61,423 bases of DNA, from contig NZ_JPVQ01000023.1 of NCBI RefSeq assembly GCF_000772965.1, forward strand, positions 1 to 61,423. Direction: 5' to 3'. The DNA is from Ureibacillus massiliensis 4400831 = CIP 108448 = CCUG 49529 (lineage in GTDB: Bacteria > Bacillota > Bacilli > Bacillales_A > Planococcaceae). Each line of letters begins with the position of its first letter. Position 1 is the stretch's first letter. Under the pieces are notes generated by a model, which saw only the letters and a program-made list of their open reading frames with translations, had not been told where the DNA came from and ran no database searches. Shown piece by piece: positions 1 through 61,423 of the stretch. The translations under genes and the position numbers were made by a program.

Positions 1-90
1 TTTTTATTTATGAAATTTTTTCAAACCCCAACAAATATTATAGAGCCTTAAAAATCACAGTTTCTTACCTTCTTTTAAAAATAAAAAAAA

Positions 91-123
91 CTAGGTAATC
101 ACTTAATTTAAGTGCTTACCTAG
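91..123 (-). terminator. Terminator of the GntR gene
   Basis: Inverted repeat CTAGGTAA ... TTACCTAG with a small loop, followed on the minus strand by a run of eight T. It overlaps the stop codon of the GntR regulator. Confidence 0.8.
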
Positions 124-824
124 CCATTTAGCTGAAATGAAAATCGATCACTTCTATATAAAATCTCGGTATATTCTAATTGGATATTTCGATCTTTATC
201 CCAATTATCTGATTCTACTAATATTAATGGTACCAAGTTTTCACAATGTAGCATGAGTCTCTCATATTTTCCTGGGAAAATTGTTGATAGTCGCGTGAAT
301 TTACTTTCAAAACGTTGAATTCCGTTTAACTTATAAAACTGATAAATTGAAGATAGTTTATTCTGTTCTTTTTTTATTTCCGGAAAGAGCTCTGAATTCA
401 CATAGGAACGATGAATTGCAGCTGGCTCTCCATCGATATATCTTAGTCTTTCAACAATATATAGTGAAGCATTTTCTACCATTTGTATGGATTTAAAAGC
501 CAAATCGTTTTTATCGATTTGTTCAAGCCGAGTTAAAATGGAACGATAGTCCTTCGTCTGTTGTTTCATTTTTTCACTAAAACTTACATCCCCAGTCAGT
601 ACTATATCGAGTAATTTCTTTTTGGGTTTTACGAAATGCCCAATACCTTGTCTTGATTCAATTAATCCCATTTGTTCGAGATAAACATACGCATCTCTTA
701 CTCGTTTCCGAGGGATTGAAAATTGTTCAGCGAGCATATTTTCGCTTGGTAGTTTATAATTTTCTTTGGATTTAGTATTCAGAATTTTTTCTATTAGGTA
801 ATCTCGCACTTCAATTTGTTCCAT
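120..824 (-). CDS. GntR-family regulator with UTRA domain
   Basis: A 234-aa transcription factor. Residues 1-70 form a winged helix of the GntR type (KLPSENMLAEQFSIPRKRV, then the recognition helix and a GIGHFV wing). Residues about 85-230 fit the UTRA effector-binding domain of the HutC/NagR branch, ending in the typical beta strands (IQLEYTEILYRSDRFSF). It is the second gene after a deoxyribonucleotidase, 28 nt apart on the same strand, so the two are probably co-transcribed. The effector cannot be read from sequence; a sugar phosphate or nucleotide-derived ligand is only a guess from the neighbour. Confidence 0.85.
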   Translation of the reverse strand: MEQIEVRDYLIEKILNTKSKENYKLPSENMLAEQFSIPRKRVRDAYVYLEQMGLIESRQGIGHFVKPKKKLLDIVLTGDVSFSEKMKQQTKDYRSILTRLEQIDKNDLAFKSIQMVENASLYIVERLRYIDGEPAAIHRSYVNSELFPEIKKEQNKLSSIYQFYKLNGIQRFESKFTRLSTIFPGKYERLMLHCENLVPLILVESDNWDKDRNIQLEYTEILYRSDRFSFQLNG

Positions 825-852
825 TACCCCACCCTCTAAAAACCTAGAATAT

Positions 853-1392
853 TTACTTCGTTTCTACAGGTAAAAATAATTCTTTTATTTCTTTCCAATT
901 ACGAACCCTTCTGAATTCGTTGCAATATTCATTGTAGCTTTGTGAATATAGGATCCCTTCGCCGGAAAAGGATCTTAGCTGTCTTACGTTATCATCAATT
1001 AGATAATCTGCTTTTACTACTTTTTTATCTCCACAGAAAATAAAGTGAGCCGGGTTTAAAAATGGGAAATGTTCTAATAACCATTCATATTTCGCATTAA
1101 AGCACCCCGGCACATCCATAGCTGCAGTTGCGATATAAATTTCATAATGTTGATTTAGTTCTTTTAAAACAGGGACTGCATCTTCATCCTCTAATTCAAA
1201 ATCTCGGAAAAAATCCGGCTCATTAATCATATAATAGAATTCTTTTGCTAGATTTGGATATTGAGCTTCAAGTTTTGCAATTTCAAAATCTTCTCTGGCA
1301 ACATTTAAATTAAAACGTTTATTCACTTCTCGATGAGCTTTCCCAATAAAATCCGCTAATACTTGGTCCATATCAACAGCTATACTCTTCAT
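853..1392 (-). CDS. 5'(3')-deoxyribonucleotidase (NT5C family)
   Basis: HAD-superfamily phosphatase of about 179 aa. The N-terminal DMDQVLADF carries the two catalytic aspartates (DxDxV), and a later KADYLIDDN segment supplies the second metal-binding acidic pair, as in the NT5C family that dephosphorylates deoxyribonucleoside monophosphates in the cytosol. An ATG 12 nt further upstream exists, but its first codons are the ribosome site GGAGG of the ATG used here, so the shorter form is preferred. Followed by the GntR regulator in a probable two-gene operon. Confidence 0.8.
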   Translation of the reverse strand: MKSIAVDMDQVLADFIGKAHREVNKRFNLNVAREDFEIAKLEAQYPNLAKEFYYMINEPDFFRDFELEDEDAVPVLKELNQHYEIYIATAAMDVPGCFNAKYEWLLEHFPFLNPAHFIFCGDKKVVKADYLIDDNVRQLRSFSGEGILYSQSYNEYCNEFRRVRNWKEIKELFLPVETK

Positions 1393-1498
1393 GAATACCT
1401 CCAAATAATAGGTTTATATCTTTAGTCTAAAAAAGAAATAGACGAAAGACAAACGATAATGAACAAATTTACATATTCTTTACCAACCAACAAAAAAA

Positions 1499-1531
1499 GT
1501 GACAAAAGCGTAATATATACACTTTCGTCAC
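1499..1531 (-). terminator. Terminator of the TRAP transporter operon
   Basis: Hairpin GTGACGAAAG / CTTTTGTCAC (minus strand, one G-U pair) followed by a seven-T run, just downstream of the permease stop codon. Confidence 0.8.
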
Positions 1532-1545
1532 TAGTTACATTTAAA

Positions 1546-3570
1546 TTAATTTGCTGGACTTTCTTCAGGAGTGGTCGGTTTATTTCCTTTGTCTTTTGAT
1601 ATGATTTGGAGTACAAACATTAGACCGAATACGACTAAACCACTAATATCTGAAACACGCTCTGGATAAATCATTGCTAGACCAGAGACTATTACAATAA
1701 TTCGTTCAATCCAGTTAATTTTACGATACCAGAATCCAATTACCCCAGCACCAATTGCAATCATACCTAGTATTGCTGTGATTAACACCCAAACAACTTG
1801 TAGTATTGTTACATCAATCATAAGTAGTTCCGGTGATAATACAATGATGTAAGGTATAATAAATGCCGCAATTGCCAGTTTTGCAGAGTTAACCCCCGTT
1901 TTAATCGGATCTCCACCGGAAATACCTGACGCTGCGAATGCGGCAAGAGCAACAGGTGGTGTAATGTCGGCAATAATACCAAAGTAAAATACAAAGAAAT
2001 GAGCAGATAATAAAACTGTAACTGGTATTAACGCCTGCGAAACGTCCGGCGCTAATAATGTAATAATTGCAGGCGCCGCAATTGTTGATGTAATTACATA
2101 GTTAGCTGTTGTTGGTGCCCCCATACCTAAAACAAGGGATGCGATCATAACAAATACAAGTGTTAATAGGATATTGCCTCCAGCTAAATCAACTAATGTA
2201 TTTGCTAAACTTAAGCCTAAGCCTGTTTTAACAACAACACCAACGATAATCCCTGCACAAGCCGTCGCTGCAACTACACCAAGGGCAGTTCGAGCACCAT
2301 CTACCAATGCTTCTACAAATTCTTTTGGTCCAAATTTTACTTCTCTATTAATGACCCCAACAATAATACAAGCGACAATCCCATATAAAGCTGCATGTAT
2401 AACAGGAGTCCCTGATACCATCAGAACGATAATTAAAATAATAGGAATTAAAAGATATAATTTTTTAAATACTTCTTTACGGTTAGGCATTTCATCATCT
2501 CTTAAACCACGTAAGCCTAAACGTTTTGCTTCAAAGTGTGTCATTATCCAAATTCCCGCAAAATATAAGATAGCCGGAATTAAAGCTGCCTTTGCAATAT
2601 CCCAATAAGTCACACCACGTCCGATAAATTCAACCATTAAAAACGCAGCTGCACCCATAATTGGTGGCATTAATTGTCCACCTGTAGAAGCTGCAGCCTC
2701 TACCGCTCCTGCAAACTCCTTCTTATACCCGAGTTTTTTCATCATTGGAATCGTATAGGAACCAGATGTTACTACGTTTGCAACAGAACTACCAGAAATA
2801 GTCCCTTGTAAAGCTGAAGAGAAAATTGCCACTTTAGCAGGACCACCAGTTAATTTACCTGCAACCGATACTGCTAAATCATTAAAGTATTGTCCAACTC
2901 CGGTTTTAACAAGGAATGCACCAAATAGTAGAAAGGCAAAAATATAAGTTGCTGATACACTAATAGGCGTCCCTAAAATACCATCTGTTGAGAAGTACAT
3001 TAGGTTTACAATACTTTCTAATGATTGACCTCTATGAGATATAAAATCAGGCATGTTTCTACCAAAGAATGCATAAAGCAAGAATAAAACAGCGATTATC
3101 GCTATTGGTAAACCTACTGCACGTCTTGCACCTTCCAATACTAAAAGAATGACAATTAGACCAACAATAAAGTCCAATTGATTAATTTGTCCAAGACTCG
3201 TTACTAGCCTCTCGTAATTCAATGTCCAATAAAGACCGGAAATAGCCGACAAAATCGCTAATATATAATCATAGAAAGCAATTTTTGTTTTCGAACCTTT
3301 TTTGCGAGCAGGAAATAATAAAAAGATAAACGTTAAACCAAAACCTAGATGAATCGTTCTTTGGATGTACGCAGTAAATTGCCCAAAAATAGCTGTATAT
3401 AATTGAAATAATGAGAATGCTAGTAATCCAAAGAAAACAACCCATTTCATTATCCCCATTAAACGTCTAGTATTGGATTCACTATCGTATTTTTCCAACA
3501 ATTCCTGCTGTTGTTCTAAAGTTAGTGTTTCTAATTGGTCTGTCGCAAGCTGTTTTTTCTCATTTCCCAT
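1546..3570 (-). CDS. TAXI-type TRAP transporter, fused small and large permease (DctMQ)
   Basis: A 674-aa membrane protein of about 16 or more helices. The first 150 residues hold four helices like the small DctQ subunit; the remainder resembles the 12-TM DctM large subunit, with glycine-rich re-entrant stretches such as SSALQGTISGSSVANVVTSG and VVLGMGAPTTANYV. This fused 4TM/12TM form is typical of TAXI TRAP systems, which import dicarboxylate-like or amino-acid-like solutes with a Na+ gradient and an extracytoplasmic binding protein. It is last in the operon binding protein, DUF1850 protein, permease, and overlaps the DUF1850 gene by 11 nt. Substrate unknown. Confidence 0.93.
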   Translation of the reverse strand: MGNEKKQLATDQLETLTLEQQQELLEKYDSESNTRRLMGIMKWVVFFGLLAFSLFQLYTAIFGQFTAYIQRTIHLGFGLTFIFLLFPARKKGSKTKIAFYDYILAILSAISGLYWTLNYERLVTSLGQINQLDFIVGLIVILLVLEGARRAVGLPIAIIAVLFLLYAFFGRNMPDFISHRGQSLESIVNLMYFSTDGILGTPISVSATYIFAFLLFGAFLVKTGVGQYFNDLAVSVAGKLTGGPAKVAIFSSALQGTISGSSVANVVTSGSYTIPMMKKLGYKKEFAGAVEAAASTGGQLMPPIMGAAAFLMVEFIGRGVTYWDIAKAALIPAILYFAGIWIMTHFEAKRLGLRGLRDDEMPNRKEVFKKLYLLIPIILIIVLMVSGTPVIHAALYGIVACIIVGVINREVKFGPKEFVEALVDGARTALGVVAATACAGIIVGVVVKTGLGLSLANTLVDLAGGNILLTLVFVMIASLVLGMGAPTTANYVITSTIAAPAIITLLAPDVSQALIPVTVLLSAHFFVFYFGIIADITPPVALAAFAASGISGGDPIKTGVNSAKLAIAAFIIPYIIVLSPELLMIDVTILQVVWVLITAILGMIAIGAGVIGFWYRKINWIERIIVIVSGLAMIYPERVSDISGLVVFGLMFVLQIISKDKGNKPTTPEESPAN

Positions 3571-4078
3571 CTGCTATCATTACTCCTCTCAGCTTGTCAT
3601 ATAAAGATATATTTTTTACTTCAAATAAATAAGAACTACCGCGAATTAACGATTTCTTTAAATCATACTCTTCTCCTTTATACTGGAAGAATAAGTCGTA
3701 ATCCACATTTCCTATGAGCAATGTAAAATTGTCGATTGTTTTATCTTTATAAGACAATTTGTACTTCCCATCTTCAAAGGTTAATGTTTGATCCTCTTCA
3801 GCATGAGCTGGCATTCCAACATTTACATCTTCATACTCCATTGACACAAGCTTCAGTCTGTTTGAATCAGTTATTTCATACGTTTCTAAAACATCTGTCA
3901 AATGAATAGAATGAGTAAATCGTATTTGAAATAAATTGTCTTTTGAAACATTTATGTAATACATATGTGGATTATTCGTTCTTGTTTCTGTAAATGAGAA
4001 AACCTTAAATATCGGTATAAACATTACGACGATGATTAGAACGATTATAGTCGATATAAGGAGGGTTAACCGTTTCAA
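3560..4078 (-). CDS. DUF1850 protein, TAXI-TRAP accessory
   Basis: About 172 aa with one N-terminal membrane segment (LTLLISTIIVLIIVVMF) and an extracytoplasmic domain with the DUF1850 pattern (FTHSIHLTDVLETYEI; FLYEV-like end). DUF1850 genes regularly accompany TAXI permeases; the function is not established. A TTG 15 nt upstream is possible, but the TTG used here lies 9 nt after GAGG and gives a normal start of signal anchor. Its 3' end overlaps the permease start, implying translational coupling. Confidence 0.75.
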   Translation of the reverse strand: MKRLTLLISTIIVLIIVVMFIPIFKVFSFTETRTNNPHMYYINVSKDNLFQIRFTHSIHLTDVLETYEITDSNRLKLVSMEYEDVNVGMPAHAEEDQTLTFEDGKYKLSYKDKTIDNFTLLIGNVDYDLFFQYKGEEYDLKKSLIRGSSYLFEVKNISLYDKLRGVMIADGK

Positions 4079-4174
4079 ATGCACTCGCCTCAATTTTAAA
4101 GATTAGCTTAGTAATACGCTCATTCTGATAACCACCGTTTATCCAAAGTGAAAAAAATTTCCTTCATGTCAAAA

Positions 4175-4208
4175 AAGGGCTTGAAGTAGCGTTTGCCTTC
4201 AAGCCCTT
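4175..4208 (-). terminator. Terminator between the TAXI binding protein and the rest of the operon
   Basis: Perfect 12-bp stem AAGGGCTTGAAG / CTTCAAGCCCTT followed by T-rich sequence on the minus strand. It lies between the binding-protein gene and the DUF1850/permease genes, so it likely lowers permease expression relative to the binding protein. Confidence 0.8.
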
Positions 4209-4220
4209 CGCTTCACTTAA

Positions 4221-5240
4221 TTATTGTTCGTCAAAGAATTTTTGTGCACCTGGGTGAACTTCAATTCCGACACCATTTAATGCAGTTTCAGCTTTAATTA
4301 ATGATCCCTTAGCATGAGAGATTTTATCTGTATTTGCATAGATTGCTTTAGTAATACCGTAAGCAACTTCTTCAGGTAGATCTGTAGTAGTAGCAAGCAT
4401 TGCTAATACTGATACTGTTGGTACTTCAGATTCTAAACCATACGTACCAGCTGGAATAGTATCAACTGCATAGTATGGATATTTTGCTATCAATGCTTCA
4501 GCTTTATCAGCAGCAACAGGAACGATACGAACATCAGCTGTAGCGCCTAATGCTTCAACTGCAGCAGTTGGATATCCTGCTGTGATGAATGCAGCATCGA
4601 TTTGTCCAGATTGAAGACCGTCAGTAGATTCTCCGAAATCTAAGTTTTGAGGTTGGATATCATCCATCGTTAAACCGTGAACTTCAAGTAATTGTTCAGC
4701 ATTTGCATAAGTACCAGAACCAGGAGCACCTACAGATACTTTTTTACCAGCTAACTCTTCATATGAAGTAATGCCAGAGTTTGCAGTAGTTACTAAATGA
4801 ATTGTTTCTGGGTATAAAACACCAATTGCTACTAGGTTATCCATAGCAGCTCCATCGAACATTAACTCACCATTTTTAGCATAGTAAGCAATGTCAGTTT
4901 GCATAAATGCAACTTCAGCAGTGCCATCTTTTAAAGCATTAACGTTTGCAGTTGAAGCTTGAGAAACCTCAGCAGTTGTTTTAATGCCAGTTTCATCTGT
5001 AATTAAATCTGCAAAAGTACCACCAAGTGCATAATAAGTACCTTGCGTACCACCTGTAGCTAAGCTTAAGAACTCAATATCAGAAGTTGTTTCTGTTTCT
5101 GATGAAGTACCTTCTTCACCTGTTGTTTCTTCACTAGTATTCTCTTCTTCAGTAGCAGTTTCACCGCCGCCACAAGCTGCTAATACCATAATTAGCATTA
5201 AGCTTAACATTGTAAGCAACCAAAATTTACTGTTTTTCAA
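4221..5240 (-). CDS. TAXI-family TRAP solute-binding lipoprotein
   Basis: A 339-aa protein. Signal peptide with lipobox LAAC (Cys23), then a Thr/Glu/Ser-rich linker to about residue 55, then a TAXI binding fold (LATGGTQGTYYALGGTFADLI; TAEVSQASTANVNALKDG; KKVSVGAPGSGTYANAEQLLE). It captures the solute outside the membrane and delivers it to the fused permease downstream. The start is TTG, 6-7 nt after AGGAGGGG. First gene of the operon, with a terminator before the next gene. Confidence 0.93.
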   Translation of the reverse strand: MKNSKFWLLTMLSLMLIMVLAACGGGETATEEENTSEETTGEEGTSSETETTSDIEFLSLATGGTQGTYYALGGTFADLITDETGIKTTAEVSQASTANVNALKDGTAEVAFMQTDIAYYAKNGELMFDGAAMDNLVAIGVLYPETIHLVTTANSGITSYEELAGKKVSVGAPGSGTYANAEQLLEVHGLTMDDIQPQNLDFGESTDGLQSGQIDAAFITAGYPTAAVEALGATADVRIVPVAADKAEALIAKYPYYAVDTIPAGTYGLESEVPTVSVLAMLATTTDLPEEVAYGITKAIYANTDKISHAKGSLIKAETALNGVGIEVHPGAQKFFDEQ

Positions 5241-5473
5241 AAGAACCCCTCCTGTACAAATTTTGTTACAGTACAGTCTAAATGTAACAAGTAAATTACG
5301 AATGTGTCAACAAATTTTAATATTCTGTCAATAGATTAATATTGTTAATTCGAGTTTTAAATTACTTTTAACAGTTAGTTTTAAATATATCTGAAAAATT
5401 TATTTTTATAGAAATTTTAGATATATAGTTGATTGACCTTTATATAAGCATTTGTTATATAACATAATTATGT

Positions 5474-5525
5474 AAAAAGATGAAGCAAAATTAACCAAAC
5501 TACAGGCTAATCGCTTCATCTTTTT
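5474..5525. terminator. Terminator of the superoxide dismutase gene
   Basis: Stem AAAAAGATGAAGC / GCTTCATCTTTTT with a 26-nt loop, A-rich one side and T-rich the other. It sits just past the sodC-like stop codon. The sequence between it and the TAXI start (5241-5473) is A/T-rich promoter region. Confidence 0.65.
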
Positions 5526-5530
5526 AGTCA

Positions 5531-6133
5531 TTATTCAATTGGCGTAATTACACCGCAGCCAATACGGCCACCTGATTCTCCTGATGGATCCGTCTTATAA
5601 TCATCAGCATTTTCGTGAAGGACAATTGCACTTCCATCCTCATCTAATAATGAATTTGCCATCCCCTTCTGTAAAGTGAGATTCTTCGCTAAATATTCTG
5701 ATGCTACAACACCATTTTCAGGAGTAACATTTGGCAAATCGCCAGCATGAGGTCCTTCAGGATTTTCTACACCATGTTTCATTTCCGTTGGATTAAAATG
5801 ATCCCCAGCAGATTCAAAAGTTGGTGGTTCACATTTTCCTACAGCATGAATATGGATGCCACGCTCACCTTCTGGAACATCCTTTAAGTTAAGAGAAATC
5901 ATAACCCCTTCATTACTTTCAGTAAAATTGACAACTCCTAATTCATTACCATCTGCATTCACCATTTTTGCTTCAGCTTGTAATGTTTCTGATGTTTCTG
6001 GAGTTTCTTGTGTTTCTGACGTTTCTGGGGCAGATACAGGTATTGTAGCTTCATCATTTTGACCGAATCCAAAGAAGCTACATCCGCTTAACAGAAGTAC
6101 ACTCAACCCTAGTAACAATAGGTTCTTTTTCAT
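5531..6133 (-). CDS. sodC: Cu/Zn superoxide dismutase lipoprotein
   Basis: About 200 aa. Lipobox LLSGC (Cys18) anchors it outside the membrane; residues 27-55 are an acidic Ser/Thr/Glu linker. The Cu/Zn SOD domain follows with all ligands visible: HIH (94, 96), His112 in GDHFNP, His120, His129, Asp132 in GPHAGD, His173 in VLHENADD, plus Arg190 and a Cys101-Cys193 disulfide pair. It should therefore dismutate superoxide, unlike B. subtilis YojM, reported to lack copper ligands. Start chosen at the ATG behind GGAGGGATATTT; an upstream in-frame extension lacks a ribosome site. Confidence 0.88.
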   Translation of the reverse strand: MKKNLLLLGLSVLLLSGCSFFGFGQNDEATIPVSAPETSETQETPETSETLQAEAKMVNADGNELGVVNFTESNEGVMISLNLKDVPEGERGIHIHAVGKCEPPTFESAGDHFNPTEMKHGVENPEGPHAGDLPNVTPENGVVASEYLAKNLTLQKGMANSLLDEDGSAIVLHENADDYKTDPSGESGGRIGCGVITPIE

Positions 6134-6229
6134 AAATATCCCTCCTATGGAACAATTATTACCAACAAAAAAAGGAAATATTCGCTCTTTGTCGAAATTT
6201 GTTGTTGATGCTAAATATTGGTCGGAATT

Positions 6230-6255
6230 TATAATCAAGTATTAATAGACGATAT
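6230..6255 (+). promoter_or_regulatory. Possible SigD-type promoter of yjfB
   Basis: TATA, 14 nt, GACGATAT upstream of the YjfB start, close to the motility sigma-factor pattern TAAA-N15-GCCGATAT. YjfB genes are motility-associated, so it fits, but the -35 element is weak. Confidence 0.3.
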
Positions 6256-6276
6256 AATGTAAAAGGAGGGGTTCAC

Positions 6277-6459
6277 ATGGAATTAAGTTCTATTATGTCT
6301 ACTCAGGTTGCTTCACTTCAACAAACCTTACAAATGAGTATTCTTGATAAGACCCTAAATTTAGGTGCAGAAGGTACTGCAAAATTGCTTGAAAGTATGC
6401 CTGAGCAACCCGCTGCTTCACATCCTTATAAAGGTACTGTCATTGACGTATCTGTGTGA
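6277..6459 (+). CDS. yjfB: YjfB-family putative motility protein
   Basis: A 60-aa cytosolic protein starting ELSSIMST, then a Gln/Leu-rich amphipathic region (QVASLQQTLQMSILDKTLNL) and a short tail ending GTVIDVSV. This matches the small YjfB family, which in Bacillus belongs to the motility regulon; its biochemical role is unknown. AAAGGAGGGG precedes the ATG. Single-gene unit with two terminators behind it. Confidence 0.8.
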   Translation: MELSSIMSTQVASLQQTLQMSILDKTLNLGAEGTAKLLESMPEQPAASHPYKGTVIDVSV

Positions 6460-6466
6460 TGTAAAA

Positions 6467-6496
6467 AGAGCTTTGACATCAACTTGTCAAAGCTCT
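6467..6496 (+). terminator. Hairpin after yjfB
   Basis: Perfect stem AGAGCTTTGAC / GTCAAAGCTCT directly after the yjfB stop codon. No long T-run follows; it may act with the second hairpin just downstream. Confidence 0.55.
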
Positions 6497-6505
6497 AGAA
6501 AACCG

Positions 6506-6545
6506 ACAAAATACCTCGAGAGTTTAAATTATTGAGGTATTTTGT
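6506..6545 (+). terminator. Second hairpin after yjfB
   Basis: Stem ACAAAATACCTC / GAGGTATTTTGT with a 16-nt loop; its 3' arm is T-rich. It could serve both yjfB and, in reverse, the membrane gene at 6619-7062. Confidence 0.55.
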
Positions 6546-6618
6546 TAACTTTTGTATATAAATTACTTTTAATCTTTTCGAATTTATTTTTTAGCAATTG
6601 GTATACTCTATAGTCTTA

Positions 6619-7062
6619 TTACCATAGTGTAGGTTTCACGACCATTAACCACAACATGATTAATAGTAGAAAAATATACATCCATGTCGCTTTCCGTAGT
6701 TTTTTAATAAACTGTTCTTTATTAAAATTTGACGTTCCAAAAGTTACTAAAGTTGGTTTAAATGCTTTCGCTAAAAAGACTATAGAACCTACCATTACAG
6801 CAATTGTCATAACAATCCATGAAGTTAGCCAAGTCCATGCACTTAGCCAAACTAATAATACCCCTGAAATGACTAATACATGTCCAGCATGCTTTACAAC
6901 AGTAATTGAAATTTGAAAAGCTTGTACAAATCCACCTAGCTGCACTTCATCAGTGTCCTCCATCTTTTTTAACATAGGTAAAAGAGCCACTAGAGGTCCA
7001 ATAGAAACTACGGCACTCACTACATGAATAAATATAACAATTGAAAATAACATTTTGTTCAC
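6619..7062 (-). CDS. Four-helix membrane protein, DUF2269-like
   Basis: A 147-aa protein with four predicted membrane segments at about residues 4-27, 56-76, 80-100 and 127-145. Histidines inside or near the helices (IHVVSA, VKHAGHVLV) recall DUF2269/CopD-like membrane proteins, but the match is from memory and weak. Transcribed alone; the start ATG follows a G-rich stretch 8 nt upstream. No function is assigned. Confidence 0.6.
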   Translation of the reverse strand: MNKMLFSIVIFIHVVSAVVSIGPLVALLPMLKKMEDTDEVQLGGFVQAFQISITVVKHAGHVLVISGVLLVWLSAWTWLTSWIVMTIAVMVGSIVFLAKAFKPTLVTFGTSNFNKEQFIKKLRKATWMYIFLLLIMLWLMVVKPTLW

Positions 7063-7286
7063 GTCCTTTGCTTCCTTAGCAACAGTATACCATCGTGAAA
7101 GCGCTTAAAAATCGATAAATGAATGACAATTTCATGGGTCTGCTAGATATTTGTTTCAAACTAATAAACATTTTGTTAATTAGGTATTAATTATTTGTTA
7201 AATGAAATAAACTACATACAATAAAGAAATCAAACATTGTATGATGCATGTAGAAGCATATTTTAAAGTTATGCTTTATAAAAAGA

Positions 7287-7934
7287 TTGGGAGTGATTAT
7301 TATAGGAATCCATAAATTTTTCACAAGCTTGAATGATTTAGAACGTATTTTCCGTGCCCCAGGACGCTTCAAATTTGAAGAACATAACGTAGCAGCACAC
7401 TCTTGGAAAGTTTCTCAATATGCCATGTTTTTTGGTACGTTAGAGGAAATGAATGGTGCTAATGTGGATTGGAAATCATTATACGAAAAAACGATCAATC
7501 ATGACTTTGCTGAAGTATTTATCGGAGATATTAAAACACCAGTAAAACATGCAAGTGTAGAGTTAAAACAAATGCTTGCCCACGTTGAAGAAAAAATGAT
7601 GGAAAAATTTATTCGGGAAGAAATACCTCCCGATTTTCAGGAAATTTTCTTTGAACGAATGAAAGAAGGAAAAGATGCAACATTAGAAGGGCGTTTACTG
7701 GAATTTGCCGACAAGCTAGATCAGTTTTATGAATCCTTTGCTGAATTGAAAAGAGGCAACACGGATAAGGAATTTGTTATTATGTATCAACAGGCTTTAC
7801 TAAAATTATTACAAATGCCTCTCGAAGTAAGTGTGAATTATTTCCGAACAGAAATATTAAGTGATGTGATGGAAGAAGACACTCAAATAAATATCGCTTC
7901 TTTAACGAACGAAATATTGAATAAAATTAAATAA
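7287..7934 (+). CDS. HD-domain phosphohydrolase, YfbR/5'-deoxynucleotidase-like
   Basis: About 210 aa. Metal-binding HD-domain residues are visible: His in EEHNVAAHSWKV, His-Asp in TINHDFAEVFIGDI, and a late Asp in LLEFADKLDQF. This order fits YfbR-type hydrolases acting on nucleoside monophosphates. The start is uncertain: TTG at 7287 has no ribosome site, while GGGAGTG at 7289-7295 is placed to start translation at ATT 7296/7299 or ATA 7302, and ATA is followed by GIHKFF, which I recall as the usual N-terminus after Met. Single gene with its own terminator. Confidence 0.8.
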   Translation: MGVIIIGIHKFFTSLNDLERIFRAPGRFKFEEHNVAAHSWKVSQYAMFFGTLEEMNGANVDWKSLYEKTINHDFAEVFIGDIKTPVKHASVELKQMLAHVEEKMMEKFIREEIPPDFQEIFFERMKEGKDATLEGRLLEFADKLDQFYESFAELKRGNTDKEFVIMYQQALLKLLQMPLEVSVNYFRTEILSDVMEEDTQINIASLTNEILNKIK

Positions 7935-7944
7935 ATTCACGCTC

Positions 7945-7970
7945 AAAGTTTTCCGCCTAAGGAAGGCTTT
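7945..7970 (+). terminator. Terminator of the HD-hydrolase gene
   Basis: Stem AAAGTTTTCC / GGAAGGCTTT (two G-U pairs) with a six-base loop, followed by TTATTTT. Confidence 0.7.
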
Positions 7971-8070
7971 TTATTTTGTGTAAAATTATATTTGATATTT
8001 TAAATAAAAAGAATACATTATATTACTTTATAGTATTAAATGGTTGACTTTTTTCTTTAAATGTACTTAC

Positions 8071-8099
8071 TTGCACTCTTTTTTCGAATCATATAATAT
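8071..8099 (+). promoter_or_regulatory. Promoter of the 6S RNA
   Basis: TTGCAC followed at 15-17 nt by overlapping TATAAT/TAATAT (8092-8099), giving a start near 8104, the 5' end inferred from the RNA fold. Confidence 0.6.
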
Positions 8100-8104
8100 A
8101 ACAA

Positions 8105-8293
8105 TAAAGCTGCGTTGTTCGTACAAATATTAAGTTTTAACCTTTGAACTGTAATAGGGAGTTTTAATCGAAGTTGGAATGGCGAGCGTCACACTGCGGT
8201 GAATGACGATATACAGGAAAGCTTCTGCGAACACCCACTTTGAGGAGTGGTGGTTTAAAACTTTTTATTAATAAACTACGGCAAGGCGGCTTT
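8105..8293 (+). ncRNA. ssrS: 6S RNA candidate (SsrS/BsrA-like)
   Basis: About 189 nt with no ORF, forming one long interrupted hairpin. Outer arms AAAGCTGCGTTG (8106) and CAAGGCGGCTTT (8282-8293) pair with G-U wobbles; the next helix is AAGTTTTAACC (8132-8142) with GGTTTAAAACTT (8252-8263). The middle (8164-8250) stays largely open with small hairpins. This is the 6S plan that mimics an open promoter and binds sigma-A RNA polymerase. The segments around CTAAGTTTTAACC and CACCCACTTT resemble Bacillus 6S as I remember it. A covariance-model hit would settle it. Confidence 0.72.
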
Positions 8294-8318
8294 GCCATAC
8301 ATAATGTATAGCAAGGCT
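8288..8318 (+). other. Hairpin overlapping the 6S RNA 3' end
   Basis: Near-perfect inverted repeat GGCTTTGCCATACA / TGTATAGCAAGGCT with a TAA loop, then AAAAAA. It competes with the last six bases of the 6S closing stem, so the precursor may fold differently from mature RNA. Confidence 0.55.
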
Positions 8319-8346
8319 AAAAAACATCCCTTTCATGGGGTGTTTC

Positions 8347-8390
8347 AGACTGTAGACAAACTCAAAAATTTGAGATTGTCTACAGTCTTT
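8347..8390 (+). terminator. Strong terminator downstream of the 6S RNA
   Basis: AGACTGTAGACAA-A-CTCAAA / TTTGAG-A-TTGTCTACAGTCT followed by TTTTTC. It probably ends the 6S precursor. A weaker hairpin (AAACATCCC / GGGGTGTTT, 8323-8345) precedes it. Confidence 0.8.
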
Positions 8391-8420
8391 TTCTATTTAC
8401 AATCCATATTAAGAAATCGT

Positions 8421-8529
8421 CGTTACAGGCACTACCCTTTCCACGAGCACGGCCTCAGCCTTCACTCTCGCTACGCTCAAAGTCCAGGTTCTTCTGCTCG
8501 TGCTCATAGGAGTCTTCGCGCCTGTAACG
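8421..8529. repeat. Large inverted-repeat element, probable dispersed intergenic repeat
   Basis: Ten-base terminal inverted repeats CGTTACAGGC (8421-8430) and GCCTGTAACG (8520-8529) enclose a second pair CACGAGC (8442-8448) / GCTCGTG (8496-8502). The interior is more GC-rich than its surroundings and has no convincing gene. In style it resembles the roughly 100-150 bp dispersed repeats between genes of many Bacillaceae. Only one copy lies in this window. Confidence 0.55.
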
Positions 8530-8680
8530 AAAATCGACTTATATATACAGTAGTGTAACTTTAGGTGATGATCACCCTGATGACGAAAAATCAAATCAAC
8601 GAAGGTGAACAATTTGAAATGCTAACCATTGAAAAGCTTTTACTACAGGACCATCAATTCCGCTTTATTCTGCTCTTTTA
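8530..8680. other. Non-coding spacer with a short palindrome
   Basis: Between the inverted-repeat element and the carboxylesterase stop codon. Only a 13-bp palindrome (GGTGATGATCACC, 8564-8576) stands out. Confidence 0.4.
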
Positions 8681-9289
8681 TTATTTATAAATACCGTCAT
8701 ACCATTGTTTCGCCGCTTGAACTTCATTCATCGTTAATTGATGTCCCCGATTTTCCCAATAAATTTCAACAGTAGCTCCTGCACCTTCTAACAATTCCTT
8801 TAAATCCACTGATTCTTGTTGAGGGCAAATAGGATCGTTTGTTCCAGCTGCAATAAATATCTTTGTATCCGTTAATTGAGGCAATTCAATCCCTCTCCTT
8901 GGTACCATCGGATGATGTAAAATTGCACCTTTTAATGCATTTTCATAGTGGAACAATAAACTTGCTGCAATATTTGCCCCATTTGAATAGCCAATCGCCA
9001 TGATATTTGAACGGTCAAAATTGTATTCTTTCGATGATGAATCTAAAAATTGATTTAATTCATTTGTACGGAAAATTAAATCTTCTATATCAAATACACC
9101 TTCAGCTAATCTTTTAAAGAAACGTGGCATACCATTTTCTAACACATTTCCTCTTACACTTAATACAGATGCTGTTGGGTCAACAATATCAGCTAAAGCT
9201 AATAAATCATTTTCGTCCCCACCTGTACCGTGTAGTAGTAATAATACAGGTTTATCTTTATTTGTTCCTTCTTTAAAAATATGTTGCAC
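8681..9289 (-). CDS. mhqD: Carboxylesterase/phospholipase, MhqD-like
   Basis: A 202-aa alpha/beta hydrolase. The oxyanion region is LLLHGTGGDENDLL, the nucleophile elbow is GYSNG, the acid lies in AGTNDPICP and the histidine in RGHQLT. This is the Abhydrolase_2 (carboxylesterase/phospholipase) fold of MhqD, whose B. subtilis gene is induced with mhqN and mhqO by methylhydroquinone. It is the third gene after two ring-cleaving dioxygenases, supporting the same role in quinone detoxification. Start GTG behind GGAGGAATAAAA. Confidence 0.85.
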   Translation of the reverse strand: MQHIFKEGTNKDKPVLLLLHGTGGDENDLLALADIVDPTASVLSVRGNVLENGMPRFFKRLAEGVFDIEDLIFRTNELNQFLDSSSKEYNFDRSNIMAIGYSNGANIAASLLFHYENALKGAILHHPMVPRRGIELPQLTDTKIFIAAGTNDPICPQQESVDLKELLEGAGATVEIYWENRGHQLTMNEVQAAKQWYDGIYK

Positions 9290-9372
9290 TTTTATTCCTC
9301 CCTTTCTTTAGAGGCTCTTACCTTAAATAAATTGCCAAGGAAATAAATATTTCGAGATTTATGTTATTCCAC

Positions 9373-10311
9373 TTAATCCAACGTACGGACTTTAATTGGT
9401 ATCAATGACATTTCTAGTCGATTACGATATTGTTCATATTGAGGTGGCAACATTAGCTGACTACCCATTGTTTCATACGTTTCGTCATGGGCAAAACCTG
9501 GTGGGTCAGTTGCAATTTCAAATAATATTTCACCAGATTCCCGGAAGTAAATGGCGTTAAAATAATTACGATCCTTTATTTCTGTTACTCGTTGACCATG
9601 TACCATCGCATATTCCTGCCATTCAAGATGATCTACATCATCTTTTGCTCGCCATGCAATATGATGTACCGTTCCGACTCCCATAGTCCCTCTAGTTCCC
9701 GTTATCATTTTTAAGTCAATAATGTTTCCAATATCCCCAGTAGCTTTAAAGCGTTTTAAGCCTCCTTCTTCCCCTACAACTTCAAGTCCCAAAACTTCAA
9801 CTAATGTGTTCGTTGTTTCTTCTGGACGGCTTGAATAAAGAATAGCTCCTCCAAATCCTTTTATCGCTACTTCTTTCTTAATATCACCTATTTCCAAAGG
9901 ATTTAGCTCACCATCATTGCGTTCAACAATTTCAAGATGAAGTCCATGAGGATCATCAAATTGTAAATATGTTTCCCCGAACCTTTCCAACACGGCATAG
10001 TCTACATTAAATTTAGTTAATCGATTTTTCCAAAAGTCTAATGCACCTATTGGCACAACATAAGTAGTCACACCTACCTGCCCATCACCGATTTTACCAT
10101 TATACGCATTTGGCCAAGGGAAGAAGGTAATAATTGAACCTGGCTTACCACCTTCATTTCCAAAGTATAGATGATATGTTCCTGGATCATCAAAGTTAAC
10201 TGTTTTTTTCACTAAACGAAACCCTAATACTCCAGCATAGAAATCTACATTTTCCTGTGGATGACCGACAATTGCTGTAATATGGTGAATCCCTGAAGTT
10301 TGTTTTTTCAT
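9373..10311 (-). CDS. mhqO: Ring-cleaving dioxygenase, MhqO-like
   Basis: A 312-aa protein of two tandem VOC (glyoxalase/extradiol dioxygenase) modules. Iron ligands follow the 2-His-1-carboxylate pattern: His in GIHHITAIV near residue 9, His in TVHHIAWRA near 218 and Glu in ILFEIATDPPG near 268. The family cleaves hydroquinone or catechol-type rings and protects against quinone electrophiles. It is the middle gene of the operon whose promoter bears MhqR-like operators; no operator lies between it and the upstream paralogue (16-nt gap after start correction). Confidence 0.9.
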   Translation of the reverse strand: MKKQTSGIHHITAIVGHPQENVDFYAGVLGFRLVKKTVNFDDPGTYHLYFGNEGGKPGSIITFFPWPNAYNGKIGDGQVGVTTYVVPIGALDFWKNRLTKFNVDYAVLERFGETYLQFDDPHGLHLEIVERNDGELNPLEIGDIKKEVAIKGFGGAILYSSRPEETTNTLVEVLGLEVVGEEGGLKRFKATGDIGNIIDLKMITGTRGTMGVGTVHHIAWRAKDDVDHLEWQEYAMVHGQRVTEIKDRNYFNAIYFRESGEILFEIATDPPGFAHDETYETMGSQLMLPPQYEQYRNRLEMSLIPIKVRTLD

Positions 10312-10339
10312 ATTAAATCCTCCAATTTAATCCCAATTA

Positions 10340-11323
10340 TTACTCGTATTCTTTCTCAAATTTTTTATCGCTTCGTACAGTATCAAAATGTCTAACTAAA
10401 CCTTCAATCTCTTCTCGTTTACTTTCAAAGAATGGAGGTAAAGATAGTTTTTCTCCGAGTGTTTCATATGGCTCATCTTCCATAAAACCAGGGCCATCAG
10501 TTGCTAGTTCGAATAAAATGTGCGGTGCAACATTAGAATAAAGGGAACCGAAGTAAAATCTTTCAACATAGCCTGAGTTTGGAAGTCTGAACTCTTGAAG
10601 ACGTTGTTGCCATTCATCTAATTCAGCTCGATTTTCCACACGGAATGCTGTATGGTGTACTGTGCCAAAGCCTTGTCTTGCCTGTGGGAGCACCGTATTA
10701 TATTCCACAATGACTTGCGCTCCATTACCACCTTCACCCATTTCAAATAAAAAGAACGAATCTTCTTTAGCAACTTCTCTCATATTAAATACATTAATCA
10801 ATAGTTCTTTAAAGTAATCTAAATAGGCAGTACGTACAAATATTGGCCCTAGTCCTGTAATTGCATATTCTAATGGGATAGGTCCATTTTGCCAAGGAGT
10901 CCCAGCTGCTACGCCTTTATTATTTTCATCTGAAATAAGTTGATATTGTTGATCATCAAAATCTACGAAGGACAATACTTTTTTGCCAAATTGCTCTTTG
11001 ATCCCTGTATTTTTTACTCCAATACGGTTAAAACGTTTTAACCAATAGTCTAGTGCTTCATCGTTTGGTACGCGGAATGACGTTTTTGAAATTTCATTTG
11101 TTCCGTGTACGCCTTTTGGAATGCCAGGAAAATCAAAGAATGTCATATCTGTCCCAGGGCTCCCTACATCATCGGTAAAATATAGATGATATGTTTGAAT
11201 GTCATCTTGATTTACTGTTTTCTTTACTAAGCGTAGTCCTAGTGTATAAGTAAAAAATTCATATATTTTTTCTGCGCTACTTGTAATAGCAGTTACATGG
11301 TGTATCCCTTTTAAATCGTTCAT
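10340..11323 (-). CDS. mhqA: Ring-cleaving dioxygenase, MhqA/MhqE-like paralogue
   Basis: About 327 aa, paralogous to the next gene: two VOC modules with His in GIHHVTAIT, His in TVHHTAFRV and Glu in ILFELATDGPG as likely Fe(II) ligands. Start chosen at ATG behind GGAGGAATTGAGA; a TTG 15 nt upstream falls inside that ribosome site. First gene of the dioxygenase-dioxygenase-esterase operon. Which B. subtilis paralogue (MhqA, E or O) it corresponds to cannot be decided here. Confidence 0.85.
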   Translation of the reverse strand: MNDLKGIHHVTAITSSAEKIYEFFTYTLGLRLVKKTVNQDDIQTYHLYFTDDVGSPGTDMTFFDFPGIPKGVHGTNEISKTSFRVPNDEALDYWLKRFNRIGVKNTGIKEQFGKKVLSFVDFDDQQYQLISDENNKGVAAGTPWQNGPIPLEYAITGLGPIFVRTAYLDYFKELLINVFNMREVAKEDSFFLFEMGEGGNGAQVIVEYNTVLPQARQGFGTVHHTAFRVENRAELDEWQQRLQEFRLPNSGYVERFYFGSLYSNVAPHILFELATDGPGFMEDEPYETLGEKLSLPPFFESKREEIEGLVRHFDTVRSDKKFEKEYE

Positions 11324-11349
11324 TCTCAATTCCTCCAAAATTTATAATT

Positions 11350-11367
11350 TATCTCGAATTCGAGATA
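11350..11367. promoter_or_regulatory. MhqR-type operator, perfect 18-bp palindrome
   Basis: TATCTCGAATTCGAGATA, identical to its own complement and to the MhqR box described for B. subtilis. It lies in the 5' leader, 27 nt before the first dioxygenase start codon. Confidence 0.85.
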
Positions 11368-11478
11368 TATGTTTAAAAAATATAGATAGTTTTTCAACTA
11401 TCATTATTGTGACTTCCTATTTCTTATTTATACTAAAGCAAAGAATTAATCGATTATGCAATTTAATTCGAAATTGAA

Positions 11479-11525
11479 TATCTTTAATTCGAGATAAATT
11501 TATCATATATTTTTCATTCTGTCAA
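11479..11525 (-). promoter_or_regulatory. Promoter of the mhq operon with second MhqR-type operator
   Basis: On the minus strand TTGACA (11520-11525), 17 nt, TAAATT (11497-11502), immediately followed by the operator TATCTCGAATTAAAGATA (complement of 11479-11496; two changes from the palindrome). The operator covers the transcription start, as for a repressor. Confidence 0.8.
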
Positions 11526-11592
11526 CATACCCTAATCATTTTTATAAGCAATTTCGAAAAAGTACATGAAACATATTCAATTAAATTAAAAA

Positions 11593-11624
11593 AAGGAAAT
11601 CCAATGAACCTCTTGGATTTCCCT
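11593..11624 (-). terminator. Terminator of the YceI gene
   Basis: Stem GGAAATCCAA / TTGGATTTCC followed by a T-run on the minus strand, just after the stop codon. Confidence 0.8.
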
Positions 11625-11635
11625 TATAATTTATA

Positions 11636-12163
11636 TTATGCTGCTGGGTTAACTTCTAATTCAACTTTGATTTTAATATCTTTACCAACAAGTACGCCAC
11701 CAGTTTCAAGTGCAGCATTCCATGTTAAGCCAAATTCTTCACGATTAATTTTAGCTTCTGCTTCAAAACCATAAACTTCTACACCCCAAGGATTAGTACC
11801 TTTACCACCAAATTCAACTTCAAAAGTAACTGGTTTAGTTACATCTTTAATTGTCAAGTCACCAGTTAATTTGTAGTCATCTCCATCTTTTTCAATGCTA
11901 GTAGATTTGAAAGTGATGCTTGGATATTTTTCCACATCAAAGAAATCTGCTCCTTTTAGGTGGTTATCACGATCAGTGTTGCGAGTATTGATGCTAGCAA
12001 CATCAAGTGTGAAAGTGATTTGTGCAGTTGTTAAATCTGATAAATCTTCTGCTTCTACCTCTGCAGTATAAGCGTCAAATTGACCTTTTACTTTTGATAC
12101 CATCATGTGTTTTACTTCAAAGCCTACTTGTGAATGTGATTGATCCACTGTAAATTTTGCCAT
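11636..12163 (-). CDS. YceI-family lipocalin-like protein (cytosolic)
   Basis: A 175-aa YceI domain from end to end (FTVDQSHSQVGFEVKHMMVSKVKGQFD; TAQITFTLDVASINTRNTDRDNHLKGADFFD; DLTIKDVTKPVTFEVEFGG). YceI proteins bind polyisoprenoids or other amphiphiles in a beta barrel; there is no signal peptide, so this one is cytosolic. Start is the ATG behind GGAGGAATTTTAAA. Its promoter is a near copy of the neighbouring mhq promoter with the same paired operators, so it is probably induced by quinones with that operon. Confidence 0.9.
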   Translation of the reverse strand: MAKFTVDQSHSQVGFEVKHMMVSKVKGQFDAYTAEVEAEDLSDLTTAQITFTLDVASINTRNTDRDNHLKGADFFDVEKYPSITFKSTSIEKDGDDYKLTGDLTIKDVTKPVTFEVEFGGKGTNPWGVEVYGFEAEAKINREEFGLTWNAALETGGVLVGKDIKIKVELEVNPAA

Positions 12164-12195
12164 TTTAAAATTCCTCCAATTTGTTTGATTTTTCT

Positions 12196-12213
12196 TATCT
12201 CGACTTCGAGATA
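12196..12213. promoter_or_regulatory. MhqR-type operator in the YceI leader
   Basis: TATCTCGACTTCGAGATA, one change from the perfect palindrome at 11350-11367. It lies 33 nt before the YceI start codon. Confidence 0.8.
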
Positions 12214-12311
12214 TATGAAAAAAAATTTGAAAGCAGTTGTAATTAACCACCTTCTAAAGAATATACAAAATTAATCGATATTTTCCCTCGCCATTTTACT
12301 TCGAAGTTCAA

Positions 12312-12359
12312 TATCTTCAATTCGAGATAAATTTATCATACATCAATTCCTCTTGTCAA
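12312..12359 (-). promoter_or_regulatory. YceI promoter with second MhqR-type operator
   Basis: Minus strand TTGACA (12354-12359), 18 nt, TAAATT (12330-12335), followed at once by operator TATCTCGAATTGAAGATA (complement of 12312-12329). Same arrangement as at 11479-11525. The rest of 12214-12499 is A/T-rich and empty apart from the hairpins listed next. Confidence 0.78.
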
Positions 12360-12396
12360 TACATCTGATAAAATTATTTTTCATAAAAATGAGACA

Positions 12397-12420
12397 ATTG
12401 CTCCAAAAATGAGGAGCAAT
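12397..12420. other. Hairpin between the YceI promoter and the M23 peptidase
   Basis: ATTGCTCC / GGAGCAAT with an 8-nt loop and no T-run. Both arms share GCTCC/GGAGC with the terminator at 12466. Confidence 0.45.
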
Positions 12421-12465
12421 CGTTTACCATAGCCTATATCTCAGGTGTTTTTTTGAGCATAATAA

Positions 12466-12493
12466 GGTTGCTCCAGTTTAACTTGAAGCAACC
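12466..12493 (-). terminator. Terminator of the M23 peptidase gene
   Basis: GGTTGCTTCAAGTT / AACTGGAGCAACC hairpin (minus strand) directly after the stop codon, followed by a moderately T-rich stretch. Confidence 0.65.
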
Positions 12494-12499
12494 CACCTA

Positions 12500-13498
12500 T
12501 TATTTTTTCTTTCTAGATGTTTTTTCCCATTGAACTAAAGAAGGATATGGATCGAAGGCCCACTCGGTTTTACCATTAAATTTGTAAATTCCATAGTGTA
12601 AATGTGGCGGGAACTTCCCTGACGTACCTTCTTTCCCATAGCCAGTACTTCCAACTCCGCCAAGAAGCGTGCCTGGTTCAACAATATCTCCAACCTTTAA
12701 ATCTTTATTATAATAGGCAAGATGTGCATAATAATGGTAACTATTATGATTATCCCGAATACCTATTCGCCAACCACCAAACTCGTTCCACCCCATAACC
12801 TCTACAACACCGTATGATGTGGAAACAACAGGCGTGCCATAACCTGCAAATATATCTGTTCCTTCATGAATGCGTCTTCCGCCCCAACCTCTGCTTGCCC
12901 CCCAAGTTCCACGATAGCTATAATTGTAGCCACGAACCGGCAATGGGAAAACATGGGTATCTAATTCGATTGTATCGTAATGTTTATAAAGTTTTGCTAT
13001 GGTTAAAATTTGATTAATAACCTGTTCACTTTTGTAGTATTCCCATAAGGCCATTTTAAAGTCGTCTTCACTTGGCCCATATTGGCTCAAATACCGTGCC
13101 ATTGTATACATAACATCATCATCGCTCTGATTGTCTGCTTTACCGTCACCATTTCCATCCAGACCTACGCCACCAAAGTATTGAATTGATGCTATTGATG
13201 TATCGGTTTGATTTGGATTAAAAGGTCCTGCCCAAACTTCATCTGAAAATTGAATGGCGACGACACTATCTCTTTTCGGGATATCCTTTCGAACGGATTG
13301 AATATTACGTTCATACTGATCAACTGCAGCTAGATAATGCCAAGGCACAAAAACGTCTTGATATTTCATATAATAGTCCATGCGCTGTTGCATAATTTCT
13401 TCCCCAGATGGTTCTTTTGCATTTGCTGATGCTTCATTTAAAAAAATTATGCTCCACAGCATGGGAAAAGCTAATAAGGGAATTAAAAACCGAACCAA
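12500..13498 (-). CDS. lytH: M23 metallopeptidase, LytH/YunA-like endopeptidase
   Basis: A 332-aa secreted protein: signal segment to about residue 26, an N-terminal helical region with DGNGDGKAD (lytic-enzyme-like), and a LytM/M23 domain from about 190. Zinc ligands are His211 and Asp215 (HEGTD) and His301, with His259 and His299 as catalytic histidines (HLH). B. subtilis LytH is a sporulation endopeptidase that trims L-Ala-D-Glu links to make cortex single L-Ala side chains; length and layout agree. Start is TTG behind AAAGGAGGT. I could not find a convincing SigK promoter. Confidence 0.8.
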   Translation of the reverse strand: MVRFLIPLLAFPMLWSIIFLNEASANAKEPSGEEIMQQRMDYYMKYQDVFVPWHYLAAVDQYERNIQSVRKDIPKRDSVVAIQFSDEVWAGPFNPNQTDTSIASIQYFGGVGLDGNGDGKADNQSDDDVMYTMARYLSQYGPSEDDFKMALWEYYKSEQVINQILTIAKLYKHYDTIELDTHVFPLPVRGYNYSYRGTWGASRGWGGRRIHEGTDIFAGYGTPVVSTSYGVVEVMGWNEFGGWRIGIRDNHNSYHYYAHLAYYNKDLKVGDIVEPGTLLGGVGSTGYGKEGTSGKFPPHLHYGIYKFNGKTEWAFDPYPSLVQWEKTSRKKK

Positions 13499-13709
13499 TT
13501 ACGAAACCTCCTTTCCGTTCTAATTTAGAATAACCCGATTTTTTTAAACCATGTACTTTGGATACATATTGAAATTGATGTTGGTCAAACTAAAATTCAA
13601 CATAATCAATTATTTCCGCATCGTATTTTTCGAGCAGTTTTTTCCAATTTTTAATAACTATGTGTTAGGATAAATATTAAAAAGAGATAAAAAATTGGGG
13701 GGAATATTT

Positions 13710-14027
13710 GTGGAGACTTTGAAAACTAAAGAACAATTTGAACAGTTGAAGAATGAAGAACGTGTCATTTTTATGTTTTCTGCAAACTGGTGTGGCGATT
13801 GTCGTTTTATTGAACCAGCATTACCATCTATCGAAGCAGATTATCCAGAGTATGAATTTGTAAAAGTAGATCGTGATGATTTTATTGATTTATGTGGGGA
13901 ATTAGATGTTTACGGTATTCCAAGTTTTATCGCTTTTAATGAAGGTAAAGAAATCGGCAGGTTTGTAAGTAAAGATCGCAAAACACAAGAAGAAATTGAA
14001 GCATTTTTGGATGGGTTATCCAAATAA
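13710..14027 (+). CDS. ytpP: Thioredoxin-like protein, YtpP type
   Basis: A 105-aa cytosolic thioredoxin fold with redox centre WCGDC (Cys28, Cys31) and the cis-proline region YGIPSFIAF. The tail GRFVSKDRKTQEEIEAFL matches YtpP-type proteins of Bacilli. Start GTG lies 7 nt after GGGGGG; the in-frame TTG upstream is inside the ribosome site. Transcribed alone toward the terminator at 14037. Confidence 0.8.
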   Translation: METLKTKEQFEQLKNEERVIFMFSANWCGDCRFIEPALPSIEADYPEYEFVKVDRDDFIDLCGELDVYGIPSFIAFNEGKEIGRFVSKDRKTQEEIEAFLDGLSK

Positions 14028-14036
14028 AATGAAAAA

Positions 14037-14063
14037 ATCCCCACCGGATTTTAAGGTGGGGAT
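14037..14063. terminator. Bidirectional terminator
   Basis: ATCCCCACC / GGTGGGGAT with a 9-nt loop between the convergent thioredoxin-like and GIY-YIG genes. T-run is strongest on the minus side. Confidence 0.8.
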
Positions 14064-14079
14064 AAGTTCTTTCACTTAA

Positions 14080-14424
14080 CTAATGATACCCATTTTCACC
14101 AAAAGGCTGGAGCTTTTCTAGCCACTTTTCTTCAAGCTCTTTTAAAGCTTCTTTCATGTTGAAGTAAGGGTCTGATTCATCCTTTTTTAGCTTTTCTAAT
14201 ATCTCGATTGAAAATGCATTTTTTCCGAAATGATTCCAATCTTGTTGAAGCTCCTTATGATTAAATACATTATTTTCAAGGCTAAATTTAACCCCGTTTA
14301 TGGTTTTTAAATTTGGCGTGCTGGCAATAAACACTTTTCCATTTTCATTATTTTTTATTTGATAAACTCCCGCAATAATCTCGACTTCCTGATACTGTTG
14401 TTTTAATTCCTTTTTTCGATTCAT
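14080..14424 (-). CDS. Degenerate GIY-YIG family protein
   Basis: A 114-aa protein with the outline of a small GIY-YIG domain (AGVYQIKNNENGKVFIAST), but GIY is GVY and YIG is FIA, and the catalytic Arg is not obvious; the Glu region (ALKELEEKWLEKLQPF) is kept. Nuclease activity is therefore doubtful. Second gene after a DUF2087 regulator-like gene, 24 nt apart, a pairing also seen in the B. cereus group as far as I recall. Confidence 0.7.
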   Translation of the reverse strand: MNRKKELKQQYQEVEIIAGVYQIKNNENGKVFIASTPNLKTINGVKFSLENNVFNHKELQQDWNHFGKNAFSIEILEKLKKDESDPYFNMKEALKELEEKWLEKLQPFGENGYH

Positions 14425-14448
14425 TTTTTTACCTCATTTTCTTTTCAA

Positions 14449-15204
14449 CTATTTTTTCACCCAATAGGCACTGCCATCATCTTTTCGATCGATAAATCCG
14501 TACTCCACCAGGTATCTCCTTATTAACACATAATCCTCATATACTTCATTTAAAATCACGTTTAACTCTTTTTCTGTGTAAACTTTATCCATATTTAATC
14601 GATTAACTATTTCACGTAGAACAATTAAACGTTGTTTTTCTTTTGGTGGAAATTTTATAAGAGGTCCAGTTAATCCCTTTGGGAAAAACTTAACTAACAC
14701 TTTTTCCTGCTCTTTTTCAGTAAAAGCATACCGATCATCTATCATCGTTGCATGTTTATGTGGGGCTACAAAGGCTGGGGCATAATCGTCTTTTTCCTTC
14801 AACAACTCCATAACTGCCAGCATCGTTTTTGCTTGTCGTTCTTTTTCCTTTAATACAAAACGATGATGACGAATTGTCGAACTACTACCTATCCCCATTT
14901 CTTCTTGTACTTCTTTATCACTTTTCCCTGCATAAAAGTGCTTCAAAAGCTCTGTTTGATGTTCAGTAAGACCCGTTATTTTTTTATCAAGATTAAGTAA
15001 ATAGTGAAAAACAGATTCGTGTTTATTTTCGATGTGCAATCTCATAAATCGCTCTGCCTCATAAAGTACATTACCTTCTGGGTAGATAACACCTTTTTCA
15101 ACCTGTTCGCCGCATAATAAGCATCGATATTGATTCGTGTCTTCAACAAAGCCGCGCTTTATTTCTTCTAAACTAGCGTTCCAAAAATCAATTGATACGT
15201 CCAT
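14449..15204 (-). CDS. DUF2087 protein with zinc finger-like and HTH segments
   Basis: 251 aa. Residues 23-65 contain CLLC and two histidines (HIENKH), a possible zinc site. Residues about 78-110 look like a LuxR-type helix-turn-helix (LTEHQTELLKHFYAGKSDKEVQEEMGI, first 20 in mind). The C-terminal 90 residues fit DUF2087 (FPPKEKQRLIVLREIVNRL, ending RKDDGSAYW). Probably a DNA-binding regulator; target unknown. First gene of the pair with the GIY-YIG-like protein. Confidence 0.75.
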   Translation of the reverse strand: MDVSIDFWNASLEEIKRGFVEDTNQYRCLLCGEQVEKGVIYPEGNVLYEAERFMRLHIENKHESVFHYLLNLDKKITGLTEHQTELLKHFYAGKSDKEVQEEMGIGSSSTIRHHRFVLKEKERQAKTMLAVMELLKEKDDYAPAFVAPHKHATMIDDRYAFTEKEQEKVLVKFFPKGLTGPLIKFPPKEKQRLIVLREIVNRLNMDKVYTEKELNVILNEVYEDYVLIRRYLVEYGFIDRKDDGSAYWVKK

Positions 15205-15334
15205 TCATATTTTCTCCTATTATAAATTTAAACATTATAAAAATATGTTTATTGTTTTAGCAAACAAAATTTAATTTTGTTTTATTATCATCAATTTAAC
15301 AAATCGAACGTGGTTAGTCAAGTTCACAAAGAAA

Positions 15335-15363
15335 AAACTACTCGATAGTCCTACGAGTAGTTT
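15335..15363 (-). terminator. Ownerless hairpin between divergent genes
   Basis: AAACTACTCG / CGAGTAGTTT with a 9-nt loop and a T-run on the minus strand. The rest of 15205-15539 is A/T-rich promoter DNA of the divergent DUF2087 and SLH-CAP genes. No minus-strand gene ends here. Confidence 0.6.
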
Positions 15364-15539
15364 CACATTAATACATATCTAATACTTCTGCTCAATTCAA
15401 AGTTGTAACACCACTTAATATTTATGTAACATTTTTACAAATACATTAACATTTAGTGATGTTTTTATAAATCTACTAACCTCTCGAACTTTTAATAGTA
15501 TACTTAACGTAACTATTGTATAAAAAGGTGGGGGAATGT

Positions 15540-16964
15540 ATGAAAAAGCTATTTACACTATTTTTTACTGCATTATTAACGATATCATTTGCATTAGTTA
15601 CAAATGCAAATAGTCTTGCTGCAAAAGACTATGTAGATTTTAATGAAGGTTTGTACTGGGCTGATGAAATGACCTGGGCAATTGATAAGGGCGTTCTAAA
15701 CGGATACCCTACTGAAAAAAAGATTAAACCGAACAATACCTTATCAGAAGCACAATTCCTTACAATGTTATTCCGCGTATTGAATTCTGAAGAACTAGAC
15801 ACTTATATCCAAAATCTAAATACCAACGATTGGACGCCTCAATATGCAATGGCTAAGAAGTATAATCTTGCTGTTTCCTATAAAAATACAGCCAATTGGA
15901 ATAAACCAATCCGTCGTGGTACTGTAGCAAAACTATTTGCTGAAAGTCTAACAGGTAAGGAAATGTCTGAAAACGAAGCTGTTCAATGGATGTACAACCA
16001 AAACATTAGTGATGGACAAGCAGATAGAAATGGCGACTTTCCAAAAACATACGACTCTTACCTACCGAATTCTACTTTAACGAGGGCACAGGTCGTTGTG
16101 TTTTTATACAATATCTCAACAAGCAAACAAATTGACCAATCCTTAAAGGTTATTGAAAGAAAAGATGTTGTTCAAGAGAAGTTAAATGAATTCTCATTTA
16201 ATGGTATTGAAATAAATGACTCCATAGATAAAGTGAAACAAATTTATGGCGAACCAAAGCGTATAACTTATAACGATGACGGCTTAGAAATACACACATA
16301 TTATCGAAACAATTATGATGACTTTTTGATTGTCGGTCTTGATGAAAGTCATCATGTTGCTTATTTATATTCTAACCAAGTATATACAGCAAGATATTAT
16401 GGCTTGGATCTTCTTAACCAAGAAAGCATCACATCTATTTTTGGCAAAAGTTATTCAGATGAATTAACAAAGACAACATATCAAGGGAATAGTGTTACTT
16501 TTTATTACGATACACATCTTCAAGGTATGCCTGTTAGAGCATTACAAGTTAAAGATCCAAATTGGTCCTTAACAGATGCAAATTTTGAAACAAGTGATTA
16601 TTTAATCTTTGATGTAACGAATAGTTACCGAAATGTCTACAATTTAAAACCATTAAAATGGTTCGAACAAATTTCGAATACAGCTTACAAACATAGTAAA
16701 GATATGTATGATAACAATTTCTTCGACCATACAAATTTACAGGGTCTTGATCCATTTGATCGAATGGCAAAGGATGGTTTAGATTCATTCTCCTATGCGG
16801 GTGAAAATATTGCGATGGGTTATACAAATGGTATTGATGCTACTGAAGGATGGATGAATTCTAAAACTGGTCATAGAGAAGCGATTTTAAATGCTAACTT
16901 CACCCATTTAGGTGTTGGTTCTTATCATTGGTTCTATACTCAAAACTTCTATACACCACAATGA
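15540..16964 (+). CDS. Surface protein with SLH-type repeats and CAP domain
   Basis: A 474-aa exported protein. Signal peptide 1-28 (ending NSLAA), S-layer-homology-type repeats about 30-210 (DEMTWAIDKGVLNGYPTEKK; TLSEAQFLTMLFR; TRAQVVVFLYN) that bind secondary cell-wall polymer, a CAP-associated N domain about 220-330 (IYGEPKRI, DDFLIVGLDE), and a CAP/SCP domain about 355-470 (DHTNLQGLDPFDRM, AGENIAMGY, TGHREAILNANFTHLGVG). CAP proteins of Bacilli (YlbC/YkwD group) are extracellular; activity unknown. Start ATG follows GGTGGGGG. Confidence 0.88.
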   Translation: MKKLFTLFFTALLTISFALVTNANSLAAKDYVDFNEGLYWADEMTWAIDKGVLNGYPTEKKIKPNNTLSEAQFLTMLFRVLNSEELDTYIQNLNTNDWTPQYAMAKKYNLAVSYKNTANWNKPIRRGTVAKLFAESLTGKEMSENEAVQWMYNQNISDGQADRNGDFPKTYDSYLPNSTLTRAQVVVFLYNISTSKQIDQSLKVIERKDVVQEKLNEFSFNGIEINDSIDKVKQIYGEPKRITYNDDGLEIHTYYRNNYDDFLIVGLDESHHVAYLYSNQVYTARYYGLDLLNQESITSIFGKSYSDELTKTTYQGNSVTFYYDTHLQGMPVRALQVKDPNWSLTDANFETSDYLIFDVTNSYRNVYNLKPLKWFEQISNTAYKHSKDMYDNNFFDHTNLQGLDPFDRMAKDGLDSFSYAGENIAMGYTNGIDATEGWMNSKTGHREAILNANFTHLGVGSYHWFYTQNFYTPQ

Positions 16965-16991
16965 TACAATCTATTCTAGATCAAATGTCTC

Positions 16992-17025
16992 AAGCTTATT
17001 GCACACAAGGCAATAAGCTTTTTCC
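16992..17025 (+). terminator. Terminator of the SLH-CAP gene
   Basis: AAGCTTATTGC / GCAATAAGCTT followed by TTTCCTATTTT. Confidence 0.85.
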
Positions 17026-17123
17026 TATTTTCGAGTAATAAAAAAGTCCTTTTATCCTAACGACTATTTCCCAAGATGTAAGAATACATATATATGACAA
17101 CACTTTATATTGGGGGTATTTGG

Positions 17124-17759
17124 TTGGGAAATGTAAAGGCATTCGCAACATTTCAGCAAGTTGGTGAAGAGATTTACCGAACAAATACGTATCTACAATT
17201 TGGCTCATCAAGAAAGTCCCTAGGTGCAGTTGTCATGTTAAATCCCGGATCTTCTCAATTAAAAGGAGAAGCACGGAAAAAGCTCTCGATGAATGGTTCC
17301 CATACGGATGAAACAACGATTGATGAAACGATGAGACAGCTTATTCAATTTATGGAGAATACTCATTCCAAATTAAATGGAAGACTCCATATTTACAATC
17401 TGTTCTATGTGAAAAAAACAAATAATAAAGAAGCGATAGCGCTTTTCGAACATTTAAAGAATACAGGGAAATATCCAACAATTTTTCCTCCCTGCTTACT
17501 TGAATTACAACAACATCCGTGGATATTGATTGGCTGGGGAGTTGAGAAAAAGAAAAGTTGGGTTCATTTTGAAAGGGAAAAGGCGAGATGGCTTGAACTT
17601 ATAAACGATAGCGGTGTTCCTTATTTTGGTGTCTTATCGAAAGAAAATGAATTTTATCATCCTAGTCCGAACAATTCGGATAAAGCTTTAAGACTCCAAC
17701 AATTAGTTGCGGTCTATAACAAAAAAATAAAACTAAATACACTCCTTAAAAAAAATTAA
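17124..17759 (+). CDS. DUF1643-like protein
   Basis: About 211 aa. The core AVVMLNPGSSQ, then TIDETMRQLIQFME and GRLHIYNLFYVK, matches the DUF1643 pattern (LNPS...D.T....NLF); function unknown. A further ATG at 17094 has no ribosome site; the TTG used here lies 7 nt after GGGGG, so I prefer it, without certainty. Single-gene unit ending at a bidirectional terminator. Confidence 0.65.
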   Translation: MGNVKAFATFQQVGEEIYRTNTYLQFGSSRKSLGAVVMLNPGSSQLKGEARKKLSMNGSHTDETTIDETMRQLIQFMENTHSKLNGRLHIYNLFYVKKTNNKEAIALFEHLKNTGKYPTIFPPCLLELQQHPWILIGWGVEKKKSWVHFEREKARWLELINDSGVPYFGVLSKENEFYHPSPNNSDKALRLQQLVAVYNKKIKLNTLLKKN

Positions 17760-17771
17760 CGTTCACATTAA

Positions 17772-17803
17772 AAAGAGCCGATATATTAAATTTTCGGCTC
17801 TTT
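17772..17803. terminator. Bidirectional terminator
   Basis: AAAGAGCCGA / TCGGCTCTTT between convergent DUF1643-like and DUF2179 genes, T-rich on both sides. Confidence 0.85.
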
Positions 17804-17811
17804 CTTTAATT

Positions 17812-18348
17812 TTATTGGTTATTTAAATTCCGCTTATTTTTCTTCATTCGATCTACCATAAATCCACCTTTAAAGGATTTCGGCTCATATGAAATGATAA
17901 ACGCTCTTGGCTCAATGGATTCAACTAGTAAAAACAACTCTTTTTCACGATTTCGCTTTGCTAAAATTTCGTATTTATAGCGATCACTGTCGCGTCCTTC
18001 ACCAATATACGTGGTTAATGCAAAGCCATTTGCACGTATAGAATCGATCAGCTCTTGGTTTTTATTTTGAGTGTTAATTGTAATATAGACGTAGCCAATA
18101 GCCAATTTATTTTCTATTCGTGTTCCTAAAAACATCCCTAAACCAAAGCCAACTGCATATACAACCATTGCTAGTAAACTTTGATCACCATTAAATACCA
18201 GGGAAAGACCAAATACATAAATTAGCATTTCCATAATGCCAAAAATTGCTGCTAAAAACGTAATGTTTTTTACTAAAAATATTGTCCTTAATGTTAGTAA
18301 TGGTACATAAACTAATTGCAATATTAGTATCAATACTATATTCACCAT
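17812..18348 (-). CDS. yebE: DUF5698/DUF2179 membrane protein (UPF0316, YebE-like)
   Basis: 178 aa. Three membrane segments in the first 85 residues (VLILILQLVYVPLLTLRTIF; MEMLIYVFGLSLVF; VVYAVGFGLGMFLGTRIE) and a C-terminal DUF2179 domain (NGFALTTYIGEGRDSDRYKYEILAKRN), a ferredoxin-like module that in related proteins binds small ligands. The whole-length match to the UPF0316 family is good; function unknown. Confidence 0.85.
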   Translation of the reverse strand: MVNIVLILILQLVYVPLLTLRTIFLVKNITFLAAIFGIMEMLIYVFGLSLVFNGDQSLLAMVVYAVGFGLGMFLGTRIENKLAIGYVYITINTQNKNQELIDSIRANGFALTTYIGEGRDSDRYKYEILAKRNREKELFLLVESIEPRAFIISYEPKSFKGGFMVDRMKKNKRNLNNQ

Positions 18349-18694
18349 ATAAAACGCCTCACTAGTAGTTGTATATTTTATAATTTACCCATCGTAATGC
18401 AATGTAATGTACTCAGTAAAATAGAAAACATGCCTTATTTTCGACTTACCTTAGATAAATTTTTTAATACGTTCTTTCAATTATTTCTTGGGGAATTTAT
18501 GCGATTACTCGCTATTAAGCATCCATTTTACTTGAATCATATGGAATTAACAACCCATAGGACTCTCTCCCTTTTGATGTAAAATGCTTTGTATTTATTA
18601 TAAAAAAGCACACTAAAAACAATATAAAATAGAGCTCTTCAAATTTAATAAGAAAAAGCAGAACGTTTAAATAGACATCCTGCTTTCTATTGAT
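18349..18694. other. Gene-free spacer
   Basis: About 345 nt, A/T-rich. A 61-codon plus-strand frame (18397-18582) lacks a ribosome site and family features and is not accepted. The minus-strand terminator of the DinB gene lies at its right end. Confidence 0.6.
18655..18686 (-). terminator. Terminator of the DinB-like gene
   Basis: AAAGCAG / CTGCTTT stem with an 18-nt loop and TTTTTCTTATT on the minus strand. Confidence 0.55.
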
Positions 18695-19183
18695 TTAATT
18701 TATTAGCGCTTCCTTTATCTCCTCAATTTGTGCAAGATGCCGTTTTTCGTGATACCCAATAAAGGAAATCCATTGCCCTAACGTCAGAGAACTGAAAACT
18801 GGATGCGGCATTGCCATTTCAGTTAAATCCTGTTCGCCATAGGTTTTATATTTCCTTACGATTATATCCCTTGTACCTTGCAGCTTTTCTTTTAATGTTA
18901 CCAATGATTGAAATTCTTTGTTGGGAACTAAAAATTCTGGTGCATCCACTTTCTGTGAACGATCAATTATTAAATGAACCCTTCTTATCTTGACTGGATT
19001 CTTTTCATCAACCTTTTTGATATCAGGAAAGCTATCTATTGCGACTTTTTCCATTAAATAAAGGTGCTCCAAAACTTGTGCAATTGTCCATGTCCCCTCT
19101 GCTACTACCATGTTCAACTGCTCATCTGAAAGCCCCTTCACACTTTCCCATATTTCTCCCCTAACTTTTTGTGCATTTTCCAT
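18695..19183 (-). CDS. DinB-like metal-dependent protein
   Basis: About 162 aa, a four-helix DinB/YfiT-type fold. The likely metal-binding histidines are in VLEHLYLMEK and in GYHEKRHLAQIEE near the C-terminus, the usual H...HxxxH pattern. Some members are thiol-dependent (bacillithiol) S-transferases; whether this one is cannot be told. Start ATG chosen 6 nt after GGGGTG; further GTG/TTG codons upstream overlap the ribosome site. Confidence 0.85.
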   Translation of the reverse strand: MENAQKVRGEIWESVKGLSDEQLNMVVAEGTWTIAQVLEHLYLMEKVAIDSFPDIKKVDEKNPVKIRRVHLIIDRSQKVDAPEFLVPNKEFQSLVTLKEKLQGTRDIIVRKYKTYGEQDLTEMAMPHPVFSSLTLGQWISFIGYHEKRHLAQIEEIKEALIN

Positions 19184-19325
19184 AACCAACACCCCTTTTT
19201 TTTGATTACTGTTATTCTATTAAACATCTTATTTGATTAAAACGGTACTCAAAAGAAAAAAGAGTGAGAAAAAATTCTCACCCTAAGCACTATTATTTTA
19301 TTTTGGAGGTGATGGTACGTTGAGA

Positions 19326-19775
19326 TTAATAGCATTGGAAGAATAAGATTCTGTTACGGTTTAGAGAATCAAAAACCCAGCCTCTTCTTCCCCCTCTCCA
19401 GCGGAAGCCGATGATTGAGTTACCGAAAACAAGCATCGGGAAAAACCAAAAACTATTACCGTTTCTCATCCAAACAAACGTATTACGGAACATGCAGCGT
19501 CTAATGCTACCTACACCACCACGTCGGGAAAACTCCTGTTGCTGAGTTGTTGTGAAAGTTTGTGGTGTGAAGCTTGGTGGTGGTGCTGTTGGCGGGCTTA
19601 ATTGACTACCTACATCAAATGGTGGTGTACCTGGGAAACCTCCTGGCTCGCCTCCCGGAAATCCTCCTGGAAATCCTCCTGGAAAACCTCCCGGAAATCC
19701 CCCTGGAAAGGATGGACCTCTGCCATCACCATCAAATTGAACTAAATAATCATCATCAAAATCAAAAGGATTCAA
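19326..19775 (-). CDS. Collagen-like GGFP-repeat protein
   Basis: 149 aa in two parts. Residues 1-75 are acidic then Pro/Gly-rich with six FPGG-type tetrapeptide repeats and a TPPP-type spacer. Residues 85-149 are basic and aromatic (RRCMFRNTFVWMRNG; FRWRGGRRGWVFDSL; FFQCY) with two cysteines. I recall Bacillus proteins of the same build with no known role; the Gly-Pro repeats and Cys/aromatic tail suggest a structural spore or surface protein (inference). No signal peptide. Start TTG behind AAGGAGGT. Confidence 0.75.
   Translation of the reverse strand: MNPFDFDDDYLVQFDGDGRGPSFPGGFPGGFPGGFPGGFPGGEPGGFPGTPPFDVGSQLSPPTAPPPSFTPQTFTTTQQQEFSRRGGVGSIRRCMFRNTFVWMRNGNSFWFFPMLVFGNSIIGFRWRGGRRGWVFDSLNRNRILFFQCY
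19633..19709 (-). repeat. 12-bp tandem repeat coding GGFP
   Basis: About six imperfect copies of a 12-bp unit (complement of GGAAATCCTCCT) within the GGFP protein. Copy number could vary between strains by slippage. Confidence 0.8.
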
Positions 19776-20132
19776 TTCTGTAACCTCCTTTCTTCATAAC
19801 TATCTTCAATTTATGTAGAAGGAAAGTGCCTAACAAGGGTTATCGCCCTTCCACGAATGTCTTTTTATAATGAAAGCCCATTTATATAAAGGAAAGTGGT
19901 TTCGCGAAAAGGTGAGGTTAGAATTTTTAATTTTGAATCCCCTAAAGAATCCTCAAATACTTTCAGGAAAAAGGTTGTCCCTAGATAAACCTGAAAATTA
20001 ACATTTCTAGTAAAAAATAAATAACTTAGGAATATTATCTTAAAAGTTGAATATTTATTTATAGTCAGTATCTTTTTGAGTAATTGGTAGTGTTTTAACT
20101 TCAAGTTTTACATAGTCACTCAAACTATCAAC
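19776..20132. other. Gene-free spacer
   Basis: Divergent promoter region between the GGFP protein and the 239-aa hypothetical gene. I see no RNA, repeat or credible small ORF. Confidence 0.5.
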
Positions 20133-20852
20133 ATGAAGGAGCTGATGAAGATACTTCAATTCGTCATCCCAAAGAAAAACTATAGTCTCTGTTTAGTAAA
20201 TCCACGCGAACATGATTTATTTAATCTTTATATTAAATACTCTGGTTTTTCAACAGAAAATAAAATTCAGATTAATTATGAACCTACCTTAATGATGACA
20301 GATATTCTATATGGTGAAAGTTACGCTATTTTAGAGGAAAATCATGATTGGGACGTAGACACAACATTTTACTATGAAACACTTTATGTATCTAATGATG
20401 GCATTGTATTACAAAAATTTTATCGAAATGAATTAAAAAACGTTCGGACTCTACATGCTCATCCATTATTTACAACACCTATTTGGGAAATTGAAGAAAC
20501 ATATTATGAATTAATTGATCCAGAGGATATAATCCGCATTGTCTTTAAAGATATTTATGCAAAGGAAGCCCCTGCAGACTCAAGTATTTATCGTGAACTT
20601 ATTAGTAAAAGCGAACTTTTCGAGCCTTTTTTTGAAGATTTGTATACAGAGATGGGACGCTTTCATCGTGGGGATAAATGCTATTCAAGAGAAAAATGGG
20701 ACTTTGCAGAACTTCTTCAAGCAAATTATCATGTTCAATTTGTTCAATCAGAGGGATCTGATATTATCTTGTCAAATTGTTCTGGGTTAATGAAAACATT
20801 GAAGCTTTCAAAACAACAAATGGCAGAGTATTTTATCAAATTTCTTAAATAG
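20133..20852 (+). CDS. Hypothetical protein, 239 aa
   Basis: Not recognised. A soluble, acidic, aromatic-rich protein with no signal or membrane segment. Two acidic-aromatic stretches (WEIEETYYELIDPEDIIRIV; EMGRFHRGDKCYSREKWDF) look globular, and base composition matches neighbours. The start is unclear: the ATG used has no ribosome site, and AAGGAG at 20137-20142 lies too close to the second ATG at 20145. Transcribed alone with its own terminator. Confidence 0.7.
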   Translation: MKELMKILQFVIPKKNYSLCLVNPREHDLFNLYIKYSGFSTENKIQINYEPTLMMTDILYGESYAILEENHDWDVDTTFYYETLYVSNDGIVLQKFYRNELKNVRTLHAHPLFTTPIWEIEETYYELIDPEDIIRIVFKDIYAKEAPADSSIYRELISKSELFEPFFEDLYTEMGRFHRGDKCYSREKWDFAELLQANYHVQFVQSEGSDIILSNCSGLMKTLKLSKQQMAEYFIKFLK

Positions 20853-20895
20853 ACCTGTCTATAATTCGACCTATTATATAAAATAAACCAATTAT

Positions 20896-20923
20896 CTCTT
20901 CGAACGTTTCGAAGAGTTTTTTT
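20896..20923 (+). terminator. Terminator of the 239-aa hypothetical gene
   Basis: CTCTTCGAA / TTTCGAAGAG hairpin followed by seven T and TATTTT. The rest of 20924-21162 is A/T-rich, with a possible TATAAT at 21090-21095 upstream of the small membrane-protein gene. Confidence 0.85.
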
Positions 20924-21162
20924 ATTTTCAAGTGTAAACCAATGATTCCCAATATCACTATTAAACTTTTAGATTTTTTATTCTGCTTAAATGTATTAAA
21001 TTCTCTTGTTATAGGATTTTCATTGTAGCTGAGTCGATTATACCATTTATTTTTTTATAATTTTATGACATTTTTTTCTATTTAGTGATTATAATATTCT
21101 ACCTCCTATCATAAGTTTTAAAAAAACAAGTTTCATAGCATAACTAAAGGAGGGGTCTTTAC

Positions 21163-21339
21163 ATGTTTCTAGCTTTTATCCTTCTAGCGGCGTTTTGCCT
21201 ATTTATTGGATTTAAAACAAAAAGAATGTTTTACTTAACCGTTCCTGTAATCGCATTCATTGTCTATTTTATTGTTCAAATTGCAATGGTACCACTACCT
21301 TTTATGGATACCGTTAAATTTATCTTTAGTTTACAGTAG
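21163..21339 (+). CDS. Small two-helix membrane protein, 58 aa
   Basis: ATG behind the strong site AAAGGAGGGG, 58 codons to TAG. Two membrane segments: residues 2-16 (FLAFILLAAFCLFIG) and 23-44 (MFYLTVPVIAFIVYFIVQIA), joined by a basic turn KTKR, so the turn is probably cytosolic. The tail has PLPFMDTVKF. Not recognised. It lies 230 nt upstream of the DUF485/symporter pair and could share its transcript, since no terminator is seen between. Confidence 0.75.
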   Translation: MFLAFILLAAFCLFIGFKTKRMFYLTVPVIAFIVYFIVQIAMVPLPFMDTVKFIFSLQ

Positions 21340-21481
21340 TCAACTAAAAAATTATTAAGCGCCCTCATTCACAGTTAATTCCATCTTTTTCGTTGTGACT
21401 AAAGTGATCGAAGGTTTTCCCTTTGCCTTCTTTTGAAGAACAAAGTGAAGATAGATATTTTACTAATCTAATTGGTTAACG

Positions 21482-21559
21482 ATGGAAGGAGGAGTTTTTA
21501 AACCTATCAGCTATTATTTTTTGTCACTGTTAAAGATTATGGGGAAATTCAATAAATAG
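21482..21559 (+). CDS. Possible 25-codon leader ORF before DUF485
   Basis: ATG ... TAG, MEGGVFKPISYYFLSLLK plus seven residues, ending 10 nt before the DUF485 GTG. There is no separate ribosome site (GGAAGGAGGAG lies inside its first codons), so it may be chance; that purine stretch could instead be a relic or regulatory element. Confidence 0.2.
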   Translation: MEGGVFKPISYYFLSLLKIMGKFNK

Positions 21560-21569
21560 GGGTGATATT

Positions 21570-21872
21570 GTGAAAAAGATCGATAAAAGTGTTGCAGATG
21601 CTTACTTTCGTGAAAAGAACAAATATATGATTATCTACTTTATCATCTGGGCTCTTGTATCCTTTGGAGCAGTTGCGATCGCAGAGCCATTAAGTACTTT
21701 TTCTTTTAACGGGTTCCCATTCCATTACTTTATGGGTGCACAGGGGGCTTTAGCTGTGTTTATTATTTTACTTTTCGTCAATGCAATCGTTGGGGATAAA
21801 ATCGATAAAAAATACGGTATTGATGAAACCAAGAATGAAGAAATCGGTAAGCAAAGTACACAAAATCATTAA
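21570..21872 (+). CDS. DUF485 membrane protein, YjcH-like
   Basis: 100 aa with two membrane segments (about 20-42 and 55-78) and a charged C-terminal tail. DUF485 proteins are encoded next to acetate/glycolate-type sodium symporters (YjcH-ActP pair) and are probably accessory subunits. GTG start 6 nt after AGGGGTG. The symporter gene begins 33 nt downstream. Confidence 0.88.
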   Translation: MKKIDKSVADAYFREKNKYMIIYFIIWALVSFGAVAIAEPLSTFSFNGFPFHYFMGAQGALAVFIILLFVNAIVGDKIDKKYGIDETKNEEIGKQSTQNH

Positions 21873-21905
21873 GGGGAAATTTCTTTTAGAAAAGGGGGAT
21901 GACTA

Positions 21906-23558
21906 TTGGATATACAATTTATAGTTTCGACGGCTCTCATTTTAGCGACATTTGCATTGTATATTGGTATTGCAGTCTATAATAAAGCGAACGTCACTTC
22001 GGATTTCTATGTTGCTGGTCGTGGAGTACCTCCGTTATTTAATGGTATGGCTATCGGTGCTGACTGGATGAGTGCGGCCTCATTCATCGGTATGGCTGGT
22101 ACTATTATGGTACTTGGCTATGATGGATTAGCTTATATTATGGGGTGGACTGGTGGTTATTTACTATTAACGTTCCTACTCGCACCTCAACTAAGAAAAT
22201 CTGGCAGTTATACAGTTCCGGAATTTATAGGAGACCGCTTCAAGAGTAATACAGCACTTATTATTGCGGCAATTTGTACAATTATTATTAGTTTTACTTA
22301 CTCCATCGGACAATTATCTGGCTCCGGTGTAGTAATCGGACGCCTTTTCCAAATTGATGCTGGCATCGGAACAATGATTGGGGTAGTTTTAATTGCCATC
22401 TATGCAGGTTTTGGTGGTATGAAAGGAATTACTTGGACGCAAGTTGCGCAATATATCGTATTAATAGTTGCTTATCTTGTTCCTGTTATCTTCATGTCTC
22501 TTCAAATTACAGGTAATCCACTACCATGGTTATCCTATGGTGAGATTGTTAGCAATTTAGGAGAACTAGATAAAGCCCTTGGATTATCCGAGTACTTCGC
22601 TCCGTTTTCAAACGGAACAAAGTGGCAATTCCTTGCACTAATGTTCACGTTAATGGCGGGTACTGCTGGTCTTCCACACGTTATCGCTCGTTTCTATACA
22701 GTATCAACGATGAAAGCAGCACGTTGGTCAGGCGCTTGGGCATTACTGTTCATCTCATTACTATATTTCTCTGCACCTGCATATGCAGCTTTCTCTCGCT
22801 TCATTTTAATGACTCAAGTAGCTGGAAGCAAAATTGCAGAACTTCCTGCTTGGACGAAAACTTGGGTAGATACAGGTTTATTAAAAGTAGCAGACCAAAA
22901 TGGTGACGGTATTCTACAATGGACAGAATTAGTCATTGGAAATGATATCGTCGTAATGGCCACACCAGAAATTGCGAACTTAGGGATATTTGTTGTTGGA
23001 TTAGTTGCTGCTGGTGCAATGGCAGCTGCCTTATCAACAGCAGGTGGTTTATTAATCGCCATTTCTTCTGCCTTTGCACACGATATCTACTATCGCATTA
23101 TTAAACCGGATGCAACGGATAAGCAACGTTTAAATGTTGGACGTATTACGATCGTAATTGCGACATTACTTGCTGGTTTAGTAGCATTAAACCCTCCTGG
23201 GGCGATTACTCAAATCGTTGCTTGGGCTTTCGCACTTGCAACAGGTACGTTCTTCCCAGCATTAGTATTAGGCGTTTGGTGGAAACGTAGTAACTCAAAA
23301 GGTGTTATTGCAGGCTTACTAGTCGGTTTAGGTGTTACACTAGCTTATATTTTTGCTGCGAAATACGGTGGCTTTACAATTTTAGGTATCATTGATACAG
23401 GAGCCGGAGTATTTGGTGCGATTGCTGCCTTTGCTGCTAATATTATTGTCTCTTTAGCCACTAAGGAGCCTTCACAGGAAATTCAAGATTATGTAGAAAA
23501 CTTACGCTATCCAGAGCAAATGACATACAAAGATGGCGAAGTTCATGTAAACGAATAA
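21906..23558 (+). CDS. Sodium:solute symporter, ActP-like (VC_2705 type)
   Basis: 550 aa, about 13 membrane helices, SSS family: FYVAGRGVPPLFNGMAIGAD and WMSAASFIGMAGTI near the N-terminus carry the sodium-site signature, and GLPHVIARFYTV is typical of the acetate permease branch. Likely imports a short monocarboxylate (acetate, pyruvate or similar). A hydrophilic loop at residues 330-341 (DQNGDGILQWTE) is a perfect EF-hand-type calcium loop. TTG start behind AAGGGGGATGAC. Operon partner of the DUF485 protein. Confidence 0.9.
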   Translation: MDIQFIVSTALILATFALYIGIAVYNKANVTSDFYVAGRGVPPLFNGMAIGADWMSAASFIGMAGTIMVLGYDGLAYIMGWTGGYLLLTFLLAPQLRKSGSYTVPEFIGDRFKSNTALIIAAICTIIISFTYSIGQLSGSGVVIGRLFQIDAGIGTMIGVVLIAIYAGFGGMKGITWTQVAQYIVLIVAYLVPVIFMSLQITGNPLPWLSYGEIVSNLGELDKALGLSEYFAPFSNGTKWQFLALMFTLMAGTAGLPHVIARFYTVSTMKAARWSGAWALLFISLLYFSAPAYAAFSRFILMTQVAGSKIAELPAWTKTWVDTGLLKVADQNGDGILQWTELVIGNDIVVMATPEIANLGIFVVGLVAAGAMAAALSTAGGLLIAISSAFAHDIYYRIIKPDATDKQRLNVGRITIVIATLLAGLVALNPPGAITQIVAWAFALATGTFFPALVLGVWWKRSNSKGVIAGLLVGLGVTLAYIFAAKYGGFTILGIIDTGAGVFGAIAAFAANIIVSLATKEPSQEIQDYVENLRYPEQMTYKDGEVHVNE

Positions 23559-23564
23559 TACTAA

Positions 23565-23600
23565 AAGACCCAGTCTCCATATCCTTTGGGGCTGGGTCTT
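23565..23600. terminator. Bidirectional terminator
   Basis: AAGACCCAG / CTGGGTCTT with a loop of about 17 nt between the convergent symporter and GGDEF-EAL genes. Confidence 0.8.
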
Positions 23601-23610
23601 CTTATATTCT

Positions 23611-26169
23611 TTAATTACTTTCTCTTAAATAAAGATGTGCTTCTTTATTAATAAACTCTGTATCAGGAATTCGCTCATTCTTCTTATTTAATGCGCTCAT
23701 TCTATTGATAATAGGTGCTAATTTATCTTCAATCGGCTTATTCGATTGGAATTGGACACCATAAGAGTAAATACCACCAAATTCTTCTTCGATCCACTTT
23801 AGAAAACCTTCAATTTCGAATGGTTGACCCATTAAGGTAAATTCGAATTTAAATTTCATATTTGAGTTGATTGGCAGCTTTAAATTCGATAAATATTTAA
23901 TCCCTTCTAGTCCGATATTATCTAATAAGATAGGTGTTGCGCCAACATCTACTTTTTGGTTATTTACTTCCGAAATAGTCATTTTCGCTAGAACGAAGTT
24001 AGGAAACTGAAATCTGAAAAACTTTCTTTTTTCAATACCACCTTGCTTGAAATTCAATTTATTTTTTGGCTTTAAATAGCCAATTTTCATAAGGTGCTCA
24101 TATTCAGATTGGGATACTGGTGGGGAAAATAAATATCCTTGGATAAAATCACATTCCTGTTGCTTTAAAAACTCTATTTGATGTAATTCCTCTACCCCTT
24201 CTGCAACGACCTTCATCTCCAGAGTTTTTGCAAGATACAAAATTGAAGATATTATGCCCCTATCCATTTCATTTTCATGATGAATATTTTGCACAAACAA
24301 TTGATCTATTTTTAATGTATCCGGATGGAATTTCCTTAATAAATCGAATGACGCATACCCTGTTCCAAAGTCATCAATTGCTATTTTTATTCCTAAATTC
24401 TTTAGTTCTTCAATTTTGGAAAGAACGATTTTATCGCTCCGTAATAATGTACTTTCCGTAACTTCTAGCTCAAGGAACTTAGCTGGAATATCATTGATTT
24501 GAAGCTGTTCTTTCACTAATTCAACTAGTCCATTACGCATAAAGCGAATTGGTGGGACATTTACTGATAATGTCCTTAGTAAAAAACCTTGTTCTTTCCA
24601 TTCTTTTAACAATGATAGAACCCTTTTAATCACCCAATCCGTAATCAAGTTGATCGTTTGATTTTCCTCTGCGATAGGGATAAACTCACTTGGGGATATT
24701 GCACCCCATTCATTATGATTCCAACGTATTAAAACTTCCGCTCCGTAAATTTGACCACGTATTGGTTCAACTTTTGGTTGAAAATATAATTCAAACTCTT
24801 CATTTAAAATCGCTTTTCTCATGTCACGATCAAGTACGTATTTTTTGTAGGAAGAAATATCCTTAGAATATGTAAATAACTGATAGTTTCCCTTACCCTC
24901 TCGCTTTGCAAGATAAAGAGCTGTATGGGCATTTTCAATTAAACTAAGCTTTTCCTCTCCTTCTTCTGGAAAAAATGAAATCCCTATACTCATCGAAACA
25001 TAGATTTCATAATCTTCAACTATAATAGGCCGCTCAACCTCATGAATTATTTTCTCAGCCAATTGAATTACTTGATCTTTATGGTGAAAAGCACTTTGGG
25101 TAACGACAAAGTCATTACTACTAATACGTGAAATATGTCCATTGGAAGGAAGTATGTCCTTAAGTCTATTCGCAACGATTTTTAAAACTTCATCGCCTAT
25201 TTCATAACCAAGTGAGTCATTAATCATATTAAATCGGTCAATATCTAAATAGAGCAATGCAAAAGGTCTCCTATTTTCACAATAATAATCTAGTAATTCA
25301 TAAAGGCTTTTTTGATTTGGCAAACCTGTTAATTCATCATACTTTTCTATAAAAATTAATTTTTCTTCGAGTTGCTTTTCCCTTGTAATATCATGAATGA
25401 TTCCTAGAAGTTGCTCCACTTCCCCATTATTGTTGTACTTTATGGAAATTTGTTCTGATAACCACTTCACCTTTCCATTTCCACTAACTATACGATAGAC
25501 AGCTTGCGCCTTATTTCTTTGGGAGAGCTGACTCTCAATAATTTGAGTAACTTCGCGATCTTCAGGGTGTATAAATGTTGTAAAAGTTCGCTTATTAACT
25601 TTTTCTAAAGAGACTTCAAAAATACTTGCGATATTTTTAGAAATGAAAGAAAAGTCCCCGTTGATGGAATTTTTCATCCAAACTCCAGTATTCAATCCAT
25701 CAAAAAGGTCACGTAGGCTTCCTATTGTGCTCAATTTCTCTGATACATTTTCAATGATCAGGTAAACACCTTCGACTTCATTGTTCTCTTGTTCAATAGG
25801 GATAAATGTTAATAAAAGATCATATTTCTCTTCTTGAAAAGTAAAATTTATAAGATGCTTTTCAATTTTTCCTTCTAATGCTTGTTCCATAGTAAGCGCT
25901 AATGATGTATATGTATCTGGAGGCAGTATTGTTTTTAACTCTCTCAAATGATTTGGTTCAAACCCTAGAATATTTTTTATTGCTTCATTATTGATTGAAA
26001 ATATGCTTTTGTCTGTTGCAAAGATGATTGTTGTATTCGGTTGGTATTTTGCAAATTTCGAACAATAATATAGGATATTCTTTTCTCTTACGGTTTCCAT
26101 CTGAAGATCGGTTTCACCTTTATTTAAAATTTTCTTTATTATGTTAGATTTTTTTGAATTACCAAACAA
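23611..26169 (-). CDS. PAS-PAS-GGDEF-EAL-PilZ cyclic-di-GMP protein
   Basis: About 852 aa, soluble. Two PAS domains (about 30-140 and 150-270), GGDEF (about 280-435), EAL (about 450-690) and a PilZ-like domain (about 710-830). The GGDEF signature is SSNDF, so cyclase activity is unlikely. The EAL domain keeps EVL in AEVLIRW, ExTE-type VTES, DDFGTG, KID, EGVE and QGY, so phosphodiesterase activity is likely. PilZ has RKFFRF, but the second motif is DNIGLEG (Gly for Ser). Start: TTG 7 nt after GGGAGG; an ATG upstream is part of that site. Confidence 0.85.
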   Translation of the reverse strand: MFGNSKKSNIIKKILNKGETDLQMETVREKNILYYCSKFAKYQPNTTIIFATDKSIFSINNEAIKNILGFEPNHLRELKTILPPDTYTSLALTMEQALEGKIEKHLINFTFQEEKYDLLLTFIPIEQENNEVEGVYLIIENVSEKLSTIGSLRDLFDGLNTGVWMKNSINGDFSFISKNIASIFEVSLEKVNKRTFTTFIHPEDREVTQIIESQLSQRNKAQAVYRIVSGNGKVKWLSEQISIKYNNNGEVEQLLGIIHDITREKQLEEKLIFIEKYDELTGLPNQKSLYELLDYYCENRRPFALLYLDIDRFNMINDSLGYEIGDEVLKIVANRLKDILPSNGHISRISSNDFVVTQSAFHHKDQVIQLAEKIIHEVERPIIVEDYEIYVSMSIGISFFPEEGEEKLSLIENAHTALYLAKREGKGNYQLFTYSKDISSYKKYVLDRDMRKAILNEEFELYFQPKVEPIRGQIYGAEVLIRWNHNEWGAISPSEFIPIAEENQTINLITDWVIKRVLSLLKEWKEQGFLLRTLSVNVPPIRFMRNGLVELVKEQLQINDIPAKFLELEVTESTLLRSDKIVLSKIEELKNLGIKIAIDDFGTGYASFDLLRKFHPDTLKIDQLFVQNIHHENEMDRGIISSILYLAKTLEMKVVAEGVEELHQIEFLKQQECDFIQGYLFSPPVSQSEYEHLMKIGYLKPKNKLNFKQGGIEKRKFFRFQFPNFVLAKMTISEVNNQKVDVGATPILLDNIGLEGIKYLSNLKLPINSNMKFKFEFTLMGQPFEIEGFLKWIEEEFGGIYSYGVQFQSNKPIEDKLAPIINRMSALNKKNERIPDTEFINKEAHLYLRESN

Positions 26170-26184
26170 ACCAATACCTCCCAT

Positions 26185-26579
26185 CTATAATTTGCATTAT
26201 ATACAATGTAGCAAATAGTCTATTAGTTTATATTTATAATATTAATTAAATAGGAAATTAGACCTTTTGTAAATATTGGGAGAACAACTTTTTATTTTGG
26301 ATTTTTTTAGAGAAAGATGAGGTTTCGATAACTTTAACAATCTAAAGGGGTCTCTAGGTTTATTTAAGTCAATATTCTCAAATTACTATGCTAAAGCGGG
26401 TAGCACAGTTGTAGAAAAAAAAGCATTAAAATAATTTCTAATTTTTAAAATTTTTTTCTAAAGGATATATACATCTTAAAATTTTTTACCTATATTATTA
26501 GTAGTAAATGAAACATCTCTAAATTTTTTTCGTATATATATTATAAAACTTACAATTCTTCTGGAGGGAAACAATTCTT
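26185..26579. other. Gene-free spacer
   Basis: About 395 nt of very A/T-rich divergent promoter region. No RNA structure or repeat that I can support. Confidence 0.5.
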
Positions 26580-26762
26580 ATGTTTGATAAATTAAAGAAA
26601 TCTTTATTTGGTAAAAGTCATCGTCGTTATTCTTATTCTTCAAGCCATAGAGGATACTCCCATCGCGATAAATATTACGGCCACAAGCATTATAAAAGAA
26701 AGCGTAGAAGCTTTAGCTCAGGCTTCTTCGGATCTAGAAGTCGTAGCTTCTTTAGCAGCTAA
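26580..26762 (+). CDS. Small basic Ser/Tyr/His/Arg-rich protein
   Basis: 60 aa. After MFDKLKKSLFGK it is low-complexity: RRYSYSSSHRGYSH, KYYGHKHYKRKRRS, FGSRSRSFFSS. It has about fifteen serines, several in RxxS or SRS settings, and no signal or membrane segment. Not recognised. TCTGGAGG precedes the ATG. Its stop is two bases before the start of a Hanks-type kinase, which lacks its own ribosome site, so the two are translationally coupled. By analogy with basic Ser-rich coat proteins phosphorylated by CotH, it may be the kinase's substrate (inference). Confidence 0.75.
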   Translation: MFDKLKKSLFGKSHRRYSYSSSHRGYSHRDKYYGHKHYKRKRRSFSSGFFGSRSRSFFSS

Positions 26763-26764
26763 TA

Positions 26765-27535
26765 ATGTTTCATTTTATACAAGACAAAAAATATCATAAC
26801 CTTTTTAAAAAATATGTAGAAAATAAGACTTCATTTTCTCTTCAAGATATTCTCGGAAATGGTTCCTATGGATTTGCGTATCTTTTATTGGATGAGGTTA
26901 CAGGTAATCAATATGTACTAAAAAGAATGCGAGCGAAACATCGAAATGACGATAAGCAGCGAGCAAAATTTCAACAAGAAATTACTATGTTAAAAGAACT
27001 AGATATTCCAAATGTACCAAACATTCTTTATGATGGAGTCTTAGAGGATATCCCCTTCTATATTATGGACTTTGTGAATGGTTCTACCTTTGAGCAGGCC
27101 ATATTTGAAGAAGGTATAACCTTTTCTTTGAAAGAGTCTCTCGCGATTGTTAAGGATTTGCTTGAAATTGTGAATAATATTCATCAAAAGGGAATTGTCC
27201 ATCGTGATTTACGAATTCCAAATATTTTAATACAACATAACATTTTATATATTATTGACTTTGGTTTAGCAGCATATATTAAAGATGATACGAGAATGGA
27301 AGATATAGAAAACCCTAAAAAAATTGAAAATCACTGGAGTGATTTATACTATATAGGGCACTTTCTTCTATATTTACTTTATTCGAATTATTCGCCAACT
27401 GAACGAAAAGAGAGACGTTGGCAAGAAGAATTGGAGTTACCTCCTGTAGTAGAAGAATATATTGAACGTTTACTATTAATACAGCAACCATTTTCAACTA
27501 CAGAAGAAGCCATTAAATCTATTCCAACTGTATAA
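26765..27535 (+). CDS. Soluble Hanks-type Ser/Thr protein kinase
   Basis: 256 aa, kinase domain only. Gly loop GNGSYGFAY (31-39), catalytic Lys53 in YVLKRM, Glu72, HRDLRIPN (146-153) and DFG (165-167) are all intact, so it should be active. The activation segment is short and the C-lobe small, recalling compact Bacillus kinases such as YrzF/YabT, but there is no membrane anchor. It follows the small basic protein by two bases without its own ribosome site. Ends at a strong terminator. Confidence 0.88.
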   Translation: MFHFIQDKKYHNLFKKYVENKTSFSLQDILGNGSYGFAYLLLDEVTGNQYVLKRMRAKHRNDDKQRAKFQQEITMLKELDIPNVPNILYDGVLEDIPFYIMDFVNGSTFEQAIFEEGITFSLKESLAIVKDLLEIVNNIHQKGIVHRDLRIPNILIQHNILYIIDFGLAAYIKDDTRMEDIENPKKIENHWSDLYYIGHFLLYLLYSNYSPTERKERRWQEELELPPVVEEYIERLLLIQQPFSTTEEAIKSIPTV

Positions 27536-27537
27536 CA

Positions 27538-27570
27538 AAGGCGCAGTCATGATGACTGCGCCTTTTTGAT
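27538..27570. terminator. Terminator of the kinase operon
   Basis: AAGGCGCAGTC / GACTGCGCCTT with a 6-nt loop, then TTTGATTATTTT; also ends the convergent recombinase gene on the minus strand. Confidence 0.9.
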
Positions 27571-28127
27571 TATTTTAAATCAGCATTCTCTAAATATCTA
27601 TAAAGTGTAGATTTACTGATTCCAGTTTCTTGTTTAATATCATGTAAAGTATAGGTACCTGATTGATACATAGAGATTGCTTTTTTTATATTTTCATCTG
27701 ATTTTCTTGGGCGTCCTATTGCTTTTCCTTCATCTTTAGCCTGTTCCATACCAATGATTGTCGATTGTTTAATGATATCCGTTTGAAAATGTATCATTTT
27801 TTGAATCATATCTTGAAGAGAAAAAGATATTAAATCCCTACTATTTAATCCCTCGTCTAAAAATTCAATGGTTACCCCATCTCTTTTACATAATTTTAAT
27901 AGTTCCATCAAGTGTCTTGTCGTATCAGCTAAAACAAACATTCTTTCTACTAAAATCACATCATTTGGTTGGAGGCTCATAAGCAGTTTCTCAAGCTCCA
28001 TTCGTTTTTTTGGTTCTCCATGCAATTCTTTAAATATATAGTCACAGTTACTTGCTTTATTAAGTTTTTCTAACTGTATACTGCAATCTTTATCATTATA
28101 TAAAGGTCTTACATAACCAAATTTCAC
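27570..28127 (-). CDS. Degenerate serine recombinase with intact HTH
   Basis: 185 aa, resolvase/invertase fold. The N-terminus is FGYVRPLYND where active enzymes have YxRVS, so the catalytic serine is gone, and the active-site block near residue 70 is VERMFVLADTTR instead of DRLxRSxR. The linker (GMEQAKDEGKAIGRP) and C-terminal helix-turn-helix (YTLHDIKQETGISKSTLYRY) are intact. It probably binds DNA without cutting it, that is, acts as a regulator (inference). GTG start after AGGAGAGATAAA; longer upstream readings have no ribosome site. Confidence 0.8.
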   Translation of the reverse strand: MKFGYVRPLYNDKDCSIQLEKLNKASNCDYIFKELHGEPKKRMELEKLLMSLQPNDVILVERMFVLADTTRHLMELLKLCKRDGVTIEFLDEGLNSRDLISFSLQDMIQKMIHFQTDIIKQSTIIGMEQAKDEGKAIGRPRKSDENIKKAISMYQSGTYTLHDIKQETGISKSTLYRYLENADLK

Positions 28128-28143
28128 TTTATCTCTCCTAAAC

Positions 28144-28181
28144 ACATTCCCAAAAAGGTTCCTTTTTAGGAATTGGAATGT
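28144..28181. promoter_or_regulatory. Nested palindrome before the degenerate recombinase
   Basis: Outer arms ACATTCC (28144-28150) / GGAATGT (28175-28181) enclose the inner palindrome AAAAAGG-TT-CCTTTTT (28152-28167). A further inverted repeat GTATTT / AAATAC lies at 28205-28220, toward the SulP gene. Candidate operator for autoregulation. Confidence 0.5.
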
Positions 28182-28269
28182 TATGATAATCTCAGAATTA
28201 TGATTGTATTTTTGCAAATACTTATCTTACTTTAAACAAGCAGGATAAATAATAGTAAAGGAGTTTCCC

Positions 28270-29703
28270 ATGCAAAGTTTAAAACAACAATGGTTTGGCA
28301 ACGTGCGTGGTGATATTTTATCAGGTATCGTTGTAGCACTTGCTCTTATCCCAGAAGCAATTGCCTTTTCTATCATTGCAGGCGTTGATCCAATGGTAGG
28401 TTTATATGCATCATTTACAATTGCAGTCCTTATCGCCTTTGTCGGAGGACGTCCTGGTATGATATCAGCAGCAACTGGTGCGATGGCACTTGTAATGGTT
28501 CCGTTAGTTCGAGAGTATGGTGTTGAGTACTTATTTGCGGCTACTATTCTTACAGGAATTATACAAATTATTTTTGGTTCTCTAAAGATTGCAAAATTAA
28601 TGAAATTTATTCCGAATGCGGTCATGATTGGGTTCGTTAATTCATTAGCTATATTAATCTTTATGGCACAAGTACCGCACTTTGTTGGCATTTCAACAAT
28701 GACTTATGTTTTTGTTGGGATTACATTATTACTTGTATATACATTACCACGTTTTATCAAAGTAGTTCCAGCACCACTGATCGCTATTGTTGTACTAACA
28801 TCAATTGCTCTATTTAGTGGAATTGAATTAAGAACGATTGGTGATTTAGGGAATATTACGAAAGACTTACCGTCATTTATCATCCCTAATGTTCCATTTA
28901 CCTTTGAAACATTACAAATTATTTTCCCTTTTTCCATTTCTTTGGCCATTGTTGGGTTAGTTGAATCATTATTAACTTCACGAATTGTTGATGACATGAC
29001 AGGAACAGAAAGCAATAAAAATCGAGAAGCTCGTGGGCAAGGTATTGCTAACTTCGTTAATGGTTTCTTTGGTGGTATGGCGGGATGCGCAATGATTGGG
29101 CAATCCGTTATTAACATGAAATCCGGTGGGCGTGGTCGTCTTTCCACTTTAATTGCCGGCTTATTTTTAATGTTCCTCATCCTTGTATTAGGAGACTTAG
29201 TTGTAAGAATTCCAATGCCAGTGCTTGTTGGTATTATGATTATGGTAAGTATCGGTACTTTTGATTGGAGTTCGTTTAAATATTTGATGAAGGCTCCGCG
29301 CACTGACGTAATTGTTATGCTAACAACAGTTACAATTGTAGTTTGGACTCATGATTTATCAAAGGGGGTTATTGCTGGTGTTATATTAAGTGCAATCTTC
29401 TTTGTGGTTAAAATTTCAACTGTGAAAATTGAACCAGATGGACACCGTTATGAAGTACACGGTCAGCTTTTCTTCGCATCAACAGAAAGCTTTGTAAATT
29501 ACTTTAAAAATAAGCACTTTGAAACGAATCAAATCATAATTGATTTTTCCAATAGTCGTATTTGGGATGATTCAGGTGTAGGTGCTTTATTAAAGGTAGA
29601 GGATTTGTTACGTGAAAAAGGGGTCCTAGTTGAAATCATTAATTTAGATGCCCCTAGCAAGAAAATCATGTCTAAATTAAATGGTATGTCTTCATCACAC
29701 TAA
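28270..29703 (+). CDS. SulP-family anion transporter with STAS domain
   Basis: 477 aa. About 11-12 membrane helices with SulP signatures ([21 protein letters not shown] near the N-terminus; [19 protein letters not shown]), then a cytosolic STAS domain from about 390 ([20 protein letters not shown]). Such short-loop SulP proteins move sulfate, bicarbonate or dicarboxylates; substrate unknown. ATG after AAGGAGTTTCCC. Followed 12 nt later by a universal stress protein, a pair often seen together. Confidence 0.9.
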
Positions 29704-29715
29704 GGGGGATATCTT

Positions 29716-30135
29716 ATGTATAAACACATTTTACTTGCTGCAGATGGTTCGGAAAATGCTATTCGTGCAACAAAAGAAGCTGTTAAAATTGCTTCATGCG
29801 ACAAAGAATCAATAGTTGAAGTAGTTTATGTGATTGACTTTGAAAAAGCAAAGGCTGAGGTTATTCATTTAAATTCTAGCGAAACCATCGAATTAGAACG
29901 TCGCAAAAAAATAGCAAAAGTAGAAGAATTACTTCGTGAATCAAATGTAACCTATAAAATTAAGTTTTTGCATGGCACACCCGGTCCTGAAATCATTAAA
30001 TATGCAAATGAACAAAAAGTGGATTTAGTCGTAATAGGAAGCCGTGGATTGAATGGCTTGCAGGAGATGGTATTAGGAAGCGTAAGTCATAAAGTAATGA
30101 AGCGTGTTCAATGCCCAGCATTAATAGTAAAATAA
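29716..30135 (+). CDS. Universal stress protein (UspA family)
   Basis: 139 aa, full-length Usp fold: HILLAADGSENAIRA at the N-terminus and the ATP-binding C-terminal motif GSRGLNGLQEMVLGSVSHKV (G-2x-G-9x-G-S pattern). Cytosolic. Co-transcribed with the SulP transporter and possibly modulating it (inference). Confidence 0.92.
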   Translation: MYKHILLAADGSENAIRATKEAVKIASCDKESIVEVVYVIDFEKAKAEVIHLNSSETIELERRKKIAKVEELLRESNVTYKIKFLHGTPGPEIIKYANEQKVDLVVIGSRGLNGLQEMVLGSVSHKVMKRVQCPALIVK

Positions 30136-30181
30136 ATGCATTTTAACAATCCTAGAAAGATAAACTAAAAAGTTCCATTGA

Positions 30182-30225
30182 AAAAGCACGAATTCAAAAT
30201 TAATTGATTCGTGCTTTTCATTTTT
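30182..30225. terminator. Bidirectional terminator
   Basis: AAAAGCACGAAT / ATTCGTGCTTTT, T-rich on both sides; ends the SulP-Usp operon and the convergent MmgE/PrpD operon. Confidence 0.88.
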
Positions 30226-30237
30226 GTTTAAATCATG

Positions 30238-31554
30238 TTAAATCAGACAGAGAAGGTCAGATAAATCCGTCGCATCATTTAATGTAAATATAGATTCCAT
30301 CCATTTCTCTTCTAATTCTTCATTTTTCAAAATCGACTTACACTTTTCTATGATTTCTTGTTTCGTGACTTTGTTATTTGGTGAACCCTTTGGAGTTGTT
30401 GATGTTTCCTCAATCATGTCACCATTTTTAAACACAATCTTCACTTTTGTATACCTTGGAACAGTTGAAGGTTCCTTCACATTTTGTCTTACAGTTTTAT
30501 TAATAATAGTTTGGGAAACTGAATCAATTGGGCTCCCCTCAAACTGTTTAAACTCTAAAGGTTGCCCTTGTAAAATAAGAGAAACGATATATTCAATACT
30601 AAAACGACCTTGCTCGCCGGTTTTAGGATTATGATGGATAAGTGCAGCATCCGTATTGTTTGAAAAGGTTATGATAATTTCTTGTATATCCTCAACATTT
30701 AACTTTCCAATTCGTAATGCCGCATCCGCGCCAAAATAAGCTGCTGAACAAAATGGATAAATTTTAAACCAAAGTCCGGGAGAAGCTATTTTCCAACTAT
30801 CATTCCACCCATCAAGTAAAGTGGAAGAATAATTTTCTGTACCTTCTCCATAGACTTCGAAATAGTTCCCTTTGCCATCAAAGCTATTCGAATTGTTTAC
30901 AAAGTTAACCATTGTTAAATTCACGCTTAATACTGCTGCACGGGCAGCTAGCCCCGCATGAAGTGGTTTCGTTTCTGTTCCAAAATGACAGCGTAAGCCA
31001 CTCGACTGAGTTGCTGCAAAGCCCAAAGCCTGTGCAAGCTGATCACGAGAAAATTGAAGCATATATCCACCAGCAAGTGCAGCTGCTAGTACACCAATTG
31101 TACCTGTATTATGCCAGCCTTTTTCATAATGACTATCTTTAACCGCACGAGCAATTCTTGCCATTACCTCTACCCCAACCACATAAGCTTCTAAAAAGCG
31201 TTTCCCTGTTACATCATTTGTAGAAGCCAATGCTAGTAAAGTAGAAAGTAGTACAGCACTTGGATGACCTCGCACCTCCGTATGAACATCATCAAAATCA
31301 AGTGCGTGGGCTAAAAAGCCATTTACTAATGCTGATTGCAAAGGAGTAGATTTTCGTCCTTGACCAATAATAGGCGAAACTTGAAAGCCACCTTCGAGTT
31401 CGATTAATTTTAGGAGTTTATGTACTCCTGCATCATCCTTACCAGCATAACTTGAGGTTAAATAATCTAACACACCCAATTTGGCGCATTCGATCGCTTC
31501 CCCATCTGGTGTCGCATGATAGATTTTATCAACGAACTTTTCGGTTAAACTCAT
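30238..31554 (-). CDS. MmgE/PrpD-family protein
   Basis: 438 aa. The family pattern is clear (ALDFDDVHTEVRGHPSAVLLSTLLA; GWHNTGTIGVLAAA; CHFGTETKPLHAGLAARAAVL). Members include 2-methylcitrate dehydratase, cis-aconitate decarboxylase and iminodisuccinate epimerase; the reaction here is unknown. It overlaps the upstream M20 amidohydrolase by 4 nt (ATGA), and both follow an amino-acid ABC transporter, so it probably handles an imported modified amino acid (inference). Confidence 0.88.
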   Translation of the reverse strand: MSLTEKFVDKIYHATPDGEAIECAKLGVLDYLTSSYAGKDDAGVHKLLKLIELEGGFQVSPIIGQGRKSTPLQSALVNGFLAHALDFDDVHTEVRGHPSAVLLSTLLALASTNDVTGKRFLEAYVVGVEVMARIARAVKDSHYEKGWHNTGTIGVLAAALAGGYMLQFSRDQLAQALGFAATQSSGLRCHFGTETKPLHAGLAARAAVLSVNLTMVNFVNNSNSFDGKGNYFEVYGEGTENYSSTLLDGWNDSWKIASPGLWFKIYPFCSAAYFGADAALRIGKLNVEDIQEIIITFSNNTDAALIHHNPKTGEQGRFSIEYIVSLILQGQPLEFKQFEGSPIDSVSQTIINKTVRQNVKEPSTVPRYTKVKIVFKNGDMIEETSTTPKGSPNNKVTKQEIIEKCKSILKNEELEEKWMESIFTLNDATDLSDLLCLI

Positions 31555-32705
31555 TTTAATAGCTCCGGTTTATTTAATGCTAAAATTGAAAGCTCCGTGA
31601 AATAATTTGCTGCTACTTCTAACGCTTCCTCTTTCAACTTAAATTCTGGATGGTGCCACGCTTTAGGTCCATCAACACCCATCCATACGAAAAATCCAGG
31701 AATTTTTGTTTGGTAGAATGCAAAGTCTTCACCTGCTGGTACTTGTTCAGCTTCAACAGCTTTATATCCAGCGACTTCTGCTGCCTCTTTAGCAATTTCT
31801 GCAAAGCGATCATCGTTATCTACTACTGGTAAATATGGGTACCATCTGAATTCAGCACGAGCACCAAAGCTTTCAGCAATTCCTTCCGCTAAAGCACGCA
31901 TACGTTCACCGATTACTTCACGCGTTTCTTCTTGGAATGTACGAACTGTTCCTTCAAGCTCTGCTTTTTCCGGAATAACATTCCATGTATTTCCTGCTTG
32001 AAGTTTCGTTACAGATACAACGATATTATGGAATGGATTCATATTACGACTAACTATACTTTGGAATGCTGATACAATTTGACTAGCGATAACAATTGGG
32101 TCAATGGCGTCATTCGGAATACCTGCATGACCGCCAACGCCAATAATATCTAATTCAAATCGGTCAACACTTGCCATTAAAGAGCCTGAACGTACACCAA
32201 TTGTTCCTACTGGTAATTCAGGCTTGTTATGCATACCAAATATTGCAGATACACCTTCTAATACCCCGCGTTCAGCAACATATACAGCACCTTGTGCAAT
32301 TTCCTCAGCAGGTTGGAAGATAATTCGCACCGTTCCCTTTATCTCTGAACGACGAGATTGTAATAAAATCGCTGCTCCAATCATTGATGAAGTATGAAAA
32401 TCATGACCACACGCATGCATGATGCCTTCATTTTTTGATGAAAACTCTACACCAGACTGCTCCAAAATTGGTAATGCATCGATATCTGCACGTAAAGCAA
32501 TTGTAGGACCATCTTGATCACCCTTAATTTCAGCTACAAGACCCGTTTCTAATGGGTAATCTAGAATCGTAATTCCTGCATCTTCTAGCCATTGACGAAT
32601 CCGTTTCGTCGTTTCATATTCTTTAAACCCTAATTCTGGATTTTCATGTAATTCTCGACGATATGAAATAAGTTTTGATTGTAAGTTTTCTACAGTAGTA
32701 CTCAT
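31551..32705 (-). CDS. M20 amidohydrolase (N-acyl-amino-acid hydrolase type)
   Basis: 384 aa, full M20 two-domain peptidase. Metal and catalytic residues: HACGHDFHT, QPAEE (general base and ligand Glu), FGMHNKPELPVG, and AGEDFAFY near the end. The family removes acyl groups from amino acids or dipeptides. Placed between an amino-acid ABC transporter (20-nt gap) and MmgE/PrpD (4-nt overlap), it likely processes the imported compound. Confidence 0.9.
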   Translation of the reverse strand: MSTTVENLQSKLISYRRELHENPELGFKEYETTKRIRQWLEDAGITILDYPLETGLVAEIKGDQDGPTIALRADIDALPILEQSGVEFSSKNEGIMHACGHDFHTSSMIGAAILLQSRRSEIKGTVRIIFQPAEEIAQGAVYVAERGVLEGVSAIFGMHNKPELPVGTIGVRSGSLMASVDRFELDIIGVGGHAGIPNDAIDPIVIASQIVSAFQSIVSRNMNPFHNIVVSVTKLQAGNTWNVIPEKAELEGTVRTFQEETREVIGERMRALAEGIAESFGARAEFRWYPYLPVVDNDDRFAEIAKEAAEVAGYKAVEAEQVPAGEDFAFYQTKIPGFFVWMGVDGPKAWHHPEFKLKEEALEVAANYFTELSILALNKPELLK

Positions 32706-32724
32706 TGTACAGTTCCTTCTTTCA

Positions 32725-33465
32725 TTAATGTTTTTCGCTTAATTGTTGAATAAACGATTTCGTCCGTGCGTGTTTTGGGTTACCAAATAATTCACTTGGA
32801 TGGCCTTCTTCGACAATATAACCATCCGCCATAAAAATAACATTGTCTGATACTTCACGAGCAAAATCCATCTCATGTGTAACAATAATCATCGTTGTAT
32901 CTTTCACTGCAATTTGTCTTATTACTTGGAGTACTTCAGAAACCAACTCTGGGTCAAGTGATGATGTAGGTTCATCAAATAAAATAACGCTTGGCTTTAA
33001 TGCAAGTGCACGAGCAATACTTACCCGTTGCTGTTGCCCTCCTGATAAAGTAGCTGGATAATTATTTGCCTTTTCAGCAAGACCTACCTGAGCTAAGTAT
33101 TCCATACCTATTTTATTAGCCTCTGCTTTAGGTATATTTTTCGTTACAATTAATAATTCAGTTACATTTTGTAAAGCCGTTTTATTCTTAAATAAATTGT
33201 AGTTCTGAAATACCATCGCAGATTTCTTTCTCAATTGTTGTATATCCTGTTTTTTATAATTTGCTACATCAACAGTTACATCATCAATTGCTATTGTTCC
33301 TGCATTGGGTGTTTCTAAAAAATTTAAGCAGCGTAATAACGTTGATTTTCCTGAACCTGATGGACCAATGATAGATAATACTTCTCCACGCTTAACTTCA
33401 AAATTAATATCTTTTAGTACTTCTAAATCGTTAAATGATTTTTTTAGTTGATTGATTTTAATCAT
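32725..33465 (-). CDS. Polar amino-acid ABC transporter, ATPase
   Basis: 246 aa with Walker A GPSGSGKST, Q-loop VFQNYNLF, signature LSGGQQQR, Walker B VILFDEPTSSLD and switch His in VTHEM. Closest in type to cystine/glutamine importers (TcyN/GlnQ group). Co-transcribed with the permease upstream (12-nt gap) and the M20 hydrolase downstream. Confidence 0.93.
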   Translation of the reverse strand: MIKINQLKKSFNDLEVLKDINFEVKRGEVLSIIGPSGSGKSTLLRCLNFLETPNAGTIAIDDVTVDVANYKKQDIQQLRKKSAMVFQNYNLFKNKTALQNVTELLIVTKNIPKAEANKIGMEYLAQVGLAEKANNYPATLSGGQQQRVSIARALALKPSVILFDEPTSSLDPELVSEVLQVIRQIAVKDTTMIIVTHEMDFAREVSDNVIFMADGYIVEEGHPSELFGNPKHARTKSFIQQLSEKH

Positions 33466-33477
33466 ATTATTCGCTCC

Positions 33478-34161
33478 TTATGTCCGATAAGGTTTCTCTA
33501 AGAGATTCTCAAGCTTACTTTGTAAGTATGAGTAAATGATAACCATTCCCCAATATACAAGGGCTACTGCCAAATAAGCTTCAAAGTATCTAAATGTATT
33601 CGATGCTTGCATTTTAGCTTCTGCAAATAGTTCTACTACCCCTAAAGTAAATGCTAAAGATGTTTCTTTAATTAACGAAATGAAAATATTACCCGTTGCC
33701 GGCAGTGCATTTCTAAATGCTTGAGGAATGATAATGCGACTATAGGCTTGAACCTTTGTCATACCACCAGCTAAGCAAGCTTCCATTTGTCCTTTATCAA
33801 CAGATAAGAAAGCTGCACGGAATATCTCTGCAGCAAATGCCGCTTGTTTAAAACCAAAACTAATTATTGCAGCAGTAACCGCGTCCATCTGAGTAAAGAC
33901 CGGGAAAATCTGAGGCAATCCATAGTAAATTAAGAATAATTGTACGAGCATTGGAATTGCTCGGAAGAATGAAATGTAAACGGCTGCTATGTAATTTAGT
34001 ACTTTCACCTTACTATTGCGCATGAAAGATAATACTAAACCGATTACTATAGTTAAAACCATTGCTAAAACTGCCATCAATAATGTAATTGGTATATATT
34101 CTATAATTTTAGGAATGAGTGAAAACATATAACCCACATCGAAATTCATCGCTTTGATCAT
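33478..34161 (-). CDS. Polar amino-acid ABC transporter, permease
   Basis: 227 aa, five membrane helices, HisM/GlnP type; the EAA-like loop is EACLAGGMTKVQAYSRIIIPQA. It normally dimerises and couples to the ATPase downstream. The binding-protein gene upstream is truncated, so the importer may lack its own receptor. Confidence 0.92.
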   Translation of the reverse strand: MIKAMNFDVGYMFSLIPKIIEYIPITLLMAVLAMVLTIVIGLVLSFMRNSKVKVLNYIAAVYISFFRAIPMLVQLFLIYYGLPQIFPVFTQMDAVTAAIISFGFKQAAFAAEIFRAAFLSVDKGQMEACLAGGMTKVQAYSRIIIPQAFRNALPATGNIFISLIKETSLAFTLGVVELFAEAKMQASNTFRYFEAYLAVALVYWGMVIIYSYLQSKLENLLEKPYRT

Positions 34162-34190
34162 CTCCTTATATTTAAGCCATTAGTTTAAAA

Positions 34191-34228
34191 GGCCGTCTTA
34201 AAAGTATTAATACTTTTAAGGACGGCCA
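34191..34228. terminator. Terminator between binding-protein remnant and permease
   Basis: GGCCGTC / GACGGCC outer stem and TTAAAAGTAT / ATACTTTTAA inner stem, flanked by A/T runs on both sides. Typical of the attenuator after highly expressed binding-protein genes. Confidence 0.85.
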
Positions 34229-34247
34229 TTTTTAATTACAATTTGAC

Positions 34248-34652
34248 TTATTCTTTCTTTGAAACATCTTCACCATAATATTTGATTGATAGTTCAGAAA
34301 TTGTACCATCTTCATGTAATTTTTGAACTTCTGCAGTGATTGCTTCACGTAACTCTTCATTTGACCCTTTTACAAATGGGAACGCAACAGCTTCGTATAC
34401 AAATGGTTCTCCAACAAATTTTAATGGTAAATCTGCTTTATTAATTTCTGCCAATAAAGATGGCTTAGCATTTACATACCCTTCAACTCGTTTGTTAATT
34501 GCATCATTCATAGCTCCATCACGAGTTTCGTAAGTACGAATACTAATCTCACCATTTTTATCATATGCTTCTAAGTTCTTAACATTGTTAGAACCTAATA
34601 CACCAGATACAGTTTTTCCTTTTCCGAAGATTCTAATAACTTTATTGGTTTT
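34248..34652 (-). pseudogene. Amino-acid ABC transporter binding protein, 5'-truncated
   Basis: Only the C-terminal half remains: from about 34640 the frame reads GKGKTVSGVLGSNNVKNLEA, then ISIRTYETRDGAMNDAINKR and GEPFVYEAVAFPFVKGSNEEL to the end, all typical of the second half of polar amino-acid binding proteins. The frame opens after a TAA at 34653-34655 with no start codon, ribosome site or signal peptide before the homology. An internal ATG at 34511 would give only 87 aa. About 130 of roughly 265 residues are left, so lobe 1 and the secretion signal are lost. Confidence 0.8.
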
Positions 34653-34729
34653 TTAGCTTCCTATATATGGGAAAAGTCATATTATTAGCAAACATATTCT
34701 AAAATATCATATATTTCCCAACTTTTTTA

Positions 34730-35776
34730 CTAATTTTCTATTATTCGCCCTCTTTCCTTAACACCCTTCACCCAATATAAAATAGGCATGATAACAAAAT
34801 AGATGAAAAGTAATCGATAAAGTTGAAATACGACAACTACAGTCACCTCAGCATGAACGGCTGAAGCTATTAACCCCATTTGGTCAAGTCCTCCAGGCGC
34901 AGTACTTAAATAACTTGTCGCAAAGGACATGCCTAGAGCTTCTCGAAGTATCCAGCTCGTTCCATACGTTACAATTAGGAGAATGATTGCACTTCCAAGC
35001 CCGAGAAGTAGTAATTTTTTTGATAACTTTAACATGTGTGGCTTTAATAATAAGCCGATATAAGAACCTAAGAATATTTGAGCGATATGATTCAAGTCTG
35101 TTGGAACTGACGGAACATCGATCGGTGTAAACTGTATAAAAATAACAAATAAAATAGGAAGGACAATAAAATAGGCTGGAAAGCGAAGTTTTTTCCCTAA
35201 CATTACACTAAGCCCACAACCAGTAAAGAGAACTATGAGTAAAGGTAGATCATGGACATTCCACTCCACATGAATTCCTTGAACAAAATGACCAGATATT
35301 AAAAATGGAATGAAAATAATCACTGTTAATATACGTATTACTTGGAAATAGGTCACAGCAACTAAATTTACTTCTTTATCATCTTCTGCAAAGGCCAAAA
35401 TTTGGGACAGTCCACCTGGTATACCACAGGATACCGCAGTCATCCAAGATACATTGCCAACTTTATGTACCCAATAGCTTAATAGAAAACAAAAAGCAAT
35501 TAACAATAGATTAATACCAATCATAAAACCCCAAAGCAAGGCACTACCAGTAAACAATTCATAAGAAAAAGTACTGCCAATTGTATACCCTACAATAATA
35601 AGTCCTAAATTCCGAAGCCCTTTTGGCATAGATAAATCTTTAATAAAAAATTGCCCGATTAAATTAAACACTAATGGTCCAAGCATCCAAGGGATTGGAA
35701 TACCGATTAAATCAAAAACAATCGCTCCTATGATTCCGATTACTAGCACTTTTACTATACTCATCATTCGATTCAT
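34730..35776 (-). CDS. AbrB-family membrane transporter (PF05145 type)
   Basis: About 348 aa with roughly ten helices in two related halves; the GIPIPWMLGPL motif near residue 30 and SCGIPGGLSQILAFAE / TAPGGLDQM in the re-entrant regions identify the AbrB family of putative exporters/regulators of carbon use. The ATG used is preceded by GAAAGG; an ATG 21 nt upstream lacks any ribosome site. No terminator is visible before the ABC transporter remnant, so readthrough may drive that operon. Confidence 0.85.
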   Translation of the reverse strand: MNRMMSIVKVLVIGIIGAIVFDLIGIPIPWMLGPLVFNLIGQFFIKDLSMPKGLRNLGLIIVGYTIGSTFSYELFTGSALLWGFMIGINLLLIAFCFLLSYWVHKVGNVSWMTAVSCGIPGGLSQILAFAEDDKEVNLVAVTYFQVIRILTVIIFIPFLISGHFVQGIHVEWNVHDLPLLIVLFTGCGLSVMLGKKLRFPAYFIVLPILFVIFIQFTPIDVPSVPTDLNHIAQIFLGSYIGLLLKPHMLKLSKKLLLLGLGSAIILLIVTYGTSWILREALGMSFATSYLSTAPGGLDQMGLIASAVHAEVTVVVVFQLYRLLFIYFVIMPILYWVKGVKERGRIIEN

Positions 35777-35870
35777 CCTTACCAACCTTTCGTTCATAGT
35801 TTAGTTGTATTACCATTTAATTTCAATGACTAACGAAAGAAGATAGGAGAAATTTATGCCAAATTAAAAA

Positions 35871-35896
35871 CTGTAGGCTTTTAAAAACACCTACAG
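35871..35896 (-). terminator. Terminator of the S66 carboxypeptidase gene
   Basis: CTGTAGG / CCTACAG stem followed by TTTTTAATTT on the minus strand. Confidence 0.75.
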
Positions 35897-35906
35897 TCAT
35901 AGTCTT

Positions 35907-36923
35907 TTATATAAATTTTTGTGTAATCATACCAGCAGTATTATAAATTCTAACCTCTGCATAAGCTCCATTCACAAATGTAATTTGAGGTGGCATGTGA
36001 CCACAATCGATATCGTAACCAACTGGAATACTTAATTCTTCCGCTAATTCCATATACACATCCGTTTCCTGATAATCATCAATTGGTTCAGTAACGGGAT
36101 TACGTCCAAATATTATGGCACTACAATTTTCAAACCAACCAGCTAATCGCATTTGAACTAAAGTTCTTCTTAAACTTGTTAAATTCATTGTACAGTTATC
36201 AAAATACCAAATAATCGGTTCATTTTGTAAATGCACATTTTGAAAATTTGGTACATTGCCATATGGCGTTCCAATAAGATGTTGGATCACGTCAATGCAA
36301 CCACCTAGTAAGCGACCTTTTACAAACATCGGACTATTTGATATTGTTTTCCACTTTGTATTTTCTGTTAAATGAAAGATAGAACTTGATCCACTATTAT
36401 TACGCCATTCTAACTGATATTTTTCTGAAGGATGCTGGATTACTTCTTCACCTGGCTCCGTCCTCAATACTCTTTCCCACATTGCAGTAGTAGGGTCTAT
36501 ATCCTCTCCCCTTAACTCTATTAAACTTGGTCCATGCGCCGTCGCAATACCTGTTTTCAGTGTGATTGCTAGTAATAACAAGCTTATATCAGAATAGCCA
36601 ATTACCCATTTCGGCTTAATCTTTTCAAACTCAATTAGGTCTAATATTTCTATTAGTAATTCTCCACCCCATGGAGGAAATATAAAGTGAATAGAATCAT
36701 CCTGTAACATGGTATTCAATTCTAAAGCGCGTATTTCAGCCGATGCCGATCTCGCCTTATACTGCATCCAGCACGTATCTCCCACCTTTACTCGGTATCC
36801 TTTTTCCTCCATCTGGTAAATTGCAAGTTCTAATAAATCATAATTCATTCGATGTAATCCTGAGGAAGGTGCTGTTACCCCTATTGTCGCCTCCGTTGGT
36901 ATTTCTGGATAAATGATACTCAT
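35907..36923 (-). CDS. S66 family LD-carboxypeptidase/MccF-like peptidase
   Basis: 338 aa. IGVTAPSSG begins the fold; the nucleophile serine is in GYSDIS and the Glu/His partners fit WYFDNCTMN and DIDCGHMPPQ. S66 enzymes cut L,D-bonds of muropeptides (LdcA) or hydrolyse microcin C-like peptides (MccF). Transcribed alone. ATG behind AAGGGGAATTGT. Nearby RpiR regulator, racemase and peptidase genes make wall-peptide salvage plausible. Confidence 0.88.
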   Translation of the reverse strand: MSIIYPEIPTEATIGVTAPSSGLHRMNYDLLELAIYQMEEKGYRVKVGDTCWMQYKARSASAEIRALELNTMLQDDSIHFIFPPWGGELLIEILDLIEFEKIKPKWVIGYSDISLLLLAITLKTGIATAHGPSLIELRGEDIDPTTAMWERVLRTEPGEEVIQHPSEKYQLEWRNNSGSSSIFHLTENTKWKTISNSPMFVKGRLLGGCIDVIQHLIGTPYGNVPNFQNVHLQNEPIIWYFDNCTMNLTSLRRTLVQMRLAGWFENCSAIIFGRNPVTEPIDDYQETDVYMELAEELSIPVGYDIDCGHMPPQITFVNGAYAEVRIYNTAGMITQKFI

Positions 36924-37023
36924 ACAATTCCCCTTTTCTTATAGTTTCCTTTGGTATATTTCGTAGTAATTTCATTTATAAAAAAGTAGTTTTTTTATAT
37001 TTACGTTTGAAAGAACAAAAATA

Positions 37024-37052
37024 AAACCGATTTCTCATAAGAAATCAGTTTT
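37024..37052 (-). terminator. Terminator of the 166-aa lipoprotein gene
   Basis: AAACCGATTTCT / AGAAATCAGTTT hairpin, T-rich after it on the minus strand. Confidence 0.7.
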
Positions 37053-37128
37053 GGTAGTTTCGTTTGAAATAAAGTTTGATTATTTAGTAGATTTATTCAA
37101 GAACGCCCAGTTTTATTATAGGATTTAT

Positions 37129-37629
37129 TTATTCAACATCCTCTGAATTAACTATAAAATGCGTATGTTTTGCTTCCTTATTGTATGTTACCTGTATTTC
37201 AAAATCGACATCAACACCTTTTTTAAAGTCGGTCACCCTAAATAACACTCTTATAGGGTTATCTAAAATTTTAAGTGTAGACATATTTGTAGGTTTAAAA
37301 TTAGTAGTTGTATCACCGTTTAGAGATATACCCTTTAAATCGTGTTTAGAGACGATAGCCAAACTTGCTGGCTCCTCTTTTGTACTGAATAGTACAAGAA
37401 GCTCTTCTTCCCCATCATCGTTAAAATCGTATAACCTCTTATCGGCGATGACAGCATCTGATGTATAATTATTAAACTCTGTTAACAGTTGACTTTCCAG
37501 TTTATTATTAGAGTAATCTTCTGTTACGTTATTATTTTCTCCACTATTTTCATCTACCTCATCATTTAAACTATCAACACATCCAACTAGAAAAACAAGA
37601 ATAAGAAATAAATATATACTATTTTTCAT
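37129..37629 (-). CDS. Lipoprotein with FG-GAP-like segment, unknown
   Basis: About 166 aa. Lipobox FLVGC (Cys17), then an Asp/Glu/Asn-rich linker and a small domain with DFNDDGEEELLVLF, a calcium-binding-like FG-GAP motif also found in many surface proteins of unknown role. Start ATG follows AAGGTGG with several in-frame GTG/TTG alternatives. Single gene. Confidence 0.7.
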   Translation of the reverse strand: MKNSIYLFLILVFLVGCVDSLNDEVDENSGENNNVTEDYSNNKLESQLLTEFNNYTSDAVIADKRLYDFNDDGEEELLVLFSTKEEPASLAIVSKHDLKGISLNGDTTTNFKPTNMSTLKILDNPIRVLFRVTDFKKGVDVDFEIQVTYNKEAKHTHFIVNSEDVE

Positions 37630-37773
37630 CAACAAACACACCACCTTAGTAATAATTTACTATTTTGTATATTTTAACATATTAATGGAGATATTTAGCG
37701 CAATTTGAAGAATATTATTAAAATAGTAAATTAGTGTAATTTTCTATTTTAAATAAAAGGAGATGAACACATT

Positions 37774-38064
37774 ATGGAAAAAACTTTTATTAGATTTGTG
37801 GCAGCAGTATTATATTTATGTTTTGTATTTAATCTTTTTTCATTATCTGCATGTACCGAATTTAACGCCGAGATGAAAGTTGATCCAGGGTATACGGGGC
37901 AAATTGATGGTTATGTTCCGGGAACATCATCAAATGGCCAACTGGTTTACAAAGTAACTGATGATGGTTCTGGCCAAACCTGGTATAGATATGTTCCAGT
38001 AGGTGCAATGGTTCCAGCAAAAGTTGGATGGCATTTTATAACAAGGGATTGGAAAGGACAGTAA
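37774..38064 (+). CDS. Small putative lipoprotein, 96 aa
   Basis: Signal segment 1-26 with lipobox LSAC (Cys27), then about 69 residues (TEFNAEMKVDPGYTG, TWYRYVPVGAMVPAKVGWHF). Not recognised. AAAGGAG lies 10 nt before the ATG. Divergent from the 166-aa lipoprotein gene. Confidence 0.65.
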   Translation: MEKTFIRFVAAVLYLCFVFNLFSLSACTEFNAEMKVDPGYTGQIDGYVPGTSSNGQLVYKVTDDGSGQTWYRYVPVGAMVPAKVGWHFITRDWKGQ

Positions 38065-38065
38065 A

Positions 38066-38128
38066 AGAGAAAGTTTAACACACTTAGAGAAAACAGTTTG
38101 TTTTTTCCAAGTGTTTATCACTTTCTCT
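38066..38128. other. Long imperfect hairpin after the 96-aa lipoprotein
   Basis: AGAGAAAGT / ACTTTCTCT at the base, then ACACxCTT / AAGTGT and GAAAAC / GTTTTTTC higher up, spanning 63 nt. It begins two bases after the stop codon. There is no T-run after it, so it is not a standard terminator. Confidence 0.6.
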
Positions 38129-38266
38129 GAATTCATGTTGTGTAAATGTCATCTTTGCCTTCGAATTTATTGTAATGTTTATATTTAGTCTCATTAAGCT
38201 ATCTCTTTAAATCTTTAAATAGTTGGCTAAATTTTATTCTACTCTATTATTTTTTACTAATGTACA

Positions 38267-39019
38267 TTACGTATCTTCTCCATAAATAGCAACGGTTTGA
38301 CGAACAACGGAAAATGAATTTCCATCCCAGCTTAATAAATTTTCCACATATCCTAACCCATCAGCGTGATAACGGCCTGCAATCTGCTGCATTCCGAGCA
38401 AATCATACTTCCCATTTCTACCATAGTCTACTGGGTAAAGTGCACCTAAAGGATCTACCCAACCCTCGATTGGTTGTTTCAGAGTACCATCGGGATTATA
38501 AATTTCATTTAAATATTCTTCTCCCTTAAACATAAGGTCGATGGTATATTTTTTACTTGGATACTCACTAATAATATTCGCTTTATATTGATTAGCATAT
38601 TGAACTTGATAGGAATGCTCTTCATTAAATTTAGTAGAGTTGAAAATTTCCTTCATAACGCCCTTTTGCATTGAATAAATATATGCAAATATTATTCCGC
38701 CGCTTCCTCCAGAATCAATCACGATAAAGATGTCATCAATGCCGTCTCCTGTAAAGTCTCCTAACCAAATCGTAGGATGGAATCCCATGTTTTCCGAAAG
38801 TGTATGCTTTTGAATATAATTTGATCTTCCATACTTTATATACAGTGTAATATCCTTTAAAAACGAAGGTGAGTCTGCTTGTTTTGTACCCGTTAAATAA
38901 ATGAAATCTGGAAAATGATCGCCCGTCACATCCCCCACTTTATAAGAAACAATAGATTGTCCTTGTGGAATTTGTACAAGTGTATTAGGCATCATTAAAG
39001 ATTGCCATATTTGATCCAT
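38267..39019 (-). CDS. VCBS/FG-GAP repeat protein, unknown
   Basis: About 250 aa. Two calcium-loop FG-GAP motifs, VGDVTGDHFPDFIYL and LGDFTGDGIDDIFIV, spaced about 60 residues, then a beta-rich remainder. No signal peptide in this reading. A longer frame to 39151 would run through the terminator of the upstream YkvI gene; the ATG used lies 6 nt after AAGGGG. Related proteins exist in spore formers without a known role (recollection). Confidence 0.75.
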   Translation of the reverse strand: MDQIWQSLMMPNTLVQIPQGQSIVSYKVGDVTGDHFPDFIYLTGTKQADSPSFLKDITLYIKYGRSNYIQKHTLSENMGFHPTIWLGDFTGDGIDDIFIVIDSGGSGGIIFAYIYSMQKGVMKEIFNSTKFNEEHSYQVQYANQYKANIISEYPSKKYTIDLMFKGEEYLNEIYNPDGTLKQPIEGWVDPLGALYPVDYGRNGKYDLLGMQQIAGRYHADGLGYVENLLSWDGNSFSVVRQTVAIYGEDT

Positions 39020-39103
39020 TAATATCCCCTTTTCAATTAGTTTCAAAGCTTCACCACTATTTAATGATTCATATGAACAAAATGTACCTAAAAATATAAA
39101 AAA

Positions 39104-39130
39104 CCTGAAAGCAAGTCGTATGCTTTCAGG
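39104..39130 (-). terminator. Terminator of the YkvI gene
   Basis: CCTGAAAGC / GCTTTCAGG with a 9-nt loop, followed by TTTTTTATATTTTT on the minus strand. Confidence 0.88.
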
Positions 39131-39132
39131 TT

Positions 39133-40173
39133 TCATTTCCTTTTTATCCATGACAAAAATACCGCAACGATTAATACAAAGCCTAAATACCCCATGATGG
39201 AATAAACTTTGCTCACCAAATTTGTAAAACCTACAAAGCTTGCCATAAAACCAATAATTCCAAATAACACAACTGTCGGCTTATAAACTTTATCTTTAGG
39301 TGAAACTAATCGATTAATAAAGGAATACATCATTCCTACCGCTGTACTATAAATCATTCCAACTAGTCCAAGAGCCATTATAAAACCGACCAAAGGATGA
39401 ATATCCCGCGCAATCTCTAAAATGGGCATATCTTTTCCGGCCACTACATCCATTTTTGCAAACATCGCTGCATTAATAAGTAAAATCAATATACCGAGCA
39501 AAACACCACCGAATATGCCACCCCATCCAGCGGTCTTTTTGCTTGTAGCAGTGCTTCCAATCACAATCATCATAGATACAGCCGATGCAATATTATAAGA
39601 AATATATAATAATGAGCCCATGTACCAGTTAGGGGCTGCTGATGGCTGCCTTTCTGCTAAACTCACTTGCTCAGACAGTGTTAGGTCCATCGAAAAAATA
39701 GAATATAGGGTGATTAATAGCATAAAGGCCAATAAATACGGTGTAGCAATGGCTATGACATTAATAATACTTTTCGTATTGAGCATAAGCGTGAAAATTG
39801 TTAATCCAACCATAAAAATGCTTCCCAGAACTGGGTCAATCCCTAAAATTTCTCTAAAAATAGAGGCCGTTCCTGCAAACATCGCCACCGTAACACAGAA
39901 CAAAAAGAATGTAATTAAAATATCTAGAATTGTACCGATTGTACGACCAGAAATATAATGTAGAACCTCTTTATGAGAAGTTGTCCCTAATTGATAACCA
40001 AGCTGGGCAATGTTCATGCCAAAAAATGCTAAACCAAAGGTAGCAATGATAGCCCCTAATATTCCATAGTATCCAAAGCTAGTGAAAAATTGCATGATTT
40101 CTTGTCCAGAAGCAAAACCGCCTCCTACAACTAACCCTACAATTGCTCCACCGATTTGCAAACTTTTTTTCAT
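39133..40173 (-). CDS. YkvI-family membrane transporter
   Basis: 346 aa, about ten helices, LeuT/APC-type fold. The first helix GAIVGLVVGGGFASGQEIMQFF is the conserved unwound substrate-site helix of the YkvI family. Substrate unknown; probably an amino-acid-like solute. It lies downstream of the racemase gene (79-nt gap), perhaps in one unit with it. Confidence 0.85.
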   Translation of the reverse strand: MKKSLQIGGAIVGLVVGGGFASGQEIMQFFTSFGYYGILGAIIATFGLAFFGMNIAQLGYQLGTTSHKEVLHYISGRTIGTILDILITFFLFCVTVAMFAGTASIFREILGIDPVLGSIFMVGLTIFTLMLNTKSIINVIAIATPYLLAFMLLITLYSIFSMDLTLSEQVSLAERQPSAAPNWYMGSLLYISYNIASAVSMMIVIGSTATSKKTAGWGGIFGGVLLGILILLINAAMFAKMDVVAGKDMPILEIARDIHPLVGFIMALGLVGMIYSTAVGMMYSFINRLVSPKDKVYKPTVVLFGIIGFMASFVGFTNLVSKVYSIMGYLGFVLIVAVFLSWIKRK

Positions 40174-40251
40174 TTATTCCCTCATTTCCAAAATAGAAGA
40201 GTATATCAACTAAACTTTCAGTCATATACCCATATAAAACAGGAAGGAACC

Positions 40252-41361
40252 TTATGAATGATAATATTTTGTAGCCATTGTGTATTTGTCGATTGCTTCA
40301 AGATTTACTTTATAGCCTATTCCACTTACTTGCGGAACTGTTATGTAGCCATTTTCTGTGATCACTTCTGGTAAAATGATGTCTTCTTCCCAATAATGAT
40401 TTGAACCTGCTGTATCGCCTGGCAAAACGAAATTTGACAATGTAGTAAGAGCAATATTATGTGCTCTACCAATGCCAGACTCTAGCATCCCCCCACACCA
40501 AACCGGAATACCCTTTTCTTCACATAAATCATGAATTTTCTTCGCTTCAGTTATGCCACCAACACGACCTATTTTAATATTGATTACGCCACAGCTACCT
40601 AATTCTATTGCCTTCCGCGCATCTTCAACGGAATGTATACTTTCATCAAGACAAATGGGCGTATTCATTTGTTTTTGTAAAACCGCGTGGTCGATTATAT
40701 CGTCAGAAGCTAGAGGCTGCTCAATCATCGTTAAATTAAATTCATCAAGTTGTTTTAACAATTCTGCATCTTGTAGCGTATAAGCAGAGTTTGCATCTGC
40801 CATCATCGGTGTTTCAGGGAAGTTTTTTCTCAATTCACGAATGACCTCAACATCCCAACCTGGCTTAATTTTTACTTTTATTCTTTTGTAGCCATCCTGT
40901 ATCGCTTTCTCCACGACCGACATTTGTTCATCCAATGATTTTTGAATACCGATACTAATTCCTACTTCAATCTTGTCCTTTTTTCCACCTAGTGCGTGCG
41001 CTAAAGATTGATTTGTAATTTGTGAATAAATATCCCAAACCGCTCCTTCTATCGTCGATTTAGCCATATTATTTTTTCGAATGTTTTTAAACAATTTACT
41101 TACTTCATCTGGATGGGATATTTGTTTATTTAATATTAAAGGGATTAGGAAGTCTTCGAGCATATGCCAAGTCGTTTTTAATGTTTCTTCATTGTACCAA
41201 GGTGAATCGAAAGCGACTGATTCTCCCCATCCAACGATTCCACTCTCATCCTTTGCTTCCAAGAGCAAAAATTCTTTATGAACAAACGTACCAAAACTCG
41301 TTGTAAAAGGTTGCTTCAATTTCATCTTCAAATGTCGAATGGTAATGGCGATAATTTTCAT
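40252..41361 (-). CDS. Enolase-superfamily N-acylamino-acid racemase / o-succinylbenzoate synthase
   Basis: About 369 aa. MLE-like enolase fold with catalytic KVKIK (two lysines), metal ligands in DANSAY, EQPL and LDES, second catalytic Lys in NIKIGRVGG, and the specificity loop [16 protein letters not shown] typical of OSBS/NSAR proteins. No other men genes are near; an M20 hydrolase and RpiR regulator are in the neighbourhood, so racemisation of N-acyl amino acids is more likely than menaquinone synthesis (inference). A dipeptide epimerase is the alternative. ATG behind AAGGGGCTTG. Confidence 0.82.
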
Positions 41362-41497
41362 GTAAACAAGCCCCTTTTTATATAGATATGTTTTCATTCG
41401 TTACAAATACATATTGATTAATATTTTTCACTTTTCCAATTGTACTCCTACATATCTATAAAAAAACAGTATTGTAATCAAATCGGTTCTCTTGAAA

Positions 41498-42346
41498 TCA
41501 TTGTTTAAATAAAAATTTCCCTTCAATCTCATCGTATTTTCTTATTTGTTCTTCATAATACTCTGGAAATTGGGCGGTCATTCCAGCAACAAGTGTATTG
41601 ATAAAGGAAATGATGGCTGGCATGGCATCAATGGTTGACTGGGACTTTTGTGAAATTTTGAAGTGAATTGTTGAAAATCTAGTAATAGGAGAAAAATCCG
41701 AATCCGTTATCGCTATAATTCTAGCACCTTTTTTAGAGGATATTTCCGCAAAATTAATCGTTTCTTCCCAGTAGCGATGGAATGAAAAAGCAAGGAGAAC
41801 TGCATTTTCATTTAAATCAGTTGTAGAACGAAATAAATCGTTTATTTCAGTATGAATCATTTTCACATTTGGTCTTAGAAGATTAAGCGTAAAATAAAGC
41901 CATTGAGCAGGAATAAACGATGATCGAAACCCTATTATATATATAACTTCCGCATTATGTAACAATTTCGTTGCTTTACTAAAGCTTGACTGTAAAATGT
42001 TTTTCGATGTTTCATTAATAAGTTCAGCGTCCTGAGACATGGTCTGTTCATAAAAACGAGCGCGATTGATTAATGGCTGTTTCGCACTTAAAAATTCACC
42101 TAGGCTACTTTTATTTAAACCTATTAAATGCTCTTTTAAAAACTTTTGTAATTGGTTATAGCCATCAAATGATAGTGAATAACAACAGCGAATAACAGTC
42201 GTTTCGCTAACACCTAAACACTTCCCAACTTCAGCTGCTGTATGCATTGAAACGTATTCAGGCTTCTCTAAAAAAAATGTGGCAACCCTTCGCTGTCCCT
42301 TTGATAATTTATAATAATGGCTTTTTATAATTTCTTGAATCCCCAT
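41498..42346 (-). CDS. MurR/RpiR-family regulator
   Basis: 282 aa. N-terminal HTH_6 domain (LSKGQRRVATFFLEKPEYV; CLGVSETTVIRCCYSLSFDG) and C-terminal SIS domain (IYIIGFRSSFIPAQWLYF) that binds phosphosugars or related effectors. It lies between the racemase gene (same strand, 136 nt downstream) and a divergent YbfB-type MFS gene and is a likely regulator of both. Confidence 0.88.
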   Translation of the reverse strand: MGIQEIIKSHYYKLSKGQRRVATFFLEKPEYVSMHTAAEVGKCLGVSETTVIRCCYSLSFDGYNQLQKFLKEHLIGLNKSSLGEFLSAKQPLINRARFYEQTMSQDAELINETSKNILQSSFSKATKLLHNAEVIYIIGFRSSFIPAQWLYFTLNLLRPNVKMIHTEINDLFRSTTDLNENAVLLAFSFHRYWEETINFAEISSKKGARIIAITDSDFSPITRFSTIHFKISQKSQSTIDAMPAIISFINTLVAGMTAQFPEYYEEQIRKYDEIEGKFLFKQ

Positions 42347-42615
42347 TCAAACCCTCCGTTAGAGATTTTAACCTTTCAATAGGTTGCCTGAAACAGAAAA
42401 AAATGTGTTTTAGCAGCCGTTCTAAAATAATAAATTGTAAGCTAAGATTTTTGTATATTTAAAATAACATTTCCAACAGGACAATTCAATTTGTTTTCTG
42501 AATATTTCGTTAATTGTTCGTCGTTTCAAAAATCTAGGATTCAAGTTTTGATAGTGCTAAAATTGTATAATAATAGAAATTTTTCTAACAATGCAATTTA
42601 AAAAGGGGTTGTTTT

Positions 42616-43812
42616 ATGTCACGGCAACACATCGGGGTGCTATTTGGGGGAGTATTGTTATTAATTGTTGCTATGGGCATTAGTCGTTTTGCATTTACGC
42701 CTATTTTACCGTTCATGCGAGTTGACGAAGGATTGTCCTTTGAAGCTGCTGGTTATTTAGCATCAAGTAATTACATTGGCTATTTTGTAGGTGCACTTGG
42801 AGCAGGATTTATTTATCGTAATAAAAAGAAATTTTTACTTTTCAACGTTCTACTCAATGTATTATCTATACTTTTAATGGGTTTAACCCATTCTTATCTA
42901 CTATGGATACTTTTACGTTTTATTGCCGGTGCTACGGGTGGCTATATTTTCGTACTGACTTCAAGTATTATAATGGACTATTTAGCCTCCCACTTACTAA
43001 GTCGTTGGTCTGGATATTTATTTTCTGGGATTGGTTTAGGAATTGCTATTTCTGGGTTACTAGTACCTTATATAGAGGTATCTTTTGCATGGGAAGGGAC
43101 TTGGATTAGTCTTGGAGTTTTATCTGGCATGTTCCTATTATCGACGATCGTTTTATGGAGAAATGTAGTTATTCGAGATGGTGAAAAGGTCGAAAAAACG
43201 CAAGAAACTAAAATACTTCAAGGCTTTATGCCGTGGCTAGTCATTGCCTATGGACTAGAAGGGCTCGGGTATATTATAACAGGTACTTTCCTAGTGGATA
43301 TTATTTATAATATCGAAAGTATACGCGCCTTTGCTGGTTTCAGCTGGGTCATCGCAGGCCTAGCTGCAACACCCGCTGCACCCATTTGGATGGCGATGAT
43401 TTCTAAATTATCGACTGTAAAGGTACTATCGTTTGCTTACGTTTTGCAAATAATCGGTATTTTACTTCCCGTTTTCTCGCAGACTGCTTGGAGTGTTTTA
43501 TTATCAGCCTTTTTATATGGCTTTACCTTCGTAGGAATTGTTTCATTATCAACTGCATACGCACGAGAATTATTCCCAAAACAAAGTGGATCTGTCGTTT
43601 CTATCCTAACTGCTGTATATGCATTAGGGCAAATCGTAGGTCCAGTATTTGCAGGCTTTTTTGAATCGTGGTTCAATAGCTTTAAAGCACCGCTTGCTTT
43701 TGCTGGTTCAATGATTATCCTTGCCCTTGCCACATTAATCTTCGGTAAGCTTTTTAGTGATCGAAAGCTTCATGAGCATGTAAAAGAAGTACCCAATGAA
43801 GTAACGAAATAA
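42616..43812 (+). CDS. YbfB/YjiJ-family MFS transporter
   Basis: 398 aa, 12 helices. N-terminus MGISRFAFTPILPFM followed by EAAGYLASSNYIGYFVGAL is the hallmark of the YbfB/YjiJ (MFS_4) family. Substrate unknown. Divergent from the RpiR regulator with a 269-nt shared promoter region. ATG behind AAAAAGGGG. Confidence 0.88.
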   Translation: MSRQHIGVLFGGVLLLIVAMGISRFAFTPILPFMRVDEGLSFEAAGYLASSNYIGYFVGALGAGFIYRNKKKFLLFNVLLNVLSILLMGLTHSYLLWILLRFIAGATGGYIFVLTSSIIMDYLASHLLSRWSGYLFSGIGLGIAISGLLVPYIEVSFAWEGTWISLGVLSGMFLLSTIVLWRNVVIRDGEKVEKTQETKILQGFMPWLVIAYGLEGLGYIITGTFLVDIIYNIESIRAFAGFSWVIAGLAATPAAPIWMAMISKLSTVKVLSFAYVLQIIGILLPVFSQTAWSVLLSAFLYGFTFVGIVSLSTAYARELFPKQSGSVVSILTAVYALGQIVGPVFAGFFESWFNSFKAPLAFAGSMIILALATLIFGKLFSDRKLHEHVKEVPNEVTK

Positions 43813-43820
43813 AAAAGTCT

Positions 43821-43852
43821 AAAAGCTGCATTTCATTGTTGCAGCTTTTTCA
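43821..43852 (+). terminator. Terminator of the YbfB gene
   Basis: AAAAGCTGCA / TGCAGCTTTT with a 9-nt loop then TCATTTC. Confidence 0.85.
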
Positions 43853-44526
43853 TTTCTAAATATCAGCATATCTATGACTCTCACCCATTTACATTAAGTC
43901 ATTCTCCCAATTCATAATGGTTAATAGACTATTTCCTCATTATTTTTCTATAAAATTTACACATTTTTTTGCAACATTGGCTATTCGTCCATTTACAAAA
44001 CTATTAAGTGAATAAGATGTTAACAAAGGAGGTGTAGAAATAAAGTCCAATCTCAATCCTTCTCACTATAATTTTTGAACAATGATCACATTGCTTGATG
44101 ATATATACTAAAAAATCTTGATAGGTTCGAAAACTATACTAATTGCGGATTTAAAATAATATACCCATTGGACAATTAAGGAATTTCGAAACTATTTTTC
44201 TACTTAATCAAAACACATTAGGCCTAGAAAAAATCCCCTTTTAAAAGTCTCCCTAAGCACTATACAAAGTTAATTGAGACACACTGACTTAATAATTATT
44301 TCTAGGTTATCTTTACCACAAATTAACCACTTAATATCATCTCTTTCTTGGGATCCTTTAGTTTGCCTCCACTAAGGGATCCTTTTAATTTTCGATTATT
44401 TTTGGGTACGATATATAAAGATTAATACTTCCATTTTTACAGGGAGGTTATCTATCTTCTTGACTACCAACCCCTTTTCATGTTTATGTTCATATAACTA
44501 CACTTCAATTTCATTAAGGAGAAAAT
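43853..44526. other. 674-nt region without a convincing gene
   Basis: A/T-rich. It contains a strong Shine-Dalgarno AAAGGAGGTG at 44026-44035 followed by no ATG; with ATA at 44040 the frame gives IKSNLNPSHYNF and stops. A terminator-type hairpin at 44351-44390 has no gene before it. Either a small transcript is made here or this is a decayed gene. Confidence 0.5.
44351..44390 (+). terminator. Ownerless terminator before the MFS efflux gene
   Basis: GGATCCTTTAGT / ACTAAGGGATCC with an 8-nt loop, then TTTTAATTTT. It could attenuate the MFS gene that starts 137 nt later or end a small RNA. Confidence 0.7.
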
Positions 44527-45699
44527 ATGAGCTCCAAGGTTTCAAAAGTTACCATTATCATTTTATTAAGTAATATATTTGTTTCATTTGTCGGAATAGG
44601 ACTTGTTATCCCTGTATTACCGACAATCATGGATGAGCTTGATTTGAATGGATCATATGTAGGGTATATGGTCGCGGCTTTTTCCATTGCTCAATTTATC
44701 GTCTCACCATTTGCAGGAAAATGGGCAGATATCGTTGGAAGAAAACGAATGATTATATTAGGATTAATCATTTTTAGCTTTTCTGAGTTTTTATTTGGGA
44801 TTGGACAATCTATTGAAGTATTATTTCTTTCTAGAATTCTTGGCGGTGTAAGTAGTGCATTTATTATGCCTTCCGTAACGGCTTTTATCGCTGATATAAC
44901 GACTGTTCAGGATCGAGCGAAAATATTAGGCTATATGTCAGCAGCTATTAATACAGGATTTATTATAGGACCTGGTATCGGAGGTTTTCTTGCAGGGTTA
45001 GGCTCCAGAGCACCTTTTTTTGCCGCAGCTATTTTAGCGGGACTTGCTGCAATTTTATCTTTTATTTACTTAAAAGAACCAGATCGTGTACAAAACGAAT
45101 CGAATATTCCCACTGAAAAGTTTGGAATGAAACGAATTTTTAGTGGCCTATATCTCATTCCCTTTTTACTACTCTTTACTTCGACCTTTGGGTTAGCATC
45201 ATTCGAGTCATTATTCAGCTTATTTGTGGATCATAAATTTCAGTTTACACCATTTGATATTGCTATTATTGTGACAGGTGGTGGATTAGTTGGTGCAATT
45301 GTTCAAGTACTTTTCTTTGATCCTTTAACTAAGAAATTAGGCGAAATTGTTCTTGTTCGTTACTGCTTTATTTTTTCCGCACTGCTTGTATGGATTATGA
45401 CTGTAGTGGAAACTTATTTAGCAGTTATGATTACGTCATGTATTATTTTTGTTGGCTTTGACTTAATAAGACCAGCTATTACTTCTTTTTTAACAAAAGT
45501 TGCAAGAAATGAGCAAGGATTTGTAGGCGGAATGAATTCCATGTTTACAAGCTTAGGAAATATTTTCGGCCCTATTGCTGGGGGTCTACTATTTGATGAA
45601 AATATCCATTACCCTTACTATTTTGCAACGATTATATTAATTCTTAGCATTTTCTTGTCAGCCTTTTGGGTTAACACCAAAGAAAACTCCATCAAATAA
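44527..45699 (+). CDS. MFS drug-efflux transporter, NorA/Bmr-like
   Basis: 390 aa, 12 helices. Motif A GKWADIVGRKRMI, motif C-like GYMSAAINTGFIIGPGIGGFLAG and N-terminal VIPVLPTIMDELDLNG are of the DHA1 drug:H+ antiporter group. Drug profile unknown. Preceded by AAGGAG and by an ownerless terminator, which might regulate it by attenuation. Confidence 0.87.
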   Translation: MSSKVSKVTIIILLSNIFVSFVGIGLVIPVLPTIMDELDLNGSYVGYMVAAFSIAQFIVSPFAGKWADIVGRKRMIILGLIIFSFSEFLFGIGQSIEVLFLSRILGGVSSAFIMPSVTAFIADITTVQDRAKILGYMSAAINTGFIIGPGIGGFLAGLGSRAPFFAAAILAGLAAILSFIYLKEPDRVQNESNIPTEKFGMKRIFSGLYLIPFLLLFTSTFGLASFESLFSLFVDHKFQFTPFDIAIIVTGGGLVGAIVQVLFFDPLTKKLGEIVLVRYCFIFSALLVWIMTVVETYLAVMITSCIIFVGFDLIRPAITSFLTKVARNEQGFVGGMNSMFTSLGNIFGPIAGGLLFDENIHYPYYFATIILILSIFLSAFWVNTKENSIK

Positions 45700-45702
45700 T
45701 AA

Positions 45703-45743
45703 AAGCGATTCATCCCAAACCTACATTTGATGATGAATCGCTT
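45703..45743. terminator. Bidirectional terminator
   Basis: AAGCGATTCATC / GATGAATCGCTT with a 17-nt loop between convergent MFS and rpoN genes; T-run on the minus side. Confidence 0.82.
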
Positions 45744-45791
45744 ACATTGTTACAAAAAATGGAATCTCTTAACATACTAGATATGCCCATT

Positions 45792-47129
45792 TTATCTTTT
45801 TATTCTTTTTGTTGATTGCAATATCCCCATTTCTTCCCGATATTTCGCAACCGTTCTTCTTGCAATTTGGATCCCTTCAGCAAGTAAAATATTTGCAATT
45901 TTTTGGTCGGAATAAGGCTTTTTGATGTTTTCATTTTCTATAATTGACTTAATTTTTTCTTTAATCATAATAGTAGATTCCGTCGAACCATTATTCATTT
46001 TCAAACCGCGCATCAATAACATTTTTAAAGGAAATGTCCCTTTTGGTGTTTGAATGTACTTTTTGCTTATTGCACGGCTAACTGTTGATTCATGCACATC
46101 CATTTGTTTTGCCACGTCTTTCAATCTTAGCGGCTGTAATGCTTTCAAACCATGCTTAAAGATTGCTTGTTGTTTTTCCAATATAATTTTTGTCACTTTA
46201 TATAGTGTTTCGTGTCTTTGTTCGATTCCCTTTAGTAAAAGCATTGCATCCGAAAATTTTCCTTTTAAATATCCTTTTACATCTTCATTCGTTTTCATTA
46301 ACTCATCATAATAAGTATTAATCGAAATTTGTGGTAAGTAGCTTTCGTTAATACGAATAATATATTCTCCATGGAATTCTTCTACTATAATATCCGGGAT
46401 GATATGTTCAGTCCGAACCGTATCAAATTCATTCGCTGGATATGGATTTAGCTGTTGAATAAATGAAAAAATATTTTTGACCGTTTCTTCAGGAATTTGA
46501 TATTGTTCAGCTATATGTAGGAATCTTCTATCTGCTAATTCTTCCAAATGTAGTTGTACAAAGACCTCTGCTAATTCCGGGGCATTCTTTTGGTGTTTTA
46601 TTTGTAATAATAAGCATTCCTTTAAATTTCTTGCGCCTACTCCATACGGTTCAAAGCCCTGTAATATGGTGAGCAATTCTTCACATTTTGAAATCGGGAC
46701 AGTAAACATTTCAGCTACTTCATTCATATCACATTCTAAATAACCGTGGCTATTTAAACTATGAATATAAAATAAAATAATTTGCCTTTCCAATGGTGTT
46801 AGATTTTTAACCATAGACAACTGCCCAGTCAAATATTTTTCTAAAGATTCCTCGGTACTTCTTAATAGATTAAGAGAATCAAATTGTTCATGTTCAACAG
46901 CCTTTGATTTTTCATATTGATTACGATCTAACCGGGCTAACTCGATGAATTGTTTTTCTTCAGAAAGAGGGGCCTCTGCTTCTAAAACTGGATTTGCATT
47001 TACTTCATCATGTATATAATCTACGAGCTCTTGCATTGAATATTTTAATATCTCTAAAGAATGCTTTTGTTGTTGATTTAAAATATATTTGGTTTCAAGC
47101 TTTTGTTGTAAATTCATTGATAAAGCCAC
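45792..47129 (-). CDS. rpoN: RNA polymerase sigma-54 factor
   Basis: 445 aa. Gln/Leu-rich region I at the N-terminus (LQQKLETKYILNQQQKHSLE), core-binding middle domain (LTPLERQIILFYIHSL; YGVGARNLKECLLLQI), HTH (DVAKQMDVHESTVSRAISKKY) and RpoN box ARRTVAKYRE at the end. It directs transcription from -24/-12 promoters that need an AAA activator. It follows the rocR-like activator by 31 nt on the same strand, so factor and activator are probably co-expressed. GTG start after AAAGGGGGC. Confidence 0.95.
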   Translation of the reverse strand: MALSMNLQQKLETKYILNQQQKHSLEILKYSMQELVDYIHDEVNANPVLEAEAPLSEEKQFIELARLDRNQYEKSKAVEHEQFDSLNLLRSTEESLEKYLTGQLSMVKNLTPLERQIILFYIHSLNSHGYLECDMNEVAEMFTVPISKCEELLTILQGFEPYGVGARNLKECLLLQIKHQKNAPELAEVFVQLHLEELADRRFLHIAEQYQIPEETVKNIFSFIQQLNPYPANEFDTVRTEHIIPDIIVEEFHGEYIIRINESYLPQISINTYYDELMKTNEDVKGYLKGKFSDAMLLLKGIEQRHETLYKVTKIILEKQQAIFKHGLKALQPLRLKDVAKQMDVHESTVSRAISKKYIQTPKGTFPLKMLLMRGLKMNNGSTESTIMIKEKIKSIIENENIKKPYSDQKIANILLAEGIQIARRTVAKYREEMGILQSTKRIKR

Positions 47130-47160
47130 ATTTACGCCCCCTTTCCAATATGTAATTTTA

Positions 47161-48540
47161 TTACAATCGAATATTTAATCGCTTCATACGATACTGTAAG
47201 CTTTGTCTACTAATTCCCAAGCTCTTTGCAGTATTTGTAATGTGATTTCCATTTTTTATTAAATTTTGTTCGATGTATTGTTTTTCAAATAGAGCAAGTT
47301 GCTCTGTTAAATTTGTATTTGTACTCATTTTGTTGGATTCAATAAAAGGATGAAGTGCAACTTCTTCTTCTGACTCACTTCTTCGATATTGATACGGTAA
47401 ATGATGCATTTCAATCCTGTCTTCATAATTTATTAAATTCATCGATGCTTCGATTACATGTTCTAATTCACGAACATTTCCAGGCCAGCTATGAGACACA
47501 AAGAATTGTAAAACTTCTTTTGATACGCCCTTTACATTCAATTTAAATAAATCATTATATTTTTTAATAAACTCATCAACTAATAAAGGAATATCTTCTC
47601 TACGCTCTCGAAGCGGTGGAATCAATAACGATACAACAGCCAACCGATAATACAAGTCTTTTCGTAAATGATTATTAGCAACTGCATCTATTGGATCCTC
47701 ATTTACCGTTGCGATAACACGAACATCCACTGGAATTTCTTCTGATCCTCCAATTCTTCGTACTTTTCTTTCCTGAAGAACACGTAATAACTTTGCCTGT
47801 AGTGCAAAATTTAGCGAATTCAGTTCATCCAATAATAGTGTCCCACCTTGAGCAAGCTCAAATAACCCAGGATTATCGATGGCTCCTGTAAAAGAACCTT
47901 TTGTCGTACCAAACAATATTCCCTCTATTAAGGAATCTGGTAACGCTGCGCAGTTTTGCGTAATAAAAGGTCCTGTTGCTCGATCACTCTCGGCATGAAT
48001 ACTTTGCGCGAATAACTCTTTTCCCGTCCCTGTTTCACCAATTATTAAAACGTTAGAATTTGTTCTAGTTGCTCTTTTTGCAAAGCTTTTTACTTCTTCT
48101 AACTCATGACTTTGACCGATAATTTGTTGAAACGTAAAATCCGTTTTCGTTTGCCTTACTTTTTGCCGCATTAATCGTTCCATTTTCGTTACGTCTGTTG
48201 CAATTTCCACCGCACCATAAATGTTACCTTCTAGTTCTATTGGAAAAGTATTATTTACTGTTGTAATTTCAACACCGCGATTATTAAAATAGGTTTGTTT
48301 CACATTAACGATTTCTTCGCCATTCTCTAGAGATTTTAGTAAGGTACTGCTTTGATTTTCTTGGAAATGAAAAACCTCTCGGACATCCTTGTACAACACA
48401 TCTTCCTTTTCCATAGCTTCCATTTCGCACATTTTATTATTATAAATAATCGTTTTTCCATCTTCATCCACAGCGTGAATACCAACACTTACACGATCAA
48501 TAATTTCTTCATAAAGCTTTGTTAGGATTTTTTGATTCAA
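47161..48540 (-). CDS. rocR: Sigma-54-dependent activator, RocR
   Basis: 459 aa. PAS sensor (about 10-120), AAA+ domain with Walker A GETGTGKE (168-175), sigma-54 contact loop GSFTGA (215-220), Walker B LLLDEL (235-240), and a Fis-type HTH at the C-terminus (NTAKSLGISRQSLQYRMKRL). Length and layout match B. subtilis RocR, the ornithine/citrulline-responsive activator of arginine catabolism. It is divergent from rocD, whose promoter is of sigma-54 type. TTG start behind GAGGTGATAG. Confidence 0.9.
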   Translation of the reverse strand: MNQKILTKLYEEIIDRVSVGIHAVDEDGKTIIYNNKMCEMEAMEKEDVLYKDVREVFHFQENQSSTLLKSLENGEEIVNVKQTYFNNRGVEITTVNNTFPIELEGNIYGAVEIATDVTKMERLMRQKVRQTKTDFTFQQIIGQSHELEEVKSFAKRATRTNSNVLIIGETGTGKELFAQSIHAESDRATGPFITQNCAALPDSLIEGILFGTTKGSFTGAIDNPGLFELAQGGTLLLDELNSLNFALQAKLLRVLQERKVRRIGGSEEIPVDVRVIATVNEDPIDAVANNHLRKDLYYRLAVVSLLIPPLRERREDIPLLVDEFIKKYNDLFKLNVKGVSKEVLQFFVSHSWPGNVRELEHVIEASMNLINYEDRIEMHHLPYQYRRSESEEEVALHPFIESNKMSTNTNLTEQLALFEKQYIEQNLIKNGNHITNTAKSLGISRQSLQYRMKRLNIRL

Positions 48541-48563
48541 AAACTATCACCTCTACTCCATCA

Positions 48564-48621
48564 TAACGCAAAAAAATTTGGCGAAAAAGATTAATTGTTC
48601 AAAAATTTTGCGCAAAAAGAT
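48564..48621. promoter_or_regulatory. Probable RocR upstream activating sites
   Basis: Two related blocks, TTTGGCGAAAAAGATT (48577-48592) and TTTTGCGCAAAAAGATT (48606-48622), the second containing the palindrome TTTTGCGCAAAA. They lie 45-90 nt before the sigma-54 promoter. Confidence 0.6.
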
Positions 48622-48664
48622 TTTTCTAACCCATTACTTAAGCCGAGATGTCACCATTTAAAAG

Positions 48665-48682
48665 TTGGCATGAAAATTGCTA
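48665..48682 (+). promoter_or_regulatory. Sigma-54 (-24/-12) promoter of rocD
   Basis: TTGGCATGAAAATTGCTA: GG at 48667-48668 and GC at 48679-48680, exactly 10 nt between, matching TGGCAC-N5-TTGCW. It gives a leader of about 165 nt to rocD; nothing else is seen in that leader. Confidence 0.9.
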
Positions 48683-48860
48683 TATATTTTATAAAGTGTA
48701 ACTGAAAAATGACTTATAGAATAGTATATATTTCTTTCAATGAAGTGTTTTTACTTACTCTTTGGAAATACTAAAATGTCGCAAGGGTAATTTTATTAAT
48801 TTTGTATTTAATTTTACTCATCATTTTCAGATACGAATAAAAATTTAGGAGGAATTTTAT

Positions 48861-50057
48861 ATGACAAACGCAACATCATCTAACTTAATTGAAAAAACGG
48901 ACAAATTCGGTGCACATAACTATCATCCACTACCAATTGTTGTTTCAGAAGCTGAAGGCGTTTGGGTAAAAGATCCTGAAGGCAACAAATATATGGATAT
49001 GTTATCCGCATATTCTGCCCTTAACCAAGGTCATCGCCATCCAAAAATTATTAAAGCTTTAATCGATCAAGCAAACCGTGTTACTTTAACTTCTCGTGCA
49101 TTTCATAATGATCAGCTTGGTCCTTGGTATGAAAAATTAACTCAAATGACTGGCAAAAACATGGTTTTACCAATGAATACTGGTGCAGAAGCTGTAGAAT
49201 CAGCAATTAAAGTTGCTCGTCGTTGGGCTTACGAAGTAAAAGGTGTTGAAGATAATAAAGCTGAGATTATCGGCTGTAACGGAAACTTCCACGGACGTAC
49301 AATGGGCGCTGTTTCGTTATCTTCAGAAAAAGAATATCAACGCGGTTTTGGACCAATCTTACCTGGATTTAAATTAATTCCTTATGGTGACGTAGAAAGC
49401 TTAAAGGCTGCTATTACACCTAACACTGCCGCTTTCATCGTTGAACCAATTCAAGGTGAAGCCGGAATTGTAATGCCTCCAAAAGGCTTCTTAAAGGCAG
49501 CAGAGCAAATTTGTAAAGAAAATAATGTATTATTTATCACGGATGAAATTCAAACAGGTCTAGCTCGTACGGGTAAAATGTTCGCTCACCAATGGGATGA
49601 TGTAACACCTGATGTAATCATTTTAGGGAAAGCTCTTGGCGGTGGCGTAATGCCAATTTCAGCTGTAGTTGCAAACAGTGACATCCTTGGTGTACTAAAC
49701 CCAGGTTCTCACGGTTCTACTTTCGGTGGTAACCCTCTTGCTTGTGCAGTTTCATTAGCTTCTTTAGAAGTACTGGAAGAAGAAAATTTAACTGAACGTT
49801 CTTTAGAATTAGGTAACTACTTCCAAGAGCAGCTTCGTGGGATTAATAACCCAGTCATTAAAGAAGTTCGCGGTAGCGGATTATTTATCGGGGTGGAATT
49901 AACGGAACCAGCTCGTAAATATTGTGAACAGTTAATGGAAAAAGGCTTACTTTGTAAAGAAACTCATGATTATGTTATCCGTTTTGCACCACCATTAATT
50001 ATTTCTAAAGAAGAAATTGATTGGGCATTAGAACATATTCAATCAATTTTTGCTTAA
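48861..50057 (+). CDS. rocD: Ornithine aminotransferase
   Basis: 398 aa, class III PLP aminotransferase. Pyridoxal lysine is Lys257 in [24 protein letters not shown] holds the PLP Asp; [11 protein letters not shown] and FHGRTMG are as in OAT. It converts ornithine and 2-oxoglutarate to glutamate semialdehyde and glutamate in arginine breakdown. ATG after AGGAGGAATTTTAT. Driven by the sigma-54 promoter and RocR gene just upstream. No rocF or rocA lies in this window. Confidence 0.95.
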
Positions 50058-50101
50058 TATTTTCTTAAGTATTAATTTGTAATATAGGTGAACTATAGAA
50101 A

Positions 50102-50150
50102 AAAGCCGAAGTTACATTGAGCATTACTCAATAGCTTCGGCTTTTAAAAT
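50102..50150. terminator. Bidirectional terminator after rocD
   Basis: AAAAGCCGAAG / CTTCGGCTTTT with an inner ATTGAG / CTCAAT stem; also serves the convergent TusA-like gene. Confidence 0.88.
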
Positions 50151-50213
50151 AAAAGGGAAATACCTTCTATGTTGTTTCGTGCTTTTATGATTTTTACTAA
50201 AAATTCATGTTCG

Positions 50214-50438
50214 TTAGTTTTTCTTAATGGTAATAGTCCAAGTTGCAGTATCGATTTGTTCGAAATTTGTTACTGAATGCCCCGCTTCTGCAGCCCAACG
50301 TGGAATAGATTCTGTACCTTGCGTACAGTCAAATTCTACAATGAGTTCATCTCCTGAATTTAATTCAGTGATTGCTTCTTTTGCTTCAATTAAAGGGAAA
50401 GGACATACCATTCCTAATACTTCTAGCTTTTTTTGCAT
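50214..50438 (-). CDS. TusA-family sulfur carrier
   Basis: 74 aa, TusA/SirA fold. Catalytic Cys12 lies in the CPxP motif (VCPFPLIEAKEAI). It carries persulfide sulfur in the cytosol. Encoded 15 nt downstream of a YeeE/YedE transporter, the usual TsuA-TusA pairing for thiosulfate uptake. Confidence 0.9.
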   Translation of the reverse strand: MQKKLEVLGMVCPFPLIEAKEAITELNSGDELIVEFDCTQGTESIPRWAAEAGHSVTNFEQIDTATWTITIKKN

Positions 50439-50453
50439 TTCTATTTTCCTCCT

Positions 50454-51524
50454 TTATGTTGTTGGTACACTTTGAAGTTTTGTAGCCTTTGCTTTTTGAC
50501 GAGGACGGACAAAAACAAAATAGCTAGCAGTCCAAGTGCCTAGTATCATAAATGCAAGAGCAATCCATCCTTGCCATGTCATCATCGCTGTCATGACTAA
50601 ACCATTACCAATTGAGCAACCACCAGCAATACTAGCACCGAAGCCCATTAAATTACCACCGACGAAGCTATTAATACCTGTTTTCACATCAGGCATTCTA
50701 AAGCGAAATTCATTACTAGCTTTTGCAGCAATAAACGACCCTACGAAAATACCAAGTACTAAAAATACACCCCAGTTTAAAAAGCTATTATCGCCCGTTG
50801 TTAAATATTGAAGAATATTCGCTGAAGGCGTTGTAATACCTAATCCAGAAATTCGACCAGTTGCAACACTTAACGGCCAAGCCAGTATTGCAATAACCCC
50901 AACTAAAGTTGCAGTTACAAATGGATGCCAACGTTTCTCAAATAGAATATGAGCTAATCCAGTACGTTTTGGTTTTAATAATGGAATTGAAACTTTTGGT
51001 TTTGATAGTTGTTTATATACGATAAATAACACAATGGCAGCAAAAGGAATAATGATAAACCAATGATTTACCCCAAACGTTCCTGCAATAGAATTGGAAG
51101 GTAATTCAGAACCACTTTGTATTTTCTGATTTAATGGCAACAATACGCCCGTTTTCATAATTGCAGCCATTAGCATATAACCAGCTAAAGCAATCCAGCT
51201 CCCTATTAGTCCTTCTCCAGCACGATACCATGTACCTGTCGCACAACCACCGGCAAATATAATTCCAATACCAAAAATAAATGATCCTACAATAACCGCT
51301 ACTATCGGAAGTGAGCCCGCAGAATATTCAAACACACCAAAATCTATTAGTAAAAACACACCAATACTTTGTACTGCAATGGCAATTAATAAGGCATAAA
51401 ACATACGATTATCCTTTGCGATATACATATCACGGAAACCGCCCGTTAAACAAAATCGCCCTCTTTGCATTACAAATCCAAGTAATGCCCCACAAATCAG
51501 TCCTGTCAAAATCATATACGTCAC
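50454..51524 (-). CDS. YeeE/YedE (TsuA)-like thiosulfate transporter
   Basis: 356 aa, about nine helices. Three conserved cysteines in helix-loop motifs GRFCLTGGFRD, AGGCATGTWYRAGEG and AGGCSIGNGL correspond to the cysteines proposed to pass thiosulfate through TsuA. With the TusA-like partner, it probably imports thiosulfate sulfur. ATG with AGGTGTC upstream; single operon of two genes. Confidence 0.88.
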   Translation of the reverse strand: MTYMILTGLICGALLGFVMQRGRFCLTGGFRDMYIAKDNRMFYALLIAIAVQSIGVFLLIDFGVFEYSAGSLPIVAVIVGSFIFGIGIIFAGGCATGTWYRAGEGLIGSWIALAGYMLMAAIMKTGVLLPLNQKIQSGSELPSNSIAGTFGVNHWFIIIPFAAIVLFIVYKQLSKPKVSIPLLKPKRTGLAHILFEKRWHPFVTATLVGVIAILAWPLSVATGRISGLGITTPSANILQYLTTGDNSFLNWGVFLVLGIFVGSFIAAKASNEFRFRMPDVKTGINSFVGGNLMGFGASIAGGCSIGNGLVMTAMMTWQGWIALAFMILGTWTASYFVFVRPRQKAKATKLQSVPTT

Positions 51525-51735
51525 TTTATTGACACCTCCATTTAATTCTTAGTAAATTGGTAAGGATATAATACCTTGTATTCAGGTAGGATTACAATAG
51601 TAAATATTTATCAAATGTTTACTAAATTTTTGATATTTTAATACTTTTATAGACAAACTTTCTTACCATAAGAACTTCATCGCAACTTTACCCTTATTAG
51701 GCTATAGTAATAATACAAAGATTAAAGGAGTACAT

Positions 51736-52293
51736 ATGATGATAAAAACCATTTACATCTCTGGTTATAGACCCCATGAACTAGGCATTTTCAATGACAA
51801 ACACCCTGGCATTCCTATTATTAAAAAAGCGATTGAAAACGAGCTAAGAACCTTAATTGAAGAGGGACTTGAATGGGTCGTGCTAACAGGGCAACAAGGT
51901 GTTGAAACTTGGGCTGCAGAAGTGATACTTGAATTAAAGTCTGAATTTCCTCATCTAAAATATTCCGTCATTACCCCATTTTTAGATCAAGAAAAAAACT
52001 GGAACGAAATTAAAAAAGAAAAATATATTTATATAGTAAGTAAAGCGGATTTTGTCACAAGTGTTTCGAAACGCCCTTATGAGGCACCCTGGCAGTTTAT
52101 TGAAAAAGACAAATTTATCATTCAACATACCGACGCTTTATTATTGATTTACGATGAGGAAAATGAAGGCTCCCCTAAATATGTAAAAAAGCTTGCTGAA
52201 AAATATGCTGAAAAATTCGATTATCCTTTACGAATTATTAACGCCTATGATTTGCAAGTTATTGCAGATGAATTGCAACAAAAGGATTGGTAA
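51736..52293 (+). CDS. ypsA: YpsA (DUF1273, SLOG-fold protein)
   Basis: 185 aa. Pattern ISGYRPHELGIFNDKHPGI, LTGQQGVETWAAEV and YEAPWQF is that of the YpsA family, a Rossmann-like SLOG protein that affects cell division and oxidative stress in Bacillus and Staphylococcus. The usual partner gpsB is not next to it here. ATG behind AAAGGAGTACAT. Confidence 0.9.
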   Translation: MMIKTIYISGYRPHELGIFNDKHPGIPIIKKAIENELRTLIEEGLEWVVLTGQQGVETWAAEVILELKSEFPHLKYSVITPFLDQEKNWNEIKKEKYIYIVSKADFVTSVSKRPYEAPWQFIEKDKFIIQHTDALLLIYDEENEGSPKYVKKLAEKYAEKFDYPLRIINAYDLQVIADELQQKDW

Positions 52294-52343
52294 TAAAATT
52301 TATAGAATTTCATAAGCTATTTAATAATTTCCTAAAAAATATT

Positions 52344-52372
52344 CTGACATTTATAACAAATTTTGTTATAAT
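52344..52372 (+). promoter_or_regulatory. Promoter overlapped by a perfect 21-bp palindrome
   Basis: CTGACA (52344-52349), 17 nt, TATAAT (52367-52372). Bases 52351-52371 form a perfect palindrome with arms TTATAACAAA / TTTGTTATAA around one central T, filling the spacer and -10. Strong operator candidate; PerR-like in its outer TTATAA but not a canonical PerR box. Confidence 0.75.
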
Positions 52373-52416
52373 AGTCGAATAACTTAATTTTCCATTTATT
52401 TAAAGGAGTTGATTGG

Positions 52417-52728
52417 ATGAAAGAATTCAACATTGTCAATGAATTAAAGCCAATTAATGTGTCTCACGATACTTATCGGCGAGAATGTAGTTACACTCGT
52501 GGAATTCATATTCCGGAAACTGATTTTATGGAAATATTGGATATGATGTCCCAAGATGTAAGATTATATTTTGAATTTCATAATCCCGGTAAACCCATCC
52601 AGCAAGGGACTTACTTAAATGGGCATGCAGGATTAGCAAAAACCATTGCTCATTATTATCAGAATAAGAACTCTGTCCGCGCAGATGGAATTAATAACGG
52701 CAAAGATTTTTACGTGAAAATCATTTAA
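52417..52728 (+). CDS. Hypothetical protein, 103 aa
   Basis: Not recognised. Soluble, with balanced composition (TYRRECSYTRGIHIPETDF; FHNPGKPIQQGTYLNGH; HYYQNKNSVRADGINNG). No signal, helices or known motif. AAAGGAG lies 9 nt before the ATG. Its promoter has a tight palindromic operator, so it is likely controlled by a dedicated repressor. Single-gene transcript. Confidence 0.75.
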   Translation: MKEFNIVNELKPINVSHDTYRRECSYTRGIHIPETDFMEILDMMSQDVRLYFEFHNPGKPIQQGTYLNGHAGLAKTIAHYYQNKNSVRADGINNGKDFYVKII

Positions 52729-52764
52729 AATTTCTGAGGTGAATATAATTGAATACCCAATAGG

Positions 52765-52820
52765 AACATCGCTTGTTCTCGATAAGCTAACGCTTTTTCG
52801 TTCAGGCGGTGTTTATTTTT
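52765..52820 (+). terminator. Terminator of the 103-aa gene
   Basis: AACATCGCTTG / CAGGCGGTGTT with G-U pairs and a long loop, followed by TATTTTTTTT. Confidence 0.75.
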
Positions 52821-52834
52821 TTTAAAGGTTTTAT

Positions 52835-52867
52835 TTGACATTTCAATTGATAATGATTATCATTATC
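52835..52867 (+). promoter_or_regulatory. Fur-box promoter upstream of fumC
   Basis: TTGACA (52835-52840), 17 nt, TATCAT (52858-52863). GATAATGATTATCATTATC at 52849-52867 is a perfect 19-bp Fur box lying across the spacer and -10. Transcription should be repressed by iron-loaded Fur. Confidence 0.88.
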
Positions 52868-52869
52868 GT

Positions 52870-52941
52870 ATAGAAATAAATTTTTGAGCTGTACCCCCCT
52901 ATTTATATCTCTAAAATTTATTTCTCAAGTAAAAAGGAGTC
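52870..52941 (+). ncRNA. Structured C-rich leader of the Fur-controlled transcript
   Basis: About 70 nt between the Fur promoter and the small ORF. TTGAG / CTCAA (52883-52887 and 52924-52928) can close a loop that exposes the C6 tract at 52894-52899, the kind of element Fur-controlled sRNAs such as FsrA use to bind Shine-Dalgarno sequences. Whether it acts in trans is unknown. Confidence 0.4.
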
Positions 52942-52946
52942 TAATA

Positions 52947-53072
52947 ATGCTTTTTTCACACCACTTGACTCCTTCATTGACTATTCGCGTCACAAGACGC
53001 ATAATGGCTGTGACGCTTTTGAGTTACAGCCTTATTTGTTTTTATTCAATTCTTTTTTTGGGCATAACTTAA
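52947..53072 (+). CDS. 41-aa Fur-controlled leader ORF before fumC
   Basis: ATG 7 nt after AAAAAGGAG; 41 codons to TAA, 27 nt before fumC. Residues 1-20 are basic/polar (HHLTPSLTIRVTRRIM), 21-40 one membrane helix (AVTLLSYSLICFYSILFLGI). The ribosome site AAGGAGTC (52934-52941) is complementary to GACTCCTT (52967-52974) in codons 7-10, and a terminator-like hairpin (53006-53031) lies in codons 20-29. Could be a membrane peptide, a regulatory leader, or a chance frame inside an sRNA. Not recognised. Confidence 0.5.
   Translation: MLFSHHLTPSLTIRVTRRIMAVTLLSYSLICFYSILFLGIT
53006..53047 (+). terminator. Terminator-like hairpin inside the fumC leader ORF
   Basis: GGCTGTGAC / GTTACAGCC with an 8-nt loop, then TTATTTGTTTTTATT. 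An overlapping alternative stem GCGTCAC (52987) / GTGACGC (53010-53016) would exclude it, so two states are possible. Confidence 0.6.
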
Positions 53073-53099
53073 TATAGTAATACTAAGGGAGTTGATAGA

Positions 53100-54491
53100 A
53101 TGGACTATCGTATTGAAAAAGATACACTAGGAGAAGTACGTGTTCCAGCTGATAAAATTTGGGGAGCACAAACACAACGTAGTAAAGAGAATTTCCAAAT
53201 TGGGCAAGAAAAAATGCCTTTAGAAATCATTCGTGCTTTTGCAATCTTGAAAAAGGCAGCAGCTATTACGAACAACAAGTTAAACAAACTATCAGAAGGT
53301 AAAACTAATGCCATTGTTACAGCTGCTGATGAAATTCTATCAGGCAAGTGGGATGATCAATTTCCACTTGTTGTTTGGCAAACCGGAAGTGGTACTCAAT
53401 CCAATATGAATGTTAATGAAGTCATTGCCCACAGAGCAAATCAATTACTAGAAGAACAAGGCTCAGAAGAACGAGTACATCCAAATGATGACGTTAACAA
53501 ATCGCAAAGCTCTAATGATACTTTCCCAACTGCACTACATATTGCTGCGGTTGAAATCGTGGAAAACTATTTAATGCCTCGTCTTCAATTATTAAAGGCT
53601 ACATTAAAAGAAAAATCAGAGACATTTAATGACATTATTAAAATTGGTCGAACTCACTTACAAGATGCTACACCATTGACACTTGGTCAAGAAATTAGCG
53701 GATGGTACCATATGCTAGTAAAATCTGAGAAGATGATTATGGTCAATACACAATTTTTAAAAGACCTTGCAATCGGTGGTACAGCCGTTGGTACTGGTAT
53801 TAATGCACACCCTAAATTTGGTGACATGGTCGCTGAAGAAATTAGCAATCTTACTGGAAAAGATTTTGCTTCGTCAGAAAATAAATTCCATGCATTAACA
53901 AGCCATGACGAAATTGTTACAGCTCATGGTGCTTTAAAAGCATTAGCAGCGGACTTAATGAAAATCGCAAATGATGTTCGTTGGTTAGCTAGCGGTCCTC
54001 GTAGTGGAATTGGGGAAATTACAATTCCTGAAAATGAACCTGGTAGCTCAATCATGCCAGGAAAGGTAAATCCAACTCAATCTGAGGCGCTAACAATGGT
54101 CGTTACACAGGTTATCGGTAATGATGCTACCATTGCTTTTGCGGCAAGCCAAGGTAACTTTGAGTTAAACGTATTTAAACCGGTCATTATTTATAACTTC
54201 TTACAATCAGCTCGCCTACTTGCAGATGCTATGAAATCATTTAATGATAACTGTGCTGTTGGCATTGAGCCGAATATGGAAGTATTAGAACGAAACTTAG
54301 AAAATTCCTTGATGTTAGTAACTGCTCTGAACCCTTATATTGGCTATGAAAATGCGGCGAAAATCGCGAAAAAAGCACATAAGGATGGTTCTACTTTAAA
54401 AGAAGCTGCCCTATCTCTTGGGTTGTTAACAGAAGAGCAGTTTAACGAATATATCGATCCTAAGAAAATGATTTATCCAAACGCTGAGTAA
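53100..54491 (+). CDS. fumC: Fumarate hydratase class II
   Basis: 463 aa, iron-independent homotetrameric fumarase. Signature [11 protein letters not shown] at 315-325 with the catalytic Ser, [10 protein letters not shown] and [10 protein letters not shown] for substrate binding. Interconverts fumarate and malate in the TCA cycle. AAGGGAG lies 8 nt before the ATG. No good promoter lies in the 27 nt before it, so expression probably depends on the Fur-box promoter through the leader, or on unseen weak starts. Confidence 0.95.
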
Positions 54492-54506
54492 ATAGATTTA
54501 AAAGTT

Positions 54507-54551
54507 AACCAGGTTAGGAAAACCTTATGTTTTCCTAACCTGGTTTTTATA
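54507..54551. terminator. Terminator of fumC
   Basis: AACCAGGTTAGGAAAA / TTTTCCTAACCTGGTT, a perfect 16-bp stem followed by TTTATATTT. Lies between convergent fumC and the lipoprotein operon. Confidence 0.93.
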
Positions 54552-54655
54552 TTTAGGAATCAGGGATTTCTTGAAATATAGGGTGATACTCACTTATTTT
54601 CTCTATAAACCTTTCAAACCGCTGCCTACTGGTATCGTACCTCTCCCATTTGTTT

Positions 54656-55777
54656 TTAATATATAGATTGGCCTGCAAGCTCCATATCTGATACGATCTC
54701 GCTTATTTCATCGAGGGTTAAATTTGAATCAATCAATAGAATCGAATAATTTAAGCCTTCTTCCTGCCAGCTCAAGGAACGGAAATCATTCATTTCCATA
54801 TAGAAGCCTTCCTGATTTCGAACCTTCACTTTTTGTTCACCGGGAATTATCTCTACTTCCTCCCCAATTTCCTCTGGAGATTGAAACACCGTCATCGAAA
54901 GGTACGGTAAACCATCCTTTTGATAATCAATATTTACTTCGTTTCTATTAAACTCTCCCTCTAGTTCAACCACCTCAATCCTTGAAATAGTAAGGCCGTT
55001 CTCCTCTTTCACATAAAGAAATGGTTTCTCTATCTTCATAACCGCTTCCTCAAGAGTAACTTCTTGCGCATCACTTACTCCGAGGAGATCTTGGATTTGA
55101 ACATCATCCGGTAATTCAAGCTTAAAAGTATCTTCCGGAATATCAGCATCAAGGTCAAGTTTGGTATAGGTCAATTCCACCTTAAAGTCTCCAGAAGAAG
55201 AAATTGATTTTAACACCAACCAATTCTCCTTATCCACCCATATCTCTTGATCGCCTAGCAAACTATTATGTTCCTTTGCAGTTGCTTTAAGGTGATACGT
55301 TGTGCGACCAATAATTTCTTCCTCTCCTTCTGCCGAAATCTCATGGGTATTTTTAATAATAGACAATACTTGTTCAGCCTGCTGCTTAGGTGAAACTTGG
55401 TTAAGTGCAAGTAACTCTTCATCTTCGACCATAAATGCCTGCTTTAAATCAGGTTGATAGCTAATAAGCTTCTTTCCATCATTTATCGTAATGTTATATT
55501 CACTTCCATCTTCATTTTTAGTTTCTATCTTTCTTTTCCCATCACTAACCCATTCCTTTAAAAGGATTTTTTCTTCTTTACCTGCTTCCCCAATCAAGGA
55601 CATTTCTACTTCAGCATAATAGTTAACTACTTCTCTTTCCTCTTTTAACGCATTATTAATCACCTGTTCTGGTGAATATTGATTTGCCAACTCCGAAGAG
55701 CATCCAAAGGTTCCCATCATAACTATTCCTAAAAAACCTATTGTTTTGAACGCACTAGCTATCTTCATCCTTCTCAC
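54656..55777 (-). CDS. LolA-like lipoprotein of the two-component operon
   Basis: 373 aa. Lipobox GTFGC (Cys26), then a LolA/LppX-type beta-sheet domain (YYAEVEMSLIGEAGKEEKILLKEW, first residues; QEIWVDKENWLVLKS) and a C-terminal beta domain to 373. Outer-membrane-carrier-like proteins in Gram-positives are surface lipoproteins, often linked to stress systems. Third gene after a response regulator and histidine kinase (8-nt gap), so it may be their sensor partner or target. Confidence 0.8.
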   Translation of the reverse strand: MRRMKIASAFKTIGFLGIVMMGTFGCSSELANQYSPEQVINNALKEEREVVNYYAEVEMSLIGEAGKEEKILLKEWVSDGKRKIETKNEDGSEYNITINDGKKLISYQPDLKQAFMVEDEELLALNQVSPKQQAEQVLSIIKNTHEISAEGEEEIIGRTTYHLKATAKEHNSLLGDQEIWVDKENWLVLKSISSSGDFKVELTYTKLDLDADIPEDTFKLELPDDVQIQDLLGVSDAQEVTLEEAVMKIEKPFLYVKEENGLTISRIEVVELEGEFNRNEVNIDYQKDGLPYLSMTVFQSPEEIGEEVEIIPGEQKVKVRNQEGFYMEMNDFRSLSWQEEGLNYSILLIDSNLTLDEISEIVSDMELAGQSIY

Positions 55778-55785
55778 ATCACTTT

Positions 55786-57240
55786 CTACTTTTTTGGTAT
55801 TCTACAAATTACACAAGTGCCTACTCCAGCCTTTGAATAGAGCTGAACGTCCCCCTTATGTTTTTCAATAATTTGCTTTGTAATGCTAAGACCTAATCCT
55901 GTTCTTTGAGAATCACTTTTACTTCTGGCTTGATCCACTTGAAATAGAGGGTCAAATACGTAATCAATTTTATCTTTAGGAATTCCGTCTCCTTCATTTT
56001 GCACTATGAGATACACGCTTTCCTTATCATAAAAATCGGCTCTTTTTAGAACAAAATCAAACAACCATTCCACACTAGGTGTTTGTCCAAAGGAGGAAAC
56101 ACCCATCCAAATTCTCCCACCAGTCGGCGTATGAGAAATAGCATTGCTCATCAGATTGTCACAAACTCGCATTAATTGTTTAGGATTTACTTGGTAATTC
56201 CCGATTACATTACTAGAAACATTTAAACGAATTTTCTTTTTTCTGCAAAGGGGCTCATAATCTGACACTAGCATTTCAAAGAATTCGTTCCCCTCCACCT
56301 CTACGAACTCCATCTCATAGCTCGGGGATTGTAGTAAGGTATACATGAGTAAATCATCAATCATCTGTTTCATATATTGCGCTTTTTCCATGATGATTTG
56401 ACGATACTCATCCCGTTCCTTGATCGTTAATTCTCTTTCTGAGAAAAGAGACTCCGCATAGGCGCTAATAGAGGTTAGCGGTGTTTTTAAATCATGGGAA
56501 ATCGTTGCAATCATGTATTCCTTTTCTCGCTGTTCCTTTTCAATGATTTCTCGGGCTGCTTCTATTTCTTCTCGCATCTTGTAAAAATGTGAAGTCAGCT
56601 CTCCAATTTCATCCTTTCCGGTTGGAAGCTCTGAAACTTTCTCCTGCCTTGCAAAGGCCGTCATTTGTTTCATTAGCTGATACAGTCTTTTAGTTAATTT
56701 TCGATTTACTAGAGATGCAACTGTTATGAAAATGATTAAAAATATAGCAATAAATATTCCAATCATTACCCAGCTTCGGGTCGCAACTCCCTCCATCCAC
56801 CGATCACGCGCTAGCTGAATCTCGTAAAACCCTACTAGCTCATTCCCAGATAAAACGGGTTGCTTATAACTATAGGCCCGATAACCTTGTTCTAAAGAAT
56901 AAAGATTTTTATAAAGAGTTTCTTTTGTTAGTCCATATTGCATAGAGGTAACTGTTGGATCAGATGAATATAGAACAAATCCATCATGATTGTATAAAGT
57001 AATCTGTACTTCATTACTTACTATTTCCTCTACGTGGGAACGTTCAGCACCTGGTTGATACAATATTGGATCGTCTAAAATAGAGGTGAGACTTTGTAAT
57101 TTTATGGAGGCAGCAAAATATTCCTCAACCTTCTGTTCATTATTGTAGGATTGAATCCACGCGAATAATAGATAAGCTACCGCCAATGGTAGGACCATAA
57201 CAATAAAATATAATAGAAGTAACCAATGCTTTATTTTCAT
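55786..57240 (-). CDS. Sensor histidine kinase
   Basis: 484 aa. Two membrane helices (about 7-29 and 157-178) flank an extracellular sensor of about 125 residues; HAMP follows to 235, HisKA with His249 in ISHDLKTPL, and HATPase with N box NLMSNAISHT, QNEGDGIP and RTGLGLSI. Autophosphorylates and passes the phosphate to the regulator encoded just upstream; the genes overlap by 4 nt (ATGA). Signal unknown. Confidence 0.92.
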   Translation of the reverse strand: MKIKHWLLLLYFIVMVLPLAVAYLLFAWIQSYNNEQKVEEYFAASIKLQSLTSILDDPILYQPGAERSHVEEIVSNEVQITLYNHDGFVLYSSDPTVTSMQYGLTKETLYKNLYSLEQGYRAYSYKQPVLSGNELVGFYEIQLARDRWMEGVATRSWVMIGIFIAIFLIIFITVASLVNRKLTKRLYQLMKQMTAFARQEKVSELPTGKDEIGELTSHFYKMREEIEAAREIIEKEQREKEYMIATISHDLKTPLTSISAYAESLFSERELTIKERDEYRQIIMEKAQYMKQMIDDLLMYTLLQSPSYEMEFVEVEGNEFFEMLVSDYEPLCRKKKIRLNVSSNVIGNYQVNPKQLMRVCDNLMSNAISHTPTGGRIWMGVSSFGQTPSVEWLFDFVLKRADFYDKESVYLIVQNEGDGIPKDKIDYVFDPLFQVDQARSKSDSQRTGLGLSITKQIIEKHKGDVQLYSKAGVGTCVICRIPKK

Positions 57241-57941
57241 GATGGATCTCCTATAAACCGATAACCTTTACCCCAAACCGTCTGAATAAAATATGGCTTT
57301 TTAACTGGATCAGCGAGTTTTTCACGTAACGATTTAATATGGACGGTTACGGTATGAGTACCTTCCATGTCCGACTGCTGCCACACATGCTGATACAATT
57401 CCTCCTTTGAAAAGGTTTTCTGAGGGTTTTGAGCCAATAATTTCAGAAGCTCAAATTCCTTTGATGTTAAACTAATTTCTTTTTGATGAAGCATGACCTT
57501 TTCTTGCTCCCAATAAATGACTAAACCGTGCAAATATTCGACCCGTTCAATAATTGTTTCTTCTATTCCTTGATATCGTCGCCATCTTCGCAGCAATGAT
57601 TCTACTCTTGCTTTAAGCTCTACAAGACTGAATGGTTTAGCTAAATAATCATCTGCGCCTAGTTGGAGCCCTTCTACTTTGTCTTCATCCTCTTTCCGCG
57701 CACTAATAATCATGATTGGGACATCACTTTTCCAGCGAATATTCTCACAAAGTGTAAGACCATCCATTTCAGGAAGCATTAAATCAACCAATATCACATC
57801 ATAAGCGCCTTTTTGAAAATCCTCTAAGCCTTCTAAACCTGATGTTGCCCATGTAACTTCGTAGCCATCTCGTAAGAATGTATCTCGTACAACACGTGCA
57901 ATACCAGCATCATCCTCAACAACCAATATTCTTGCTTTCAT
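57237..57941 (-). CDS. OmpR-family response regulator
   Basis: About 235 aa. Receiver with Asp10-Asp11, phospho-acceptor Asp53 in LVDLMLP and Lys102 in LAKPF; then a winged-helix output domain (LTSKEFELLKLLAQNP; HTVTVHIKSLREKL; TVWGKGYRF). ATG behind CAGGGGGCAGGG; an upstream in-frame start is inside that purine stretch. First gene of the regulator-kinase-lipoprotein operon. Confidence 0.93.
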   Translation of the reverse strand: MKARILVVEDDAGIARVVRDTFLRDGYEVTWATSGLEGLEDFQKGAYDVILVDLMLPEMDGLTLCENIRWKSDVPIMIISARKEDEDKVEGLQLGADDYLAKPFSLVELKARVESLLRRWRRYQGIEETIIERVEYLHGLVIYWEQEKVMLHQKEISLTSKEFELLKLLAQNPQKTFSKEELYQHVWQQSDMEGTHTVTVHIKSLREKLADPVKKPYFIQTVWGKGYRFIGDPS

Positions 57942-58240
57942 ATCCCTGCCCCCTGTTATCAATGTATCATCTAAACTTTTTATATTTTGAAACTTTATAA
58001 ATTCTTTATTTTTACTATTCTCGGAAAAATTTCTTCCACTTTATATATCGAATAATGCGGAAACAAAAAAATGCTTTTATATATTTAGCAAGAAAAATCG
58101 TAAGCTATCATTAGGGTATCACACATTAAATGTTTTTAATGAGACGCGTATGGGGACGTATCTATTCAAGCTTGCAAATGTTTTTAAAGATAAGATCATT
58201 GTGGCTTTTCAATAGGAGAGGGAAATTCGTGGTATATAAA

Positions 58241-58287
58241 AAGAAGAACCTCAGGTAGCCTTAAAAACTTCCCCGAGATTCTCCTTT
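58241..58287 (-). terminator. Ownerless terminator, minus strand
   Basis: AGAATCTCGGG / CCTGAGGTTCT stem (minus strand, G-U pairs) followed by TCTTTTTATAT. It lies 5 nt beyond the stop codon of the tiny frame at 58292-58348. Confidence 0.7.
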
Positions 58288-58291
58288 TCTT

Positions 58292-58348
58292 TTATTCTGC
58301 TTCTATCGGTTTTGCATGCATGGAATCAACCTTTTTCGGTCCTATCAT
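58292..58348 (-). pseudogene. Possible gene remnant or 18-aa peptide
   Basis: Minus strand ATG to TAA, MIGPKKVDSMHAKPIEAE. No ribosome site, but the coding-like tail and the strong terminator right after it suggest the 3' end of a lost gene. Confidence 0.3.
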
Positions 58349-58513
58349 ATTAAATAAAATATTTAATTAAATTTACTTTAACTAAATCTAATGAATTTCA
58401 AAAAGCTTGATTTAACACGGTTTATCTCAATACCGCATGCATTTAACTGCAACAAACTTTAAGTAAAATGACATTAACTTTTTCATTTGGTCACTTTTTA
58501 GTCACCTATTTTA

Positions 58514-58547
58514 AACAGACAACTATTTTCGGTTGTCTGTTTTCTTT
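58514..58547 (+). terminator. Ownerless terminator, plus strand
   Basis: AACAGACAAC / GTTGTCTGTT with an 11-nt loop then TTCTTTTG, 11 nt before the -10 of the next gene. No gene precedes it on the plus strand. Confidence 0.75.
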
Positions 58548-58599
58548 TGCTTTCATTTGCTATAATTAACCAATATATATATAAAAAGGAAGTGCATAA

Positions 58600-59235
58600 A
58601 TGTTTTCGTTCATCGGATTTATTGGACTGATGGGTACCTTACTTGGTATATGGTATTGTATAGAGCATAAAACGAAATTGAAACGAGGAATAATTTTATC
58701 TGTAATTTCCGTAATAGTCTGCATAGCTGGATTCAGCTTTCATAATTTATATCCAGTTATTTTTGCTGAACAAATAGCCGCACAAAAAGAAGCAGATGAA
58801 AAAGCTAGAGAACTAGAAGAACAAGAAGATTTAAAAGAAGATAGAATGATAGAAGGTATAGAAAACATACTCTCAAGTGAGCAAACTATCAATAAATCAT
58901 ACGTATTTTTGAATGATGGCGAACTAACAGTTTCAGGATATTTTGACACTCATAATGGACTTGATTATTTGCAAGAATTAAATAGAACTATTTTAATACA
59001 TGTAAAACATAGCGGCGTTGTTAAAAATGTAGATATTAGTTGGATGGCACCTGTATTAAATTTTTATGGAAATAAAGATGATACTATTGTAATGGATTTA
59101 GATATTTCAATGGAAGAAGTAAATAAGATTAACTTTTCAAATTTCGATTTGTATAAATTAAAATACTTAGCTAATTTTTATAGTTACACAAATGAAGATG
59201 GAGATTTGATTGATGCTGAATCAAATAAAGAATGA
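58600..59235 (+). CDS. Membrane-anchored hypothetical protein, 211 aa
   Basis: Two N-terminal helices (about 2-20 and 30-50), a Glu/Lys/Ala-rich coiled coil (about 58-82: EQIAAQKEADEKARELEEQE) and a soluble domain to 211 with alternating beta-like stretches. Not recognised. AAAGGAAG lies 8 nt before the ATG; an extended -10 TGCTATAAT sits 34 nt upstream. Single gene, with its own terminator. Confidence 0.7.
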   Translation: MFSFIGFIGLMGTLLGIWYCIEHKTKLKRGIILSVISVIVCIAGFSFHNLYPVIFAEQIAAQKEADEKARELEEQEDLKEDRMIEGIENILSSEQTINKSYVFLNDGELTVSGYFDTHNGLDYLQELNRTILIHVKHSGVVKNVDISWMAPVLNFYGNKDDTIVMDLDISMEEVNKINFSNFDLYKLKYLANFYSYTNEDGDLIDAESNKE

Positions 59236-59237
59236 AA

Positions 59238-59270
59238 AACCAGGTCAATTTACGACCTGGTTGTTTTTAT
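59238..59270. terminator. Terminator after the 211-aa gene
   Basis: AACCAGGTC / GACCTGGTT with a 7-nt loop then GTTTTTAT. Overlaps the 3' end of the minus-strand gene remnant. Confidence 0.88.
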
Positions 59271-59465
59271 CTTCTCTTATAAATTTTTTAGCATAGTTCA
59301 CTTGACGCTCAACATAAGGATGATCTAACTCGCCATCAATCACAAGTGCGTTGATATATCTTCTAAAACGAAATTAGGAATTAAGTTAGCAATTGAATCA
59401 AATTCTTCTAGATGTTTCACATTACCTTCGGATTGTTGAACATCGTTAATCAGATAAAACCGCCA
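59245..59465 (-). pseudogene. Frameshifted gene remnant
   Basis: Minus strand: one frame reads WRFYLINDVQQSEGNVKHLE, continues to NLIPNFVLEDIS and then meets TGA; a second frame continues the same protein-like text, RYINALVIDGELDHPYVERQ VNYAKKFIRED, to a TGA inside the terminator hairpin. No start codon: the upstream frame is closed by TAA. This is the C-terminal part of a gene broken by a one-base indel near 59360. Family unknown. Confidence 0.6.
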
Positions 59466-59498
59466 TTACTTATATTAAGTGAACTATATTTAGATTCA

Positions 59499-59831
59499 TT
59501 AAACTGAAAGCTTGTTTTTAGTATCTCTAGGTGTTATTAGGAATTTTGATGTAATTATTGCAAAAAGAAATATTAGACAGAATGTATTTGTGCTGTTACT
59601 TGTAACTATATACGAATGAATAAGTTGCAAGTAAACAAATACATTTAAAATAAAGGATGTTAAAAAGCCTGCAATTGAAAAGCATGTTAAGTAATTACCC
59701 AACATTAGTCTTCTATTTTTAGCATACTTTTCATTCTTTCTTATGGTTAGTAAATGTTGTATTTGGAGAAATAAACCATACGAAATCAGCGAAATAAAAA
59801 TGAACACTCCCAAAAATTCAATTAAATCCAT
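59499..59831 (-). CDS. Three-helix membrane protein, 110 aa
   Basis: Membrane segments at about 4-24, 45-70 and 80-98 (FLGVFIFISLISYGLFLQI; TCFSIAGFLTSFILNVFVYL; TFCLIFLFAIITSKFLI), basic cytosolic loops. Not recognised. The ribosome site is weak (AATTGGTGGTG). It lies in a decayed accessory stretch and may itself be a leftover of a mobile or competition locus. Confidence 0.55.
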   Translation of the reverse strand: MDLIEFLGVFIFISLISYGLFLQIQHLLTIRKNEKYAKNRRLMLGNYLTCFSIAGFLTSFILNVFVYLQLIHSYIVTSNSTNTFCLIFLFAIITSKFLITPRDTKNKLSV

Positions 59832-59975
59832 TTTTTATCACCACCAATTATAAAAAGTTTTTCATACCTACGTCGTTAGCTATAAAAACAAATTTAAAAT
59901 CTCATTTATATTATACAACTATTTTGTTAATATTCCAAAAACGTCTGTATTAATGCACAGGTGGAATCTTGAATT

Positions 59976-60146
59976 TTAATAGTACTTTTGAACTAAATCT
60001 AAATAATACTCATCAAAGTCTGTAGCGTCATTACTTAAAAAGTTATGGTTTTCTGATTTTAATATTCTGAGAATAACACTTCTATTAACTAACCAAAGAA
60101 AATTACAACTATCCTTTACTTCCACACTTATTTCACTACCAAAGTT
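59976..60146 (-). pseudogene. C-terminal fragment of an unidentified gene
   Basis: Minus-strand frame of 56 codons with protein-like text: EISVEVKDSCNFLWLVNRSV, ILRILKSENHNFLSN, DFDEYYLDLVQKYY, then TAA. It is closed by TGA upstream and has no ATG or ribosome site (a GTG at codon 8 is possible). Probably the tail of a truncated gene. Confidence 0.45.
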
Positions 60147-60208
60147 TCATGTATTAATAATTCAATATATACAATTATTGCATTCTCCCTTAGGTATTAC
60201 TAATCATT

Positions 60209-60293
60209 TTGTAATATTTTACAATCTATTACAATTTTTACCACCAACTTATGATACACTTTTATTAGCAAATAGAAACTTTCTGTTTGCTAA
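60209..60293 (+). promoter_or_regulatory. Promoter region with two palindromes before the secreted protein
   Basis: Palindrome TTGTAATATTTTACAA (60209-60224), then ATTACA/TTACAA near 60229 and TATGAT at 60250-60255. An inverted repeat TTAGCAAA-T-AGAAA / TTCT-G-TTTGCTAA follows at 60265-60293, at or just after the start of transcription. Operator and leader hairpin are both possible. Confidence 0.5.
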
Positions 60294-60320
60294 ATAATCA
60301 ATAAGGAGAGTGTTATTTAC

Positions 60321-61196
60321 ATGGCAAAAAACAAACTAGTAGTTTCTGGTGCATTAGCAAGTATATTAGTATTAAGTTCTGGTGTCGTTACTAATGAGGC
60401 TCACGCAAAGGAGTTGACTGAGACAAAAGAAACATTTTATGAGCAAATTACAATTAGTGAGTTAAGTAGCGTTCAAAAGTATGAATACAATTCCTTAATT
60501 AAAGAAGTATCAGCTATTAATCAATCAAGTAAAAGTCAACTCAATAAAAAGGAAGCCGTAGAAAAGCTTTTACAAAATGCTAATAAAGATGTAGTAAGAG
60601 CATATGCAAATCAAATTAATAAGGAAATTCAAGATACTATAAATAGTTTTGACCCAGTATCGTCTACTGAATTAGTAAATCAAACTTTTGTTCAAGAGAA
60701 AGTATTATCAGATGGTAGTAAGATTGTTTTAACAATAGAGGATAAGCCAGTTTTAGAACAAGGTCTGGATGAATCTGCAAGCATGGACTTTCAAATTTTA
60801 TCAGAACAGGATACTTTAAATATAGGCTATGGTAGTCGTTATTTAACTTATACATTTCACTATTATGCTGCCGCATATCCTGATCCAACATTTGTTCTTA
60901 CAACATACTATGATGCAGATAGGTATAATGGTTTAACAGGTACTTCAACCTCTACTGCTGGTACTTCAACTATTTTCCCATATAGTATCGCTACTCACAA
61001 TCATGATATTATAGATGATCGAGCAGAAAGCGCTGGAACTTCAATTTCTAGTCAAGCTGACTTTACGTTAGCAGGTATAGGGTTTAACGGTATAGGTTTA
61101 ATTCAGCTTGATATTACTTTAAGAACAAAAATTACACTAAATTCTATAGGTAGTACATCAGCAAATATTACTTATTATAGTAATTATGATTATTAA
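60321..61196 (+). CDS. Secreted hypothetical protein, 291 aa
   Basis: Signal peptide 1-29 with cleavage near AHA-KE. Residues 30-130 are helical and charged; residues 160-291 are beta-rich and rich in Tyr, Thr, Ser (YGSRYLTYTFHYYAAAY; TGTSTSTAGTSTIFPY; SANITYYSNYDY). Not recognised; no SLH, LPXTG or lipobox, so released or loosely bound. AAGGAGAG lies 12 nt before the ATG. Confidence 0.75.
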   Translation: MAKNKLVVSGALASILVLSSGVVTNEAHAKELTETKETFYEQITISELSSVQKYEYNSLIKEVSAINQSSKSQLNKKEAVEKLLQNANKDVVRAYANQINKEIQDTINSFDPVSSTELVNQTFVQEKVLSDGSKIVLTIEDKPVLEQGLDESASMDFQILSEQDTLNIGYGSRYLTYTFHYYAAAYPDPTFVLTTYYDADRYNGLTGTSTSTAGTSTIFPYSIATHNHDIIDDRAESAGTSISSQADFTLAGIGFNGIGLIQLDITLRTKITLNSIGSTSANITYYSNYDY

Positions 61197-61387
61197 TTAA
61201 ATTGATTAATCATGATTTATTTATAGAATCCCCATATAGTTTTTATAAGTGATATATATTGGAGAAGAAAAAATCATACAAAAGTAAATTCCTTGATAAT
61301 TGCATTAATAATAATTATCGTTGGACATACCTATTATATTCTATGTTTTATTAAATTCTAAAATTTTTGTTACTTGAGTTAATTTCA

Positions 61388-61423
61388 TAATTCTGATACC
61401 TACGGTATCAAGGGTTCTAAAAC
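61388..61423 (-). repeat. Possible single type II-like CRISPR repeat at the window edge
   Basis: The final 36 nt read on the minus strand begin GTTTTAGAACCC and contain the hairpin TGATACC-GTA-GGTATCA. Type II repeats are commonly 36 nt and begin GTTTTAGA. Only one copy is present because the window ends here, so it could equally be a tracrRNA anti-repeat or a chance hairpin. 61197-61387 upstream is A/T-rich with nothing else recognisable. Confidence 0.3.

Follow-up and report, generated by a model that had tools for sequence, protein, structure and literature searches.

The window analysed here, a stretch of 61,423 nucleotides, is contig C79 of a 4.0-Mb genome (G000). It carries, in this order, ypsA (PF06908), a 103-residue ORF for which the Pfam search gives no match, the element described below, and fumC (Table 1). 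The element begins with a promoter that is overlapped by a Fur box, GATAATGATTATCATTATC. The box agrees with the 9-N-9 palindrome without a mismatch and is the sole match in the window at three mismatches or fewer, where 0.15 is expected from shuffled sequences. This is the perfect 19-bp Fur box over a sigma-A promoter that an earlier note on this DNA had described. A Fur box over a promoter is a feature of the Fur-regulated iron-sparing sRNA class (RyhB, PrrF, FsrA, IsrR), which the element shares.

Table 1. Features of the element and of fumC, in positions of the window
Feature	Positions	Strand	Remarks
Sigma-A-type promoter, TTGACA-17-TATCAT	52835..52863	+	11 of 12 consensus positions; hexamers and spacing identical in relatives L009 and L012
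Fur box, perfect 9-1-9 palindrome	52849..52867	+	Overlaps the -10 hexamer; only match in the window
sRNA hairpin H1, C6 in the loop	52872..52925	+	z -5.06; putative transcription start near 52870
Seed UGUACCCCCC	52890..52899	+	Complementary to the fumA ribosome site GGGGGGUAUA (G000:C89:31949-31958); pairing, rarity, co-variation
Overlapping seed CCCCCUAUU	52895..52903	+	Complementary to the acnA ribosome site AAUAGGGGG; 9-bp pairing
Hairpin H2, AAGGAGTC/GACTCCTT	52934..52974	+	Ribosome-site sequestration of the earlier note; kept in relatives without the ORF
41-codon ORF of the earlier note	52947..53072	+	Judged not a gene; frame broken in relatives; no Pfam match
Hairpin H3, GCGTC-ACAA-GACGC	52987..53000	+	One C-G pair of the window is U-A in a relative
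Terminator-like hairpin and U-rich tail	53006..53047	+	Putative sRNA 3' end, possibly leaky
fumC, class II (iron-free) fumarase	53100..54491	+	PF00206 and PF10415

Predicted RNA structure and the 41-codon ORF

The predicted hairpin H1 has a minimum free energy of -13.8, and none of 200 shuffles folds that low. Its loop holds the C6 tract (52894-52899), which the earlier note had placed in a possible loop. In H2, the stretches at 52934-52941 and 52967-52974 are exact complements, in agreement with the claim that the ribosome site of the 41-codon ORF is complementary to the ORF's own codons. The terminator-type hairpin reported inside the ORF is also present (53006-53031), one of four in 3 kb where 1.6 are expected. 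When four sequences are aligned over H2, H3 and the terminator hairpin, 98.9% of the cells are paired; two-sided changes occur in only two pairs, and the covariation score is equalled or exceeded in 41 of 500 shuffles, a thin signal. H1 was left out of this count because its register shifts between relatives, and 10 of the 28 Fur-box loci introduced below were folded singly instead. Their z values range from -0.94 to -5.06, five at or below -2.96 and five at or above -1.92; the five weak folds (-0.94 to -1.92) comprise Solibacillus and two loci each of the short-loop and two-loop kinds.

The 41-codon ORF starts with ATG and ends, as noted earlier, 27 nt before the ATG of fumC. The main idea of the earlier note was a translation-coupled attenuator, in which translation of this ORF decides whether polymerase reads through into fumC. 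The ORF exists and its ribosome site overlaps a stem, but the relatives contradict the idea. In G015, whose searched stretch shares 94% identity with the window, a stop ends the frame after 10 codons, and no ATG, GTG or TTG lies 3-13 nt past AGGAGTC in G016, G001 and G022; G016 carries a different ATG ORF of 33 residues in the stretch. A search of Pfam with the ORF gives no match either. The ORF thus lacks the conservation that one would expect of a peptide-coding leader, whereas the stem is retained in relatives, with 1 of 32 cells unpaired in the four sequences counted. Therefore, the small ORF is rejected as a gene, and we regard the attenuator as extremely improbable. Judging from the sequences compared, the ORF is best seen as chance and the sequestered ribosome site as an RNA stem.

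Conservation in the genus and in sister genera

The genus set comprises 25 genomes of Ureibacillus in the GTDB sense, several named species of which are labelled Lysinibacillus. A Fur box with at least 15 of 18 positions lies upstream of fumC in 21 of them (all 18 positions in 17), and in all 21 a C run starts 24-29 nt past the box. G005, G006, G011 and G024 have no Fur box or element before fumC and still keep the G-run fumA site described below. Among named fumC loci, 23 of the 79 scanned (of 80) have a Fur match of at least 15 positions; this search was anchored on fumC, and sRNA copies elsewhere would escape it. Thirteen of the 23 are loci of the genus that the count above includes. Seven more make up the sister-genus set, with two from Solibacillus, three from Lysinibacillus-labelled genomes that lie outside the genus set, and two from Caryophanon. 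The remaining three, from Paenibacillus mesophilus and two Brevibacillus (L070, L074, L075), have Fur-like boxes scoring 15-16 of 18 at -128, -70 and -89 before fumC, where direct control of fumC by Fur or PerR is possible.

In the 150 nt that follow the Fur box, 26 of the 28 loci (21 from the genus and 7 from sister genera) have a run of at least four C, the two Caryophanon loci having none. In these two (L062, L064) the Fur box is kept, the C tract is down to CCC or CC, and the fumA G6 site is kept; loss of sRNA function there is possible. The earlier note had made its reading depend on conservation of the Fur box and stems, and both recur in relatives. Fur box, C tract and stems therefore exceed chance; the ORF does not.

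The element occurs in the genus in three architectures. The first has one C loop and long 3' hairpins (the window, G015, G016 and G001; G022 has a different 3' part), the second has one C loop and a GGCAAATC-type hairpin, and the third has two C loops (G014, G017, G019, G020 and G021). The fumC-linked RNA also contains the motif TTTCTCC at 8 of the 28 loci (L009, L013, L020, L025, L058, L059, L061 and L065); this motif, too, might pair with ribosome sites.

Predicted pairing of the C loop with fumA

The class I (iron) fumarase is found by a PF05681 search in all 25 genus genomes; the B. subtilis genome, among 14 controls, gives no match to the family. A single-chain fumA is present in 24 of the 25 (that of G014 is cut by a contig end), and G022 has only the shorter kind. 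All 24 single-chain genes carry a G5-G7 tract before the start, which is the ribosome site. In the window genome, fumA encodes 516 residues (PF05681 and PF05683) and lies on another contig. Its ribosome site, GGGGGGTATATATTCAATG, is one of 65 matches to G6-then-ATG, the reversed-pattern control giving 31.

The loop sequence UGUACCCCCC can form ten consecutive pairs with the fumA site; its UGUA is base-paired within the predicted H1. The 10-nt complement, GGGGGGTRYR with G-U allowed, occurs at three places on both strands of the 4.0-Mb genome (reversed-pattern control, 9): the sRNA gene, the fumA site, and C34:80331, beside a repeat-like stretch. Next to this third site (L312, G000:C34:79900-81000) lies a stretch with numerous short repeats resembling GATAATAGACAA. 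The 3.6-Mb genome of L. odysseyi contains the 12-nt complement TCTAGGGGGAAA at two places, one being fumA and the other the sRNA locus. G017, G019, G020 and G021 have 12, 7, 7 and 7 copies of the 10-nt complement TTTTGGGGGG, one of them at fumA in each genome, and therefore the seed alone is not specific there. Rarity of the seed in these four genomes was accordingly rejected as proof. AGGGGG sites before fumA are also found in several genera that lack the element.

In 19 of 20 genus genomes and 3 of 7 from sister genera, the loop can form a contiguous helix of at least 9 bp, through the C tract, with the fumA site of its own genome. The loops of G012 (7 bp), L. sphaericus OT4b (6 bp) and L. 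xylanilyticus (8 bp) pair weakly, and in Caryophanon no fumA helix passes through a C tract. The flanks of loop and fumA site match as CCCCUCAGA with UCUGGGGGG in most one-loop genomes, ACCCCCCAAAAU with AUUUUGGGGGGU in G021, CCCCCUAAA with UUUAGGGGG in G001, UUCCCCCCAG with CUGGGGGGAA in Solibacillus, and UUUCCCCCUAGAGA with UUUCUAGGGGGAAA, over 14 bp, in L. odysseyi. In G003, G004, G008, G012 and G013, RNAduplex predicts that the start codon of fumA takes part in another helix, over AUGUCUC.

In sequence, then, loop and fumA site change together across species. When partners are permuted among the 24 distinct pairs, the true pairs have a mean energy of -19.56 against -17.63 (s.d. 0.39), and none of 20,000 permutations is as good; the helix energies, here and below, use nearest-neighbour stacking values entered by hand, flat for G-U, and serve for ranking only. 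With one representative per clade, sister genera included (13), 14 of 20,000 permutations are as good, and with the strictest set of nine with sister genera 257 of 20,000; an earlier RNAduplex permutation over 20 genomes gave 13 of 10,000. Over all genomes, 0, 312 and 2,322 of 20,000 permutations are as good for fumA, acnA and sdhC, respectively, and over nine clades of the genus only, 1, 2,516 (first 65 nt) and 14,951. The tests take no account of phylogeny and the clade representatives were hand-picked. That sdhC, with the same phylogeny, gives no signal argues against shared ancestry alone as the source of the fumA signal, although this is less than a formal correction.

Other putative targets and ranking in the window genome

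An overlapping part of the loop can pair with the ribosome site of acnA. This site was fetched from 24 of the 25 genomes and reads TAGGGGGAG or TAGGGGGAT in them. In the five two-loop genomes, the second loop can pair with acnA over 11-14 bp and the first over 5-6 bp; the acnA site is GGGGGAU instead of GGGGGAG in these five and in the one-loop genome G002. As the five genomes are closely related, the second-loop pairing may be one evolutionary event. With 150 nt and nine clades, 178 of 20,000 permutations are as good for acnA. The sdhC site is G5-G7 followed by UA in 25 of 25 genomes, and sdhC pairs with the loop yet shows no co-variation. No G-rich site was found at leuC.

We ranked 40 G-run sites of the window genome, 37 in front of ORFs of at least 45 residues behind G6-ATG plus fumA, acnA and sdhC, which were added by hand. 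By contiguous pairing, fumA is 4th, sdhC 6th and acnA 26th; the other places among the first five go to two DctM transporters (1st and 5th), a response regulator (2nd) and an FMN reductase (3rd); a class-II glutamine amidotransferase protein, read as gltB, is 9th and a Fer4_20 protein, read as gltD, 14th. At L128 and L220 (G000:C1:37911 and G000:C103:7157), an FMN reductase (PF03358) and a DctM transporter (PF06808) have 12-bp loop complements at their ribosome sites, longer than that of fumA. By RNAduplex loop energy, fumA is 19th of 38 G6-site genes, a mid-table place for which single-genome duplex energy was rejected as proof. Thus, with fumA 4th of 40 and 19th of 38, the window genome alone would not single it out; the cross-species comparison does. 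As background, none of 47 window frames (at least 120 codons, with an SD-like stretch) reaches -18 kcal/mol, the best being -17.9, against -22.5 for fumA, -21.9 for sdhC and -18.5 for acnA; the threshold was chosen after the acnA value had been seen.

Proposed mechanism

We consider it quite probable that the stretch from 52835 to about 53047 encodes a Fur-repressed sRNA directed against fumA, adjoining the gene of the iron-free isozyme and acting in an iron-sparing manner like FsrA and IsrR. When iron is present, Fur would occupy the box over the -10 hexamer and block transcription. When iron is absent, an RNA of roughly 175 nt would be made, its 5' hairpin displaying the C run in the loop. 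The loop would then pair with the G-run ribosome site of the fumA mRNA and block its translation, and overlapping parts of it could pair with the ribosome sites of acnA (aconitase) and sdhC (succinate dehydrogenase). The adjoining fumC would supply an iron-free fumarase, so that the cell would save iron without losing fumarase activity. Pairing with ribosome sites of iron enzymes, another feature of iron-sparing sRNAs, is here read from sequence. The FsrA-like sRNA that the earlier note offered as its alternative gains support from the conserved Fur box and C tract, from the complementarity of the C tract to ribosome sites of iron enzymes, and from the pairing that co-varies across species.

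The Fur promoter might instead make the 5' leader of fumC, so that iron starvation would raise fumC by read-through and the C-rich hairpins would be mainly leader structure. A Fur box does lie before fumC in four genera, with a C tract in three, and termination is not evident everywhere: a consensus scan for terminators past the hairpin is negative in L009, L012, L058 and L065, and in G016 and G001 the tail past the hairpin is only UUAUUAC. However, the scan does find a terminator-like site in the window and in L061, and T7 and T8 runs that it missed follow the hairpin by eye in L058 and L065. A TATAA-containing stretch also lies close before fumC in three of the four element-less genomes (G011, G005 and G006, not G024), a hint of a separate fumC promoter; a search for a sigma-A promoter of fumC gave no clear one. 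The leader reading, moreover, leaves the co-variation of loop and fumA unexplained, and we find it unlikely.

Both could hold at once, a mostly terminated sRNA silencing fumA and a read-through fraction raising fumC. This overlaps the sRNA explanation and draws on the same evidence, together with the weak or absent terminators in some relatives, while a separate fumC promoter would speak against it; it is possible, with the balance somewhat against it. Put as a one-locus isozyme switch, a single Fur-controlled unit would yield an sRNA that shuts off the iron fumarase, and aconitase as well, and read-through from the same unit would provide the iron-free replacement fumarase; certain species would have divided the duties of the sRNA, with one C-rich loop serving fumA and a second acnA. 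We put this forward tentatively. If it is true, co-evolution of sRNA and target could be traced loop by loop across the genus.

For the sRNA directed against fumA, the new point is its likely main target, the iron fumarase. If the proposal is true, an iron-requiring fumarase is simply swapped for a cheaper enzyme when iron is short, and one more Gram-positive iron-sparing sRNA is added, widespread in a group of Bacillales. Across the twenty-odd species, loop and ribosome site show matched changes, a natural series in which sRNA-target specificity is directly testable.

Comparison with known systems

A full-text search of open-licence PMC papers found no description of this element. Rfam, searched with window positions 52000-54000 at E up to 10, gave no match to FsrA or IsrR, models of which it may not hold; a PrrF match (E 9.9, 16.9 bits against a gathering score of 90) spans promoter and Fur box only, and the loci of seven relatives match no family at the gathering score.

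FsrA, IsrR and MrsI are named as Gram-positive iron-sparing sRNAs in the part of PMC9410917 drawn on here, and FsrA, IsrR and BrrF belong to this functional class by passages of PMC12871923, PMC9410917, PMC11257911 and PMC7377471, which also name RyhB and PrrF. FsrA of Bacillus subtilis is described there as Fur-repressed and C-rich, with targets including sdhC, citB, gltAB and a C4-dicarboxylate permease (excerpts of PMC12871923, PMC11257911 and PMC9410917). By this description, the element resembles FsrA in its Fur box and C-richness, and in the window genome sdhC, acnA, the putative gltB and gltD and two DctM G-run sites can pair with the loop. Unlike FsrA, its main co-varying target is a class I fumarase, a family unmatched in B. 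subtilis.

A second Fur-box RNA is present at another locus in nine genus genomes (L032-L040), with C6-C7 in an ACGTTCT/AGAACGT-type hairpin, the TTTCTCC motif in seven of nine, and, by eye, a terminator-like hairpin and a T-rich run; in the window genome, only Fur-box-sized pieces of it matched. It may be the FsrA counterpart.

IsrR of Staphylococcus is described, in the sections of PMC9410917 used, as having Fur boxes and C-rich regions in hairpin loops (CRR1 with 4-7 C) and as conserved across its genus. The element is like it, by description, in Fur box, C-rich hairpin loop and genus-wide conservation; IsrR, by the same sections, differs in sitting elsewhere in the genome and in having three C-rich regions. 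The amount of FumC is unaffected or higher with IsrR, according to an excerpt of PMC11257911, and FumC is valuable under iron limitation in E. coli, according to one of PMC7064253.

BrrF of Burkholderia cenocepacia, a low-iron sRNA, reduces fumA, and a rise in fumC depends on it; the portion of PMC7377471 that describes this reports no Fur box at fumC. Compared by that description, BrrF differs from the element in its Gram-negative host and in the lack of a Fur box at fumC.

Nearest in logic is s-SodF of Streptomyces, an sRNA from one superoxide dismutase gene that silences the isozyme with another metal, as set out in part of PMC3919588. Both would be metal-controlled isozyme swaps, in which the sRNA arises at the locus of one isozyme and its pairing partner is the mRNA for the second. 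Whereas s-SodF, by that account, is processed from a 3'UTR, the RNA proposed here would have its own promoter, upstream of the isozyme gene.
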